IMG/VR virus record: IMGVR_UViG_3300025849_000057
Span: 1 to 48,705 of that record
From: a virus
Direction: 5' to 3' (one strand)
DNA length: 48,705 bases
Positions 1 through 48,705 of this stretch are shown here, in pieces. The translations under genes and the position numbers were made by a program. The notes below the pieces were generated by a model. The model was not told where the DNA came from and made no database searches. It saw nothing but the letters and a program-made list of their open reading frames with translations. Position 1 is the stretch's first letter. The number at the start of each line of letters is the position of its first letter.

Positions 1-102
1 ATGACTTGCCAGACTGAATACTGACCCGTCTGCGGCCTTTACATCGATAGTAGCACTAAAGTCTGCTCCTTGATCGATTGTTATATTTGCTTTAATTGCC
101 AT
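1..102 (-). CDS. Virion structural protein, N-terminal fragment (partial)
   Basis: The first 34 codons of a leftward gene that runs off the window. It starts at an ATG (100-102) preceded by a good ribosome-binding site (GGAGA, 6 bases upstream). The peptide begins MAIKANITIDQGADFSATID, an opening I associate with small virion-structural proteins of marine T4-like phages; that link is from memory and the function is unknown. It is divergent from the 1181-aa gene and is probably transcribed from the leftward half of the palindromic late promoter at 129-140. Confidence 0.65.
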   Translation of the reverse strand, partial: MAIKANITIDQGADFSATIDVKAADGSVFSLASH

Positions 103-128
103 CTTTTTTCTCCAATAGATACTACAGG

Positions 129-140
129 TATTTATAAATA
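129..140. promoter_or_regulatory. Bidirectional T4-type late promoter (overlapping TATAAATA boxes)
   Basis: TATTTATAAATA is a perfect 12-base palindrome. It contains the T4 late -10 box TATAAATA on the + strand (133-140) and again on the - strand (129-136). The rightward box lies about 35 bases before the start at 175. The leftward box lies about 27 bases before the start at 102. Both are typical late-promoter distances, and the two boxes share four bases. Confidence 0.75.
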
Positions 141-174
141 ACAGAATAACCCATATGAACTAATTGGAAGAATT

Positions 175-3100
175 ATGGCAAGAAAATACTTAAAATTCGG
201 TTTAAGAGCAGACAAAAATCTTTCTGATCTATCAGATAAGACTGCCGCTCTTAATAATATACTAAACGATATAGCTACCTCTACTGATACGGAAGGATCT
301 CTTTTAGGATTTGTTAAAGATGATATTTCTGCTTTAATAGGATTATCGGCAACTGGACTAGGACAAGATACTGCGCTTAATGAAGAGGGTCTTCCTGTGC
401 CTTTGGTTCGACTAGCAGGAACTTCTGTTCTTACTCAGAATGCCGTAGGAGACGAGGTGCCAGTTGAGCCTAGAGTAACAATACAGGATAAGATAAACAT
501 TCATAAAAATGTTATGGGTGATCCACCATTTGCGAGTGGTGGTGACGGACCCAATGCAACATTTATACCGGGCAACAGACTAAGCTTAAACACCAAAGTT
601 ATAGGAAACGAGATAGCGGGCGATAATGCTATAGTGGGTAACAAATACAACTGGACAGGAAATACTGGATCAATTGACCATGATGTTGCAACAGCAGACT
701 TAAATATTCTAACTGGAGAAAATAGGCCACAAGGTACAGACTCGGTCGCTCAAGTATCGGGTAAACCGTACATTATTCATGCGTTAGGCACATTCGACTT
801 CAAGACTAGAGGAGCAGAGTCTAACACAGTAGGACTAGTATATACTGCAAACTCTAGCACAAATATATCGAGCAACGGTAAAGCAGTTGCGGGTGTCTTA
901 GCAACATCAGCAGTTGTAGGTAAAAAATATACTATATTAGCAATAGGAGACACGAGTGTTTCTGACTGGATGACACTAGGATGCACAGAATATCCTCACG
1001 TAGGAACAACATTTACTGCGTCTGTAGCTGGTAGCGGTATCACAGGCACAACATCTTACATAACTGAACAATGGGTTGTAGGAAACGAAATCAGTGTCAT
1101 CCAGACTAGTCCAGGTAGTGGAGTCGCCTCTACTGTTGAATATAACAGAGCAAATAGACTTAACACTAGCGGAACAATCGAAAATGGCAACCTTAACTAC
1201 CCCAACAATTACATTAGATTATACATTCGTGATGCAAGTAATATTGGCTTTATTGACCCTAGCACGGTTCTTAGTGCAGGACAAACTGTCACCTTTAGTC
1301 AGCGAACCGACAACTCGCTAGGCAATTATAACAATACCGTTTTATTTACAACTCAGACAATTCATAGTGTAAATCAGTACTTCGCCAACATTTACTGGGT
1401 AGACGGTAGCGGTAATGACGTTGATATTACTACTGCCGACCCCGATTCGGCAGAGGTGAATGTAACTGCAAATGTGACAGAGACTTCCAGCTTCACTAGC
1501 GTTAACTTGATAAAACTTAGAAATGCGACTATGCCTTCTGGTGATGGTCAAGATACCATACCGAGCAGTATATCTGCGGACAGACTTTACAGCACAGTAG
1601 TTGATGATGCGCTTACAAACATAGAGACTACTGGAGACTTCTGGGAAGACGGCACTTTTGAGTTTCAGACATCTATACATCCAAACTTTGAGGATACGTT
1701 TGGAGGAGTACAGTGGGAAGGATATCAAGATAGCCAATTTGGAAGCATGGACTGGTTGACTAGTGGCTTCTTCATGGTAGAAGAGGATTTATATAATGAT
1801 AATAACTGGGAATTAAAGAAAGCTATTACTAGTGAAAATGTGTATCCAATAGGAAGATTGAAGTTTACGAGTGCATCCAATGAAAATGGTGTAACTGTCA
1901 CACGAATAGAGTTATCTAACGTAAATGATTATCTTCGTATAGCCAAAGACATGACCTTATCCTTTTTAGGAGAAGATTTTGCAGTACAAAGAGTATATAG
2001 AAGTTATGATAGTGGTACCGCCAGATATCGATACTTTGCTGACTTAGACCGAAACAAAGATATATCTTCATACTCACAATTGAACACTCTGGGAACATAT
2101 GTTAATCCGACAGATACTACAAATAGCGAATATCTTCACTTCAATTGGCAACTAGGTGTTCCTGTAGAGACTGATGAGTCTATACACATCACTCTTCCAT
2201 CTAGTGGAAAAAGACGACACATTAGATACACTGTCTGGTGGCCTGCATCCAATGAAATATATTCACTATCTAGACTAGAAGAACTCAACAGACAGTCTAT
2301 ACCCCTGACATTTAACTTTTTCTATAAGACTAATCAGCCTACGGACTTTACAAACGCTAAACATAGTTTTCCGTTCTTTATGGAAAACAAGCTTGGTCCA
2401 AGATCGCAAGATAGCAACTTTTCTACTACTGTAGATAATACAGTATCTATCGAGTATTCGCCTTCGCTACTTAGTGCGGATAAGTTCTACGACTTCAATG
2501 AAGTTGCCTCAGACTCGCACACTATTATTGAAGAGTTGATAGAGGTTCGTGAAGAGGGTTCAGTAACATCAACAACTTCTACCACTTTTTTCGATGAATT
2601 TAATCAACCAAACTCTGAAGGCGAGTGGCTTGTTGTTAGACCATTGACAGACCCATCCGGACCAAATCCAATAAAAATATTCGCATATCAAATAATAGAA
2701 AAGGAGTTCAATCAGAAAATTACCCTGGCGGACACATATAGAAGTGAAATTGGTGTCAATTTACACGAAAAGCATGGAGCTATGTTAGTTTCTAATATAG
2801 GCTTAGTGGGAATATACAAGCATCAAGCTGCCACCGGAACTGGAGTAAGGGTTTCCGAACTTTCTTATGCAGACTATAAAGTTTTGCCTCAAAAGTTAGA
2901 CACAGGAGCAAAATCTATGAATAGAGATGTGTCTCTTATCGGCTTAGGAGATATTGTACACATTGCTGACCTACATTCCACTATAAGTGCAATACTGCCA
3001 GCAAGGACACATAAGTACGCATTTACTGTAGTCCATATAGATGCTGATAGTACGATACACCTTGAGGAGCATCCCAGCAATGCGAATGTTCTTACCGATG

Positions 3101-3720
3101 TGTTAAAAGGAACAATACAAGCAGGAATAATGGCTGTATATTCTAGCAAAGGATTACTCGACAAAAGTACACAAGCTGAGTGTATAGACGTATTCGGTAA
3201 AACTGCAACCCAAGATAGACCCATCGGCACCACTCAGATATATCTCAATAGCTCTGGTGTTTCAGTCGGGGACTTTGTTCAGTTGGAAGGAACAATTCCT
3301 GCTAACACTAAGGTTCGAAGCGTGGCTGCAGGTTATGTCTTGTTAGGATCTGACGATGGTTCAGGTGGTTATAATACAGTAAATGCAACTGCCCCTATCA
3401 TAATTGGTCAAACAGTGGTGTTTGTTAAGCCTACTGCTGCCAATGGTCAGGGATATCCTGGAGAAAATAAAGAGTATTGTGTTATTCCTCTAAACACGGC
3501 TCCACCTTGGGCAGGTACAAGCGATGGTCTCGAAACGCCAACAGCATTTCCTAACTTAATTGTGAAAGAACTTAAGTTCAAAGACTTACAGATGAATACA
3601 CCTATAGCTAACATTGGACCAAGAGGTGATGGTTCAACTGCATGGGATGGATCGGTTGGTACTATAAGCACGAATACTCCATCTAAATACTTCAGTATCT
3701 TTTATGATGTACCGTCTTAA
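175..3720 (+). CDS. Large virion structural protein carrying two DW modules
   Basis: 1181-aa protein, probably a fibre or baseplate-associated adhesin; I do not recognise a named family. The N-terminal 70 residues (GLRADKNLSDLSDKTAAL...DDISALIGLS) resemble the opening of the LRR protein at 5047-8430, which suggests a shared virion-attachment segment. Two tandem copies of the dispersed DW module follow at about residues 196-238 and 247-292. The rest is Thr/Ser/Asn/Gly-rich and beta-strand-like, with no enzymatic motif seen. It is the only large structural gene here on the + strand, with its own late promoter at 133-140. Its TAA stop overlaps the stop of the convergent gene at 3717 inside a TTAA. 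The ATG at 175 follows GGAAGAATT. Confidence 0.85.
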   Translation: MARKYLKFGLRADKNLSDLSDKTAALNNILNDIATSTDTEGSLLGFVKDDISALIGLSATGLGQDTALNEEGLPVPLVRLAGTSVLTQNAVGDEVPVEPRVTIQDKINIHKNVMGDPPFASGGDGPNATFIPGNRLSLNTKVIGNEIAGDNAIVGNKYNWTGNTGSIDHDVATADLNILTGENRPQGTDSVAQVSGKPYIIHALGTFDFKTRGAESNTVGLVYTANSSTNISSNGKAVAGVLATSAVVGKKYTILAIGDTSVSDWMTLGCTEYPHVGTTFTASVAGSGITGTTSYITEQWVVGNEISVIQTSPGSGVASTVEYNRANRLNTSGTIENGNLNYPNNYIRLYIRDASNIGFIDPSTVLSAGQTVTFSQRTDNSLGNYNNTVLFTTQTIHSVNQYFANIYWVDGSGNDVDITTADPDSAEVNVTANVTETSSFTSVNLIKLRNATMPSGDGQDTIPSSISADRLYSTVVDDALTNIETTGDFWEDGTFEFQTSIHPNFEDTFGGVQWEGYQDSQFGSMDWLTSGFFMVEEDLYNDNNWELKKAITSENVYPIGRLKFTSASNENGVTVTRIELSNVNDYLRIAKDMTLSFLGEDFAVQRVYRSYDSGTARYRYFADLDRNKDISSYSQLNTLGTYVNPTDTTNSEYLHFNWQLGVPVETDESIHITLPSSGKRRHIRYTVWWPASNEIYSLSRLEELNRQSIPLTFNFFYKTNQPTDFTNAKHSFPFFMENKLGPRSQDSNFSTTVDNTVSIEYSPSLLSADKFYDFNEVASDSHTIIEELIEVREEGSVTSTTSTTFFDEFNQPNSEGEWLVVRPLTDPSGPNPIKIFAYQIIEKEFNQKITLADTYRSEIGVNLHEKHGAMLVSNIGLVGIYKHQAATGTGVRVSELSYADYKVLPQKLDTGAKSMNRDVSLIGLGDIVHIADLHSTISAILPARTHKYAFTVVHIDADSTIHLEEHPSNANVLTDVLKGTIQAGIMAVYSSKGLLDKSTQAECIDVFGKTATQDRPIGTTQIYLNSSGVSVGDFVQLEGTIPANTKVRSVAAGYVLLGSDDGSGGYNTVNATAPIIIGQTVVFVKPTAANGQGYPGENKEYCVIPLNTAPPWAGTSDGLETPTAFPNLIVKELKFKDLQMNTPIANIGPRGDGSTAWDGSVGTISTNTPSKYFSIFYDVPS
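760..888 (+). repeat. DW module copy A1 (degenerate, DF variant)
   Basis: Encodes GKPYIIHALGTFDF...NTVGLVYTA...GKAV. It matches the module pattern G..Y.I...G..D[WF] ... VG..[FY].A ... G, with F in place of W. It lies directly before copy A2 in the same protein. Confidence 0.55.
913..1050 (+). repeat. DW module copy A2
   Basis: Encodes VVGKKYTILAIGDTSVSDW...GTTFTASVAGSGITGT. This is a clear match to the dispersed module, in tandem with copy A1. Confidence 0.7.
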
Positions 3721-5036
3721 GTAGCTAAGAGAACTTTGTACTCGGTCTTTTGTAGTGCAGTACTACCCTCTTTGGCCAAGAAGTAGAACTGTTCTCCATT
3801 TATTAGTACGGGTATTTTGTGCGTATATTGTGCCTCGGTTATACTCTCTGAGGATGTGCCTTGAACAAAGGAACGACTTGAAGCAGTGTCAGTAATCAGT
3901 ATTTCGGGATCAACAGCCGCATCGCTGGGCTTCAGTATCAGATTAGTTGGCTGGGCAACATCAGATTCTGTCTTCAGTGATCCATTGTTAGCTCCACTTA
4001 TCGTTAAAGCACTAACGCCTGCTCCTGCTCCTATCGTAACACTCGTTTCGTCTTCCCAAGGATTAATGTTTCCAGAAAATGCACGAGTGGATAGGCCTGT
4101 AGCAGTGTTGACAATGTATAATCCAGGAGGCTGAAATGCTTTAGCTATTGATGATGAATCACTTGCACCCTTCGCTGTTGTTACAAACTTATCGCCTATA
4201 GCTGGTGATGCACCAGTGCCTCCTGTATTTGCTATCCAACCCACAGTAGTCCAATCTGCTTGTCCAACAGTAACTATTTCATATGTTTGTCCAACAACAA
4301 ATTCACCGCACTGCGTGTTATTACCTACCTTAACTCTTAAAGTGTCCGCATTTAGATTATTCTCAATGCGAATAGCTCCATCAAGTCTAACTCTTTTAGT
4401 AAACAGATTGTTCTTGTACGTTAATGGTATTCTTTTTCTTTTTTCTGTGAATGCGGATATAGCTACATCGATGTTAGCAATCTGTGTATATGGATCTGTA
4501 CCCACTGTCGTAGCAACAGCATCCTCGTCCAAGCCAGTATCAGAACCCAAGTCTCCGCTACCATCATCTGTCCCTATAGTCGATATTCTAACTGGAAGAA
4601 GATTATTAAAGTTAGAGGCAAATACCGTATCATTTCTAGTAAGAGACAAGTTAGTTGTATCCAAACCATTAAAATCATAGATACTGCTAGTAGAGATAGT
4701 TTCTAACTGAAAAAGCTCCTGATCGTTACTATTAACAACTTTGTATTCATAGCTGACACCGCCATCAAGAGAAAGTATCGTATTGTTAGTGAAGGCAAGC
4801 TTTGATTCTCCTACAACACGAACTGTAAATCCATCGAAAGGATCATTAAATACCTGAAAATCAACCCGACTAGTAGACGAATTGTTTAAAAGTTGGCCTT
4901 TGAATTTAGTGTTCCCGTCAAAGAGTGCGACATCGAATGCTATACTTGGAAAAGCTAGGTTATTAAATATAGCCCTATCTGAAGATGGAGTATTACTCTC
5001 TTGTAAGTTTAAATTTCTTGTAAATCCTTGAGCCAT
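3717..5036 (-). CDS. Virion structural protein with one DW module, unrecognised family
   Basis: 439-aa protein of unknown family, inferred to be virion-associated because it is the last gene of the leftward structural run and carries a DW module. Residues 1-240 are beta-rich and Asn/Asp/Thr-rich, with a basic patch KRKRIPLTYKNNLF near residue 200. The DW module occupies about residues 245-299 (GQTYEIVTVGQADWTTVGW). The C-terminus (NGEQFYFLAKEGSTAL) is small and compact. It starts at an ATG 10 bases after the stop of the LRR gene, preceded by AAGGAAAA. It ends head-on against the + strand gene with overlapping stop codons. Confidence 0.8.
   Translation of the reverse strand: MAQGFTRNLNLQESNTPSSDRAIFNNLAFPSIAFDVALFDGNTKFKGQLLNNSSTSRVDFQVFNDPFDGFTVRVVGESKLAFTNNTILSLDGGVSYEYKVVNSNDQELFQLETISTSSIYDFNGLDTTNLSLTRNDTVFASNFNNLLPVRISTIGTDDGSGDLGSDTGLDEDAVATTVGTDPYTQIANIDVAISAFTEKRKRIPLTYKNNLFTKRVRLDGAIRIENNLNADTLRVKVGNNTQCGEFVVGQTYEIVTVGQADWTTVGWIANTGGTGASPAIGDKFVTTAKGASDSSSIAKAFQPPGLYIVNTATGLSTRAFSGNINPWEDETSVTIGAGAGVSALTISGANNGSLKTESDVAQPTNLILKPSDAAVDPEILITDTASSRSFVQGTSSESITEAQYTHKIPVLINGEQFYFLAKEGSTALQKTEYKVLLAT
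4141..4303 (-). repeat. DW module copy B
   Basis: Encodes VVGQTYEIVTVGQADWTTVG...IGDKFVTTAKG. It has the full set of module landmarks: Y-x-I, G, DW, G, then G-x-x-F. Confidence 0.75.
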
Positions 5037-5046
5037 ATTTTTTTCC

Positions 5047-8000
5047 TTAGTCTAGAAGTATTTTCCAGCCGCCCTCTCGCATAGCCAAAAGCTTGTTGTA
5101 TGACGAGTTCTCATTCAAGCCAGCAGTGCCGTCAAATTGTATAGCTAACTCAGTTAAGGGATTAGTTCCGCCTTGATTTCTTAGTTTGATTTCGCAATTA
5201 GGTCGCTTTCTAGCAATAAAGTTCTCGAACAGATCAAATATGAGTTCTTGCGATATAGAAGCATCTAATTGGTTATTATTTAAGTCAAGTGTTCTCAGGT
5301 AAGTCAGTGTCGATAGTGTTCCTGACTCGTATCCAGTAATATTATTTCCAGCGAATCTCATATGTCTTATCGACTTATTGCTAGAATTAACAGTACTTCT
5401 CATGTCTGGTATAGTACCACTTAACTGATTGTTTTGAAACTGTATAGAACTCAATCTAGGAACTGTCAGTACGGGAAATTGTCCTATAAAAGAGTTGTCA
5501 TACGCATATAGATATCTGAGCTTTCTCATATCCAGAGCAGGTACTTGAGAGGATAATCCTATACTTTGAGCTACCCCAGCACTTCCAACGATCTGCATAA
5601 CTTTACCGCTTCCCGATGCTGAGACATAGTTTTGAGATGCATTGAAGACTGTTCCCACAATTCCAGTAGACGCACCAACACTATTCCAGTCTGTACCCGA
5701 CCCAGTCTCAAGTACTATATATCGTTTTCCATCTCTGATGTTTGAATCAGTGATTGCAGTGGCTTTAAAGTAATCTCCAACTTGTGGATCAGCACCGTGA
5801 GCAGTTGTCGTTCCCCAAGGTACAACATCAGCATCATCTTGACCAGTACCACCATTGCCTTGAACCCAGCCTATATCTTTCCATGTTTGTGTGTCTAAGT
5901 CTCCGCCTAAAGGATTAGTGACTATTTTGTAGATAACTCCTGGCTTAACTGCTCTAATATTAACTTTTTGCTTACCACTGTTAATGAAGTAATGTGTCAC
6001 CGTGTCTACTCCAGTAAGATCGAGCATACTTCCATACATCTGCATCTCTCTTATCTGCACTTTTTTCAACTTGTTGCATTGTTTCAAGTTTAGTTCTATT
6101 ACGTTTGATGGATCATCATCGTTGATAAATCTTAATGCAGAGTTTGTTAACTTAGCCACGTTAATACTCTCTAAAACATCTTTATTTTCAAACACTTTAC
6201 CCGTATGATTGATTTGACCGCTTACTCCTAAGAAGTCGTTAGTTGTTCTTCCAACATGGCTCCCGTAAGCAACATTAAAGGTTTTTATGAGATTAGTGCC
6301 GCTTAAGAAGTTATCTGCAAGACTTCCGTTAATAGTATTATGGTCATCTGAAGGTCCTGAAAGACTAGTAAGCTGAAGAGAAGTAAGGTTGGGCTTATTT
6401 TGTGCATATCCATCAGCTTTAATATCACCAGCAATGTTTTTTACAATATTTAGAGATAGCTTAGTTATAATATCGAGGTTGTCAAATTTGGCGAATAAAG
6501 TTTTTTCACTTAGTCCATATTTTTCATCCACAGTATGATTGGATATTGAGATTGAACCTAATGCGGACTTACCACTAAAGTTTATAATATCAGTCGAGTT
6601 AAATGATGTATTAAACGAAGTTATTTGCGAACTTCTAAATGTACCTATTTTTCTATCTTGGTTACTTTTACCTATAGTAGTTGCGTTAGTGCTATCAAAA
6701 TGAGGAAAATCTGAATTTCGATTTATAGGCGTACTTTGAGTGTTGATAGTAGTCAATGCATTACTGTTTATGACGCCAGTATCCAGTTCTTGATAAGATT
6801 GGTTATATATGTTATAGTTTACTATTCCTACAGAGTCGCCATACTCCGTATTGCCGTTTTGATCACATTTAGTAAAACTGTGTATGTCACCGGTGGGTTG
6901 GGCGCTGAAGCTACTGATGTCAGATCCCGAGCCTATCGCTGTTCTAAGCTGAAAATAATTAGGAGCAACTGTGCCCACTTCATATACTGTTCCTGTGTCG
7001 GGTGAGCCGTCAGACCATGTTCCAACAACTAAATCTGTTGCCGCATTTGAGCCAGATCCAGTTCCTAGTGTGTTTGATGAACTAACATGAGCATCGTACT
7101 TAACGAAGTTGCCTGTTTGAAGCCCGTGATTGTCTATAGCTATGCGACCATTGCCTATAACGCAATTCAAAACACTAGACAAATCAACTATGAATCTAGT
7201 CATAGGATTGACAACTTTTGGACTATGCCCATTACTTGTAAATTTACGAAAAACACTGCCGCCAAATTGTGACGATAGCTGTAAAGTTTTGAGATTCGTC
7301 TTAGTCCTTAAATCTATAACTCCCGAATCTTGAAAACATCCGTTAGCCTTAACACTCCTAATCGTAGACGGCAAGCTATTCAACTGTGCGTCTGATGTGG
7401 AGTCTGCTGTCGATAAGAACTTATCTGCCAGATATAAAGGATTCTTAGAAATATCTAATACTTGTAGTGCAGGAGCTAAGGTCAAAAAGTTTGGTATAAA
7501 GGACACTACATTATCACTTATATTAAGTTCTGTTAGTGCTGGCAATGAAACATTAGTCCATTCTTCCATAGACAGACTTCTCATGTTCATAGTGGTTATA
7601 TTAGCAGGATTGTAATAAAACTCGACTCTTCTTGATTTGGTGAAGGTATTATCTACGAAGCTGAATACTGGAGCAGAAGATCCCGGAGTAAGTTCTCTCA
7701 CATATGGACCACCTGGTTTATCTACGTTAATGATTTTCCATACCATAGGAACAGTGCCAGATCCGCCATCCTGAACTCCAATAGCGTTTGCGGTTAGTGT
7801 AGCACTTTTAAATGAGCAGTCAAATAATAGAGGTATACCTTTCATGACTAAGAATTTTTCTTCTACTCCGTTAACTTTCATTTTCAAAACGTGAGTAGCA
7901 ACTTCTGCTCTAAATTGCTTTGCTACAGGTGCTTCTGATGTTGTTAGCTGACTTGCCGCTAAATATTCTCCGTTAACTTGAGCATCTCCACCATATATTA

Positions 8001-8430
8001 TGTAGTCGTCAGGACTAGCATCCGGACCTACAGGTGACCAAGAAGATACTCTTGATGTTGATATGTCTGCTGATTTTGATCCCCAAGCCGCATCTGTGAA
8101 GTCTATGTAATTATACTTTATTGCTCCACCATGTAGTGTAGAGTTAATATTAAAGTTAGCCCTCAATGAAACTCTAATGTCTCCTACGTTAGTGAGGTCT
8201 CTTGTTATTTCACTAGATGCTCTGTTTTGACCAGATAAAATTCTTTCTTGATCGTCAACTAGTCCCGATACATTATGTAAATCGCTAGTAGTTAGAGAAA
8301 CTTGATCTCCAGTAAGTCCGTAAATTAGATTTAGATCGTCCTTATCGAGACCAATATTGATCAATGAGACTAAAGAGTCATCAATATCAATTAGAGCCTT
8401 CTCTACATTAAGTCCCCTATATATGGTCAT
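5047..8430 (-). CDS. Leucine-rich-repeat tail adhesin-like protein
   Basis: 1127-aa protein whose central and C-terminal parts contain leucine-rich repeats, for example LPALTELNISDNVVSFIPNF and LQVLDISKN (about residues 290-335) and LRYLYAYDNSF, LSSIQFQNNQLSGTIPD, LRTLDLNNNQLDASI (about residues 970-1060). LRRs are protein- or glycan-binding solenoids, so a receptor-binding or adhesin role is inferred. The solenoid is interrupted by an inserted HGLQTG-type beta module (about residues 434-515) and by two tandem DW modules (about residues 829-944). The N-terminal 50 residues resemble the start of the 175-3720 protein. Its ATG overlaps the stop of the upstream paralogue gene by one base (TAATG), implying coupled translation. 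Confidence 0.85.
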   Translation of the reverse strand: MTIYRGLNVEKALIDIDDSLVSLINIGLDKDDLNLIYGLTGDQVSLTTSDLHNVSGLVDDQERILSGQNRASSEITRDLTNVGDIRVSLRANFNINSTLHGGAIKYNYIDFTDAAWGSKSADISTSRVSSWSPVGPDASPDDYIIYGGDAQVNGEYLAASQLTTSEAPVAKQFRAEVATHVLKMKVNGVEEKFLVMKGIPLLFDCSFKSATLTANAIGVQDGGSGTVPMVWKIINVDKPGGPYVRELTPGSSAPVFSFVDNTFTKSRRVEFYYNPANITTMNMRSLSMEEWTNVSLPALTELNISDNVVSFIPNFLTLAPALQVLDISKNPLYLADKFLSTADSTSDAQLNSLPSTIRSVKANGCFQDSGVIDLRTKTNLKTLQLSSQFGGSVFRKFTSNGHSPKVVNPMTRFIVDLSSVLNCVIGNGRIAIDNHGLQTGNFVKYDAHVSSSNTLGTGSGSNAATDLVVGTWSDGSPDTGTVYEVGTVAPNYFQLRTAIGSGSDISSFSAQPTGDIHSFTKCDQNGNTEYGDSVGIVNYNIYNQSYQELDTGVINSNALTTINTQSTPINRNSDFPHFDSTNATTIGKSNQDRKIGTFRSSQITSFNTSFNSTDIINFSGKSALGSISISNHTVDEKYGLSEKTLFAKFDNLDIITKLSLNIVKNIAGDIKADGYAQNKPNLTSLQLTSLSGPSDDHNTINGSLADNFLSGTNLIKTFNVAYGSHVGRTTNDFLGVSGQINHTGKVFENKDVLESINVAKLTNSALRFINDDDPSNVIELNLKQCNKLKKVQIREMQMYGSMLDLTGVDTVTHYFINSGKQKVNIRAVKPGVIYKIVTNPLGGDLDTQTWKDIGWVQGNGGTGQDDADVVPWGTTTAHGADPQVGDYFKATAITDSNIRDGKRYIVLETGSGTDWNSVGASTGIVGTVFNASQNYVSASGSGKVMQIVGSAGVAQSIGLSSQVPALDMRKLRYLYAYDNSFIGQFPVLTVPRLSSIQFQNNQLSGTIPDMRSTVNSSNKSIRHMRFAGNNITGYESGTLSTLTYLRTLDLNNNQLDASISQELIFDLFENFIARKRPNCEIKLRNQGGTNPLTELAIQFDGTAGLNENSSYNKLLAMREGGWKILLD
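5599..5742 (-). repeat. DW module copy C2
   Basis: Encodes DGKRYIVLETGSGTDW...VGTVFNAS...SGSGKV. One of the most canonical copies, directly downstream of C1 in the same protein and interrupting the LRR region. Confidence 0.75.
5744..5946 (-). repeat. DW module copy C1 (long variant)
   Basis: Encodes PGVIYKIVTNPLGGDLDTQT, then W-K-D-I-G-W ... VGDYFKATA. The middle loop is much longer than in other copies. It forms a tandem pair with C2. Confidence 0.65.
6880..7130 (-). repeat. HGLQTG-type beta module inserted in the LRR protein
   Basis: Encodes RIAIDNHGLQTGNFVKYDAH ... TVYEVGTVAPNYFQLRTA. The pattern HGL.TGd.V.Y ... YxV...n.FqL recurs in marine phage structural proteins as I remember them. 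Here it separates LRR-bearing segments. Only one copy was seen in this window. Confidence 0.5.
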
Positions 8431-11400
8431 TATTGTTCCTTTATCGTAATAGACATTTCAATTTCACCGGGAAGAGTATTTCCGTCTTCACCTATATCAA
8501 TGGAAGTCGCAGTTACATACACTGCACTACTATTTAACAATCCTGTGGTAATAGATTTCCTATCTGGAGAAAAAATGTTTTCTAGATTTATCTGGGTGGC
8601 ATCGTTAGCTCCTGCAAAAAAGCTATATATTGGAGTACCGTTTCTTAGGGGATTTAACGTCTGTGTGTCATATCTGTTTGATGCTAATCGAACATCTGGA
8701 TTAAATGCGCCAGGAGTTTTATCTGATCCTGAACCACCGCTTGACTTTATCACTAAGTTTGTGTTAAAGGTATCTAATTCCGTCTTCCAATTAGGAGTAA
8801 ATGATCTAACAGTGCCATCTGGATTAATCTCTTCCACTATTATTCCGCTCACTTTAGCATAATCGCTTAAAGCGAGTACTGGATATAAAACTTTATCACT
8901 GAATCTAATCGCTTGAGTTTTAGTAAAAAGTGCGTTGGTAAACTTAGGCTGTCCATCTTCGTCTAGAGATTGTCCCTCTAATGCATCACTTAGCGTAAGC
9001 ATCTTAGTTTGTATTTTTACTGTGCCACCCGCATTGACAATAGCATCAAACTGGGCTTTTAGTGTAAGTGCTTGTCCGACATTCTCTGCGTATATGAATT
9101 TTTCTCCGGTATCGGCATCTATCTGGGTAGTTGTCGTGAAGTTATATCCAGTTCCTCCAAAGTTAATTCCAACTTCAGATAGATATTTTGTGGTGCCGTC
9201 ACTATCTACTGTGATCTTTATGTCTTCCGCTGTAGGACCTGAACTTACCTGTGAGTTGAACACTATCTTCAGCATATTTATATATACACCCGTTCCCTCT
9301 GCGTAGTTTAAAACTTCATGGTCTTCAGTTGCAATTGATCCTTGAATTGCTCCTATATATCCAGTATCTTCTCCAACTGGATTTTCAAATCTACGATCTA
9401 CTTCGAAGTGTCTTATATAAGCCCTATCATCTTCTGCTAGTTCTGCTCTCTCTTTATGATCAAATCGAACTATTCTATGCGAATAATCGCACATAGGAAA
9501 ATCTGAATAATCAAACAACTTATATGTGCCTTCACCTGTTGCATCCACGAGAAATTTAAGTGCCTTCTCATTAGCAGTCGTATCAGGTTCAGTAGGCTTA
9601 TATGGAGTTACTCCTATAGACCAATCTGCAAAGTGTCTATTTGTTAGAGCATCTCTATTTCCTCTAGGCACTAAGAAGTGTATTTTAAATCTATCTGACG
9701 ATATTCCTACGTCTGAGCCTACGATAGTTCTGAGTGCGCTAATATAAGCACTAAATATAGGAGCTTGAGATGTCACTACACCTTGATCATCAGCAACACT
9801 GATTGTCTGATCTGGCTCTATTCTAGAGCCGTCAACCTTAAGTGAGTCTCTAGCAGTAATGGCTACCAAGTTACCACCAGAAGTTGTTCTTTGCACTAGG
9901 TCTGTGCTTTGTTTATCATTAGAAAATCCGTAGTTTACATATTTTCCATATACTCCATCTGAAACAATTTTACCTTTATCTTCTACTTTCTGAAATGCTC
10001 GAACAATAGGTATGCCGAATCCTTGAAAGCTAGATGGCTGTAATGGATCAAGTGCATCGCCTGCCCAACTCTGGGGCCAATAGAGATCCCCAAAGAGGAT
10101 GTCATTTCCAGTCCTCGACAATTTAGATATATCTGATGGAAATTTCCGGTCCACTCTAAAGTTTTGATCATCAATAATCTCTGTTACTGTGTATAGACGA
10201 TCATCTAAAGGATCTGGTAAAGCATAAGAGGGATTCCAATCTGCAAAGACAGTACCACCACCATAAAATCCTATAGTATCTCCGACACTTACTACTCTCT
10301 GTCCTATAGCTGATCTAGATACTGTAAACGCTTTATAATTTATTGAAGCATTTGCTGTAGTGACCAAAGCTGTATCAGAGCCGTCATTTTGAACTAATTT
10401 AAATGTAGTTGATGTGGGAGTAGGACTATCAGAAGCTACTTTATAAACTCCAGGTGTGATATTATTCTGATCCCACTCTCTTACTTTCACTAAGTCTCCA
10501 GCTGAAAGTTGAAAGTCAGTTGCGCCAGTTATTGTGCCGTTTGTGTTGACAGAAAGAGTTGTAGATGTGGTTGTAATATCTTTTGGAGTAGTCGAGTTAA
10601 ATCCACTAGGAGGTAAATCTGTAGACCTCCATGGTGCCTGTTCATCACTTGTGTTGTAGGGTTCACCAGCCCCATAGCCACTGTTATCCGCCTTCTTCAT
10701 AAACCATTCGGCTCTTACTAAATTGTCGCCCGGCACCGTTCGAATAGCATAGAACTGGGGTCTAAGTATTCTAGGATCTCTACTAACATAACTTTCAGCA
10801 TTGCCTATTTCTATCGCTCTTATAGCCACGTTAAGCAACTTATCGTATGTTATATTCGTAGTAGGTGTTGTTGATACTGATGTTCCGTCTATGTTGACTA
10901 TCGTTGCAGTGGGATTTGCACCGCTATTTGATATGTTGGTAAGTCTATAAACTCCTGGAGCTATCCAAGATTCTCCTGTAACAACTTTAATAAAGTTTGA
11001 TCTAGGATTTGCAACTCCTCGTATTTGAAGCAGTAGACTATTTTGCTTCTGTATTAGATCGAATACTGGATTTGTACCGGTGTCAGATCCAGTGTATCCT
11101 GCTGTTAAATTTCCAGTAGCGTCTACACCGAACTTCGCTAAATCGCTTGACGAATATAGAACTCTGAAATCATCGTTCTGATAGACAGAGTTTGTCAAAT
11201 CACTTGCTGTTGATCCTATCGCTGGCTCAAAGTTATCATCAAACGGTATAAAATATGGTCTTTGATCTGCTTGAACACTAAGAGCGGGATCTGCGGGATC
11301 ATAGAAGTCGTAGCCGGTCAAAAATGATACAGGAAATGTTCCGAAATTAGCATTGGTGATATTGCCTGCACCATCAACGCCTATAGCAGGAGAGTTAGGA

Positions 11401-13367
11401 AAAGTCTTTGCTGGAGGCTGCTTTAAGAGTATTTTGTTTATTCCTTCAGGTCCAGGATTATCTACGTCAAATGACATTTCTAGAAGTCTTGTATCGGGAT
11501 GTCTACCATTCATATGAACTGAAGGAGAAAAGTTAAAATGAAATCCAGATGGAGATCCTTTAACTTCTTGAATAGTAATTCTACAATTACGGCTAGAGTT
11601 TACAGAAATCGTAGCTGGATAAGATTTTTTGAAGTTGTCGAGTTCTATTCCTTCAGAATTTCTTATTTTTTCCTTAGGTAATATACCTAATATGGGAGTG
11701 TTAGTCGTGAAAGATTTCTTATCTACCGTTGTTGTAGCTAGACGCATTGTGCCTTCATCGCCACCATCAACATAGTAACTACTTCCATATTTGTATAAGC
11801 ACATGGGTTTTTGCAACCCAGACGTTTCGTTAGAAGATATTAAGTATTTGAACTTGAAGTCTGGATTAGCAAGCACTGGTTGACCTAGACCATTTTCTAT
11901 TATAAAAGTGTGTAAAAGAACCCATCGTGCTTCACCATTACCTACTGGAATATACGCATAAAACTTAGCGCCAATAGCACCGTACCAAGAGTACTCAATC
12001 TTGTACATAGTGACTTCTTCAAACGACAGTATGTAGCCTGAATTTCCTGATCCTAGTAAAGAATCACCATTGAATCTAGTTCTAGGTATAACTGTTTCCC
12101 ATAGACCATTAGTATTTGCTATGCTCGGAGGATATACTTTAGACGATGATTGATCTGTTGCTTTAAGTCCCTGACGCTCTAAGAGTTCAGTAGGCATGGG
12201 TATAATACTTCGTCTTACAATACTAAATTGACTACCTTTAAGTTGAAACATATACTCATCAGTGTCGTTAGAACAGCCCCACTCTATCGTGTTTGCTGTA
12301 GAGTTTGGATCACCTGGATCCATTCTAGAGCCGAATGTGAATCCGCTTGCTCTACCGGGTTGATATCTGAATGCCTTTTCGCTTTGTAGTATTGCAAAAT
12401 TTTCAGCAGTTGATGATTGACCAGGTAAGGCATAATCTCTTGTGGACAAAAAAGATCGTATTGCTTTGTATTGGTCGGTTAATGTGTAATCAGTAGTTTC
12501 ACTGCCTAATAGTTCAGGAAAAACAGCAGTATTATCTCTTATCTTATCGTAAAAGCTTGTCCATCTCTCTATAGCATCAAATGCCGGTTGAGTGGTGTCT
12601 GTCTTATAGACAACATCATACCATATAGATGTTTGGTCGAACCTCATAGGAGACGCTGTAAAATTCGGATGATATGCAGTAGAATTACCTTGAGTTATCA
12701 GAGACTCGTCTTGCTTGATGATGTCTACCATATCTTGATCTATGAAATTTCTTTCTGAGAATTCTAAGTCATAGTCCTTAAAATAGTCGAAAAGGTATCT
12801 TCCTAAAGCAATGAAGTTCATATACTTCATGAAGGGTATTGTGGGTCCAGATTGCTGTTGTTCTAAAGGTCCTCTAGGAAAAGTATACTGCGAAGGAAAA
12901 GACTTTAGATATAAAGCCTGCTCATTGCTTCCTTCACGAAACTGTGGATTATGTCTTCTACCGTATATAGGATTTTCTTTTCTATACCACTCAACAGGAG
13001 TAGTAGCACCACTGTATATATAATATGACCAGTTATCTTCATCTAATCCATATGTAGCTACGTCTGAAAATAGACTTAACTGCTCTTCGGATCTAGGAAC
13101 TCCTAGTAGAGAGGAGCTTACCGCAGACTCAACAGGGAACTGTTCAGCGACTGGTAGGGATAAGTCGCCAATTGAAGTATTGTTAGTAAATACGGATAAA
13201 GCATTAAGTGAATTATTTGTGCTGGATAAACTTGTTTCTTCTTCGGTTACGAGAGGATTACCAGCAGAATCAAAAAGCTTAGTGCCATCGATATCTATTA
13301 GTTGCGTAAACTGCTTTGTGACTGGAGCTGGAACTTTGTCCAGTCCAATCTTTATCTGCTTTGACAT
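8430..13367 (-). CDS. Giant virion structural protein, paralogue 1
   Basis: 1645-aa protein paralogous to its upstream neighbour (13371-18302). Shared landmarks in the same order are SLLG[VI]PR near residue 88, FRYQPGR near 338, IE[YF]SWYGA[IV]GA near 457 with GNGEARWV, and KYG[SA]SYY[VI]DGGD near 525. The family is unnamed to me, but similar large structural proteins occur in T4-like cyanophages. The middle carries a module ending DTALVTTANAS (about residues 930-1010) shared at the DNA level with the paralogue. No enzymatic motif was seen; a fibre or whisker-like role is inferred. The start is an ATG three bases after the paralogue's stop, and its Shine-Dalgarno (GGAAGAG) lies in the last codons of that gene. 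Confidence 0.85.
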   Translation of the reverse strand: MSKQIKIGLDKVPAPVTKQFTQLIDIDGTKLFDSAGNPLVTEEETSLSSTNNSLNALSVFTNNTSIGDLSLPVAEQFPVESAVSSSLLGVPRSEEQLSLFSDVATYGLDEDNWSYYIYSGATTPVEWYRKENPIYGRRHNPQFREGSNEQALYLKSFPSQYTFPRGPLEQQQSGPTIPFMKYMNFIALGRYLFDYFKDYDLEFSERNFIDQDMVDIIKQDESLITQGNSTAYHPNFTASPMRFDQTSIWYDVVYKTDTTQPAFDAIERWTSFYDKIRDNTAVFPELLGSETTDYTLTDQYKAIRSFLSTRDYALPGQSSTAENFAILQSEKAFRYQPGRASGFTFGSRMDPGDPNSTANTIEWGCSNDTDEYMFQLKGSQFSIVRRSIIPMPTELLERQGLKATDQSSSKVYPPSIANTNGLWETVIPRTRFNGDSLLGSGNSGYILSFEEVTMYKIEYSWYGAIGAKFYAYIPVGNGEARWVLLHTFIIENGLGQPVLANPDFKFKYLISSNETSGLQKPMCLYKYGSSYYVDGGDEGTMRLATTTVDKKSFTTNTPILGILPKEKIRNSEGIELDNFKKSYPATISVNSSRNCRITIQEVKGSPSGFHFNFSPSVHMNGRHPDTRLLEMSFDVDNPGPEGINKILLKQPPAKTFPNSPAIGVDGAGNITNANFGTFPVSFLTGYDFYDPADPALSVQADQRPYFIPFDDNFEPAIGSTASDLTNSVYQNDDFRVLYSSSDLAKFGVDATGNLTAGYTGSDTGTNPVFDLIQKQNSLLLQIRGVANPRSNFIKVVTGESWIAPGVYRLTNISNSGANPTATIVNIDGTSVSTTPTTNITYDKLLNVAIRAIEIGNAESYVSRDPRILRPQFYAIRTVPGDNLVRAEWFMKKADNSGYGAGEPYNTSDEQAPWRSTDLPPSGFNSTTPKDITTTSTTLSVNTNGTITGATDFQLSAGDLVKVREWDQNNITPGVYKVASDSPTPTSTTFKLVQNDGSDTALVTTANASINYKAFTVSRSAIGQRVVSVGDTIGFYGGGTVFADWNPSYALPDPLDDRLYTVTEIIDDQNFRVDRKFPSDISKLSRTGNDILFGDLYWPQSWAGDALDPLQPSSFQGFGIPIVRAFQKVEDKGKIVSDGVYGKYVNYGFSNDKQSTDLVQRTTSGGNLVAITARDSLKVDGSRIEPDQTISVADDQGVVTSQAPIFSAYISALRTIVGSDVGISSDRFKIHFLVPRGNRDALTNRHFADWSIGVTPYKPTEPDTTANEKALKFLVDATGEGTYKLFDYSDFPMCDYSHRIVRFDHKERAELAEDDRAYIRHFEVDRRFENPVGEDTGYIGAIQGSIATEDHEVLNYAEGTGVYINMLKIVFNSQVSSGPTAEDIKITVDSDGTTKYLSEVGINFGGTGYNFTTTTQIDADTGEKFIYAENVGQALTLKAQFDAIVNAGGTVKIQTKMLTLSDALEGQSLDEDGQPKFTNALFTKTQAIRFSDKVLYPVLALSDYAKVSGIIVEEINPDGTVRSFTPNWKTELDTFNTNLVIKSSGGSGSDKTPGAFNPDVRLASNRYDTQTLNPLRNGTPIYSFFAGANDATQINLENIFSPDRKSITTGLLNSSAVYVTATSIDIGEDGNTLPGEIEMSITIKEQ
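10340..10577 (-). repeat. DTALVTTANAS module, copy 1
   Basis: Encodes TTTSTTLSVNTNGTITGA ... ITPGVYKVASDSPTPTSTTF ... DTALVTTANAS. It corresponds to copy 2 at 14331-14557. Bases 10348-10373 are identical over 26 bases to 14332-14357, with high similarity continuing beyond. Confidence 0.8.
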
Positions 13368-13370
13368 ATA

Positions 13371-16300
13371 TTACTGCTCTTCCCATGTTACACCCAAGCT
13401 TATAGGATCATCAGGATTCGTACTTGGCGTGTCTGAATCGACGGCAAAGTACAAACTATCTGCAATATCTGTCAGTGGAAAAGACAGATATTCCTTGTTA
13501 TAATCGAAGTAGGCGCTTAGATCAAATTGTTCAGTACCTTTCTGTAAGTATATAGTCGCTACGTTGGTGCCGGTATTTGGAACAGGAACAACAGGATTAC
13601 TAGTGATCTTAACAGAACTTAATCCTTCTAATTCACTAGACACTGAAGTTATTGTAGTAGAAGCTGTAGTTTGCCCGCTTGAGAAGAACTTAAGATCAGG
13701 TAAGAACTGTCCACCACTATTCAGCGTGAGAATTCCGTTGAAAGACTCTAAGGATTCAAACTTATATGAACCGCCTACTTTGTAAAGTTTACCAAATGCT
13801 GTTACAAATGTTGAGCCAACTCTAGCTCTAAACCAACCGTATGTGTGCTGACCATTCAGTAAGTAAGGATTAGCGGCATTATCTGTAAATGGCAAATCAG
13901 AATTACTACTGTCTACAATATGATCTGAAGTCAAAATAAATTCAGCCGATCCATTGTTGGGAACAATATTACTTTGGAAGATAGGCGTCTTCTTGAATCT
14001 CAATCTAACTGCGTTATTATCTGGACTACCGTTTGATGTAGATAACTTAGTAGGATAAACCTGTACTCTGTTTCTTACAGCATTATTTTCTTTGGTACTT
14101 AAGATTTCTTTCTTAGTCTCTATGCCATACACATTAGCTGATCTATCTGGAAGTAAATTGATAGTTCCGCCAGAGTTTTGTAAAGTAGAAGACAAGAAGA
14201 CTTTAGTTGAATCTGCCCAAATTACTTTAATATTCTGATCTAGTGGACTTAAAGTCTTAACTGTAGCACCTATGAAGAATCTAGGATCAATTATATCAGA
14301 CTGTAATAACAATGAACTACTAGGCAGACTAGCATTTGCTGTAGTGACCAAAGCTGTGTCAGCACCGTCATCTTGAACTAATGCAAAAGTAGTGTTACTT
14401 GGTGTAGGACTAGTATGTACTAAATATGTACCAGGTGCGATATCAGTAGTGCCATAGATTACTCTAATTCTTTTTCCTGCAGTTATGCCTGCGGCGGCAA
14501 ACCCAGTTCCAGTAAATACTCCAGAACCATTCATATTAACTGTGGTCGCAGAAGTTAGTGCTGATGCATCATAACGTGTGTTTACAGTCAAACTAGGAGA
14601 TGTATTTGTTTCTCCTGTAATGTTATTACTCGCAGCCGCATATCCAGTCCCAGGTTGTCCAAACTGTTTTCCCTTTGCGTCAATTGTAGCATCGTTGTTA
14701 TGGCTGTAAAGTCTAACTGTGCCTCTATCTCCACCATCGATATAGTATGAAGCACCATACTTAACAATGTTGTGTGAGATTGAACCGTAGTCTTGAACTG
14801 TTTGTTGACCATCGATATCTTCTTGATCACCTAAGCAATACTGTGAACCACCACCATAAGTTGTGTAAGTAATAGGCAGTGTTGCGTTACCAAGAGATGC
14901 AATCTTCAACTGATTTGATGCTCGAAGATGATGTACTCTTACCCATCTTGCTTCACCATTAGCAACCGGAACATATGCTAAGAACAATGCACCAACAGCA
15001 CCATACCATGAAAACTCAATCTTAAGCATCGTTACTTTAGTTAAGTCGTACTCGTAAAGACTGTCTTGTCTTTCACTAATATCACCAGTACTAACATATT
15101 GCTGACCAGGTCTAACTGTACCGCTGGCTCCAGTCGCTAGATCACTATACACTCTAGACCTAGAGCCATCATTTGAAGCTTCTTTAGTGTCTGCAATTGC
15201 TTTTATGCCATCAAGAGCATCGTGGCTAAATCTTGAACGAGGTACACGATACTCGTAAACGCCCCAGTACTCTGGTTTAACATTATTCTTAACCCAGTTT
15301 ACATATTCTGGATAGAAATTTACATTATCGATTTGTGATCTAATGACATCGACATTGGCACCAGCATTACCATTAGGATTAATGGCGGTATTGATGAATC
15401 CTAAGTAATTGCCGCCCTCAAGGGCAGTGTAAAAGCTTTCTCCTAATAGGTTATCCGCAGTTGCATACATATACGGGAACACCGCACCTTTAGGCACAGT
15501 TGCTGAATCAGTATTTGCAGTACTAACAGTTCTAAACTGTCTGTGACTAGAGAGTGCTGTAGCATCCGTACTGTGAAAAGGAAGATTAGCTGAGTTCGTT
15601 ACGCTCTGTGCAGTTGTGTCGATTTCTGAAGTAAAAGCATCAGTGCTACTAAACACTGTAGGCAAATCATAATCCTTAGGAAAGATAAATGGAACTACAG
15701 TTTCGATGTAGAAGTTAACTGTGGCTATTGGAGTCTGGTGTAAACTTATAAGAGTTCCATCTTCTTTTCGAGCAGTAAATTCGTTACCTTTAGGACCTAT
15801 AACTCTTCTAACTTTAATAACCTCTCCTTTGTAAAGCTTCTTACCAGTGCCGAAATCTAATTCTACAATTTCAGCGGCAGAGGTATCGACATTATCCCAA
15901 GTTACTTTAAGGTGTTGACCAAATGTCACATTACCTTTTGTGAGTTTGAACAATGTAGGAACACTATCACTAGCACTCGAACTCGTAGAGGTAACAACAC
16001 TTTTAATTTGTTCTGAGTCTTTTAGTAAAGAAGGATCATATACTCCAGCATGAACGTGTAGTAAACCATCCCTTAATACAGTTAAGTTACCCGCAAATCC
16101 TCTGTCTCCAGGCACTGGACTTCTGGTATTTTCTTCACCAAAATTGCTTATGACATCAGATGCTAAAGCATTGAACTTAATCGTCTCTGCGGAAGTACTA
16201 GGGAAGGTGAATGCTTTTAAGTCGGCATCAATAACTGATTTAAGATATGTGTGTCTTAAAGGCTCACTAATGCCTGCTGGATTACTCGATGCGTCTGCAT

Positions 16301-18302
16301 CTTGCTGAGAATATACAGACAAGCCTGTTCCTCGCAAGAACATAGACATATTATAGGCTGTTTCCATGTCTCCACCACCTACAATGTCATTTTTATATCC
16401 GTCAATCACATAGCCGACATCACGTTGACATTTGTTTTTAATAATTTCTTTTATTTGAGTGTCACTTAATCCTATAAACGGATTCAATGACGTAGAATCT
16501 GAAGCCGATGCCGCATTATTCGAACTAGTACCATAACTAGGAACTGTATACTCTATAAAAGGTCTTGCTTCAGCGGTCGTATCCGCATTCAAAGTTCCTA
16601 ATAGAGTGCCTGCCGGATTTGATCCATTTCCATCATCTGCAAGAAAAACTCTTCCCACAAAGATATCACCAGCATCAGAAGCAGTAGATCCTATAGCATT
16701 CCAGGTAGTATGACTAGTGCTACCCGTAGCAGTAATTACATATTTTTTGCCTTTCACAAATTGACCGAATGAATGCTTTACGTTCTCTCTAATCGTAACA
16801 TAGTATGCCCAGAAGTTTTTCTTAACGTCAAAGAACGTGTCTAGCTTACTCTTAGTTCCGAAAGTAGCCTGAGTCGTATTACTAGGATTTTGAACTTTAA
16901 AAGTATCAGTATCAAAAGCGGCAGTTGTTCCACCATCTAAAGTCACTAATAGTTCAAGCAATGAGCCTAACTTAGTCGCAACTGTTACAGTGTTTTCTGT
17001 TCCATCAATGCCTATAGCTGTTCCAGCGGGATCTAAGGCAATCAAGGTGCCTATGTTACCATGAGGGCCTGTGGGTATTGCATAATATTTGTTTGTTATT
17101 AATATACGAGATAGTGCTGTGTGAATAATTTTTTCAAACGCAGTTATCTTAGGAAATACTCCAACTGTGCCGCCTGCTGACCAGTTAGCTACACCACCAC
17201 CTGCGGCATCGGTGCCACTACTTAGTGCAAAGTTAGTTGTATTGAATCGTATGTGTCCATCACCACCATGCTCTAAATCTAGAAGTATATTATCTATCCA
17301 GTAATCCAAGTCTCTTTTACACTTAGCTTCCATTTGAGGGGCTGTCAGTTCTAGTGCAGTAACAGAAGCGGCATCGCCCAGTGAAGCTCCAGTACCTACA
17401 TTATATGCTTCAGCTAGATCAAGATAGAAGCTACCACTAATTGTCGCAATATCACCACTAGGAGCAACAGCGAAATTCACATGAGTGTTAAAGGTATCAT
17501 AGACAGCAGTTGCGTAGTCTAGAGCATTATCAATAATTGCATATCTGTTCTCTTGTATTACCTTTCTTGCGCTTGGATAAAGTCCTATAGGAATATCCTT
17601 TTCACCATTACCTAGACCAACCATACGATAGTCGTCTATCTGATTATTAGGCACTTTGCCTCTAGATGCTATGTCAGTATCGCCCCTAAGGTAAGTAGAT
17701 GCACTTAGACCATATGGACTTGTGGGTGATTGTGCTACAGACTGAGTTCTTCTTACAACAGAAAAGTTATCATCTTTACCGCTGTTTCTAGATTCCCAAT
17801 AATAGCCATCGTACTTATCGTAAATACCGAATTTGCGAATTACTGGATTCTGTGCAAAGTGTGAAACGCCTACAGAACTCCTAACTCCAAATGTAGCCGC
17901 AGATACACGACCGGGCTGATATCTGAAGAATCGCTTAGATGTCAATACTGCCACTTTATTTCTCGGTGCCTCTACAAGTGCGCCGGCTTCTGTGGGTCTG
18001 TGTTGAATACCAAAACCTGTATTATGAAACTCGGGTACTGTTGACCATTCTGTTGGGTTAACATCATATGTGTTAACGTCAGCAAAGATACCGAGAGCAA
18101 CCTCTGCTCTTGGAATACCTAGAAGCGATAGTGCAACCTCTGACTGTACCTTGTTTTGTTCAATAACAGGAATAGCAGTTTGATCCGAAGCCAATACCAC
18201 GGGAATAGATTTTGAAGCAGGCTGAGCACCAGGTGCTACTGGAGTAGTTCGACCTACGTTAACTACACTTGAGTTTTGGTTTACATTTGTAATACTTGAC
18301 AT
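13371..18302 (-). CDS. Giant virion structural protein, paralogue 2
   Basis: 1643-aa paralogue of the next gene downstream, sharing SLLGIPRAE, FRYQPGR, IEFSWYGAVGA, GEARWV and KYGASYYIDGGD. Unlike paralogue 1, FRYQPGR lies near the N-terminus (about residue 129), so the two differ by large internal insertions. It contains two diverged copies of a helical C.RD..Y..D....D...GG module (about residues 320-345 and 620-650), one DW module (about 514-570) and the DTALVTTANAS module (about 1249-1324). The C-terminus ends DPISLGVTWEEQ. It is probably a fibre or baseplate-periphery protein. AGGAAAAAATA precedes the ATG, nine bases after the upstream gene ends. Confidence 0.85.
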   Translation of the reverse strand: MSSITNVNQNSSVVNVGRTTPVAPGAQPASKSIPVVLASDQTAIPVIEQNKVQSEVALSLLGIPRAEVALGIFADVNTYDVNPTEWSTVPEFHNTGFGIQHRPTEAGALVEAPRNKVAVLTSKRFFRYQPGRVSAATFGVRSSVGVSHFAQNPVIRKFGIYDKYDGYYWESRNSGKDDNFSVVRRTQSVAQSPTSPYGLSASTYLRGDTDIASRGKVPNNQIDDYRMVGLGNGEKDIPIGLYPSARKVIQENRYAIIDNALDYATAVYDTFNTHVNFAVAPSGDIATISGSFYLDLAEAYNVGTGASLGDAASVTALELTAPQMEAKCKRDLDYWIDNILLDLEHGGDGHIRFNTTNFALSSGTDAAGGGVANWSAGGTVGVFPKITAFEKIIHTALSRILITNKYYAIPTGPHGNIGTLIALDPAGTAIGIDGTENTVTVATKLGSLLELLVTLDGGTTAAFDTDTFKVQNPSNTTQATFGTKSKLDTFFDVKKNFWAYYVTIRENVKHSFGQFVKGKKYVITATGSTSHTTWNAIGSTASDAGDIFVGRVFLADDGNGSNPAGTLLGTLNADTTAEARPFIEYTVPSYGTSSNNAASASDSTSLNPFIGLSDTQIKEIIKNKCQRDVGYVIDGYKNDIVGGGDMETAYNMSMFLRGTGLSVYSQQDADASSNPAGISEPLRHTYLKSVIDADLKAFTFPSTSAETIKFNALASDVISNFGEENTRSPVPGDRGFAGNLTVLRDGLLHVHAGVYDPSLLKDSEQIKSVVTSTSSSASDSVPTLFKLTKGNVTFGQHLKVTWDNVDTSAAEIVELDFGTGKKLYKGEVIKVRRVIGPKGNEFTARKEDGTLISLHQTPIATVNFYIETVVPFIFPKDYDLPTVFSSTDAFTSEIDTTAQSVTNSANLPFHSTDATALSSHRQFRTVSTANTDSATVPKGAVFPYMYATADNLLGESFYTALEGGNYLGFINTAINPNGNAGANVDVIRSQIDNVNFYPEYVNWVKNNVKPEYWGVYEYRVPRSRFSHDALDGIKAIADTKEASNDGSRSRVYSDLATGASGTVRPGQQYVSTGDISERQDSLYEYDLTKVTMLKIEFSWYGAVGALFLAYVPVANGEARWVRVHHLRASNQLKIASLGNATLPITYTTYGGGSQYCLGDQEDIDGQQTVQDYGSISHNIVKYGASYYIDGGDRGTVRLYSHNNDATIDAKGKQFGQPGTGYAAASNNITGETNTSPSLTVNTRYDASALTSATTVNMNGSGVFTGTGFAAAGITAGKRIRVIYGTTDIAPGTYLVHTSPTPSNTTFALVQDDGADTALVTTANASLPSSSLLLQSDIIDPRFFIGATVKTLSPLDQNIKVIWADSTKVFLSSTLQNSGGTINLLPDRSANVYGIETKKEILSTKENNAVRNRVQVYPTKLSTSNGSPDNNAVRLRFKKTPIFQSNIVPNNGSAEFILTSDHIVDSSNSDLPFTDNAANPYLLNGQHTYGWFRARVGSTFVTAFGKLYKVGGSYKFESLESFNGILTLNSGGQFLPDLKFFSSGQTTASTTITSVSSELEGLSSVKITSNPVVPVPNTGTNVATIYLQKGTEQFDLSAYFDYNKEYLSFPLTDIADSLYFAVDSDTPSTNPDDPISLGVTWEEQ
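14331..14557 (-). repeat. DTALVTTANAS module, copy 2
   Basis: Encodes TSATTVNMNGSGVFTG ... IAPGTYLVHTSPTPSNTTF ... DTALVTTANAS. Partner of copy 1, with a 26-base exact match at 14332-14357. Confidence 0.8.
16330..16440 (-). repeat. CxRDxxYxxD helical module, copy 2
   Basis: Encodes KCQRDVGYVIDGYKNDIVGG. It aligns with copy 1 at 17210-17340 in the same protein: C-[KQ]-R-D, Y-x-I-D, D-x-x-x-G-G-D. Confidence 0.6.
16594..16762 (-). repeat. DW module copy D
   Basis: Encodes KGKKYVITATGSTSHTTW ... AGDIFVGR ... PAGT. The D of DW is replaced by T, but the other landmarks are present. Confidence 0.65.
17210..17340 (-). repeat. CxRDxxYxxD helical module, copy 1
   Basis: Encodes KCKRDLDYWIDNILLDLEHG. 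Paired with copy 2 at 16330-16440. Motifs of this form (C.RD.GYI.D....DL..GG) are common in marine phage structural proteins as I recall; their function is unknown. Confidence 0.6.
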
Positions 18303-18311
18303 TATTTTTTC

Positions 18312-21300
18312 CTATTTAATAAGCCCTTGTGCCATCACAAAGTCGTCTATTATATTTAGTGTGCCGTCTGTTCCAGCACCTGCAGTTGCACCGCTTGCGC
18401 CGCCATCAGCAGTGTGCGCCGCTAATCCTTTATAGTATCGCACAGTGATCAATCTATTGCCGTCAACGAGTGCACCTATGGTTTGTACTATTCCGTGTAC
18501 CGGATCACACACATCACCAACAACTACGTTAGTTAATCCTGTGCTAAATCCACTCTTATTATTAATAATAACATGAGATCCTACAATTATATATTGGGGA
18601 TCTGAGACTGAAACAGCAAAATCTCTATAACTTCCAAAAGCATCACTACCATCAGCGGCCCAACTACCTTGAGTTGTAATATTACCTGATACTACTTGGC
18701 GCCTTAAGCTTGCGCTCCATGCTATTCCATCATGCGAAGAGCCAGCAAGACGCCTTGAGGCTGCGAGTTCAGTTGCATAATAACCTCTTAGTGTAGCTTG
18801 AGAGTAAAAACCAGCTTCTATCTCATTTTTCACTGCAACCGGTATACTGAACTTAAATTCTCCGTTGGCTGGAGTAACTCCGCCAGTAACATTAGTTATT
18901 TCTATTGGAATTCTCTGTGTTGTCGCATCAGCCATATATCCAACAAACTCTTCTGACTCTACATAACCAGTAGTGGATGCGCTAGTAGAACCAACTTGCT
19001 CTAATGTAGGACTAGAATTTAGTCTAGCTGTTCCTGTACCTAGTTCAGCAATAAACTCTATTCCCACTTTGTTAGCTACTGCTCCAACTTTTCTCCAATC
19101 TGTGTTTCCTACTTCTTGGATTCTATATCTCTTACCCTCTATCAAAGGTAAATCTGTTCTTCCGGCAATGCCATACTGAGCTGGTCCTATTCTATGGCCA
19201 TATATCTGGCCAGCTCCAGTGCTGGATAATATAGATACTAAATTTGCTCTATATACAATAGATGCATTGGATGAAGCTTCAAAAGTAGTTGTTAAGTTAA
19301 AGGCTGCACCATCTTCTTGATAAGTGAAAGGATCACTTAGATAATCTCCTGCACCTGCAAATCTAGCAAGAGGTATGTTGATTGAATCGTACTCACTATT
19401 CAACACATCTGGACTAGACAAGAATTCGTTTGCGGCTCCTATCAGTATATTAGGAGAAGAAACTACGAAAGTTGCTCCGTATAAGAATAGACCTGATCCG
19501 CAAGCTTTGATTACGTTGTTAGTGAATACTCCTTCTTGCGTTACAGAGGCATCGATGTGGTGAGGGAAGTTTTCAAATCTATTTCCTGTAACTAGAGTAC
19601 TACTGCCAGCATCTACAATCAGAGGAGAATATTGCTCTTCGTATCTATCACTTAGTCCACTATTTACAACTTCGCTGACATTCATCTTGAACTCTGAAGG
19701 CGACTCTGCTGATATTCCACCGCCTATCATATCTTTAAATCTACACTTGTCTATAAGGGTAGAGATTGGATTAATTCCAAAGTCCAATAGATAGTTTAAT
19801 GTCTTATCAGTAACATCAGATACTAGATATTGATTAAGTTGATTGCCGTCAATATCAATACCGCTAAAAGAAATAGCAGTAGCGTTTGTAGTAGAAGACG
19901 ATACTATTACAGAGTTATTTGGATCAGTTCCTATATATCCACTAAAAGGAAGGTTTTTAATCTTAGTGATGTTAGGAACACCCACAACCCCGAAGTTGTC
20001 GGGTATAGATAAGCTAGAGACATTATATGTTTTTGCGTTTAAGTTTACGCTTTTAATACCTACAGCATTCTTAGATGTGATAGCATTCTGAATAAGGATA
20101 GTATCATTATGACAAATCTGAACAGCTCCACCAGAATTACAAGTAACGCCCGCACCAACAAGTGTTATAGTAAAGTGTGTCTGACCAGTAGTGACACTTT
20201 CAATCTCAACATCAGTCCAGCCCGTTAGTCCTGTAGAAAGTGTAGGAGCAATTAATGGAAAATGTGATATGCTTGAATATGAGTTATCTGAAGAATTTTT
20301 ACCACTCCATGCAGTAGCATCAAATGTATGATAATCTATCCACGCACTTCCCAACTCTTTAGATCCCAATACAGCAATTAGTTTATGGTTAGTGTCACTA
20401 TTTGTCTTTCTGTATACTAAAGCGCCTGTTCCTGCAGGAGTGTTGTTTCCATCTATAGTCAATCTAATAAAATGATCGTTATTAAAAGAAGAGTAAAGTT
20501 GCTCTTGAGTACCGCTACCATCATTTGCGAAATTTATGCTTAGGGCTGCTGATGATGGTCCTATTTCTCCTGTGATAAGATTAAAGTGTGCAACTCTATA
20601 TTCCCATGTACCTAGATATTCCCCTGCACCAGCAGTCGCTTTGAAAGATGTTGATCGTTCTAAACTTGTAGTTGGTGGTGATCCGATTAGTGTTGCATTA
20701 TCTCCTGATGCGCCATAAAGTCTTAATTTTTGGGCAGCTTTAAAGCTTGCAGAAGACGCAACGGCATTTGAAACAAGTATCTCTTTAGACGAATTGCCAG
20801 CTCCAATATTCTGGAATATGCCAGGAACATCGACTAAGCTATCTGTCACCGTACCGCCATCAAATGCGTTACTGTATAAGTTGAACAGTTCGCCAAATCT
20901 AGCATTTAATCTAAGATCGACTAAACTATCATCGTAGTATTTGTTATTTGACCCTTCTGGAAGAGAGTTCGTTGTTAAATTAGCCGGACTTGATAAATTA
21001 CCCTGTACTATAAGATCGTTAGTGGTAGAACTAACACTTACATAATCATCTGCGTTATCTAAGTCTTTAATGTCAGTTGGAATAGTTGGCTTAAACGTAG
21101 CGTTCGTGTAGTTTAGAAGATAATCACCGGTGCGATATTGTCCGTCAGCAAAGACCTTAGTAGCACTTAACCCGTTTCCGCTAACAGGCAAATATCCATT
21201 AAGACCCGTAATTACAGTCGAAGCATTCGCCGTGACCTCTTCGGTTGAATATATGAAGTTAGATAGGACTCTACCTGTGATTGAGCCAGATGCTGTTGTG

Positions 21301-21380
21301 GTCTGGTCTACTATTGCTAGTAAATCGGTAGCGGCCAGCGAATTAGTGATTGGTAATTCGGTAAACTTAACATTTGCCAT
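18312..21380 (-). CDS. Tail-fibre-like protein with beta-helix-like centre
   Basis: 1022-aa protein. The opening (KFTELPITNSLAATDLLAIVD) is the standard start of many phage tail fibres, and LPEGSNNKYYDDSLVDLRL near residue 137 is the EGs.nlYyt..r fibre-shaft signature. Residues of about 430-650 contain turn-rich N/G segments (NTVxxxCGSGLFLYGA-like) consistent with a right-handed parallel beta-helix; this is inference. A DW module lies at about residues 746-785, followed by a C-terminal region that includes a Gly/Ala-rich stretch (GGASGATAGAGTDG). Likely a fibre or tailspike. Its own late-type box lies at 21418-21425. AAGGAAA is about 10 bases before the ATG. Confidence 0.8.
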   Translation of the reverse strand: MANVKFTELPITNSLAATDLLAIVDQTTTASGSITGRVLSNFIYSTEEVTANASTVITGLNGYLPVSGNGLSATKVFADGQYRTGDYLLNYTNATFKPTIPTDIKDLDNADDYVSVSSTTNDLIVQGNLSSPANLTTNSLPEGSNNKYYDDSLVDLRLNARFGELFNLYSNAFDGGTVTDSLVDVPGIFQNIGAGNSSKEILVSNAVASSASFKAAQKLRLYGASGDNATLIGSPPTTSLERSTSFKATAGAGEYLGTWEYRVAHFNLITGEIGPSSAALSINFANDGSGTQEQLYSSFNNDHFIRLTIDGNNTPAGTGALVYRKTNSDTNHKLIAVLGSKELGSAWIDYHTFDATAWSGKNSSDNSYSSISHFPLIAPTLSTGLTGWTDVEIESVTTGQTHFTITLVGAGVTCNSGGAVQICHNDTILIQNAITSKNAVGIKSVNLNAKTYNVSSLSIPDNFGVVGVPNITKIKNLPFSGYIGTDPNNSVIVSSSTTNATAISFSGIDIDGNQLNQYLVSDVTDKTLNYLLDFGINPISTLIDKCRFKDMIGGGISAESPSEFKMNVSEVVNSGLSDRYEEQYSPLIVDAGSSTLVTGNRFENFPHHIDASVTQEGVFTNNVIKACGSGLFLYGATFVVSSPNILIGAANEFLSSPDVLNSEYDSINIPLARFAGAGDYLSDPFTYQEDGAAFNLTTTFEASSNASIVYRANLVSILSSTGAGQIYGHRIGPAQYGIAGRTDLPLIEGKRYRIQEVGNTDWRKVGAVANKVGIEFIAELGTGTARLNSSPTLEQVGSTSASTTGYVESEEFVGYMADATTQRIPIEITNVTGGVTPANGEFKFSIPVAVKNEIEAGFYSQATLRGYYATELAASRRLAGSSHDGIAWSASLRRQVVSGNITTQGSWAADGSDAFGSYRDFAVSVSDPQYIIVGSHVIINNKSGFSTGLTNVVVGDVCDPVHGIVQTIGALVDGNRLITVRYYKGLAAHTADGGASGATAGAGTDGTLNIIDDFVMAQGLIK
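19024..19143 (-). repeat. DW module copy F
   Basis: Encodes EGKRYRIQEVGNTDWRKVGA, then NKVGIEFIAELGTGTA. The shortest and most canonical copy. Confidence 0.8.
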
Positions 21381-21417
21381 TTCGAGTAATTTCCTTAAGT
21401 ATGATCTTTTATTTTAC

Positions 21418-21425
21418 TATTTATG
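21418..21425 (-). promoter_or_regulatory. Probable T4-type late promoter (CATAAATA)
   Basis: The - strand reads CATAAATA, one mismatch from TATAAATA, about 38 bases before the start of the fibre gene at 21380. It overlaps the stop codon of the upstream gene. This is one of the few gaps (40 bases) in the leftward run, which supports a promoter here. Confidence 0.45.
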
Positions 21426-23241
21426 CAGTTCTTATCCATATATAAATGGTTTCGTGTGGAGGTATAGACCCCACCATTACATTATTTTTATCCATCATCT
21501 GTTTTTGTATTCCAGTGGTAATAGTCGTTCTTTGTCTCTCATTAGAAGTATCTGTTCCAAAATAATTGGAGTATTCTCTGTCAGGATTGTTATCTGGATA
21601 TGTCTTACTATTACCTTCCCCTGCTACCCATCTTAGATTACTTGCCGTTGACAGTTCATCTATTCCGTGGGGGTGTCCTATGCCGGTACTACCCGTGCGA
21701 GTGGTCTCGAAGTTATGCCACATGACATCATCTTGAGGTTTACTGGTTGTGGCTATTACAGTATTACCAGTTAAAGGCAACCAGTCATCATTAGTATTTG
21801 CTATAAAAGTACCTGTAACGTGCATATGGTTTATTTGATTGTTCTGTAAAACAGTGCCACTTTCACCACCAGCTGATGTGTGATAATTGAACTCATTGCC
21901 TAGAACAGCTAATGAATCAACATCTCTATTTCGTTCAAGCATAAGATGTATATGGTCAAACTGTGAATTTTTAACAACTGCTGTCGTACCGCCAAGTGAA
22001 ATAGGAGTCACATCGAAGAAAATTGTCAATATTGTGTTACCGCTACCGCCCTGATTTCGGGTAATCCCTTGTATTGTGCCGGCTGTGCCTGTTTGACTTG
22101 GAGTACTGTCGTAAGTCCAAGCAGGTACAGCGCCATCTGAGGTACCATATCTTGCGTGATGTATTTGAACTTTTTCGCCAACACTGACCGGAGTATTGCC
22201 CTGCATATGAAGAGTGAGTGTTCGGCCATCAGAAGTTACAGTAGACGCTTGTGTAGTATCACTGTGAAAATCAATAACGTCATGGGCACCCATGAGAGTT
22301 CTACCTTGAGAGAATTTTTGCCATGTACCCACAGAGCCACCTGCCGCACCCGCTGGCAATAAAGAGCTACCAGGATTCGAAGAACTACCGCTCTGAAATA
22401 TAGCGCCTACAGGATACATAAGCTTAACAAGTGTACATTGAAGGGCGACAGATAATCCCGATACTGATCCTGTGACATTGCCAGTAAGATTACCAGTTAT
22501 AGTGCCGTTAGCTTCAATATTAGTAAATTTACCAGTGCTTCGAGTATTTTCACCAATCGCAACACCGTCAATATTACCACCATCAATATCTACATTATCT
22601 AAATCTGCGCTAGTTGATGCACTAAGAGTTGTGAATGATCCAGACAACGGAGTGATATTTCCTATTCTAACTCTGTTGATCGCAGAAGTGCTGTCAGCAG
22701 TTCCAAGCGCATTCAAGTCTGTGAATGTTCCAGCGGCTGCTGTGCCTGTACCTATTGCAATTCCATTTAAAGCATTCTGTAATATAGCACTATCGAGAGA
22801 GAGGTTTTGAGCAGTAATAGTACTGGTTGTGTTATCTAATATAAGTTTTTTCGATCCTCTTCCTAACTCTAGCTTAGAGTGGTCGGCATTAGTCGAGACA
22901 AACCAAGTAAGTGTATCACTTGACGCTCCTTCAGCAAACTGTATCTTTGTTGCTGTTGCCGAAGCTGTTTTATTATTTAAAGTAATGTCACCCTGCACTT
23001 TAATATGGTCGGTTAGATTTATTGTTGCAGTTCCCGAGATAGTAGAAATATTATCTACGCTAATGCTATTCAACGCATTCGTGAAAACTAGATTACCGGT
23101 CAGCTTTAAGTTACCGGTATTTGTTTGGCTGTCACCCAATGTTGCGCCTATTCTCGCATGAGCAATCAAATCATTTGTCTTGGTTTTCCAGTTATCAAAT
23201 GTCGATGAGTTGGCTAAATCGGTTATAGTATTAGTTGTCAT
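21421..23241 (-). CDS. Tail fibre with phage tail-collar domain
   Basis: 606-aa fibre protein. The shaft (residues 1-265) has repeats such as IxGTxTxxxGTFTxLxA (ALNGIAIGTGTAAAGTFTDL, then two diverged copies), typical of trimeric beta-structured fibres. From about residue 269, YPVGAIFQSG, then GTWQKFSQGRTLMGAHD, GHPHGI and the C-terminal PPHETIYIWIRTA form a tail-collar domain like those in T4 gp12-type short fibres. The collar is expanded by inserted loops. It probably binds the host surface. The start overlaps the end of the small coiled-coil gene by 11 bases. Confidence 0.85.
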   Translation of the reverse strand: MTTNTITDLANSSTFDNWKTKTNDLIAHARIGATLGDSQTNTGNLKLTGNLVFTNALNSISVDNISTISGTATINLTDHIKVQGDITLNNKTASATATKIQFAEGASSDTLTWFVSTNADHSKLELGRGSKKLILDNTTSTITAQNLSLDSAILQNALNGIAIGTGTAAAGTFTDLNALGTADSTSAINRVRIGNITPLSGSFTTLSASTSADLDNVDIDGGNIDGVAIGENTRSTGKFTNIEANGTITGNLTGNVTGSVSGLSVALQCTLVKLMYPVGAIFQSGSSSNPGSSLLPAGAAGGSVGTWQKFSQGRTLMGAHDVIDFHSDTTQASTVTSDGRTLTLHMQGNTPVSVGEKVQIHHARYGTSDGAVPAWTYDSTPSQTGTAGTIQGITRNQGGSGNTILTIFFDVTPISLGGTTAVVKNSQFDHIHLMLERNRDVDSLAVLGNEFNYHTSAGGESGTVLQNNQINHMHVTGTFIANTNDDWLPLTGNTVIATTSKPQDDVMWHNFETTRTGSTGIGHPHGIDELSTASNLRWVAGEGNSKTYPDNNPDREYSNYFGTDTSNERQRTTITTGIQKQMMDKNNVMVGSIPPHETIYIWIRTA

Positions 23242-23428
23242 TTCTTAATCTCTTTAACTGTGATTGTAGTGAGTCTAGTGCAGTTTCTAAGTTTTCTAAT
23301 CTTTGCTCTAGCCCTTTAATATATTTATCTTGTTTTCTTCTTGCAACAGCACTCTTATATGCATCCGCATCAGAGTTAACTAATCCTACACCGTTATCAG
23401 GTCTACTGTACTGTCGGTTAATAATCAT
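23231..23428 (-). CDS. Small coiled-coil protein
   Basis: 65-aa protein. The N-terminal half (RQYSRPDNGVGLVNSDADAY) is polar. The C-terminal half (about residues 35-63, GLEQRLENLETALDSLQSQL) has clear leucine heptads and is predicted to be a coiled coil. It overlaps the giant upstream gene's stop by one base (TGATG) and the fibre gene by 11 bases, so it is embedded in translational coupling and is very likely real. I recall similar short proteins at this place in cyanophages, but no function. A trimeric linker or fibre-assembly chaperone is conjecture. Confidence 0.75.
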   Translation of the reverse strand: MIINRQYSRPDNGVGLVNSDADAYKSAVARRKQDKYIKGLEQRLENLETALDSLQSQLKRLRNDN

Positions 23429-26400
23429 CAGTTAATCGCTATTGCTCTGAAGTCATGCATCTCTGGGAATAAATGTATGTCTGTAGTAATATTATTCAAC
23501 TCTTTAGTTGATAACTCTGAAGTAGTGCCGTGTCGCAACACAAACTTAAGCTGAAAGTTGCTAAACTCAAAGTCTATGCCACCAGCCGCAATTGCTGTAT
23601 TTTCTTTGATTTCGTACTCAAATTCTCTAAGATCATTCTTATCAACTGAACTAGAATATAGATCGTTACTCAAAGATTCTAGTTTAATCCAAGAAGTTTT
23701 AACATCATTATTTTCTTCTTGAATAAATCTACCATACACATCAATGAATGTTCCAGCAGGACGATATCCAGTAATAAAGACCTTTAGTCCTTCTGCAGGA
23801 TAACCATCTTTCAAAGAAACTTCTCTAGCAACCCACTGCGAAGTAGTTCCTATATCACTGGATATATTATACTGATAAGCATTTATCATAGATAGATCGA
23901 TATCTAGTAAAGGAGTTACCGTAGATATTGCTGTGGCTAGTTTTGATCTAATCTTGAAGTCTGGAGTAATAACCTGTACTTCATTAGGTAGCTGTCTTAC
24001 TAACTCACTCGTGCTACTAACAATATTTGGCGCACCTGTATTATAAACATTTGCATTAGATGCTATAGGTTTAGTAGATAATGCTCCAGCAGTATCAATT
24101 TGATGAACTTCAAACTCACTAGAACTATTCAAGGTATTGTCTACTTGCACTTGGCTCTGGAAGTATGATATCTTCTCGACATCAGTACTAATCACTGTAG
24201 CTGATGCTCCACTATCTAAACCTATTATAACTTGAGTGTTAGGCCTAGCAGTTCCATTAGCAGTCGCATGAGAAGACGAGCTGGCATTAGTTGCCTTAAA
24301 CACTGTTCCTACAGCAGGAGTAACAGTGTCCGGAACACCAACTTCTCTCCAGGCAGCAGTAACATCGGCAACACTAGCAGGACTAGATCCTAAAGTCTCA
24401 ATAGTGTATGTGTCGCCAAGAACAAAAGCTCCAAATGATAGTGTAGTGTTATCGTCAATGAAGTTGCTCTTTCTAGCAGAAGACTCTTTCAAATGAATCT
24501 TATTAGGCTTATTCTTATTGTAGTATGATACTTCACCACCAACACAAACAAATGCAGTAAAGTTATTTCCACTAAGGAGAAACGGATCTTCAATCGTGAT
24601 TACAGTGCTGGTTGTGCCAACGACAATGCTTTCTATTCTAGTAGCTAACTTATTTTCACTAGTAGAATTTTCTTCTATGTAGATGAAATCTCCCACAGTA
24701 AAGATTGTACTAACGTCTCCACTAATAGTGACTATTGAGGGAGCGTCTGTATCGCCACCAACCGAACAGGTGTATGATGTAGTCTTTTTAATATAAGCAG
24801 TTTCACCATCTTCAAAGTGTTTCATTCCCGTAGAAATATCGTTAGAAACATTATACGCATTATCCGCTATAGTCAAGAACTCTACATCATTAGGAACTAA
24901 ATCAATAGTGCCTGTAGTGTTGAAATTATATCTCTTAATTGTAAACTTGATATCTTCGTCTTGATATGATTTCCATGCACTATCGTTTGTAGAGGTGAAT
25001 AGTGCCCCGTCTCCCCAATCGTTAGTGACTGCTTTTTGATCTGCAACAGTATTTTCACCAACTTTAGATGTCCAGATTAGATAGTCTGGAGCGTTAGCAT
25101 CTGGAACAACCACAAAACAATATTCAGCATTAGCATTAAGTCTAACTGGATTATCAAAAGTAAATGTTGTTGGAGTAATGCCTGTAGGAGTTTTGACTAC
25201 AGAACTAGACTCTAAATGTCTACTTGCAAACGGAAGAACCTTTTTAGAAGGATATCCATTTTCGACTTCTCTAATCTCTAATGTCACACCTTGTGTATTA
25301 GATTTGTTTTTAAAGTACACATCTATTTCTGATATGTATACGACATTAGCGTTATTGGTGTCTGCCGATCTAACTCTAAATGTCTGAGCAATTGGATCTC
25401 TTCGTCTTCTCTGCCATGTACGAGTCGTAACATTGACTTCAGTGTTAAAGTCTACTGTTCTGGTCGTGGTATTTAACTGAGACTTATTAAGTGAGAAGCT
25501 ATATCCTCTATGTGTCGCTCTGGCATAAGAAGTTGATCCAGAGTCAATAGAACTATATTGATCCACATCAGCAATTTCTAATACGTTTTGTCCGACAAAG
25601 AATGTGCTTGCAGGTATAACAAATACCGCAGACAATGTTCCGTTTGCGTCAGTCTTGATCGGTAAGGTATTTCTTCTTCTCCACCATCTGCCAAAGACTC
25701 GTCTGACGTTTAATCTTCCATCACGAATACGATGATACGCAGGAGATACACTACTGTTCACATCTTTACCATCAAAGAAGAAGTAGTGTGTTGTATTGGG
25801 TCTTAATCCAGTTACCAAAATCTTAATATGCTGTCGCTTCAAATATGGATTCATATTAACATCAGTTACAAAATTACCTACATTCTTTCTAGATGTTGAA
25901 GTCCTTGACTGTAAAGTTCTAGTAGTAGTCTGGTTAAGTCTATTGGCAATAATTCCTCTTGATCTGCCTGTTGCTCGCCAACCAAGATCAGTCGTAGTAC
26001 TAGTGGTCAAAGGAACAAACTCTTGAATATTTTCTACTAAATCTAGCAAAGGAGTTGCTAAGTCTATATCTATATTTACTGCAGGATTCTGAATAACGTC
26101 ATAGTCTGAAGTAAACGGAGGATGTATTATCGCATTACCTTTATAATTGTAATAATTAGATACACAGTTTCTAAAGTTTGTCGCAAAAGGCTGTTCTATA
26201 ATACTTACTATTGATCCATCTGTTGCTAGGCTAGCAGTAGATGGATGTATTGATCCTGTATGTCCAGTGCCAATTTTGAGGTCTATAGGAAACTGTTTAA
26301 CAGAAGGAGAAACTTTAGCATTCTCTCTATCAATAGAAGCTTTGAAGTCCGGATCAACAATATCCGCTAATTTTAAATTGTTAAACGTGTCTGCTAAAAT

Positions 26401-29028
26401 ACCATTTTTGAATCTATCTGCTCCATTGGCATCTGTTATGATAAGATCGTTTGCCGACATTTCAGCAACAGTAAGGGCCACTATCTCAGTTAGTGTTTGA
26501 ACTCTTCGATCAATATCACCAATATCTTCCATAGTGTAGTTTCGAATTCTTTGAGTATCAAGACTAATGGAGTTGTCTCCAGATATAGCGGTGCTATTTC
26601 CTGGAATAGATATAGTCGCAATAGAGTAAAGTCCTGGAGTTAAAGGCTCTTTAGGATTCTCAGACTCATCACCCTTAACGATCTTAATATTTGAGTATTC
26701 GTCAATAACAACTCTATCAACTCTAGAGAGATAATACTCTAGTTCTGACTTAATAGTCGAATTATTAGCTATGTTTATGTTGAATGCGGGAATGCTTAAA
26801 TCTGATGGAGTCGTTGGAATAGGGGCACCACCAGCTGTTGAAGATGGAGAAGTGCCGGCAGGCAATGTGGTAGCTACATATGGTCTGAAGTCATATGAGT
26901 CCATCAAATTATACAGAAATCCGTTTCTTGCTTCATAAGACTTAACATCATAAATGCCTGTTATAGAACTGTGAGCATAGCTATTAGCTGTTAAGTATCC
27001 GCCACCAGTTGTTGAGGTTCTATCTAGGTAGCTTACGTTTATGATTAGATCGGTATCTGAGTATGATTCTCCTGCCTTCAACTGAACATAAGAAAGATCA
27101 TAGTAAGAGTCTTTTTGATTGTTTACTAGTCTAAACTTGTTAGTAACATCAACCCGATCTGCAACAGTATCAGTTGCGCCAGCTTGATCAAAAATGCTGT
27201 TGATTTTAACAACATTTGCAAGACCTAATTTGCCTATTCCTGAAGAAACACCAGTTCTAATAAAGCCTGTTTTTAACTGTAAATTATCATGTGTTATGTT
27301 ATTTCCAGCTGAGACTTGATTGTAATATAGTGTTATGTTCTCACTAGATGTAATACCGGCAGGAAAAGTTATAAGAAGGTCTTGATCACTCTCTAGCACC
27401 GCACTAGTTGGCTTCCACGATCTACCGTTGGCATCGATAGCAACTATAGTCGATGCGTCTGCAATAGGCTGAACTTCAGTGGTACCACCACCACCATATG
27501 TAGATGATATAGTGACCTGATAACTAGCATTAGTAACAGTATTTTTTTGAACTCTCTTAACTAATTGAGTTGATGAAACTGAGTTTATTCCGAACTTACC
27601 TGTATCAAAGATGCGAGAGCCATTAGACGATTCTTGAAGCTCATTAGTAGCTAAAACTGATCCTAAGTCTAAATTATTCGCCATAACAGAACTACTACCT
27701 ATGTATCTAGGAGTAACGCCCTCTTGTCCAGACACCTTATTAATTGCGTAAACATATATCTTACCTGTCTCAATACTTGATACAGAGCAATGTCCTACAA
27801 TAGTGGTGCCGAGAGTGTCATACATCGCATATCTAGTGCCATTTAAGACGAAAGCTGGGACTTCTGTACCACCGGCACCGGCATCGGTAAACTCGTAGTA
27901 CTGTCCGAAACTAACTCCGCTAGCCTGATCTGGCTTAGTCTGAGTAGTAGTAACGGGTTCTAAATTTATCTTATCGTTTCCTACAGTGGTCACTTCTCTG
28001 CCAAGAACAAATGCTTTACCTTGAGACACAGAAACTCTAGGAACACCAGCTTCGACTTCTAAAGTAGCATTTAGACCTACAGTAGAGTAGTTACCAGATT
28101 CTTCATAAGTTCTTCTAGCTAATTCATCGCCTATGACGTTAAACTGAGTGACATCTCTGAGTCGAACAGCTTCACCGTTAACGTAACGTATTAGTGCAAA
28201 AAACTCTTCTGGCTCTGAAGAACTAGAATAAGAAATAAGAGTAGGAACAAGTTGTAGTCTATCTGCGCCAGGAGCATTATAGTTGTTAAATCCTGAAGCG
28301 TTATCTAGTAAGCTAGTTTCACTATTAGAATTAATAATGTTTTCGTTGATTTTAAAGCCGACTGATTTATTGCCGGGAACATTACTATACTTTTCAACAA
28401 TAATGAATTGATTGTCAACGAAAATGAAGTGTCCTTTCTGATAAATAACACCCTCTTCACACTGAACACCGAAAGATTTGCCAACATGATTAGCTAAGTT
28501 AGTAACCGTTACACTGTTCACAACAGATGTGGGATTTGTTGATAGGGTTACTTCTAGTGGCTCACCTTGTAGAAACTGCTTAACATCAACATTATCTGGC
28601 GATGCTGTGTTTAAATATTTGATGAAGAAAGTTTTCAAATCTGGATTTTGAGTTTCAAACCCTGAAGCACCGCTAATGATCTCTGCCTTTAGACCAGAAA
28701 GTTGGCCAGTCAAGATATAGTTGACTTTTGTGCCATCAGCCTGAATCGTCTCATTGAAGATGGTGGGATCATTAAATCCTGCCTGATCACTTAGTTTTAC
28801 ATAGAAAATATCATCACGAGCAGTCAGGTTGATACCGCTGATGATGGTGCCTTCTTTATACACGTTTGACCCGAATCTTTCAACTTGCTTCTGAAGAATA
28901 GTCTGAAGCTGAGTTAATTCTCGTGCTTGAACTGCCTTTGCTGGCTTAAATAGAACTCTATTAAACTGCTTGGCTTCATCGAAGTCATCGTAATACGGAT
29001 CTACGTTTAAATCTGTGTTAATACCCAT
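23428..29028 (-). CDS. Giant baseplate/tail structural protein, DUF4815-type
   Basis: 1866-aa protein, the largest here. The N-terminus (YYDDFDEAKQFNRVLFKPAKA, then VQARELTQLQTILQKQVERF and EGTIISG) is the signature I associate with the DUF4815 family of T4-like marine phages. The function is unknown, but the place after gp8 is where T4 has wedge-periphery genes 9 and 10, so a peripheral baseplate protein is likely. Residues of about 1080-1200 are Arg/Thr-rich (TTTRTLQSRTSTSRK, RVFGRWWRRRN). A DW module lies at about residues 1535-1596. No catalytic motif was seen. GGAAAGAGA precedes the ATG, which sits in a CCCATGGG palindrome. Confidence 0.85.
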   Translation of the reverse strand: MGINTDLNVDPYYDDFDEAKQFNRVLFKPAKAVQARELTQLQTILQKQVERFGSNVYKEGTIISGINLTARDDIFYVKLSDQAGFNDPTIFNETIQADGTKVNYILTGQLSGLKAEIISGASGFETQNPDLKTFFIKYLNTASPDNVDVKQFLQGEPLEVTLSTNPTSVVNSVTVTNLANHVGKSFGVQCEEGVIYQKGHFIFVDNQFIIVEKYSNVPGNKSVGFKINENIINSNSETSLLDNASGFNNYNAPGADRLQLVPTLISYSSSSEPEEFFALIRYVNGEAVRLRDVTQFNVIGDELARRTYEESGNYSTVGLNATLEVEAGVPRVSVSQGKAFVLGREVTTVGNDKINLEPVTTTQTKPDQASGVSFGQYYEFTDAGAGGTEVPAFVLNGTRYAMYDTLGTTIVGHCSVSSIETGKIYVYAINKVSGQEGVTPRYIGSSSVMANNLDLGSVLATNELQESSNGSRIFDTGKFGINSVSSTQLVKRVQKNTVTNASYQVTISSTYGGGGTTEVQPIADASTIVAIDANGRSWKPTSAVLESDQDLLITFPAGITSSENITLYYNQVSAGNNITHDNLQLKTGFIRTGVSSGIGKLGLANVVKINSIFDQAGATDTVADRVDVTNKFRLVNNQKDSYYDLSYVQLKAGESYSDTDLIINVSYLDRTSTTGGGYLTANSYAHSSITGIYDVKSYEARNGFLYNLMDSYDFRPYVATTLPAGTSPSSTAGGAPIPTTPSDLSIPAFNINIANNSTIKSELEYYLSRVDRVVIDEYSNIKIVKGDESENPKEPLTPGLYSIATISIPGNSTAISGDNSISLDTQRIRNYTMEDIGDIDRRVQTLTEIVALTVAEMSANDLIITDANGADRFKNGILADTFNNLKLADIVDPDFKASIDRENAKVSPSVKQFPIDLKIGTGHTGSIHPSTASLATDGSIVSIIEQPFATNFRNCVSNYYNYKGNAIIHPPFTSDYDVIQNPAVNIDIDLATPLLDLVENIQEFVPLTTSTTTDLGWRATGRSRGIIANRLNQTTTRTLQSRTSTSRKNVGNFVTDVNMNPYLKRQHIKILVTGLRPNTTHYFFFDGKDVNSSVSPAYHRIRDGRLNVRRVFGRWWRRRNTLPIKTDANGTLSAVFVIPASTFFVGQNVLEIADVDQYSSIDSGSTSYARATHRGYSFSLNKSQLNTTTRTVDFNTEVNVTTRTWQRRRRDPIAQTFRVRSADTNNANVVYISEIDVYFKNKSNTQGVTLEIREVENGYPSKKVLPFASRHLESSSVVKTPTGITPTTFTFDNPVRLNANAEYCFVVVPDANAPDYLIWTSKVGENTVADQKAVTNDWGDGALFTSTNDSAWKSYQDEDIKFTIKRYNFNTTGTIDLVPNDVEFLTIADNAYNVSNDISTGMKHFEDGETAYIKKTTSYTCSVGGDTDAPSIVTISGDVSTIFTVGDFIYIEENSTSENKLATRIESIVVGTTSTVITIEDPFLLSGNNFTAFVCVGGEVSYYNKNKPNKIHLKESSARKSNFIDDNTTLSFGAFVLGDTYTIETLGSSPASVADVTAAWREVGVPDTVTPAVGTVFKATNASSSSHATANGTARPNTQVIIGLDSGASATVISTDVEKISYFQSQVQVDNTLNSSSEFEVHQIDTAGALSTKPIASNANVYNTGAPNIVSSTSELVRQLPNEVQVITPDFKIRSKLATAISTVTPLLDIDLSMINAYQYNISSDIGTTSQWVAREVSLKDGYPAEGLKVFITGYRPAGTFIDVYGRFIQEENNDVKTSWIKLESLSNDLYSSSVDKNDLREFEYEIKENTAIAAGGIDFEFSNFQLKFVLRHGTTSELSTKELNNITTDIHLFPEMHDFRAIAIN
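24240..24426 (-). repeat. DW module copy G
   Basis: Encodes LGDTYTIETLGSSPASV, then AAWREVG ... VGTVFKATNAS ... NGTA. DW is AW in this copy, and the loop between G and W is longer. Confidence 0.65.
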
Positions 29029-29046
29029 GGGCTATATTCTCTTTCC

Positions 29047-31098
29047 TTAAAAATCAAATGTGAACTTTACTTTTTCTCGTCTATCTACTTGTCTTGTGAT
29101 TGGAGAAAAATCTATGAAGTGTAGTAGTTCTCCACTATACGGACTATATTTTCCATATGTTATTGTACTAAAGCTATTTATAGTTATTACTGAAGTGGGG
29201 GCAGAAGAACTATACTCTGATGAATGAACATATACTTTTCCTGGCATAAAGGTATTTTTAAAATCGCCGCTATAATTAGAAACGCTTATGATTGTATCGC
29301 CTGTTGCATTTCCTGAGCCATCGAGCTTCAGCTTTGTCTCGTGAATTTTACCTCTAACTATCTCATCATCATTACTAAAAGAATCATACTGTGTTACATC
29401 TATACTGACAGAAACTTTTCCGTCAAAGTCTGATTGAACAGAACTGCCATTAAAAGTAAAAGTTTTACCTGAAACAGGTGTACCAGATAATCCTAAACTT
29501 TGCCACTCTGATACTTGCATTGTGCCTAAATCAGAAATTACATATTCTGACCCATTGAGCATATTTTGAACTGGAATAGTTCTAACATACTGCTCTAAGA
29601 ACTTATCTTGAGTCGCTCCAACAGCATTGGCTGTGGTCACTATAATATTAATTCTGTTGTCAAACTCCACTGGAGAAGTAGAGTCGGTGAACGTAGGATT
29701 CTTAACTAGTCCTACCTGAGTGTATGTATTAGAGTCCGGTATTTGATCAGATTCTCCACTGAAGTTAGCTACGATAGCTAGACGACTAGTTGCCAGTTCT
29801 GTTCTAGTATTAGATCCATGTCCTTCTCCGGGAGAGACTATTACTCTAAGCACTGCAGGATTATTCTTTCCAGAATCCTCTTTAAGCGGTGGTGGATAAG
29901 CAACATATGCTTTAGCAAACCGATAGCTATTTCCCTTAGATTCAAATCCTATTCTAGCTAATGTGCCAAACTGATCCAGTATTCCGTAAGCCTTAGCTGA
30001 ATATGATCCCAGACTAGATGCCGATACAATTATTTTAGGCACTAATTGGTGCAACTGATTAGAGTCGATAACGTCAGTGCCTAAAGTGTCTACAGTTAAA
30101 GTAATTTGATTAGCAGGCACATCTGAAGAAGAGGCTGATACATTATACAGTTTTCCAGTTGCAGAGTTTCTTAAGTACATATCCTTATACGCATTAACAC
30201 TATCGTAGAGTTGTCTACCAGGTTTAGATGTAGCCTGAACAACCACTACTTTTTTACCGACAAGAGATCCTTCAGCTTCTGGATTTACTATACTGACATC
30301 TGATCCGTTATCTATATTGGTAGCATTTCCAAACAAGAACTGACTGAACTGTGCCGGAAGAGCATCTTCAATAACTATCTGAGATATGTCTGATTTTGCA
30401 TTAGCAACAACATCTTTGTTGCCATATATACCGGGTTCTGGCTCAGGAACAGGCAAGCTTCCAGTTGAACGATATGTATTAGCTTCTGAAGACGATACTG
30501 TGAACATATAGTGCCAAACATATCTATCTGCAACCTGAACTATTTGATAATTAGTAGAATCTATTTCTGTGGGTAGAGACGCAGTTGATGGATTCCCACC
30601 ATTGTTCTCTATACACTTGTATACTAGATAATCTCCATTATCAGCCGCAACAGTGACTATGGTGTTTTGTGTTTCAATATCTTTAGAATCATCGAATGCA
30701 TCGTAAACTGTTCCTGTTACCCACTGATTCTCATAGAACATATAACGTGCAACAGAAGAATTAACTTTTACTCCAAACAAAACCTTTCTAAGAAAATCTC
30801 TTTTTGAACTTTGTGTATTACTAATAGCAGTTGGTCCAGAAGCTTCACTAGAACTTAAAGCTGTGGATGCCATTATGTAGTAATTAGACTCAGGTCTTAA
30901 TGCCGTAAGCTGATCTGTCACAAATGATTGTATTGTGGTCTTATCATTAGACGATATGGTCAAGTCATTATTTTCACCATCAAATGCGTCTAACTGAATT
31001 AGAAAGTTAGAACTCAGAGTACTATTCTGATTTTCAAATGACTTAAACAACTCTTTGGTCGTCTCAATCTTAAAGTTTTCTGTTATAATTTTTGCCAT
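29047..31098 (-). CDS. 8: Baseplate wedge protein gp8
   Basis: 683-aa homologue of T4 gp8, which bridges the inner wedge (gp6/gp7) to peripheral baseplate proteins. Landmarks shared with T4 gp8 in order are Tyr/Phe-rich segments, DYLVYKCIENN (T4 WLVYRCLD) near residue 147, DRYVWHYMFTVSS (T4 GYVWEYLFEIP) near 191, then ALPAQFSQFLFG. The C-terminus, PITRQVDRREKVKFTFDF, matches T4 PPIIMAMDQTEEINILFTF. The protein is twice the length of T4 gp8 (334 aa); part of the excess is a DW module at about residues 513-562. It sits between the YHYH gene and the giant gene, the T4-like position after gene 7. Confidence 0.85.
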   Translation of the reverse strand: MAKIITENFKIETTKELFKSFENQNSTLSSNFLIQLDAFDGENNDLTISSNDKTTIQSFVTDQLTALRPESNYYIMASTALSSSEASGPTAISNTQSSKRDFLRKVLFGVKVNSSVARYMFYENQWVTGTVYDAFDDSKDIETQNTIVTVAADNGDYLVYKCIENNGGNPSTASLPTEIDSTNYQIVQVADRYVWHYMFTVSSSEANTYRSTGSLPVPEPEPGIYGNKDVVANAKSDISQIVIEDALPAQFSQFLFGNATNIDNGSDVSIVNPEAEGSLVGKKVVVVQATSKPGRQLYDSVNAYKDMYLRNSATGKLYNVSASSSDVPANQITLTVDTLGTDVIDSNQLHQLVPKIIVSASSLGSYSAKAYGILDQFGTLARIGFESKGNSYRFAKAYVAYPPPLKEDSGKNNPAVLRVIVSPGEGHGSNTRTELATSRLAIVANFSGESDQIPDSNTYTQVGLVKNPTFTDSTSPVEFDNRINIIVTTANAVGATQDKFLEQYVRTIPVQNMLNGSEYVISDLGTMQVSEWQSLGLSGTPVSGKTFTFNGSSVQSDFDGKVSVSIDVTQYDSFSNDDEIVRGKIHETKLKLDGSGNATGDTIISVSNYSGDFKNTFMPGKVYVHSSEYSSSAPTSVITINSFSTITYGKYSPYSGELLHFIDFSPITRQVDRREKVKFTFDF
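29411..29562 (-). repeat. DW module copy H (in gp8)
   Basis: Encodes NGSEYVISDLGTMQVSEWQS, then LG ... SGKTFTFNGSS ... DGKV. E replaces D before W. Confidence 0.65.
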
Positions 31099-31116
31099 TA
31101 GTTCTATCCGTTTATA

Positions 31117-32016
31117 TTAAAGAAGCACTCGTTGTTGTTTAGTGCTAGGTCCTATTATGTATGGATATTCTGGATCAACTATTCCAGAATCCGAAAAAGT
31201 TAGAAAGTATGCATAAGTTCCTTGCTTATAGTCAGGAGTTATACAAAATCTTCCGTTATGTGAATCTAATGTTCCTGTTGTTAAATCGAATACATAATCT
31301 TGCACAAATGATCCATTAGACACCTGAGAGAATGGAGGTCTACCAGGCAATATATTGGTTGGGCTTCTTAGCTCATAAGAGCTCCTCATTCTTACAACAG
31401 AACTAGTGGGATCAAGAGGATTACTGAAGCCATAAGGTCCGTATATAGGATAACCATCAAATGCCCATCCTACAATTCTAGAATGGCCCGTTGTATAGTC
31501 TGTTCCATTATGATTCAGTGTGCCGTGTCTAAGTCTATCTAAGTTAGTATTACCAAAAGCTCCTGTTGCTGAGTAATATGTGCTAGAATCTACGAATCCG
31601 GATGAAGCCATACCTTTTGTGTGAAAGTTTCCTGTTCTATATCTATATTCTCCTGATATATCATCTGCTTTACCGCCACAAGGATCAAGAGGAAAGTTTG
31701 TCGAAAATCCACTGAATCCCATATCCCAGTTATATCCGTTAGGAGCAATCGATGATGATGATGGCAGAGAACTACCACTTGCCGCTGAACTATAGATCAC
31801 TACACCATTGGTCGTAATACCTATAGGCAGTGAGGGATTAATTGCCTCAGGCTCATCGCTATTTGTTCCAGCCCTATATGTTATATCAAAATTATGTGAC
31901 TGATCTAAGATGCTGAAGGCATCGGTAAACTCTCTTTCAGATGTTTCGTCCACAAGATTATTTCCAGCTAGTGCTGGATGCGGATCGCCATCTGATACTA
32001 TTTTTAGTTTAGCCAT
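31117..32016 (-). CDS. YHYH-domain-family structural protein
   Basis: 299-aa protein with the conserved core of the YHYH family: CGGKADDISGEYRYRTG (113-129), FDGYPIYGPYGF (186-197), LDSHNGRFCITPDYKQGTYA (250-269) and EYPYIIG (283-289). Proteins of this family are found in the structural regions of cyanophages; their function is unsettled. The namesake Tyr-His-Tyr-His is YRYR here (124-127), and the second Y.Y site is YAYF, so a metal site based on those histidines is unlikely. It lies between gp8 and the gp7-like gene and is probably a virion component. Gaps of 18 and 6 bases separate it from its neighbours. Confidence 0.85.
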   Translation of the reverse strand: MAKLKIVSDGDPHPALAGNNLVDETSEREFTDAFSILDQSHNFDITYRAGTNSDEPEAINPSLPIGITTNGVVIYSSAASGSSLPSSSSIAPNGYNWDMGFSGFSTNFPLDPCGGKADDISGEYRYRTGNFHTKGMASSGFVDSSTYYSATGAFGNTNLDRLRHGTLNHNGTDYTTGHSRIVGWAFDGYPIYGPYGFSNPLDPTSSVVRMRSSYELRSPTNILPGRPPFSQVSNGSFVQDYVFDLTTGTLDSHNGRFCITPDYKQGTYAYFLTFSDSGIVDPEYPYIIGPSTKQQRVLL

Positions 32017-32022
32017 TTATAA

Positions 32023-35000
32023 TTAACCGGTAGTCGTGTCTTCTGTAGAGAGGCTTGCATGAAGATTGTCATCATCTTGAGTCAGATAATCGTCACCGTT
32101 TGTAGTCTGTAATTGCCCTGATTGAATATTGAAGAATGTGAACTCTATCTCTAAGCCGCTGTCTACACTGCTATCACTATTTATGAGAGGCGTACTGAAC
32201 CTTTTTGTACCAGCAACGGCGACAGTTTGATCAAGTAGTTCGTTATATTTAGACGGATCTACGATAGAAGATATGTCATAAGAATACTCTTGATAGTAAT
32301 CGTTATCATGTATTCTTTTACTATCTTCACTTAAGAAAGATGTTTTTGATCTCCATCTTCCTTCTGTCTTACCTTGAGTAAGCGTTCTAATATCAGCAGT
32401 CGCTATTTTTTTATTGTACGATGCACTTGTAGGTTCTAAGTTGATTATGTCAACTTCTTCTTCGTCTGAAAACTTATAGCCAGACTTAACAATATTCACA
32501 TCCACAAGTTGTCCTGCCTGATACAATGCATCTCCGACAATCTTAGCATTAGCGCCCATTGGCAAAGAAGACTCGTCTACTCGAAAAGACGTAATGTTCT
32601 TATCTGAGCCTTTAATTGAGATGGGTAAAGAAGTGTCTATTAAATAGAAACTCATAGGTCTAAAGTAAAAGTCATTACCCTCTCTTCTGATGAATTTTAT
32701 TTTAGCATCATACTCTTGAGTTGTAACTAGATCGAATGTGGTTGTACTAGAGCCAGCCGAAGCAGGCATAGATTCTACAGTAGCTTCAGATAATCCGTTA
32801 ACTGTATCTATGTCTATTCCAGGCAAAGTCAATCTTTGAGTCACTAAGTCACCTTCTCTCAAGAAGAAGTTGACGTTATCGAATCTTAATATCATGTCCT
32901 TTTTATTGAACTTAGAAACTATCTCATTAACTACTCGAACATTAACATCGCTAGTATAGTTGCTTCCTGGATTATCACGCTCAATCTCAGATATAGATCC
33001 CAATGTGAGTGTGATAGGATCAAAAGCATCTTCTATCGTAGTAGTTAGATTCTCTGCGTCAGGACCACTCATACCATAATCACTATCCTGAAATGTTACA
33101 CGAGAAAACTCGCCTATCTGATCAGCTATAAGTGTAACTCTCTCTTGATTATCAACATTACCTATAGTGAAAGAAGCGGAATCATTTTTCTCACCAAGAG
33201 CAGTTATCTGTAATATTTTAGATGTGTCTCCATTGACGATCACATCAAACTCAGCAAGATTTAGTGTTGACGGAATACTGTACGGACTAGCTATTGTGTC
33301 AGTAAACAGTGTGTTGGTCGTATTGTCAGAAATAACGAATCTAGAGTATGCTTTAAACCTGGTCAATAAGTACATTAATCTAGAGAAACTTAACTTGCCC
33401 TTATTATCAAGAACTTTAGTATTGGTGTAGCCAGCGGTTATATCCGAAACATTCTTAACAACAAAATCTTCACCAATTGCGCCATATTTTGCACCCAGAA
33501 TAATCCATTGTGATGAAGGCATATTTCCTAGATTCTCTATGGTTACATAGTCTCCATCTGAAACTTGATAAGCAGTCTTTCCTGTAGCCAGGACATCAAG
33601 ATGGTTGGCTAGAGCAGGTAGAGGATTAAATGCTGGCCACCTTTCTGCTGTTTGATCGTTTGATCCGAAGTAAGGCCAGAACTCGCCATCTTCAGGAAGA
33701 ACAACATCAGATCCTGTGATAGTCATAGGAATATTCTCAAATGAGAATGATAGTGCTAGATAATTTTGTGTACGGTCTCGTTGATTTGGTGGAACTGCTA
33801 TAATATATTCTGTAGACGTTCCATTACCGGTAATTACTGTATCACGAGAAACTGCATTTAGGCTGCCAGAGGCATTAGATGCCACTGTAACTCTTACTAT
33901 CTGTATGCCTGTAAAACTAGCTGTAAGTCTAATAAAGTTATATGATCCTCCACTAGCTGCCTGTGTCGATGCTTCCGTCTGATCATTAGGGTTAGTGCTT
34001 CCGGCTCCGAGCCACAATGGATAAGAGCTAATAGCGGTGTTCACAAAACGAGCAGAGTGGCTACCACCACCTGATATCGCTGTAAACACGTCACCAACTT
34101 TTGTGGCATTCCCTACGACAGTATCGAAGTTAGCAGTAAAGTTATTAGCAGGTACAGGATCTTCTGTTGTCGTGTTAGAAGCGAGTACGAACTGATACAA
34201 TAGACGAAGGCTATCACCATCGAAAGAATTTCCACTATTAGAAAAATCATATGCTTTGAAGCCAGATACTTCTTGTATGAACTTTGAGAAGTACGGCTCT
34301 GCGTATTGTGATGGAGGCACATTTACGAAACTGCCTAGAGCCACGTTGTAATAAGTATCTACTAGTACGTTTCGAAAGAATCCAGGATTAATAGGCGAAT
34401 CATATGAAGCCGCAAGAAAATCAAAAAATTCAGTGGGTGTATTCTTACTAGTCTTAACAAATAGTAGAGGATGATTATACGCAATGACTTCTGCTGAACC
34501 AGTGACACCGTATATTGTCTGACCAGCGGCACCAAAATTGCTATGTCTTATCGTTGAACCACCTGCTGTGATAACATCTCCGGGTCTCAATGACAGTGTA
34601 TTATCTGACTTAACAATGAATACGTGGTTACTTATTCCGACTTCATTCTCAACACTAGCAGATCCCGGCAATACATATCCAAATCCACCATCTTCAATGC
34701 TGAATTCAATTTGACCAGTCTCTGTAGTAGAAGTCTTTGTAATTACTCCCTCTGCATCAACTCCTTGAAGAGAAGAACGAATAGAAACTTTTTCGCCAAC
34801 TTTCTGACCTGGAGTTCTGTTACCGCTTTTAACAATAACATCACTGATCGATCCTGATATCAGTTTACCGACATTATTAAGTACGTCTCTTCCTTGAGCG
34901 TCTTGGCTGACAATCGTGATAGAGTCATCTGCTGAAAACTCGCCAGTAAGATTAGAAAGATATGCAACAGGAGTTAAGGCGCCCGAAAAGTTAACGAAGA

Positions 35001-35505
35001 TAATATCATCAACAAAAGCACTTGCTAGAGATAGATCACCAACTATTCTATCACCTCTTCTGATAACATAATCGTCTACATTATAAACAGACTTTAGTTC
35101 TAGATAAGTATCACCGCCCCAAACAGAATCGGATGCTCGTAGAATAGAAGTACTAGGATAGAAGACTTCGATCTCTTCATCAAAGAACATCTTGAACAGT
35201 AATCGAACACTCTCTTCGGTGCCCTTTCTCTTATAAACATCAAGAATATGTTTAACAATGAATCTTATATCGACTTGAGTGTCTATAGGAAGATCAGCTA
35301 GATACTTCTTCTTGTAATAGATAAGAAACGTAGATAGTGTCGTATCGATATCTCGAAGCTTAGGCACATTACGATCCATCTTTTCATCAAGATGCTTATA
35401 ATATGATTCAATAAAGCCTATGAGAAATTCGCTATTCTCTTTATAGACATCAGGAAACTGACTAAAAATTTCTGAATGTATATTGTCTCTCACGTTGACT
35501 GACAT
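32023..35505 (-). CDS. Baseplate wedge protein, gp7-like (P2 gpI-like N-terminus)
   Basis: 1160-aa protein. The N-terminal 130 residues (FPDVYKENSEFLIGFIESYY, RDIDTTLSTFLIYYKKKYL, DVYKRKGTEESVRLLFKMFF) are helical and of the type found in tail-protein-I-like wedge proteins, including the KGT motif. Position directly after gp6 is that of T4 gene 7 and P2 gene I, and the length is near that of T4 gp7 (1032 aa). The remainder is a long series of beta-rich segments, with a DW module at about residues 648-699. gp7 joins gp6/gp53/gp25 in the wedge. The assignment rests on synteny and the N-terminus. The start is three bases after gene 6 ends. Confidence 0.75.
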   Translation of the reverse strand: MSVNVRDNIHSEIFSQFPDVYKENSEFLIGFIESYYKHLDEKMDRNVPKLRDIDTTLSTFLIYYKKKYLADLPIDTQVDIRFIVKHILDVYKRKGTEESVRLLFKMFFDEEIEVFYPSTSILRASDSVWGGDTYLELKSVYNVDDYVIRRGDRIVGDLSLASAFVDDIIFVNFSGALTPVAYLSNLTGEFSADDSITIVSQDAQGRDVLNNVGKLISGSISDVIVKSGNRTPGQKVGEKVSIRSSLQGVDAEGVITKTSTTETGQIEFSIEDGGFGYVLPGSASVENEVGISNHVFIVKSDNTLSLRPGDVITAGGSTIRHSNFGAAGQTIYGVTGSAEVIAYNHPLLFVKTSKNTPTEFFDFLAASYDSPINPGFFRNVLVDTYYNVALGSFVNVPPSQYAEPYFSKFIQEVSGFKAYDFSNSGNSFDGDSLRLLYQFVLASNTTTEDPVPANNFTANFDTVVGNATKVGDVFTAISGGGSHSARFVNTAISSYPLWLGAGSTNPNDQTEASTQAASGGSYNFIRLTASFTGIQIVRVTVASNASGSLNAVSRDTVITGNGTSTEYIIAVPPNQRDRTQNYLALSFSFENIPMTITGSDVVLPEDGEFWPYFGSNDQTAERWPAFNPLPALANHLDVLATGKTAYQVSDGDYVTIENLGNMPSSQWIILGAKYGAIGEDFVVKNVSDITAGYTNTKVLDNKGKLSFSRLMYLLTRFKAYSRFVISDNTTNTLFTDTIASPYSIPSTLNLAEFDVIVNGDTSKILQITALGEKNDSASFTIGNVDNQERVTLIADQIGEFSRVTFQDSDYGMSGPDAENLTTTIEDAFDPITLTLGSISEIERDNPGSNYTSDVNVRVVNEIVSKFNKKDMILRFDNVNFFLREGDLVTQRLTLPGIDIDTVNGLSEATVESMPASAGSSTTTFDLVTTQEYDAKIKFIRREGNDFYFRPMSFYLIDTSLPISIKGSDKNITSFRVDESSLPMGANAKIVGDALYQAGQLVDVNIVKSGYKFSDEEEVDIINLEPTSASYNKKIATADIRTLTQGKTEGRWRSKTSFLSEDSKRIHDNDYYQEYSYDISSIVDPSKYNELLDQTVAVAGTKRFSTPLINSDSSVDSGLEIEFTFFNIQSGQLQTTNGDDYLTQDDDNLHASLSTEDTTTG
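33410..33564 (-). repeat. DW module copy I (in gp7-like protein)
   Basis: Encodes DGDYVTIENLGNMPSSQW, then ILGA ... IGEDFVVKNVS. Q replaces D before W; the rest of the pattern is intact. Confidence 0.65.
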
Positions 35506-35508
35506 GAA

Positions 35509-37269
35509 TTACCCTTCTACAGTGCTTACTGATACGGTTACATCTTCACCACGAACAACAATGATTCGATCTTTAGGAGGTCTAATATCTTTATTAGTCG
35601 AAGAAGCAATAAACTTAATAGCAGTACCATCAAATGACGATACGTTTAAGTTTGATAGCTTAACAGCCCCAGTTGTATAGTCTACAGTGCCGACAATAGG
35701 CTTGAATACGCTTTGAACATCAGTGCCTGCAGTGACAAGCATAAGATTACCAAGTCCGTCATCTTTTATTGTTACAGTCGTGCTGTTGACAATAAAGTTA
35801 GATGAAGATATAGCAGGCTTAAACTCAGTGAAGCCCGTTACAGAATCAAACGGATATGGCTTAGTCAACGAAGTCTCAAAAGAGAAAGATGGCGATGCTG
35901 TCTTATTCAGTTCAGGGACATACTCAATCATAGGCTTAGCTAAGATATCAGTAGATACTATAGAAGCATCAAGTGAATCTAGATACGCTGATAGTCTTGA
36001 CTGTCTAAATGTCTTATTAAAGTCATTAAGATTAGTATCTTGGAATGCTGTAATGCCGCTTGCAACTTCACTTTGAATCTGAGCAATAGACTTATTTGTT
36101 AGATTAGCATCATAGGCCACATTAACATTTACATTAACGTACAAGAACTTAGCAACAACAAACACAGGCTCAATCGCAAGCGGAGTCTTATCTTTAAGAT
36201 AGCCTCTAAAGTTTGCAATCTCGTAATCAGCCGCACCCTCACCACCGGTTACGTCTACTGAGATGATAACTTTTCCGAATTGTGGGGGAACGACTTCATC
36301 GCCACCATATACACTAATTGCTTGAATGTTCGGAAATCTAGCACGAAGCAAAGTTTCATAGTCTCGTTTCGTGACTGCTCTTTCTTGAACTTGCAAAGCT
36401 TTCGGAGCAAAAGTTCGTATCGACTCAATGTCTTCCGCCAGAGAGCCGCCAGATGTGAGACTGTTTAGCGTTACACTGATGCTTGAAGAGCCACCAAAAG
36501 CCCCAACAGTAAGACTCGTGATACCGTTTGCTGAAGGGCCAGCAGATACTCTATATGTTGCTACAATAGAATCAGTGACAGTCGGCTGTACACCAAACTT
36601 ATTCTGGCCAAATTGTACTGAGTACTTGCCGTCATTCTCGGGCTGTAGATAGAATACTTTATCAGTTGGAGTTACCCCAAATAAATCAGCACGATATGTA
36701 TATGTCGCACCGTTCACAGTAAGCGTGAGTGATCTTGTGTCTATATTAGAGTTAGACAATACGCTATTAGTAACACTGATACTCTCAGTCAATACTCTGC
36801 CTTCATACACATCTATATTAGAAGCTTCAAATACATTAGCATTCGTTAGACTTCTCACAGCATTATATGCTTTATCTGTTATAAGTGTGTATGTCTTATT
36901 TCCGCATCGACCGATAAATGAAGTACCTTCTGGTATTGTGAAGTAGTTACTTGTGTTATTCGGATACGTGACAGCAAGAGATACTTTAGTAGATGATGAT
37001 CTACGACTCGTCGGCATATAGTTAAGTTCTTTTGCATGACTCAATACGCTATTACGTTGTGATGCTGAATCAAGAAACATCTCGGATATCATCATGTTGT
37101 AATAGTAGTTGTTATAGAACGTATTATATGATAGTACGTCTAGTAGTACATTCATGTTTGACCCTTCATAATCATAATCTTTATATCGATCTTGATTTTT
37201 TAGAAACGTCTTTAGTTCTTCTTTAGTAGCAAAGAAGTCTAAGTTTTTGACTGGCGATATATCTGTCAT
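35509..37269 (-). CDS. 6: Baseplate wedge protein gp6 (gpJ-like)
   Basis: 586-aa homologue of T4 gp6 / P2 gpJ, the ring-forming wedge protein around the hub. The N-terminus (LDFFATKEELKTFLKNQ, then DYEGSNMNVLLDVLSYNTFY and NYYYNMMISEMFLDSASQRN) is diagnostic of gp6. The baseplate-J core is visible near residues 296-335 (TKRDYETLLRARFPNIQAIS, VYGGDE, PPQFGKV). It lies two bases after gp25, as in many contractile tails, and is about 70 residues shorter than T4 gp6 (about 660 aa). It carries no DW module. Confidence 0.92.
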   Translation of the reverse strand: MTDISPVKNLDFFATKEELKTFLKNQDRYKDYDYEGSNMNVLLDVLSYNTFYNNYYYNMMISEMFLDSASQRNSVLSHAKELNYMPTSRRSSSTKVSLAVTYPNNTSNYFTIPEGTSFIGRCGNKTYTLITDKAYNAVRSLTNANVFEASNIDVYEGRVLTESISVTNSVLSNSNIDTRSLTLTVNGATYTYRADLFGVTPTDKVFYLQPENDGKYSVQFGQNKFGVQPTVTDSIVATYRVSAGPSANGITSLTVGAFGGSSSISVTLNSLTSGGSLAEDIESIRTFAPKALQVQERAVTKRDYETLLRARFPNIQAISVYGGDEVVPPQFGKVIISVDVTGGEGAADYEIANFRGYLKDKTPLAIEPVFVVAKFLYVNVNVNVAYDANLTNKSIAQIQSEVASGITAFQDTNLNDFNKTFRQSRLSAYLDSLDASIVSTDILAKPMIEYVPELNKTASPSFSFETSLTKPYPFDSVTGFTEFKPAISSSNFIVNSTTVTIKDDGLGNLMLVTAGTDVQSVFKPIVGTVDYTTGAVKLSNLNVSSFDGTAIKFIASSTNKDIRPPKDRIIVVRGEDVTVSVSTVEG

Positions 37270-37271
37270 GT

Positions 37272-37679
37272 CTATCTAACTCTCGTAAGGTCAATTGTGA
37301 GTGATGAATTTCTGTTAGTATTTATTACGCTGAATATGATCTTTACTGATACGGCATTATTATCTATATCAGAGTTAATCAAAACATCTTTGAGTTCACA
37401 TCTTGGCTCATATGTTCTAATCGTTTGTGTGATGTTCTCTTTAAGTATCAGCATAGTATTAGGATCCATATTCTCGAATAGTGAGCCACGTATGTCACAG
37501 CCGATATCTGGCTGAAACAATCTCTCGCCACGATCAGTACTCACTAGATGACGTATACTTTCTCTTACAGCATTCTCGTTAACTTTTCGTGATAAGTCTG
37601 TACGACCGGGAACTTGACCCAGATTCGAATCAAAATCAGAGAAGAATTCAGTTGTTCTTGTGCGTGGTGTGAGACTCAT
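37272..37679 (-). CDS. 25: Baseplate wedge protein gp25
   Basis: 135-aa gp25-like wedge protein, the conserved sheath-initiation component of contractile baseplates. Visible features are NAVRESIRHLVSTDRGERLF near residues 36-55, the G-C-D-I-R-G segment, and the family hallmark YEPRCEL near 90-96. The length matches T4 gp25 (132 aa). It is preceded by a perfect late promoter box at 37706-37713 and begins the gp25-6-7-8 wedge operon. GGTATAGAAAGATAAT lies upstream of its ATG. Confidence 0.93.
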   Translation of the reverse strand: MSLTPRTRTTEFFSDFDSNLGQVPGRTDLSRKVNENAVRESIRHLVSTDRGERLFQPDIGCDIRGSLFENMDPNTMLILKENITQTIRTYEPRCELKDVLINSDIDNNAVSVKIIFSVINTNRNSSLTIDLTRVR

Positions 37680-37705
37680 ATTATCTTTCTATACCTTTTA
37701 TATTG

Positions 37706-37713
37706 TATTTATA
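37706..37713 (-). promoter_or_regulatory. T4-type late promoter for gp25 and wedge genes
   Basis: The - strand reads TATAAATA, the exact T4 late consensus, 27 bases before the gp25 start. It overlaps the last codon and stop of the upstream peptidase gene. It is well placed to drive the leftward wedge genes. Confidence 0.7.
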
Positions 37714-39736
37714 TCGATCTTTTCTTTCTAAAGCCATCAATATTGTGTATGTCAAACAGAATAGATGTCTCATAATCTTCAATAGTATCATTAGCATTGC
37801 TCTGCCATGCTCTTCTGTTGCCGTTATCAAGATGAAGATGCGACTCATATACACCGATGCCAGTAAAGCCTGCTCGACTAGCGGCTGCTATAGTATCATC
37901 TCTTATATCAGAAGAGACATTAATGTCAATAGCATAGCCAGAATTGTGTGCAGTCTTATTGGTACCACCGAGTGATGATGCACTATTCTTTCTCTTAGTA
38001 GCGGCTTGCTTAACAACATATGAAGAACCGGTCTGCTCTTGTATTCTTAATAGCTTATACCATACAGACGCATCAATATCTTGCCACCCCTGATCACTTA
38101 TTACACTAGAACTAAACGTGATATTCTGACCGAGACCACTTTCGCTGATACTTCTAACAAGTGCTATTTCTTCTTTTGTCGGCTCTTGTGATGTTACATA
38201 GTCTACATTTCGCTCACTTGGCTTAATACTCTTTGATTGCTTAATCACAGAATCTTTCTTGACTTTCTTATCTTCTTCTGATACTCTAATGGCACCGTAC
38301 TTAACAGCTTCTCTAGTATTAGTCTTCTGAACACTTGTTAATGCTTTTAACTCACTCTCAACTTGATTTGTCATCTTGTTCATCTTAATAGCTGGTGCCA
38401 TCATGACTGCTTGTAGTGATTCAGTGAATTGACATAGACGAAACATTAATAATGCAAGATTCTCGGGTGTAAGTCTCTCAAATGATGATGCGGCTTTAGC
38501 TATAAACGCTTCGACTGCTTTCTTTATATCAGCTAGATTAGTAGCAGACGTAAACTCTTCTATATCACGAGCCATTCGACCAAGCTTCTTCTGTAGTGAC
38601 TTAGCGGCAGAGCCTAATGACTCAACAGCACTAGTACCAGCAGTGACAGCGGCATTCATTAATTGCTTGACTTTTGCTATCAACTTGTCTACAATAGACT
38701 TCAACAAATCAAGTAATGTTCTTAGTAAGCCTTGTTGCTTAATGGATTCAACTAGCTTCTTAGTATCTTTCTCTGCTAGATTTGTTATATCACTTATTGC
38801 ATTCTTTCCGGCATTCACGATAAGCATAGCTTTTGCTAGATCGCCTAGAGTAGAGTTAAACTGCTTACATAATCCAGATGATATAGTACCACCGATATTG
38901 ACATCAAAGTAGAAGTCTAGATCATTAAATAGTCTAGTGATCAAAGCTGGTGCAAGAGCAGACAATCCCCCTGTCAATAAAGCCGCTTTCTCTATCTGTG
39001 TAAGACCGCTTGTATTAGTTGTTACTTGAGAGCCGAAGCCAGACCCGAAGTCACTGAATCCGTCTGATCCGATAACTGTACTATTTCCAGATCCAGTATC
39101 GAAGTTACTCGCTACGTTACTACTTGACGTTGATCCATTATTCGATATATTACTAGCTGAGTTATTAGATGTGCTATTCGATATATTACTAGCCGAGTTA
39201 TTAGATGCGCTATTAGATGCACTACTCAGACCGTCACCAGACGCACCACCAGACGGCCTACTTGACGATGTATACGAAGAGTCAGAAGTACTGATTTCGC
39301 TATCGTTAATAACATTATTTCCAGAATCTAATGTGCTTGAGATACCGGCTGTAGTAACAGAGATATTTGGCGAATTAGTTAAAATAGTACTTGACCCACC
39401 TAGTAGGCCTGTGTTATAATCTACTATAGTTTGTTCTATATCTGCTATGTTAGTGTTAGTAGATAGAAGAAAGTCAGCAATCTCTGTGTATGTTGGTGCA
39501 CCGCTCTCTAGTCGAGCGTTAAGTGTCGGATATTCAGATAGATCAGTCTGCTGAGTTATATTGGCCAGAGCATTCGTGATATTCATTACAGATGCTCTAT
39601 TCAAACTATCAAGAGGATTACTCAAGTCTACAAGAGTAGATACGTCAAGTATATTGTTTAGATCAGCACTTGTTAACGAAAGAGCCGCAGAGGCTTTTGA
39701 CGCTATCGGTGTTGTGTTATTACATTCTATTGACAT
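37709..39736 (-). CDS. Virion protein with C-terminal M15-type peptidase domain
   Basis: 675-aa protein. Residues 1-150 are polar, followed by a Ser/Asn-rich low-complexity linker (about 150-225) with 12-residue repeats. A long Ala/Lys/Leu-rich helical region spans about 250-510. The C-terminal domain (about 525-655) matches zinc D-Ala-D-Ala peptidases of the M15 type: H597-x6-D604 (HNSGYAID) and the HxH at 633-635 (YESHLHLD) followed by RRAW. It probably cuts peptidoglycan cross-bridges during entry. It lies between gp25 and gp5, and gp5 here lacks lysozyme, so it may supply the missing wall-cutting activity. There is no signal peptide. Confidence 0.8.
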   Translation of the reverse strand: MSIECNNTTPIASKASAALSLTSADLNNILDVSTLVDLSNPLDSLNRASVMNITNALANITQQTDLSEYPTLNARLESGAPTYTEIADFLLSTNTNIADIEQTIVDYNTGLLGGSSTILTNSPNISVTTAGISSTLDSGNNVINDSEISTSDSSYTSSSRPSGGASGDGLSSASNSASNNSASNISNSTSNNSASNISNNGSTSSSNVASNFDTGSGNSTVIGSDGFSDFGSGFGSQVTTNTSGLTQIEKAALLTGGLSALAPALITRLFNDLDFYFDVNIGGTISSGLCKQFNSTLGDLAKAMLIVNAGKNAISDITNLAEKDTKKLVESIKQQGLLRTLLDLLKSIVDKLIAKVKQLMNAAVTAGTSAVESLGSAAKSLQKKLGRMARDIEEFTSATNLADIKKAVEAFIAKAASSFERLTPENLALLMFRLCQFTESLQAVMMAPAIKMNKMTNQVESELKALTSVQKTNTREAVKYGAIRVSEEDKKVKKDSVIKQSKSIKPSERNVDYVTSQEPTKEEIALVRSISESGLGQNITFSSSVISDQGWQDIDASVWYKLLRIQEQTGSSYVVKQAATKRKNSASSLGGTNKTAHNSGYAIDINVSSDIRDDTIAAASRAGFTGIGVYESHLHLDNGNRRAWQSNANDTIEDYETSILFDIHNIDGFRKKRSI
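39140..39211 (-). repeat. 36-base tandem repeat, two copies
   Basis: Two adjacent 36-base units (39140-39175, 39176-39211) differ at only a few positions. They encode the 12-residue unit SNNSASNISNST in the low-complexity linker of the peptidase protein. A further degenerate partial unit follows. The repeat is likely to change copy number by slippage. Confidence 0.75.
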
Positions 39737-39763
39737 TTATTTTCTCTTTTCTTTAATTAATAG

Positions 39764-39791
39764 TTGACAAATGGCCATTCTATGTTATAAT
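39764..39791 (+). promoter_or_regulatory. Consensus sigma70 promoter, antisense to gene 5
   Basis: TTGACA (39764-39769), a 16-base spacer, then TATAAT (39786-39791) with an extended -10 TG (83-84). Every core position matches the consensus. It lies in the 74-base gap between two leftward genes but points right, into the 3' end of gene 5 on the antisense strand. No convincing rightward ORF follows, so a small or antisense RNA is the simplest product, if it is active. Confidence 0.6.
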
Positions 39792-39810
39792 AGAAGTTGC
39801 AACTGTTAGC

Positions 39811-41436
39811 CTAGTCATCACCGGAACTCATCAGACTCGTGAATATCGGTCTAAGACGTTTGACGATTGCTTCTCGTACTGCTCTGCTTCCTGGTATGAA
39901 CTCTGGTGCAACAACACTCGCTTTCTCTGTGACAGACTCTCTTGCATCTTTGAATGATATCTGTACGGCTCTAGCACTCTCTTGTGTCGTTATTGTTGCA
40001 CTTGCTGTGTCTGGTGGCGATGAAGCACTTGTGCCGTTACCAAGCTGTACTGTCGAGCCGTCTACTGAAGCAGTATTGGTTGATTGAATGTTTGCTGTAT
40101 CTGTTGCTGTCATATCTGCTTGGCCATTCAGAGCATTAACTGCTGTGTTATTTGCACTCATACGGGCACTAGTATTCGCAGAAGCATGAAACTTAGAAGC
40201 ACTCTTAATACTCGCATCGCCCGTAGCATTAACGCTGAATACGCCCCCGGCTTTGATCGATGTATTATTTGTTGATTCTATATGAATGCTATCTGATGTG
40301 TTGATTTCGATTCCTTTATGACCAGCATCAGCATACGGCAGTATTTGATCTGATACAGCAGGCGTACCTTTTGAAGTAATCTTTGTATATGCTTCACTAA
40401 ACATATTCGTCTTATATGTATCTAGATGAAAATCTCCGTTCAGTGTCTCTAGATAGAAGCCACTTCTGTTCTTGGCATTACCGGCTTTCATCTTCGTACT
40501 GCCCACGCTAACTATATTGATATCATCATCTGTTGCTAATACACTAATACCAGCGGCAGAGATATTCGTCTTCACGCCAGCAGTAAGATTCATATTCGTT
40601 CTGGCAGTAACATTAAAGTTCTCACACTCGATGTCAAGATCACCGTTAATGAATATCTTCCCGGAGCCATGTTCTACTTTAAGTGTATAGTCTTCTTGTA
40701 TATTTGTATGAGAAGAACCCGTAACATAAGTTGACAAGACACCATCTGTTGTGTTATACTGATCTCCAAATGACTTAACAAAGATAGTACCATTTGCATC
40801 AATCTGAAACACAGAACCAGAGGAGTGAGACATTAAGATATAGTCAGTATTCTCTCCATCTTCTGCATCACCAATTACAATAAAGTTATCTCCGTTCTTA
40901 GACGTAATCACTCTATTGATAAGATTATTCTCGGGCATATAGATAGAAGGTTCATCAAATGTTTCTTCAGATAACGCTTGAGTAATACCACTCTCTTGTA
41001 ATGTTCTTTGAGTCAAAGTTTGACCAATCGTCATCTCTTCGCCAGTATTATATCTGTGTAGAGGGGGTGCACCAAAATTATGAATAGATTCTGGTGGTAG
41101 ATAGCCGTCTTCTCCCTCTTGACCGGTACCACTTGCGAATTGCAGATGCATGCCCGGCAATCGACCCATGATCATTGGCTGCTGTGCTTCTCGCCCGTCT
41201 ATAAAGAAACCAAATACCCATTCACCAACACTCGGCACAATCGGAGATACTCCATAAGTCCCATCTAATACAGTCGCCCATGGTAGATGATCAGTCGGCA
41301 CACTCTCTTGTTCGTCTTTACTATCTCGTGGCGGGTGTACACCAAATGCTCTCACTCGAACTCTACCACTATTTGTCTTATCATGTGCATCTTCTACAAC
41401 ACCCACGAAGTGCATCATGTTATTAAATCCGCTCAT
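39811..41436 (-). CDS. 5: Baseplate hub spike protein gp5, lysozyme-less
   Basis: 541-aa homologue of T4 gp5 / VgrG-type spike. Residues of about 8-115 form the OB-fold (FVGVVEDAHDKTNSGRVRVR, PSVGEWVFGFFIDGREAQQP, then MIMGRLPG). From about residue 190 on are short beta repeats leading to a Ser/Ala/Thr/Asn-rich needle (DASIKSASKFHASANTSARM) like the triple-stranded beta-helix of gp5. The E-D-T lysozyme domain that T4 gp5 carries between these parts is absent; that stretch is only a linker. The protein should sit under the gp27-like hub and puncture the membrane. It is the neighbour of the gp27-like gene. Confidence 0.9.
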   Translation of the reverse strand: MSGFNNMMHFVGVVEDAHDKTNSGRVRVRAFGVHPPRDSKDEQESVPTDHLPWATVLDGTYGVSPIVPSVGEWVFGFFIDGREAQQPMIMGRLPGMHLQFASGTGQEGEDGYLPPESIHNFGAPPLHRYNTGEEMTIGQTLTQRTLQESGITQALSEETFDEPSIYMPENNLINRVITSKNGDNFIVIGDAEDGENTDYILMSHSSGSVFQIDANGTIFVKSFGDQYNTTDGVLSTYVTGSSHTNIQEDYTLKVEHGSGKIFINGDLDIECENFNVTARTNMNLTAGVKTNISAAGISVLATDDDINIVSVGSTKMKAGNAKNRSGFYLETLNGDFHLDTYKTNMFSEAYTKITSKGTPAVSDQILPYADAGHKGIEINTSDSIHIESTNNTSIKAGGVFSVNATGDASIKSASKFHASANTSARMSANNTAVNALNGQADMTATDTANIQSTNTASVDGSTVQLGNGTSASSPPDTASATITTQESARAVQISFKDARESVTEKASVVAPEFIPGSRAVREAIVKRLRPIFTSLMSSGDD

Positions 41437-41470
41437 TCTTTATCCTTACAATAGATTGTATAAGTCATTC

Positions 41471-42826
41471 TCACGATAAACCACCTTTCGTAATCATCAC
41501 TTGTTGCTTATATGCATCACCACCAAAAGAGTTAACAATATCAGTCACAATAAACTTGCCACTTCTCTCACGATCAATCTCTCTAGTAGAGGCCACTGTA
41601 GTACTAAACTTATATAGTTCTAGATTAAGTATCATGCCAGGATATAAACTAATACGGCCATTGATCTCTATCTGAAACGCATTCTTAGCAAAGTGATAGT
41701 TGGCCATAGGCTTAACACTATAGTTCTCATAGAAGTGTTGATACGGCTTCAGCATATTAGCATCCCCTTCATTCTGGCCTACCTGTGGGAAGTCTGTAAT
41801 CAATACAGTCTCTGGAGCTATATCGGCATTCATATATTCGTTGACAAACTCTTTAGAATGTGTTAGCTTCAACTTCTCAGGCGCCTTCATATCATCACTC
41901 TCTTCAGTGTAATCATAGAGGCGTGTGGTCCGGGTACGATAGTTTATGTCGAGTTCGGTGATGTTTCGGCGATAGGTCCCCTGCTTCATATCAGTCATTG
42001 TATCGACCTTGGCACCGTAGTTGACGTTGTTTACGCTCTGTTGGGCAACCATCTGCCCTGGTCCTGTATTGTCTTCAACAGTGTTGTATATAAAAAATAA
42101 GCGATTCCTGGCATCGTCGGTTAACCCCTCGAAATCGGCGTATTTATCGGTTAGATACTCATGCGTACAGAAATAATACTTCTCTCTTGTCTCAAAGAAT
42201 CTATATAAAGATGTTTTATTCTTACTACTATACGCTCTTCTAGATAAAAACTGCATTGCGGCATCTGGTCTTAGATTAGGTATGACTAACGTCTGTTCTC
42301 CATCTGTTTCTTCTATCTCTATCTCTTTATCATAGTCTTTATTGCCTGTTATAAAGAAACTATTAAAGATATCTTCTACCATATCTGATATCTTTGTATT
42401 TGCCCATGACTTTCTTATCTCTTTTTGATCAGAATGAAGCTTTTGTACGGAACAGAACCTGAGTGTGTACTTTGTCATTCGATCATTTGTTGATGATTCT
42501 GGTCCTATATCTTCTACTGAGTATATAAAGAACTTAGTAGTTTTAATATCACCGTAATAATCTTCGTATGTTATTTCTAATTCTTCTTCGCCACGAATTG
42601 GGACGTCTTGTAGTAGATTACTACTCTCATGTATTGTAGCCGAGCCTGTTATAAACGGACTGTCTATGCTTTCGCTCATATTCCAATGCGATATTGTCTT
42701 ACTTAACTCTACATAGTCCGGATAAGAATTGTTCACGGCATCTGTATTGATAAGCCCCTCTATAATAGGCTTTACCTTAAACGATTTAAGTACATAGAAC
42801 CCTGCTTGGGCGGCTTTATTAGGCAT
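41471..42826 (-). CDS. Baseplate hub protein, gp27-like
   Basis: 451-aa protein between gp53 and gp5, the expected partner of the gp5 spike. Residues of about 40-150 (SKTISHWNMSESIDSPFITG, then EEELEITYEDYYGDIKTTKF, FIYSVEDI) resemble the hub beta-barrels of gp27 / P2 gpD, and residues 370-450 contain another barrel-like domain (SLYPGMILNLELYKF, GKFIVTDIVNSFGGD). The assignment is by fold pattern and context rather than strong motif. The middle (about residues 225-303) is encoded by a GC-rich patch with unusual codons (41919-42160). The gene overlaps gp53 by 8 bases. It ends 34 bases before gp5. Confidence 0.75.
   Translation of the reverse strand: MPNKAAQAGFYVLKSFKVKPIIEGLINTDAVNNSYPDYVELSKTISHWNMSESIDSPFITGSATIHESSNLLQDVPIRGEEELEITYEDYYGDIKTTKFFIYSVEDIGPESSTNDRMTKYTLRFCSVQKLHSDQKEIRKSWANTKISDMVEDIFNSFFITGNKDYDKEIEIEETDGEQTLVIPNLRPDAAMQFLSRRAYSSKNKTSLYRFFETREKYYFCTHEYLTDKYADFEGLTDDARNRLFFIYNTVEDNTGPGQMVAQQSVNNVNYGAKVDTMTDMKQGTYRRNITELDINYRTRTTRLYDYTEESDDMKAPEKLKLTHSKEFVNEYMNADIAPETVLITDFPQVGQNEGDANMLKPYQHFYENYSVKPMANYHFAKNAFQIEINGRISLYPGMILNLELYKFSTTVASTREIDRERSGKFIVTDIVNSFGGDAYKQQVMITKGGLS
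41919..42160 (-). other. GC-rich, codon-usage island inside the gp27-like gene
   Basis: By direct count, 41941-42060 has 60 G+C of 120, against 21 of 60 at 41641-41700 and 24 of 60 at 42241-42300. Arg codons here include CGT, CGG, CGC and AGG, and other codons end in C far more often (for example ACC, CTC, GTC, GCC), unlike the AGA/CGA- and T/A-ending usage around it. The reading frame is intact. The edges are approximate. It suggests recent recombination with a donor of different composition. Confidence 0.65.
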
Positions 42827-43595
42827 CTTTTAATAATTCACTCAGTTGATCTTTGATGGTTGCTAGATAACCTTTGTTAATTAATGATATCTCTCGTTTC
42901 TTTTCATTTAATTCAACTTCATGATCATATATTCTAACGGGATAATACTCTCTCGCTGGATTCGTGATTGATGCTTGATTGACAATACTCGTTGATCCGT
43001 TTGTGATATTGGTACCATCTTGAGTGGCAGTGAATGTATCGCCTGCTTGATAAACAATAGTAGAACTTACTGTACCTGCAAGTATTCGCCAGTCAGCATT
43101 AGCAACTGATCCCAATTTAATAATAGTATATTCATCACCTGATTTTATCTTATCAACAGTAATCTTATGGGTATCGGCTAATTGTACGAATGATGCACGA
43201 TTAATTTGTATATCAGAATCGTACTGGCTTTGATAATGTACAATATTAGCACCGATTGTTGCATTCTTTGTCCATTCTATCACTGCCTGATCGCCTGTTT
43301 GGCCTGATCTCTCTTCATATTGTGAGATAATATATCTATCCATATCTTTAAATGATCTAGGCCATTCACTATAAGGGTCAATAATATCATTTGACATTAA
43401 TACTAACCAAGCTAGTGATGGGTCATCATAGTAATAATAGGCAACATCTTCTGGTCTATCACCATCTGGAATAGTATAAGACATATAAGCAAGTGCAGAA
43501 TCTTTAACGATTTTACTTATTTTGGCTCGTCTTGTTATATCTAATGCTTCCACGCCATTATAAATCGTGGTCGGAAAGTTTGAAAAGTAACTCAT
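42819..43595 (-). CDS. 53: Baseplate wedge protein gp53 with inserted DW module
   Basis: 258-aa homologue of T4 gp53, which clamps wedge contacts near the hub. The key block is PEDVAYYYYDDPSLAWLVLM, then SNDIIDPYSEWP (residues 48-79), matching T4 PEELANAIYGNPQLYWVLLMCNDNYDPYYGW. The C-terminal helix (HEVELNEKKREISLINKGYL) also matches T4. T4 gp53 has 196 residues; the extra roughly 60 are almost exactly the DW module at residues 151-206. The gene overlaps gp48 by four bases (ATGA) and the hub gene by eight, in the T4-like neighbourhood of genes 4 and 5. Confidence 0.9.
   Translation of the reverse strand: MSYFSNFPTTIYNGVEALDITRRAKISKIVKDSALAYMSYTIPDGDRPEDVAYYYYDDPSLAWLVLMSNDIIDPYSEWPRSFKDMDRYIISQYEERSGQTGDQAVIEWTKNATIGANIVHYQSQYDSDIQINRASFVQLADTHKITVDKIKSGDEYTIIKLGSVANADWRILAGTVSSTIVYQAGDTFTATQDGTNITNGSTSIVNQASITNPAREYYPVRIYDHEVELNEKKREISLINKGYLATIKDQLSELLKDA
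42978..43145 (-). repeat. DW module copy J (in gp53)
   Basis: Encodes KSGDEYTIIKLGSVANADW, then RILAG ... AGDTFTATQDG. It is a clean insertion between two parts that both match T4 gp53. Confidence 0.8.
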
Positions 43596-44821
43596 ATTCT
43601 TCTCCCTCCAGCTGGTCCCACTGTCACTGAGTTATCATTTGCCTGTGCTGTAACTGATCCATCTCCTACTACTGTATCGACTATAGATCCATCTTCAAGC
43701 GTCTTTGACACCATAACTTCATCAGAAAATACTGTGTCGAATGATATGCCAGGCCCATTGAATGGAGCACTTGCTGAAGTTTGTGAATTAACCAATCTTC
43801 CTTCGCCATCAGTAGATGTGCCAGATGCTATAGCAGGCAAATCACCCTCATACACTCCCTCTTGTATCAATTCTAACTCAGAATTATCGTCTGCGGTATG
43901 AATATATGCCTCATTTAACGTCATTGTAATACGAATAGCAGATGGTTTACCACCTTTATTGATTGCTAATCCATTAGGAGTATAGTCTATGTTCAATTGA
44001 GATATCATTGATGTTTTAAATTTAAAGTAATAATTCTGATCAATGCCTTGAAAATAAATATTGACCATTGCTGGATACTTTAATATACCCTTATCGATAG
44101 CAGATAAGCCAAATTCACTCTGATCACCCACTGGATTTTGCGTTTTGGGTAGAACCATTCGTTGCAGAGTACGAATAATTTTCTTGAGTTCTCGTTGTTC
44201 TGATTCACTTTCTGGTGATAATAGCCACTCTAGCGAATGTACTTTAAGATCAACGCCTTTAAATACAAGAGTAGCGAATGGATTTACTGCTGTACCACGA
44301 CCAACTCCGATACCATTTGCGATATCTGGAGATATAGATGCTAATCCAGCTCGTGTAATGAATCCTGCGGCATCAGCGGCTTTACTCATTGCTTCTTGTG
44401 CGGCTTCGGTATCACCATTGATTGCTGATCCAGCGGCACTTAACCCCGCTGATAATCCTTGAGCAGATGCTTTACCCAGATTACTAAAGGTCTCTTTCAT
44501 TTTATCTTCTTGCCCACCCAGAGAAGCCGCAATATCGGCAGACCCTATACCCAGCAATCCAAGTTCGTCACCCCCAACATTGATTTTAAAACTATCGTTG
44601 ATCTGTTTAGGTAATGGTAATAATACTTCAGCAAGTGGTTGTTGAACTGAACCCTTGCTACCACCATAAGTGTATTGAAAGAATCTCATTAAAGTAGCGT
44701 GAGAGCCTAGGTTGTTAGGGAACTTAAGAATGCCAGATGGCCCTCTATGATCCGCTCTTCTCTGAGCAATATGCTGTGCCGGGCTAGCTTTTAATAAGGA
44801 ATCAGATGTGCCGTTATTCAT
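43592..44821 (-). CDS. 48: Baseplate tail-tube cap protein gp48
   Basis: 409-aa homologue of T4 gp48, which caps the hub and nucleates the tail tube. The tube-like core is visible at about residues 175-330: AVNPFATLVFKGVDLKVHSL, then EWLLSPESESEQRELKKII, ILKYPAMVNIYFQG and SAIRITMTLNEAYI. Residues 115-165 are Ala/Gly/Ser-rich and helical (SAQGLSAGLSAAGSAING). The C-terminal 80 residues are a polar extension. A late promoter box lies upstream at 44864-44871. It is divergent from gp4 and is the first gene of the leftward run. Confidence 0.85.
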   Translation of the reverse strand: MNNGTSDSLLKASPAQHIAQRRADHRGPSGILKFPNNLGSHATLMRFFQYTYGGSKGSVQQPLAEVLLPLPKQINDSFKINVGGDELGLLGIGSADIAASLGGQEDKMKETFSNLGKASAQGLSAGLSAAGSAINGDTEAAQEAMSKAADAAGFITRAGLASISPDIANGIGVGRGTAVNPFATLVFKGVDLKVHSLEWLLSPESESEQRELKKIIRTLQRMVLPKTQNPVGDQSEFGLSAIDKGILKYPAMVNIYFQGIDQNYYFKFKTSMISQLNIDYTPNGLAINKGGKPSAIRITMTLNEAYIHTADDNSELELIQEGVYEGDLPAIASGTSTDGEGRLVNSQTSASAPFNGPGISFDTVFSDEVMVSKTLEDGSIVDTVVGDGSVTAQANDNSVTVGPAGGRRI

Positions 44822-44834
44822 GTTATGACCTTTA

Positions 44835-44842
44835 TATAAATA
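44835..44842 (+). promoter_or_regulatory. T4-type late promoter for gp4
   Basis: Exact TATAAATA on the + strand, 45 bases before the GTG start of gp4. It lies upstream of, and points toward, the leftward box at 44864-44871, so the two transcripts would overlap at their 5' ends by roughly ten bases. Confidence 0.7.
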
Positions 44843-44863
44843 TTATTTGGTTATAGTCTAAGT

Positions 44864-44871
44864 TATTTATA
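44864..44871 (-). promoter_or_regulatory. T4-type late promoter for gp48 run
   Basis: Exact TATAAATA on the - strand, about 43 bases before the gp48 start at 44821. It heads the long leftward run of hub and wedge genes and faces the gp4 promoter. Confidence 0.7.
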
Positions 44872-44886
44872 TGTATTGGAGATATT

Positions 44887-45339
44887 GTGCCGAAGTATTA
44901 TCAGGGTAGATTTAAACCTGAACACCCGAAAAAGTATAAAGGAGATCCATCTAATATAATATATCGTAGTGGATGGGAACTTAAACTCATGCGTTATTTA
45001 GATAAGCATCCGCACGTCACTCGATGGAATAGTGAAGAGATAATTATACCCTATCGCTCACCAATTGACGGAAAGATGCATAGATATTTTCCCGACTTCT
45101 ATGTTGAGAAGACATTTCACGGTAAAAAAGAAAAGATATTAATTGAAGTAAAACCATGGGCGCAGACTCAAGCACCAAAGGTTCAGAACACTAAAAAGAA
45201 TAAGCCTACTAAGCGTTATATAAATGAAGTCAAGACTTACGGCACAAACTCAGCTAAATGGAATGCGGCAGAAGAATATTGTAAAGACAAGGGATGGAAG
45301 TTCTCTATCATAACAGAACGAGAGTTAGGAATAAAATAA
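44887..45339 (+). CDS. 4: Head completion nuclease gp4
   Basis: 150-aa homologue of T4 gp4 (gp50), needed for head completion before tail joining. It matches T4 at YKGDPSNIIYRSGWELKLMR (T4 YRGDPKKITYRSNWEKFFFE), YLDKHPHVTRWNSE, IPY, and GKMHRYFPDFYV. Residues form a PD-(D/E)xK nuclease-like set: E31, P69-D70 and E87-V-K89. The length equals T4 gp4. The start is a GTG with GGAG five bases upstream. The neighbours gp53 and gp5 on the other strand repeat the T4 4-53-5 cluster with gene 4 inverted. Confidence 0.9.
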   Translation: MPKYYQGRFKPEHPKKYKGDPSNIIYRSGWELKLMRYLDKHPHVTRWNSEEIIIPYRSPIDGKMHRYFPDFYVEKTFHGKKEKILIEVKPWAQTQAPKVQNTKKNKPTKRYINEVKTYGTNSAKWNAAEEYCKDKGWKFSIITERELGIK

Positions 45340-45348
45340 TAACTAACG

Positions 45349-45356
45349 TATAAATA
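45349..45356 (+). promoter_or_regulatory. T4-type late promoter for the nuclease run
   Basis: Exact TATAAATA on the + strand in the 43-base gap after gp4, 27 bases before the ATG at 45383. Confidence 0.7.
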
Positions 45357-45382
45357 GTATATAAACACAAGGAATTTAAATA

Positions 45383-45826
45383 ATGTACGAGTATAAGACG
45401 AAAGTTGTGAAGATAGTTGACGGTGACACAGTTGATGTAGATATTGATTTGGGCTTTGGTATATGGCTATATAATGAGCGTGTACGCATTATGGGTATTG
45501 ATACGCCAGAATCAAGAACAAGAGATAAAGTTGAGAAGAAGTTTGGTCTAGCCGCTAAAGCACGATTGAAGTCTCTACTCGGTAAGAATCCAGTATTGAA
45601 GACACAGATCAGTAAGAAGGGCGAAGATATGCGGGGCAAGTTCGGCCGTGTACTCGGAGACTTTGACGTATATTGTGCTAAAGCTGATGCATGGCGACCA
45701 GCTACTCAGATATTAGTTGAAGAAGGTCATGCTGTACCATATTTTGGTGGATCAAAAGATGAAGTTGATGCACAACATTTAGCTAACAGAGATCGATTAA
45801 TCGCTGAAGGTATCGTAACACTATAA
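45383..45826 (+). CDS. Thermonuclease (Staphylococcal nuclease-like)
   Basis: 147-aa SNase-fold nuclease, Ca2+-dependent in the known family. Catalytic and metal residues are visible: D13-G-D15-T16, R35 and D40 within VRIMGIDTPES, E43, and R89 in KFGRVLG. The protein is full domain length with no signal peptide, so it acts in the infected cell or inside the virion. Its place between gp4 and baseplate genes suggests a late function on DNA rather than nucleotide scavenging; that is inference. ATG at 45383 has AAGGA nine bases upstream. Its stop overlaps the next small gene (TAATG). Confidence 0.9.
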   Translation: MYEYKTKVVKIVDGDTVDVDIDLGFGIWLYNERVRIMGIDTPESRTRDKVEKKFGLAAKARLKSLLGKNPVLKTQISKKGEDMRGKFGRVLGDFDVYCAKADAWRPATQILVEEGHAVPYFGGSKDEVDAQHLANRDRLIAEGIVTL

Positions 45827-45948
45827 TGGCTAAGAGAGAGCGTGTCAATTGTTTAAGTAAATCGTGGGAGAAGCGATTGAAGAAGCGACTCAAAGCTAGA
45901 GAAAGACAAGCCAGCAAAAAAGAGGTGCGTGATGGCACAACTGTTTGA
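45826..45948 (+). CDS. Small basic peptide, 40 aa
   Basis: Starts at an ATG overlapping the nuclease stop by one base (TAATG) and ends at TGA 45946-45948, overlapping the next gene's start by 17 bases. The product is very rich in Lys/Arg (SWEKRLKKRLKARERQASKK) and is probably one amphipathic basic helix. The tight coupling argues that it is translated. A DNA- or RNA-binding role is only a guess from charge. The alternative is that it is a chance ORF linking two genes. Confidence 0.5.
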   Translation: MAKRERVNCLSKSWEKRLKKRLKARERQASKKEVRDGTTV

Positions 45949-46528
45949 TGAGATATTAACCAAGGGCATAAGATCGGGTCAAGTACCTGCTCAGACTGAC
46001 AAGGCTCGTAATTGGTATCGTAATACAGCAAAGACTTATACAGGCGTAAAAGAGAATGAGTTCTTTGGATCAAAGGGTAGTAAAGATCGAATGTCTGCTC
46101 GACCAATGATCGGTGGTATGTATATGTACGAATATCTAGCTAAGACTAGAGCCACACTGCCATATTATGATAGACTTCCGCTAATCTTTCCCTTTAAGAT
46201 GGTGAAAGGTGGATTCTATGGGCTGAATATGCACTACTTGCCACTACCTCTTCGTGCTAAGTTAATGGACGCTTTATATGATACTGCCAACAATAACGCA
46301 TATGATGAAACGACAAAATTAAGAATTAATTACCAGATATTGAACAAGGCTTCTAAATTTCCAGCATTTAAGCCTTGTGTGAAAAGATATCTAACCTCAC
46401 AAGTACAAAGTAAATTTATGTATGTATATCCATCAGAATGGGATATCGCATTATTCTTGCCAACAGAAAGATTCGTTGGTGCATCTAAATCTACTGTGTG
46501 GGCACAGTCTAAACAAAAAATTAAATAG
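45932..46528 (+). CDS. Conserved T4-like phage protein of unknown function
   Basis: 198-aa protein. I recall close relatives in marine T4-like phages but no experimental function. Features: LFDEILTKGIRSGQVPAQT (4-22), an RNWYR motif, a central aromatic and proline-rich block LPYYDRLPLIFPF, then GGFYGLNMHYLPLPLRAKLM (about 93-112), and a basic C-terminus. No membrane segment or signal was seen. I choose the ATG at 45932 over the GTG at 45929 because AGAGG then has normal spacing. It lies between the nuclease and the tube-like gene, so it is probably a late assembly or virion protein. Confidence 0.75.
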   Translation: MAQLFDEILTKGIRSGQVPAQTDKARNWYRNTAKTYTGVKENEFFGSKGSKDRMSARPMIGGMYMYEYLAKTRATLPYYDRLPLIFPFKMVKGGFYGLNMHYLPLPLRAKLMDALYDTANNNAYDETTKLRINYQILNKASKFPAFKPCVKRYLTSQVQSKFMYVYPSEWDIALFLPTERFVGASKSTVWAQSKQKIK

Positions 46529-46536
46529 GTATAGAG

Positions 46537-47304
46537 ATGACATTCAACATAGCAGACTTCACTTCAAAGATAAAGAGTCATGGAGTGGCAAAGAAAAATA
46601 TATTCTCGGTCACTATAGAGTTGCCATTTGCGCTTAGTCAAGAACTCACAGCAATACCTGTCACTACTGATCTGAGATTCTTTTGTAAGACAATCACTTT
46701 GCCTGAAATAGATATAACTACCACTGATGTTCAGCCTCAAGCATTCGGTCCTGTTGTTCGTAGACCACAGTCACTAAACTTTCCCATATTACCTACAGTC
46801 TTTATGGTAGATCAAAACTACGGCATACTAAAGTTTTTTCATAGATGGTCTCAACACATCGTAAACTTTGACAAAAGTAGTGGCAATTATTCGTCGGTGA
46901 ATAATCAGCTACCATTTGAGATAAATTATAAGAATGACTATGATACCGTAATGACCGTTATCGCTTATTCGGACGACGGCTCACCTGCATATACATATAA
47001 GTTCTCAGGATTATATCCTATCAATGTCGGTAATGTAGATCAGTCTTGGGAAAATAATGATGAGTTATTGACTTTGGCAGTAGGCTTCACTTATGATCAG
47101 TTAGAGGTAACTGGTGCTAAAGGCGGGGCTGTGACAGATAATTTCCCTGGTGCAAACAGTTCTAATGTTATGGCATTAGACCCATTCTTTATTTCTAAGG
47201 ATGTCAAGTCATTTACTTCAGATAACACACCACAATCGATACAAGATATAGTAAACCAGTACGCTTCAGTCAACAATGATGTGTTCAGAGGTTTAAAACT
47301 TTAA
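46537..47304 (+). CDS. Tail-tube-like baseplate protein (gp54/gp19 type)
   Basis: 255-aa protein with the pattern of T4 tube-fold proteins. The N-terminus FNIADFTSKIKSHGVAKKNI, then FSVTIELP, continues into RFFCKTITLPEI (tube strand and N-loop), FGPVVRRPQSLNFP (arm region), FMVDQNYGILKFFHRWSQHI and YKFSGLYPINVGNVDQSW. This order (FYC.s..LP, P..l.....ltF...D) fits gp19-like tube subunits, and the place before gp26 suggests the tube initiator gp54 rather than the major tube protein. The choice between the two is not firm. Eight bases separate it from the preceding gene, and the ribosome site is weak (AGAG). Confidence 0.7.
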   Translation: MTFNIADFTSKIKSHGVAKKNIFSVTIELPFALSQELTAIPVTTDLRFFCKTITLPEIDITTTDVQPQAFGPVVRRPQSLNFPILPTVFMVDQNYGILKFFHRWSQHIVNFDKSSGNYSSVNNQLPFEINYKNDYDTVMTVIAYSDDGSPAYTYKFSGLYPINVGNVDQSWENNDELLTLAVGFTYDQLEVTGAKGGAVTDNFPGANSSNVMALDPFFISKDVKSFTSDNTPQSIQDIVNQYASVNNDVFRGLKL

Positions 47305-47332
47305 ATTATTACTATAATATAGGAGACGTGCA

Positions 47333-48037
47333 ATGGGATTACCAAAGATTGATTTACCTTTATTTGAGACGCAGTTAGTTTCGGTAAAGAATAAGATTAA
47401 ATTTAGACCATTTACAGTGAAAGAAGAGAAGATTCTTTTAATCGCCCAAGAGGCAGATGAGATTGATCAAGTTATTCTAGCAATCAAACAGATCGTGGGT
47501 AATTGCTGTGAAGATAGCCTCAATGTAGACGATTTGCCAATGTTTGATCTAGAGTATTTACTAATGCAGATTCGAGCAAAGTCTGTGAATAACGTGATCA
47601 CATTCACGATTACAGATCCTGATACAGATAAGCCTGTCGAAATAGAGTTGGACATTGATGATATTAAGCTTAGAGAGAGTGAAGAGCATAGTAAAGAAAT
47701 TGTCATAGATGATGATAAGTATTTGATTATGAAATATCCTAGAATTGCTCAAGTAAGTTCGTTCTCTAATACGGATAATAGTCAGACACAAAATGTATTT
47801 GATGTTATGTCGGAATGCATAGAAACTGTAGTTGATGGAGACACAACATACGATCTGAAAGACTTTGAAGATAAAGAAGTTGTAGAATTTATCGATTCAT
47901 TTTCATCAGAGACTGTTAATGGAATCAAAAAGTTTTTCGAGACAATTCCAGTACTTAGTGCTGAAGCAAAGTATTTAAATACTGAAGGTAAAGAGAAGAC
48001 AGTAGTTTTGGAGGGTATGGAAACTTTTTTTATCTAG
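47333..48037 (+). CDS. 26: Baseplate hub assembly protein gp26
   Basis: 234-aa member of the T4 gp26 baseplate family. Diagnostic blocks are IKFRPFTVKEEKILLIAQEA near residues 22-41, IKQIVGNCCED, and LPMFDLEYLLMQIRAKSV near 67-84. The C-terminal third is acidic (DFEDKEVVEFIDSFSSE). gp26 acts in building the hub in T4. The length is slightly above T4 gp26 (208 aa). TAGGAG nine bases upstream supports the ATG. The stop TAG shares one base with the GTG of the next small gene. Confidence 0.88.
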   Translation: MGLPKIDLPLFETQLVSVKNKIKFRPFTVKEEKILLIAQEADEIDQVILAIKQIVGNCCEDSLNVDDLPMFDLEYLLMQIRAKSVNNVITFTITDPDTDKPVEIELDIDDIKLRESEEHSKEIVIDDDKYLIMKYPRIAQVSSFSNTDNSQTQNVFDVMSECIETVVDGDTTYDLKDFEDKEVVEFIDSFSSETVNGIKKFFETIPVLSAEAKYLNTEGKEKTVVLEGMETFFI

Positions 48038-48204
48038 TGTTGAGCCATATAAACCTGGGAACATACTATAAAACGCTGTTCGCCATGGCTCAACATCATA
48101 AATATAGTATAGCTGAAATAGAGAATCTGTTGCCATATGAGCGAGACTTATATGTTGATATGCTAATAGGATATCTAGAAGAACAGAAAGCAAAACAAAA
48201 CTAA
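48037..48204 (+). CDS. Small gp51-like hub assembly protein
   Basis: 55-aa product if begun at the GTG that overlaps the gp26 stop (TAGTG); 39 aa from an internal ATG at 48085. The core YYKTLFAMAQHHKYSIAEIE, then LLPYERDLYVDMLIGYLEE resembles the short proteins encoded right after gp26 in T4-like marine phages, often labelled gp51-like. The motif P-[FY]-E-R-x-[IL]-Y is a common tail-chaperone-type feature. No strong Shine-Dalgarno precedes the GTG, so termination-reinitiation from gp26 is likely. Function as a hub assembly factor is inferred from context. Confidence 0.65.
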   Translation: MLSHINLGTYYKTLFAMAQHHKYSIAEIENLLPYERDLYVDMLIGYLEEQKAKQN

Positions 48205-48214
48205 TGGAGTTATC

Positions 48215-48538
48215 ATGACAGAAGAGACAAAAGATAAAGTATTTCACCCTGCTGATACAAATGGTGATGGACAAGTATCTAAACAAGAAGAAGCATTATA
48301 TCTTGAGTTTAGACGAAAAGAATTGGAAGATGCAGATGCTATGCGTGATGCACAGCGTAACATGACTTGGTTTGCACTAGGTGGTTTGTTGTTATATCCA
48401 TTCGCTGTTGTTCTAGCATCTCTCGCAGGATTAGACGAAGCACAAAAGACATTGGGAAGCATGGCACCGACATATTTTGTCGCTGTAGCCGGTATCGTTG
48501 CGGCATTCTTTGGCACACAAGCAATGAAGAAGAAGTAG
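48215..48538 (+). CDS. EF-hand protein with two membrane segments
   Basis: 107-aa protein. Residues 14-25 (DTNGDGQVSKQE) form a complete EF-hand Ca2+ loop with D, N, D, S and E at positions 1, 3, 5, 9 and 12. A charged helix (EALYLEFRRKELEDADAMRD) follows. Two hydrophobic segments span about 49-72 (WFALGGLLLYPFAVVLASLA) and 83-104 (APTYFVAVAGIVAAFFGTQA), ending in Lys. I recall similar proteins in marine T4-like phages without function. A membrane role (holin-like, or superinfection or lysis control) is speculation. Start ATG with GGAG upstream; the next gene begins one base after its stop. Confidence 0.85.
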   Translation: MTEETKDKVFHPADTNGDGQVSKQEEALYLEFRRKELEDADAMRDAQRNMTWFALGGLLLYPFAVVLASLAGLDEAQKTLGSMAPTYFVAVAGIVAAFFGTQAMKKK

Positions 48539-48539
48539 T

Positions 48540-48656
48540 ATGGATCCAGTTGAAGCATGGAACTCATTATCATATCTTGACGGTGTATTATTCACTGTTT
48601 GGTTGGGAGTGTTGTACTATGGAAAATGTTGGATAGATAGCAAATTTAAGGACTAG
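48540..48656 (+). CDS. Small single-pass membrane peptide, 38 aa
   Basis: ATG at 48540, one base after the EF-hand gene's stop; stop TAG at 48654. The hydrophobic stretch DGVLFTVWLGVLYYGKCWID (about residues 14-33) is a likely membrane segment, flanked by acidic and then basic ends. AAGAAGAAG in the end of the upstream gene may serve as ribosome site. Tight spacing on both sides (the next ATG is 4 bases after the stop) supports translation. Likely works with the EF-hand membrane protein; function unknown. Confidence 0.65.
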   Translation: MDPVEAWNSLSYLDGVLFTVWLGVLYYGKCWIDSKFKD

Positions 48657-48660
48657 TCAA

Positions 48661-48705
48661 ATGGCTGAACAAGACGCAGATTTCGATCAATTACCATCAC
48701 CCGAA
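48661..48705 (+). CDS. Partial gene, N-terminus only
   Basis: Fifteen codons from an ATG four bases after the previous stop, reading MAEQDADFDQLPSPE, running off the window. It is in the same tight rightward series. Too short to identify. Confidence 0.5.
   Translation, partial: MAEQDADFDQLPSPE

Follow-up and report, generated by a model that had tools for sequence, protein, structure and literature searches.

Among described systems, the phage T4 origin oriE appears to depend on an early promoter; it contains repeats and is located close to a point where transcription changes strand (PMC3016281). In the T4 record it is annotated at 79355, in the (-) direction, with the remark 'primer RNA is complement of gene 5 transcript'; the same record places repEA and repEB antisense within gene 5. 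Position 79355 falls within TTGATG-N17-TATAAT with TG (79377-79349), the strongest match to an antisense promoter in T4 gene 5. The site is present again at -309 relative to the end of the gene in Mosigvirus JK36, Dhakavirus dhaeg, Moonvirus Merlin and Jiaodavirus KPV15, and in a weaker form in Winklervirus X20; it is absent from that position in RB27 and KaAlpha. oriE has so far been regarded as peculiar to a single phage. The review PMC3016281 lists as open the question whether R-loops serve at origins other than oriF and oriG. Our descriptions of oriE and of the PeSL (promoter early stem-loop) cassettes carried by T4-type phages draw partly on PMC3016281 and PMC4503421. In the marine T4-like cyanophage S-PM2, NATAAATA has been reported as the late promoter, and the antisense RNA CfrI lies opposite psbA and a homing endonuclease gene rather than gene 5 (PMC2984593).

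We analyzed a complete IMG/VR record of 48,705 nt from an uncultured marine T4-like phage (the window; Table 1). Its leftward gene order, gp48, gp53, gp27-like, gp5, peptidase-like ORF, gp25 and gp6, is that of the Sinorhizobium phages phiM12 and phiN3, in which a peptidase M15 gene follows gp5 at the position of the 675-aa ORF. A 36-nt tandem repeat (39139-39218, 2.2 copies, 93% match) lies within this ORF. The transcription units diverge at 44.85 kb and the rightward genes begin at 44887, with late-type TATAAATA boxes of their own at 44835 (+, before gp4) and 45349. The window holds eight TATAAATA boxes in total, which is not in excess of the 5.9 expected by chance. A nuclease-like ORF (45383-45826, +, phrog_452) is inserted between gp4 and gp2, and the left contig end carries ORFs of 1181 aa (175-3720, +) and 439 aa (3717-5036, -) with no PHROG match. 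The 3.8-kb region showed no DNA similarity to named phages, and the gap sequence alone gave nothing beyond short chance matches against phages and plasmids.

Table 1. Coordinates of the promoter elements and neighboring genes in the window.
Feature	Position	Strand or direction	Remark
sigma70-type promoter, TTGACA-N16-TATAAT, extended -10 TG	39764..39791	+	rightward, antisense to gp5
-35 hexamer TTGACA	39764..39769	+	16-nt spacer follows
-10 hexamer TATAAT	39786..39791	+	preceded by TGT (extended -10)
Conserved discriminator and predicted start region, AGAAGTTGCAAC	39792..39803	+	start predicted near 39798
74-nt gap in the leftward late operon	39737..39810		between gp5 and the 675-aa ORF; holds the promoter
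675-aa peptidase-like ORF	37709..39736	-	phrog_25247; start follows the gap
gp5-like baseplate hub gene (OB-fold)	39811..41436	-	phrog_430, E 4e-32; antisense target
Promoter-like TTGACA-N18-TATACT with TG, inside gp5	40731..40760	+	antisense
gp27-like hub protein	41471-42826	leftward	
gp53	42819-43595	leftward	
gp48	43592-44821	leftward	
Late-type promoter TATAAATA	44864..44871	-	upstream of the gp48-gp53-gp27-like-gp5 operon

The gap after gp5 contains a site that agrees with the extended -10 class of sigma70 promoters (TTGACA, 16-18 nt, TATAAT, TGn) at 12 of 12 hexamer bases and in the TG extension. It is the single exact match to TTGACA-N15..19-TATAAT in the whole window. Dinucleotide shuffles of the window gave a mean of 0.10 exact matches, and 10 of 100 shuffles had one; taken alone, this match is only moderately unlikely to have arisen by chance. 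In contigs of these phages, the related pattern TTGACA-N17-TATAAT precedes gp32 and further ORFs of the early region, which identifies the gap element as an ordinary early sigma70 promoter whose location is unusual. A further antisense site (39391-39420, +; TTGACC-18-TATAAT with TG) lies within the 675-aa ORF and is common only to the nearest relatives, L002 and L003. We did not count it as an instance of the element, since it falls in coding DNA and is found just in those relatives.

We collected relatives of gp5 irrespective of the promoter, obtaining 83 loci including the window, or 50 lineages after dereplication at 95%. A gap of at least 60 nt follows gp5 in 20 of the 50 lineages; 18 of these hold a 12/12 site, one (L237) an 11/12 site, and one (L248) a 10/12 site with TG. 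All of the gap sites are antisense to gp5, and the sense strand of the same gaps has no site of 11/12 or better. The promoter was found in none of the 25 lineages with a gap shorter than 60 nt, so that the gap exists essentially where the promoter exists. It is this conservation, in the same gap and the same orientation, that places the window site beyond chance. For the 22 unique sequences with a 16-nt spacer, the information content is 1.90 bits per base in the -35 and 1.86 in the -10, whereas the spacer has 0.79 and the upstream flanks have 0.77, and the 12 nt that follow the -10 average 1.33 bits; for nine sequences with a 17-nt spacer, the hexamers carry 1.76 bits and the spacer 0.20. Hexamers that stay fixed while spacers and flanks diverge indicate that the promoter element is under selection. 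Given its sequence and conservation, we consider it very probable that the site is a real and functional early promoter, antisense to gp5 and recognized by the sigma70 RNA polymerase of the host.

The arrangement of the element varies among relatives. The proximal -10 ends 12 to 43 nt past the gp5 stop, some lineages carry two to five tandem copies (five in L015) in units of 83-85 nt, and six lineages have a copy, likewise antisense, just upstream of gp5. On the gp5 tree, bearers of the promoter fall in distant branches and three changes explain its presence and absence, a distribution compatible with ancestral presence and later losses. In 21 larger records, most of the exact N16 and N17 sites flank gp5 or stand in early-gene regions; a few lie elsewhere, and no instance of the reversed promoter pattern occurs. 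Other antisense sites were observed in this material. The cultured Pelagibacter phage Mosig has a 12/12 antisense promoter-like site with TG inside gp53 (position 1791 of locus L264, -). In locus L278, two tandem 12/12 sigma70 promoters (6197 and 6273, +; 76 nt apart), each followed by AGNGTTATNGCT, lie in a gap of a leftward replication-gene block and point antisense towards a UvsW-like helicase gene, so that these phages have antisense early promoters, here as a pair, at a second place.

The tree places the window and L003 as sister to a gapless clade of 17 rows, and this group shares a second candidate site, inside gp5 (Table 1). The codons of its -10, its TGT extension and part of its -35 are invariant in 19 of 19 sequences of the clade, the window and L003, against a background in which 16.6% of comparable codons are invariant; the codons of its spacer vary. 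This pattern suggests codon-level constraint on the promoter-like site, with the caveat that coding constraint also produces strings resembling promoters on the sense strand. In the alignment, the oriE promoter of T4 falls about 26 codons 3' of this site.

The initial annotation had described the rightward promoter in the gap of the leftward operon, with a start near 39798. Its composition was recovered exactly, the same start was predicted, and the box pattern, whose conservation had been proposed as a check, is kept in relatives as described above. Its statement that late genes of T4-like phages use TATAAATA was fair, given the boxes before gp48 and gp4, with the reservation that their total number is not above chance. 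As for interpretation, a conserved, host-type early promoter firing antisense into gene 5 stands, while the description of such a promoter as out of place does not: T4 itself has an early antisense promoter in gene 5, at oriE (PMC3016281), and it is conserved in related genera. The window showed neither a structured small RNA, a separate small RNA having been the annotation's alternative, nor an antisense ORF preceded by a ribosome site.

The late operon crosses the promoter site. In 14 of the 19 lineages with the element, a late-type NATAAATA lies across the gp5 stop in the sense direction and faces the early promoter, but neither the window nor L003 has this box. Where it is present, the sense NATAAATA would give opposite early and late transcription of the locus. 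In the proposed mechanism, a rightward RNA would start early, about 20 nt beyond the gp5 stop, and would be complementary to the gp5 3' end; this early transcript, running backwards through gene 5, may help to start replication, as a primer or in an R-loop, as in T4 oriE. Late in infection the same DNA would be transcribed leftward within the tail operon, and the switch to late transcription would silence the early antisense transcript. Provided that the promoter is functional, we regard an oriE-like role in replication as evenly balanced between true and false, and the origin function as putative. The parallel with oriE makes a replication-linked transcript somewhat more likely. More broadly, and tentatively, the gp5 gap may be a compact early/late switch and replication origin that is widespread in uncultured marine T4-like phages, with one to five perfect antisense early promoters that often face a late promoter at the gp5 stop. 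It would then be a simplified relative or analogue of oriE without RepE proteins, and sublineages in which the gap has closed would keep the function through an antisense promoter in gp5 codons.

Features that accompany known origins were sought at the locus, and the lack of RepE-like ORFs, of iterons in the window gap and of an AT-rich unwinding element counts against an origin role. The first 900 nt of the predicted transcript in the window contain no repEA/repEB-like antisense ORF of at least 25 aa with a Shine-Dalgarno sequence, and no RepE-like antisense ORF is consistent across relatives. The window gap has no iterons (evenly spaced direct repeats). Of three relatives examined for iterons, L218 has perfect 17-nt tandem repeats (GATCCAGGTGCATCATC; 4096-4163) between two post-gp5 antisense promoters, reminiscent of the oriE iterons. 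No AT-rich unwinding element was found downstream of the promoter, where GC content is 0.47 over 300 nt versus 0.39 for the locus, in contrast to the oriF/oriG R-loop origins. Fourfold-site T-A skew shifts at gp5 in 11 of 11 contigs, including relatives without the promoter, and thus supports neither side on an origin role.

The main rival to a replication role is antisense interference with gp5, as proposed in the initial annotation, in which the early RNA, or the moving polymerase, would keep gp5 and the hub genes low until late, by duplex formation or transcription interference. The orientation and place of the promoter fit such regulation, as do the firing of the early promoter across the late-type promoter in the 14 lineages described above and the presence, in some lineages, of several copies flanking gp5 on both sides. 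A repressor nevertheless seems little needed, since T4-like late genes are already off early, when there is no gp55 and no replication-coupled activation, and no conserved RNA structure was found; the predicted RNA 5' end has no Rfam match and no unusual folding. We consider antisense regulation possible but rather unlikely.

Next is the reading that the promoter is a leftover or mobile cassette, which either remained after opposite-strand early genes behind gp5 were lost or was copied about. T4-like phages often have islands of opposite-strand early genes close behind gp5; KVP40, Moby, phiM12/phiN3, Mosig and F358 carry opposite-strand genes there, some with promoter-like sites ahead of them. 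Mobility would fit the tandem duplicated units at 83-85 nt spacing and an identical spacer, ATGTACAAATTTGTG, that precedes gp5 in one lineage and follows it in others. A relic would decay, yet the hexamers are perfect in 18 of 20 lineages amid diverging surroundings, and this reading appears improbable. It is very unlikely that the rightward genes beyond the divergence point, namely gp4, nuclease, gp2 and tail tube, are expressed early from this promoter by a transcript of more than 5 kb: no intrinsic terminator-like site occurs on the + strand from 39.8 to 48.4 kb, but the genes, which begin at 44887, are late structural genes with their own TATAAATA boxes, and a long untranslated RNA would be prone to Rho termination. 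Finally, a chance match, or a sense-strand element read backwards, is scarcely credible: although one match per ten windows is expected and 12/12 sites occasionally occur in coding DNA, 19 lineages share fixed hexamers, 16-17 nt spacing and TG around free spacers, with no sense-strand counterpart.

Returning to the preferred reading, that of an early promoter with an oriE-like role, the locus shares some properties with each of several known systems. It resembles PeSL cassettes in being a small intergenic unit with an early promoter, subject to duplication and relocation. PeSL promoters drive an adjacent early ORF and carry a stem-loop terminator, whereas the window promoter is antisense to late genes, and the gap (39737-39810) has no terminator-like hairpin and no unusual folding. 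The proposed use of a promoter-driven transcript as replication primer recalls the T4 R-loop origins oriF and oriG, which have MotA middle promoters and an AT-rich downstream unwinding element, in contrast to the early-type promoter and GC-richer downstream DNA of the window. With CfrI of S-PM2 the locus shares a predicted antisense RNA in a T4-like marine phage.

The most extensive comparison is with T4 oriE. Both have an early sigma70-type promoter with TG that is antisense to gene 5, both would direct early transcription towards gene 53 and the late-operon divergence point, and in both the same DNA would be transcribed oppositely late. In T4 the promoter is internal to gene 5, at a distance of 309 nt from the gene end, has a weaker -35, and feeds the small ORFs repEA and repEB beside a repeat cluster; the window promoter is a perfect consensus in the gap that follows gene 5, and the window shows no such ORFs. 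The two promoter positions are similar, not homologous. The occurrence of an antisense early promoter within gene 5 in Tevenvirinae, and next to gene 5 in marine phages only distantly related to them, suggests that early transcription opposing gene 5 is an old and selected trait of T4-like phages. The promoter is a short, precisely placed element that could be tested in any culturable relative.
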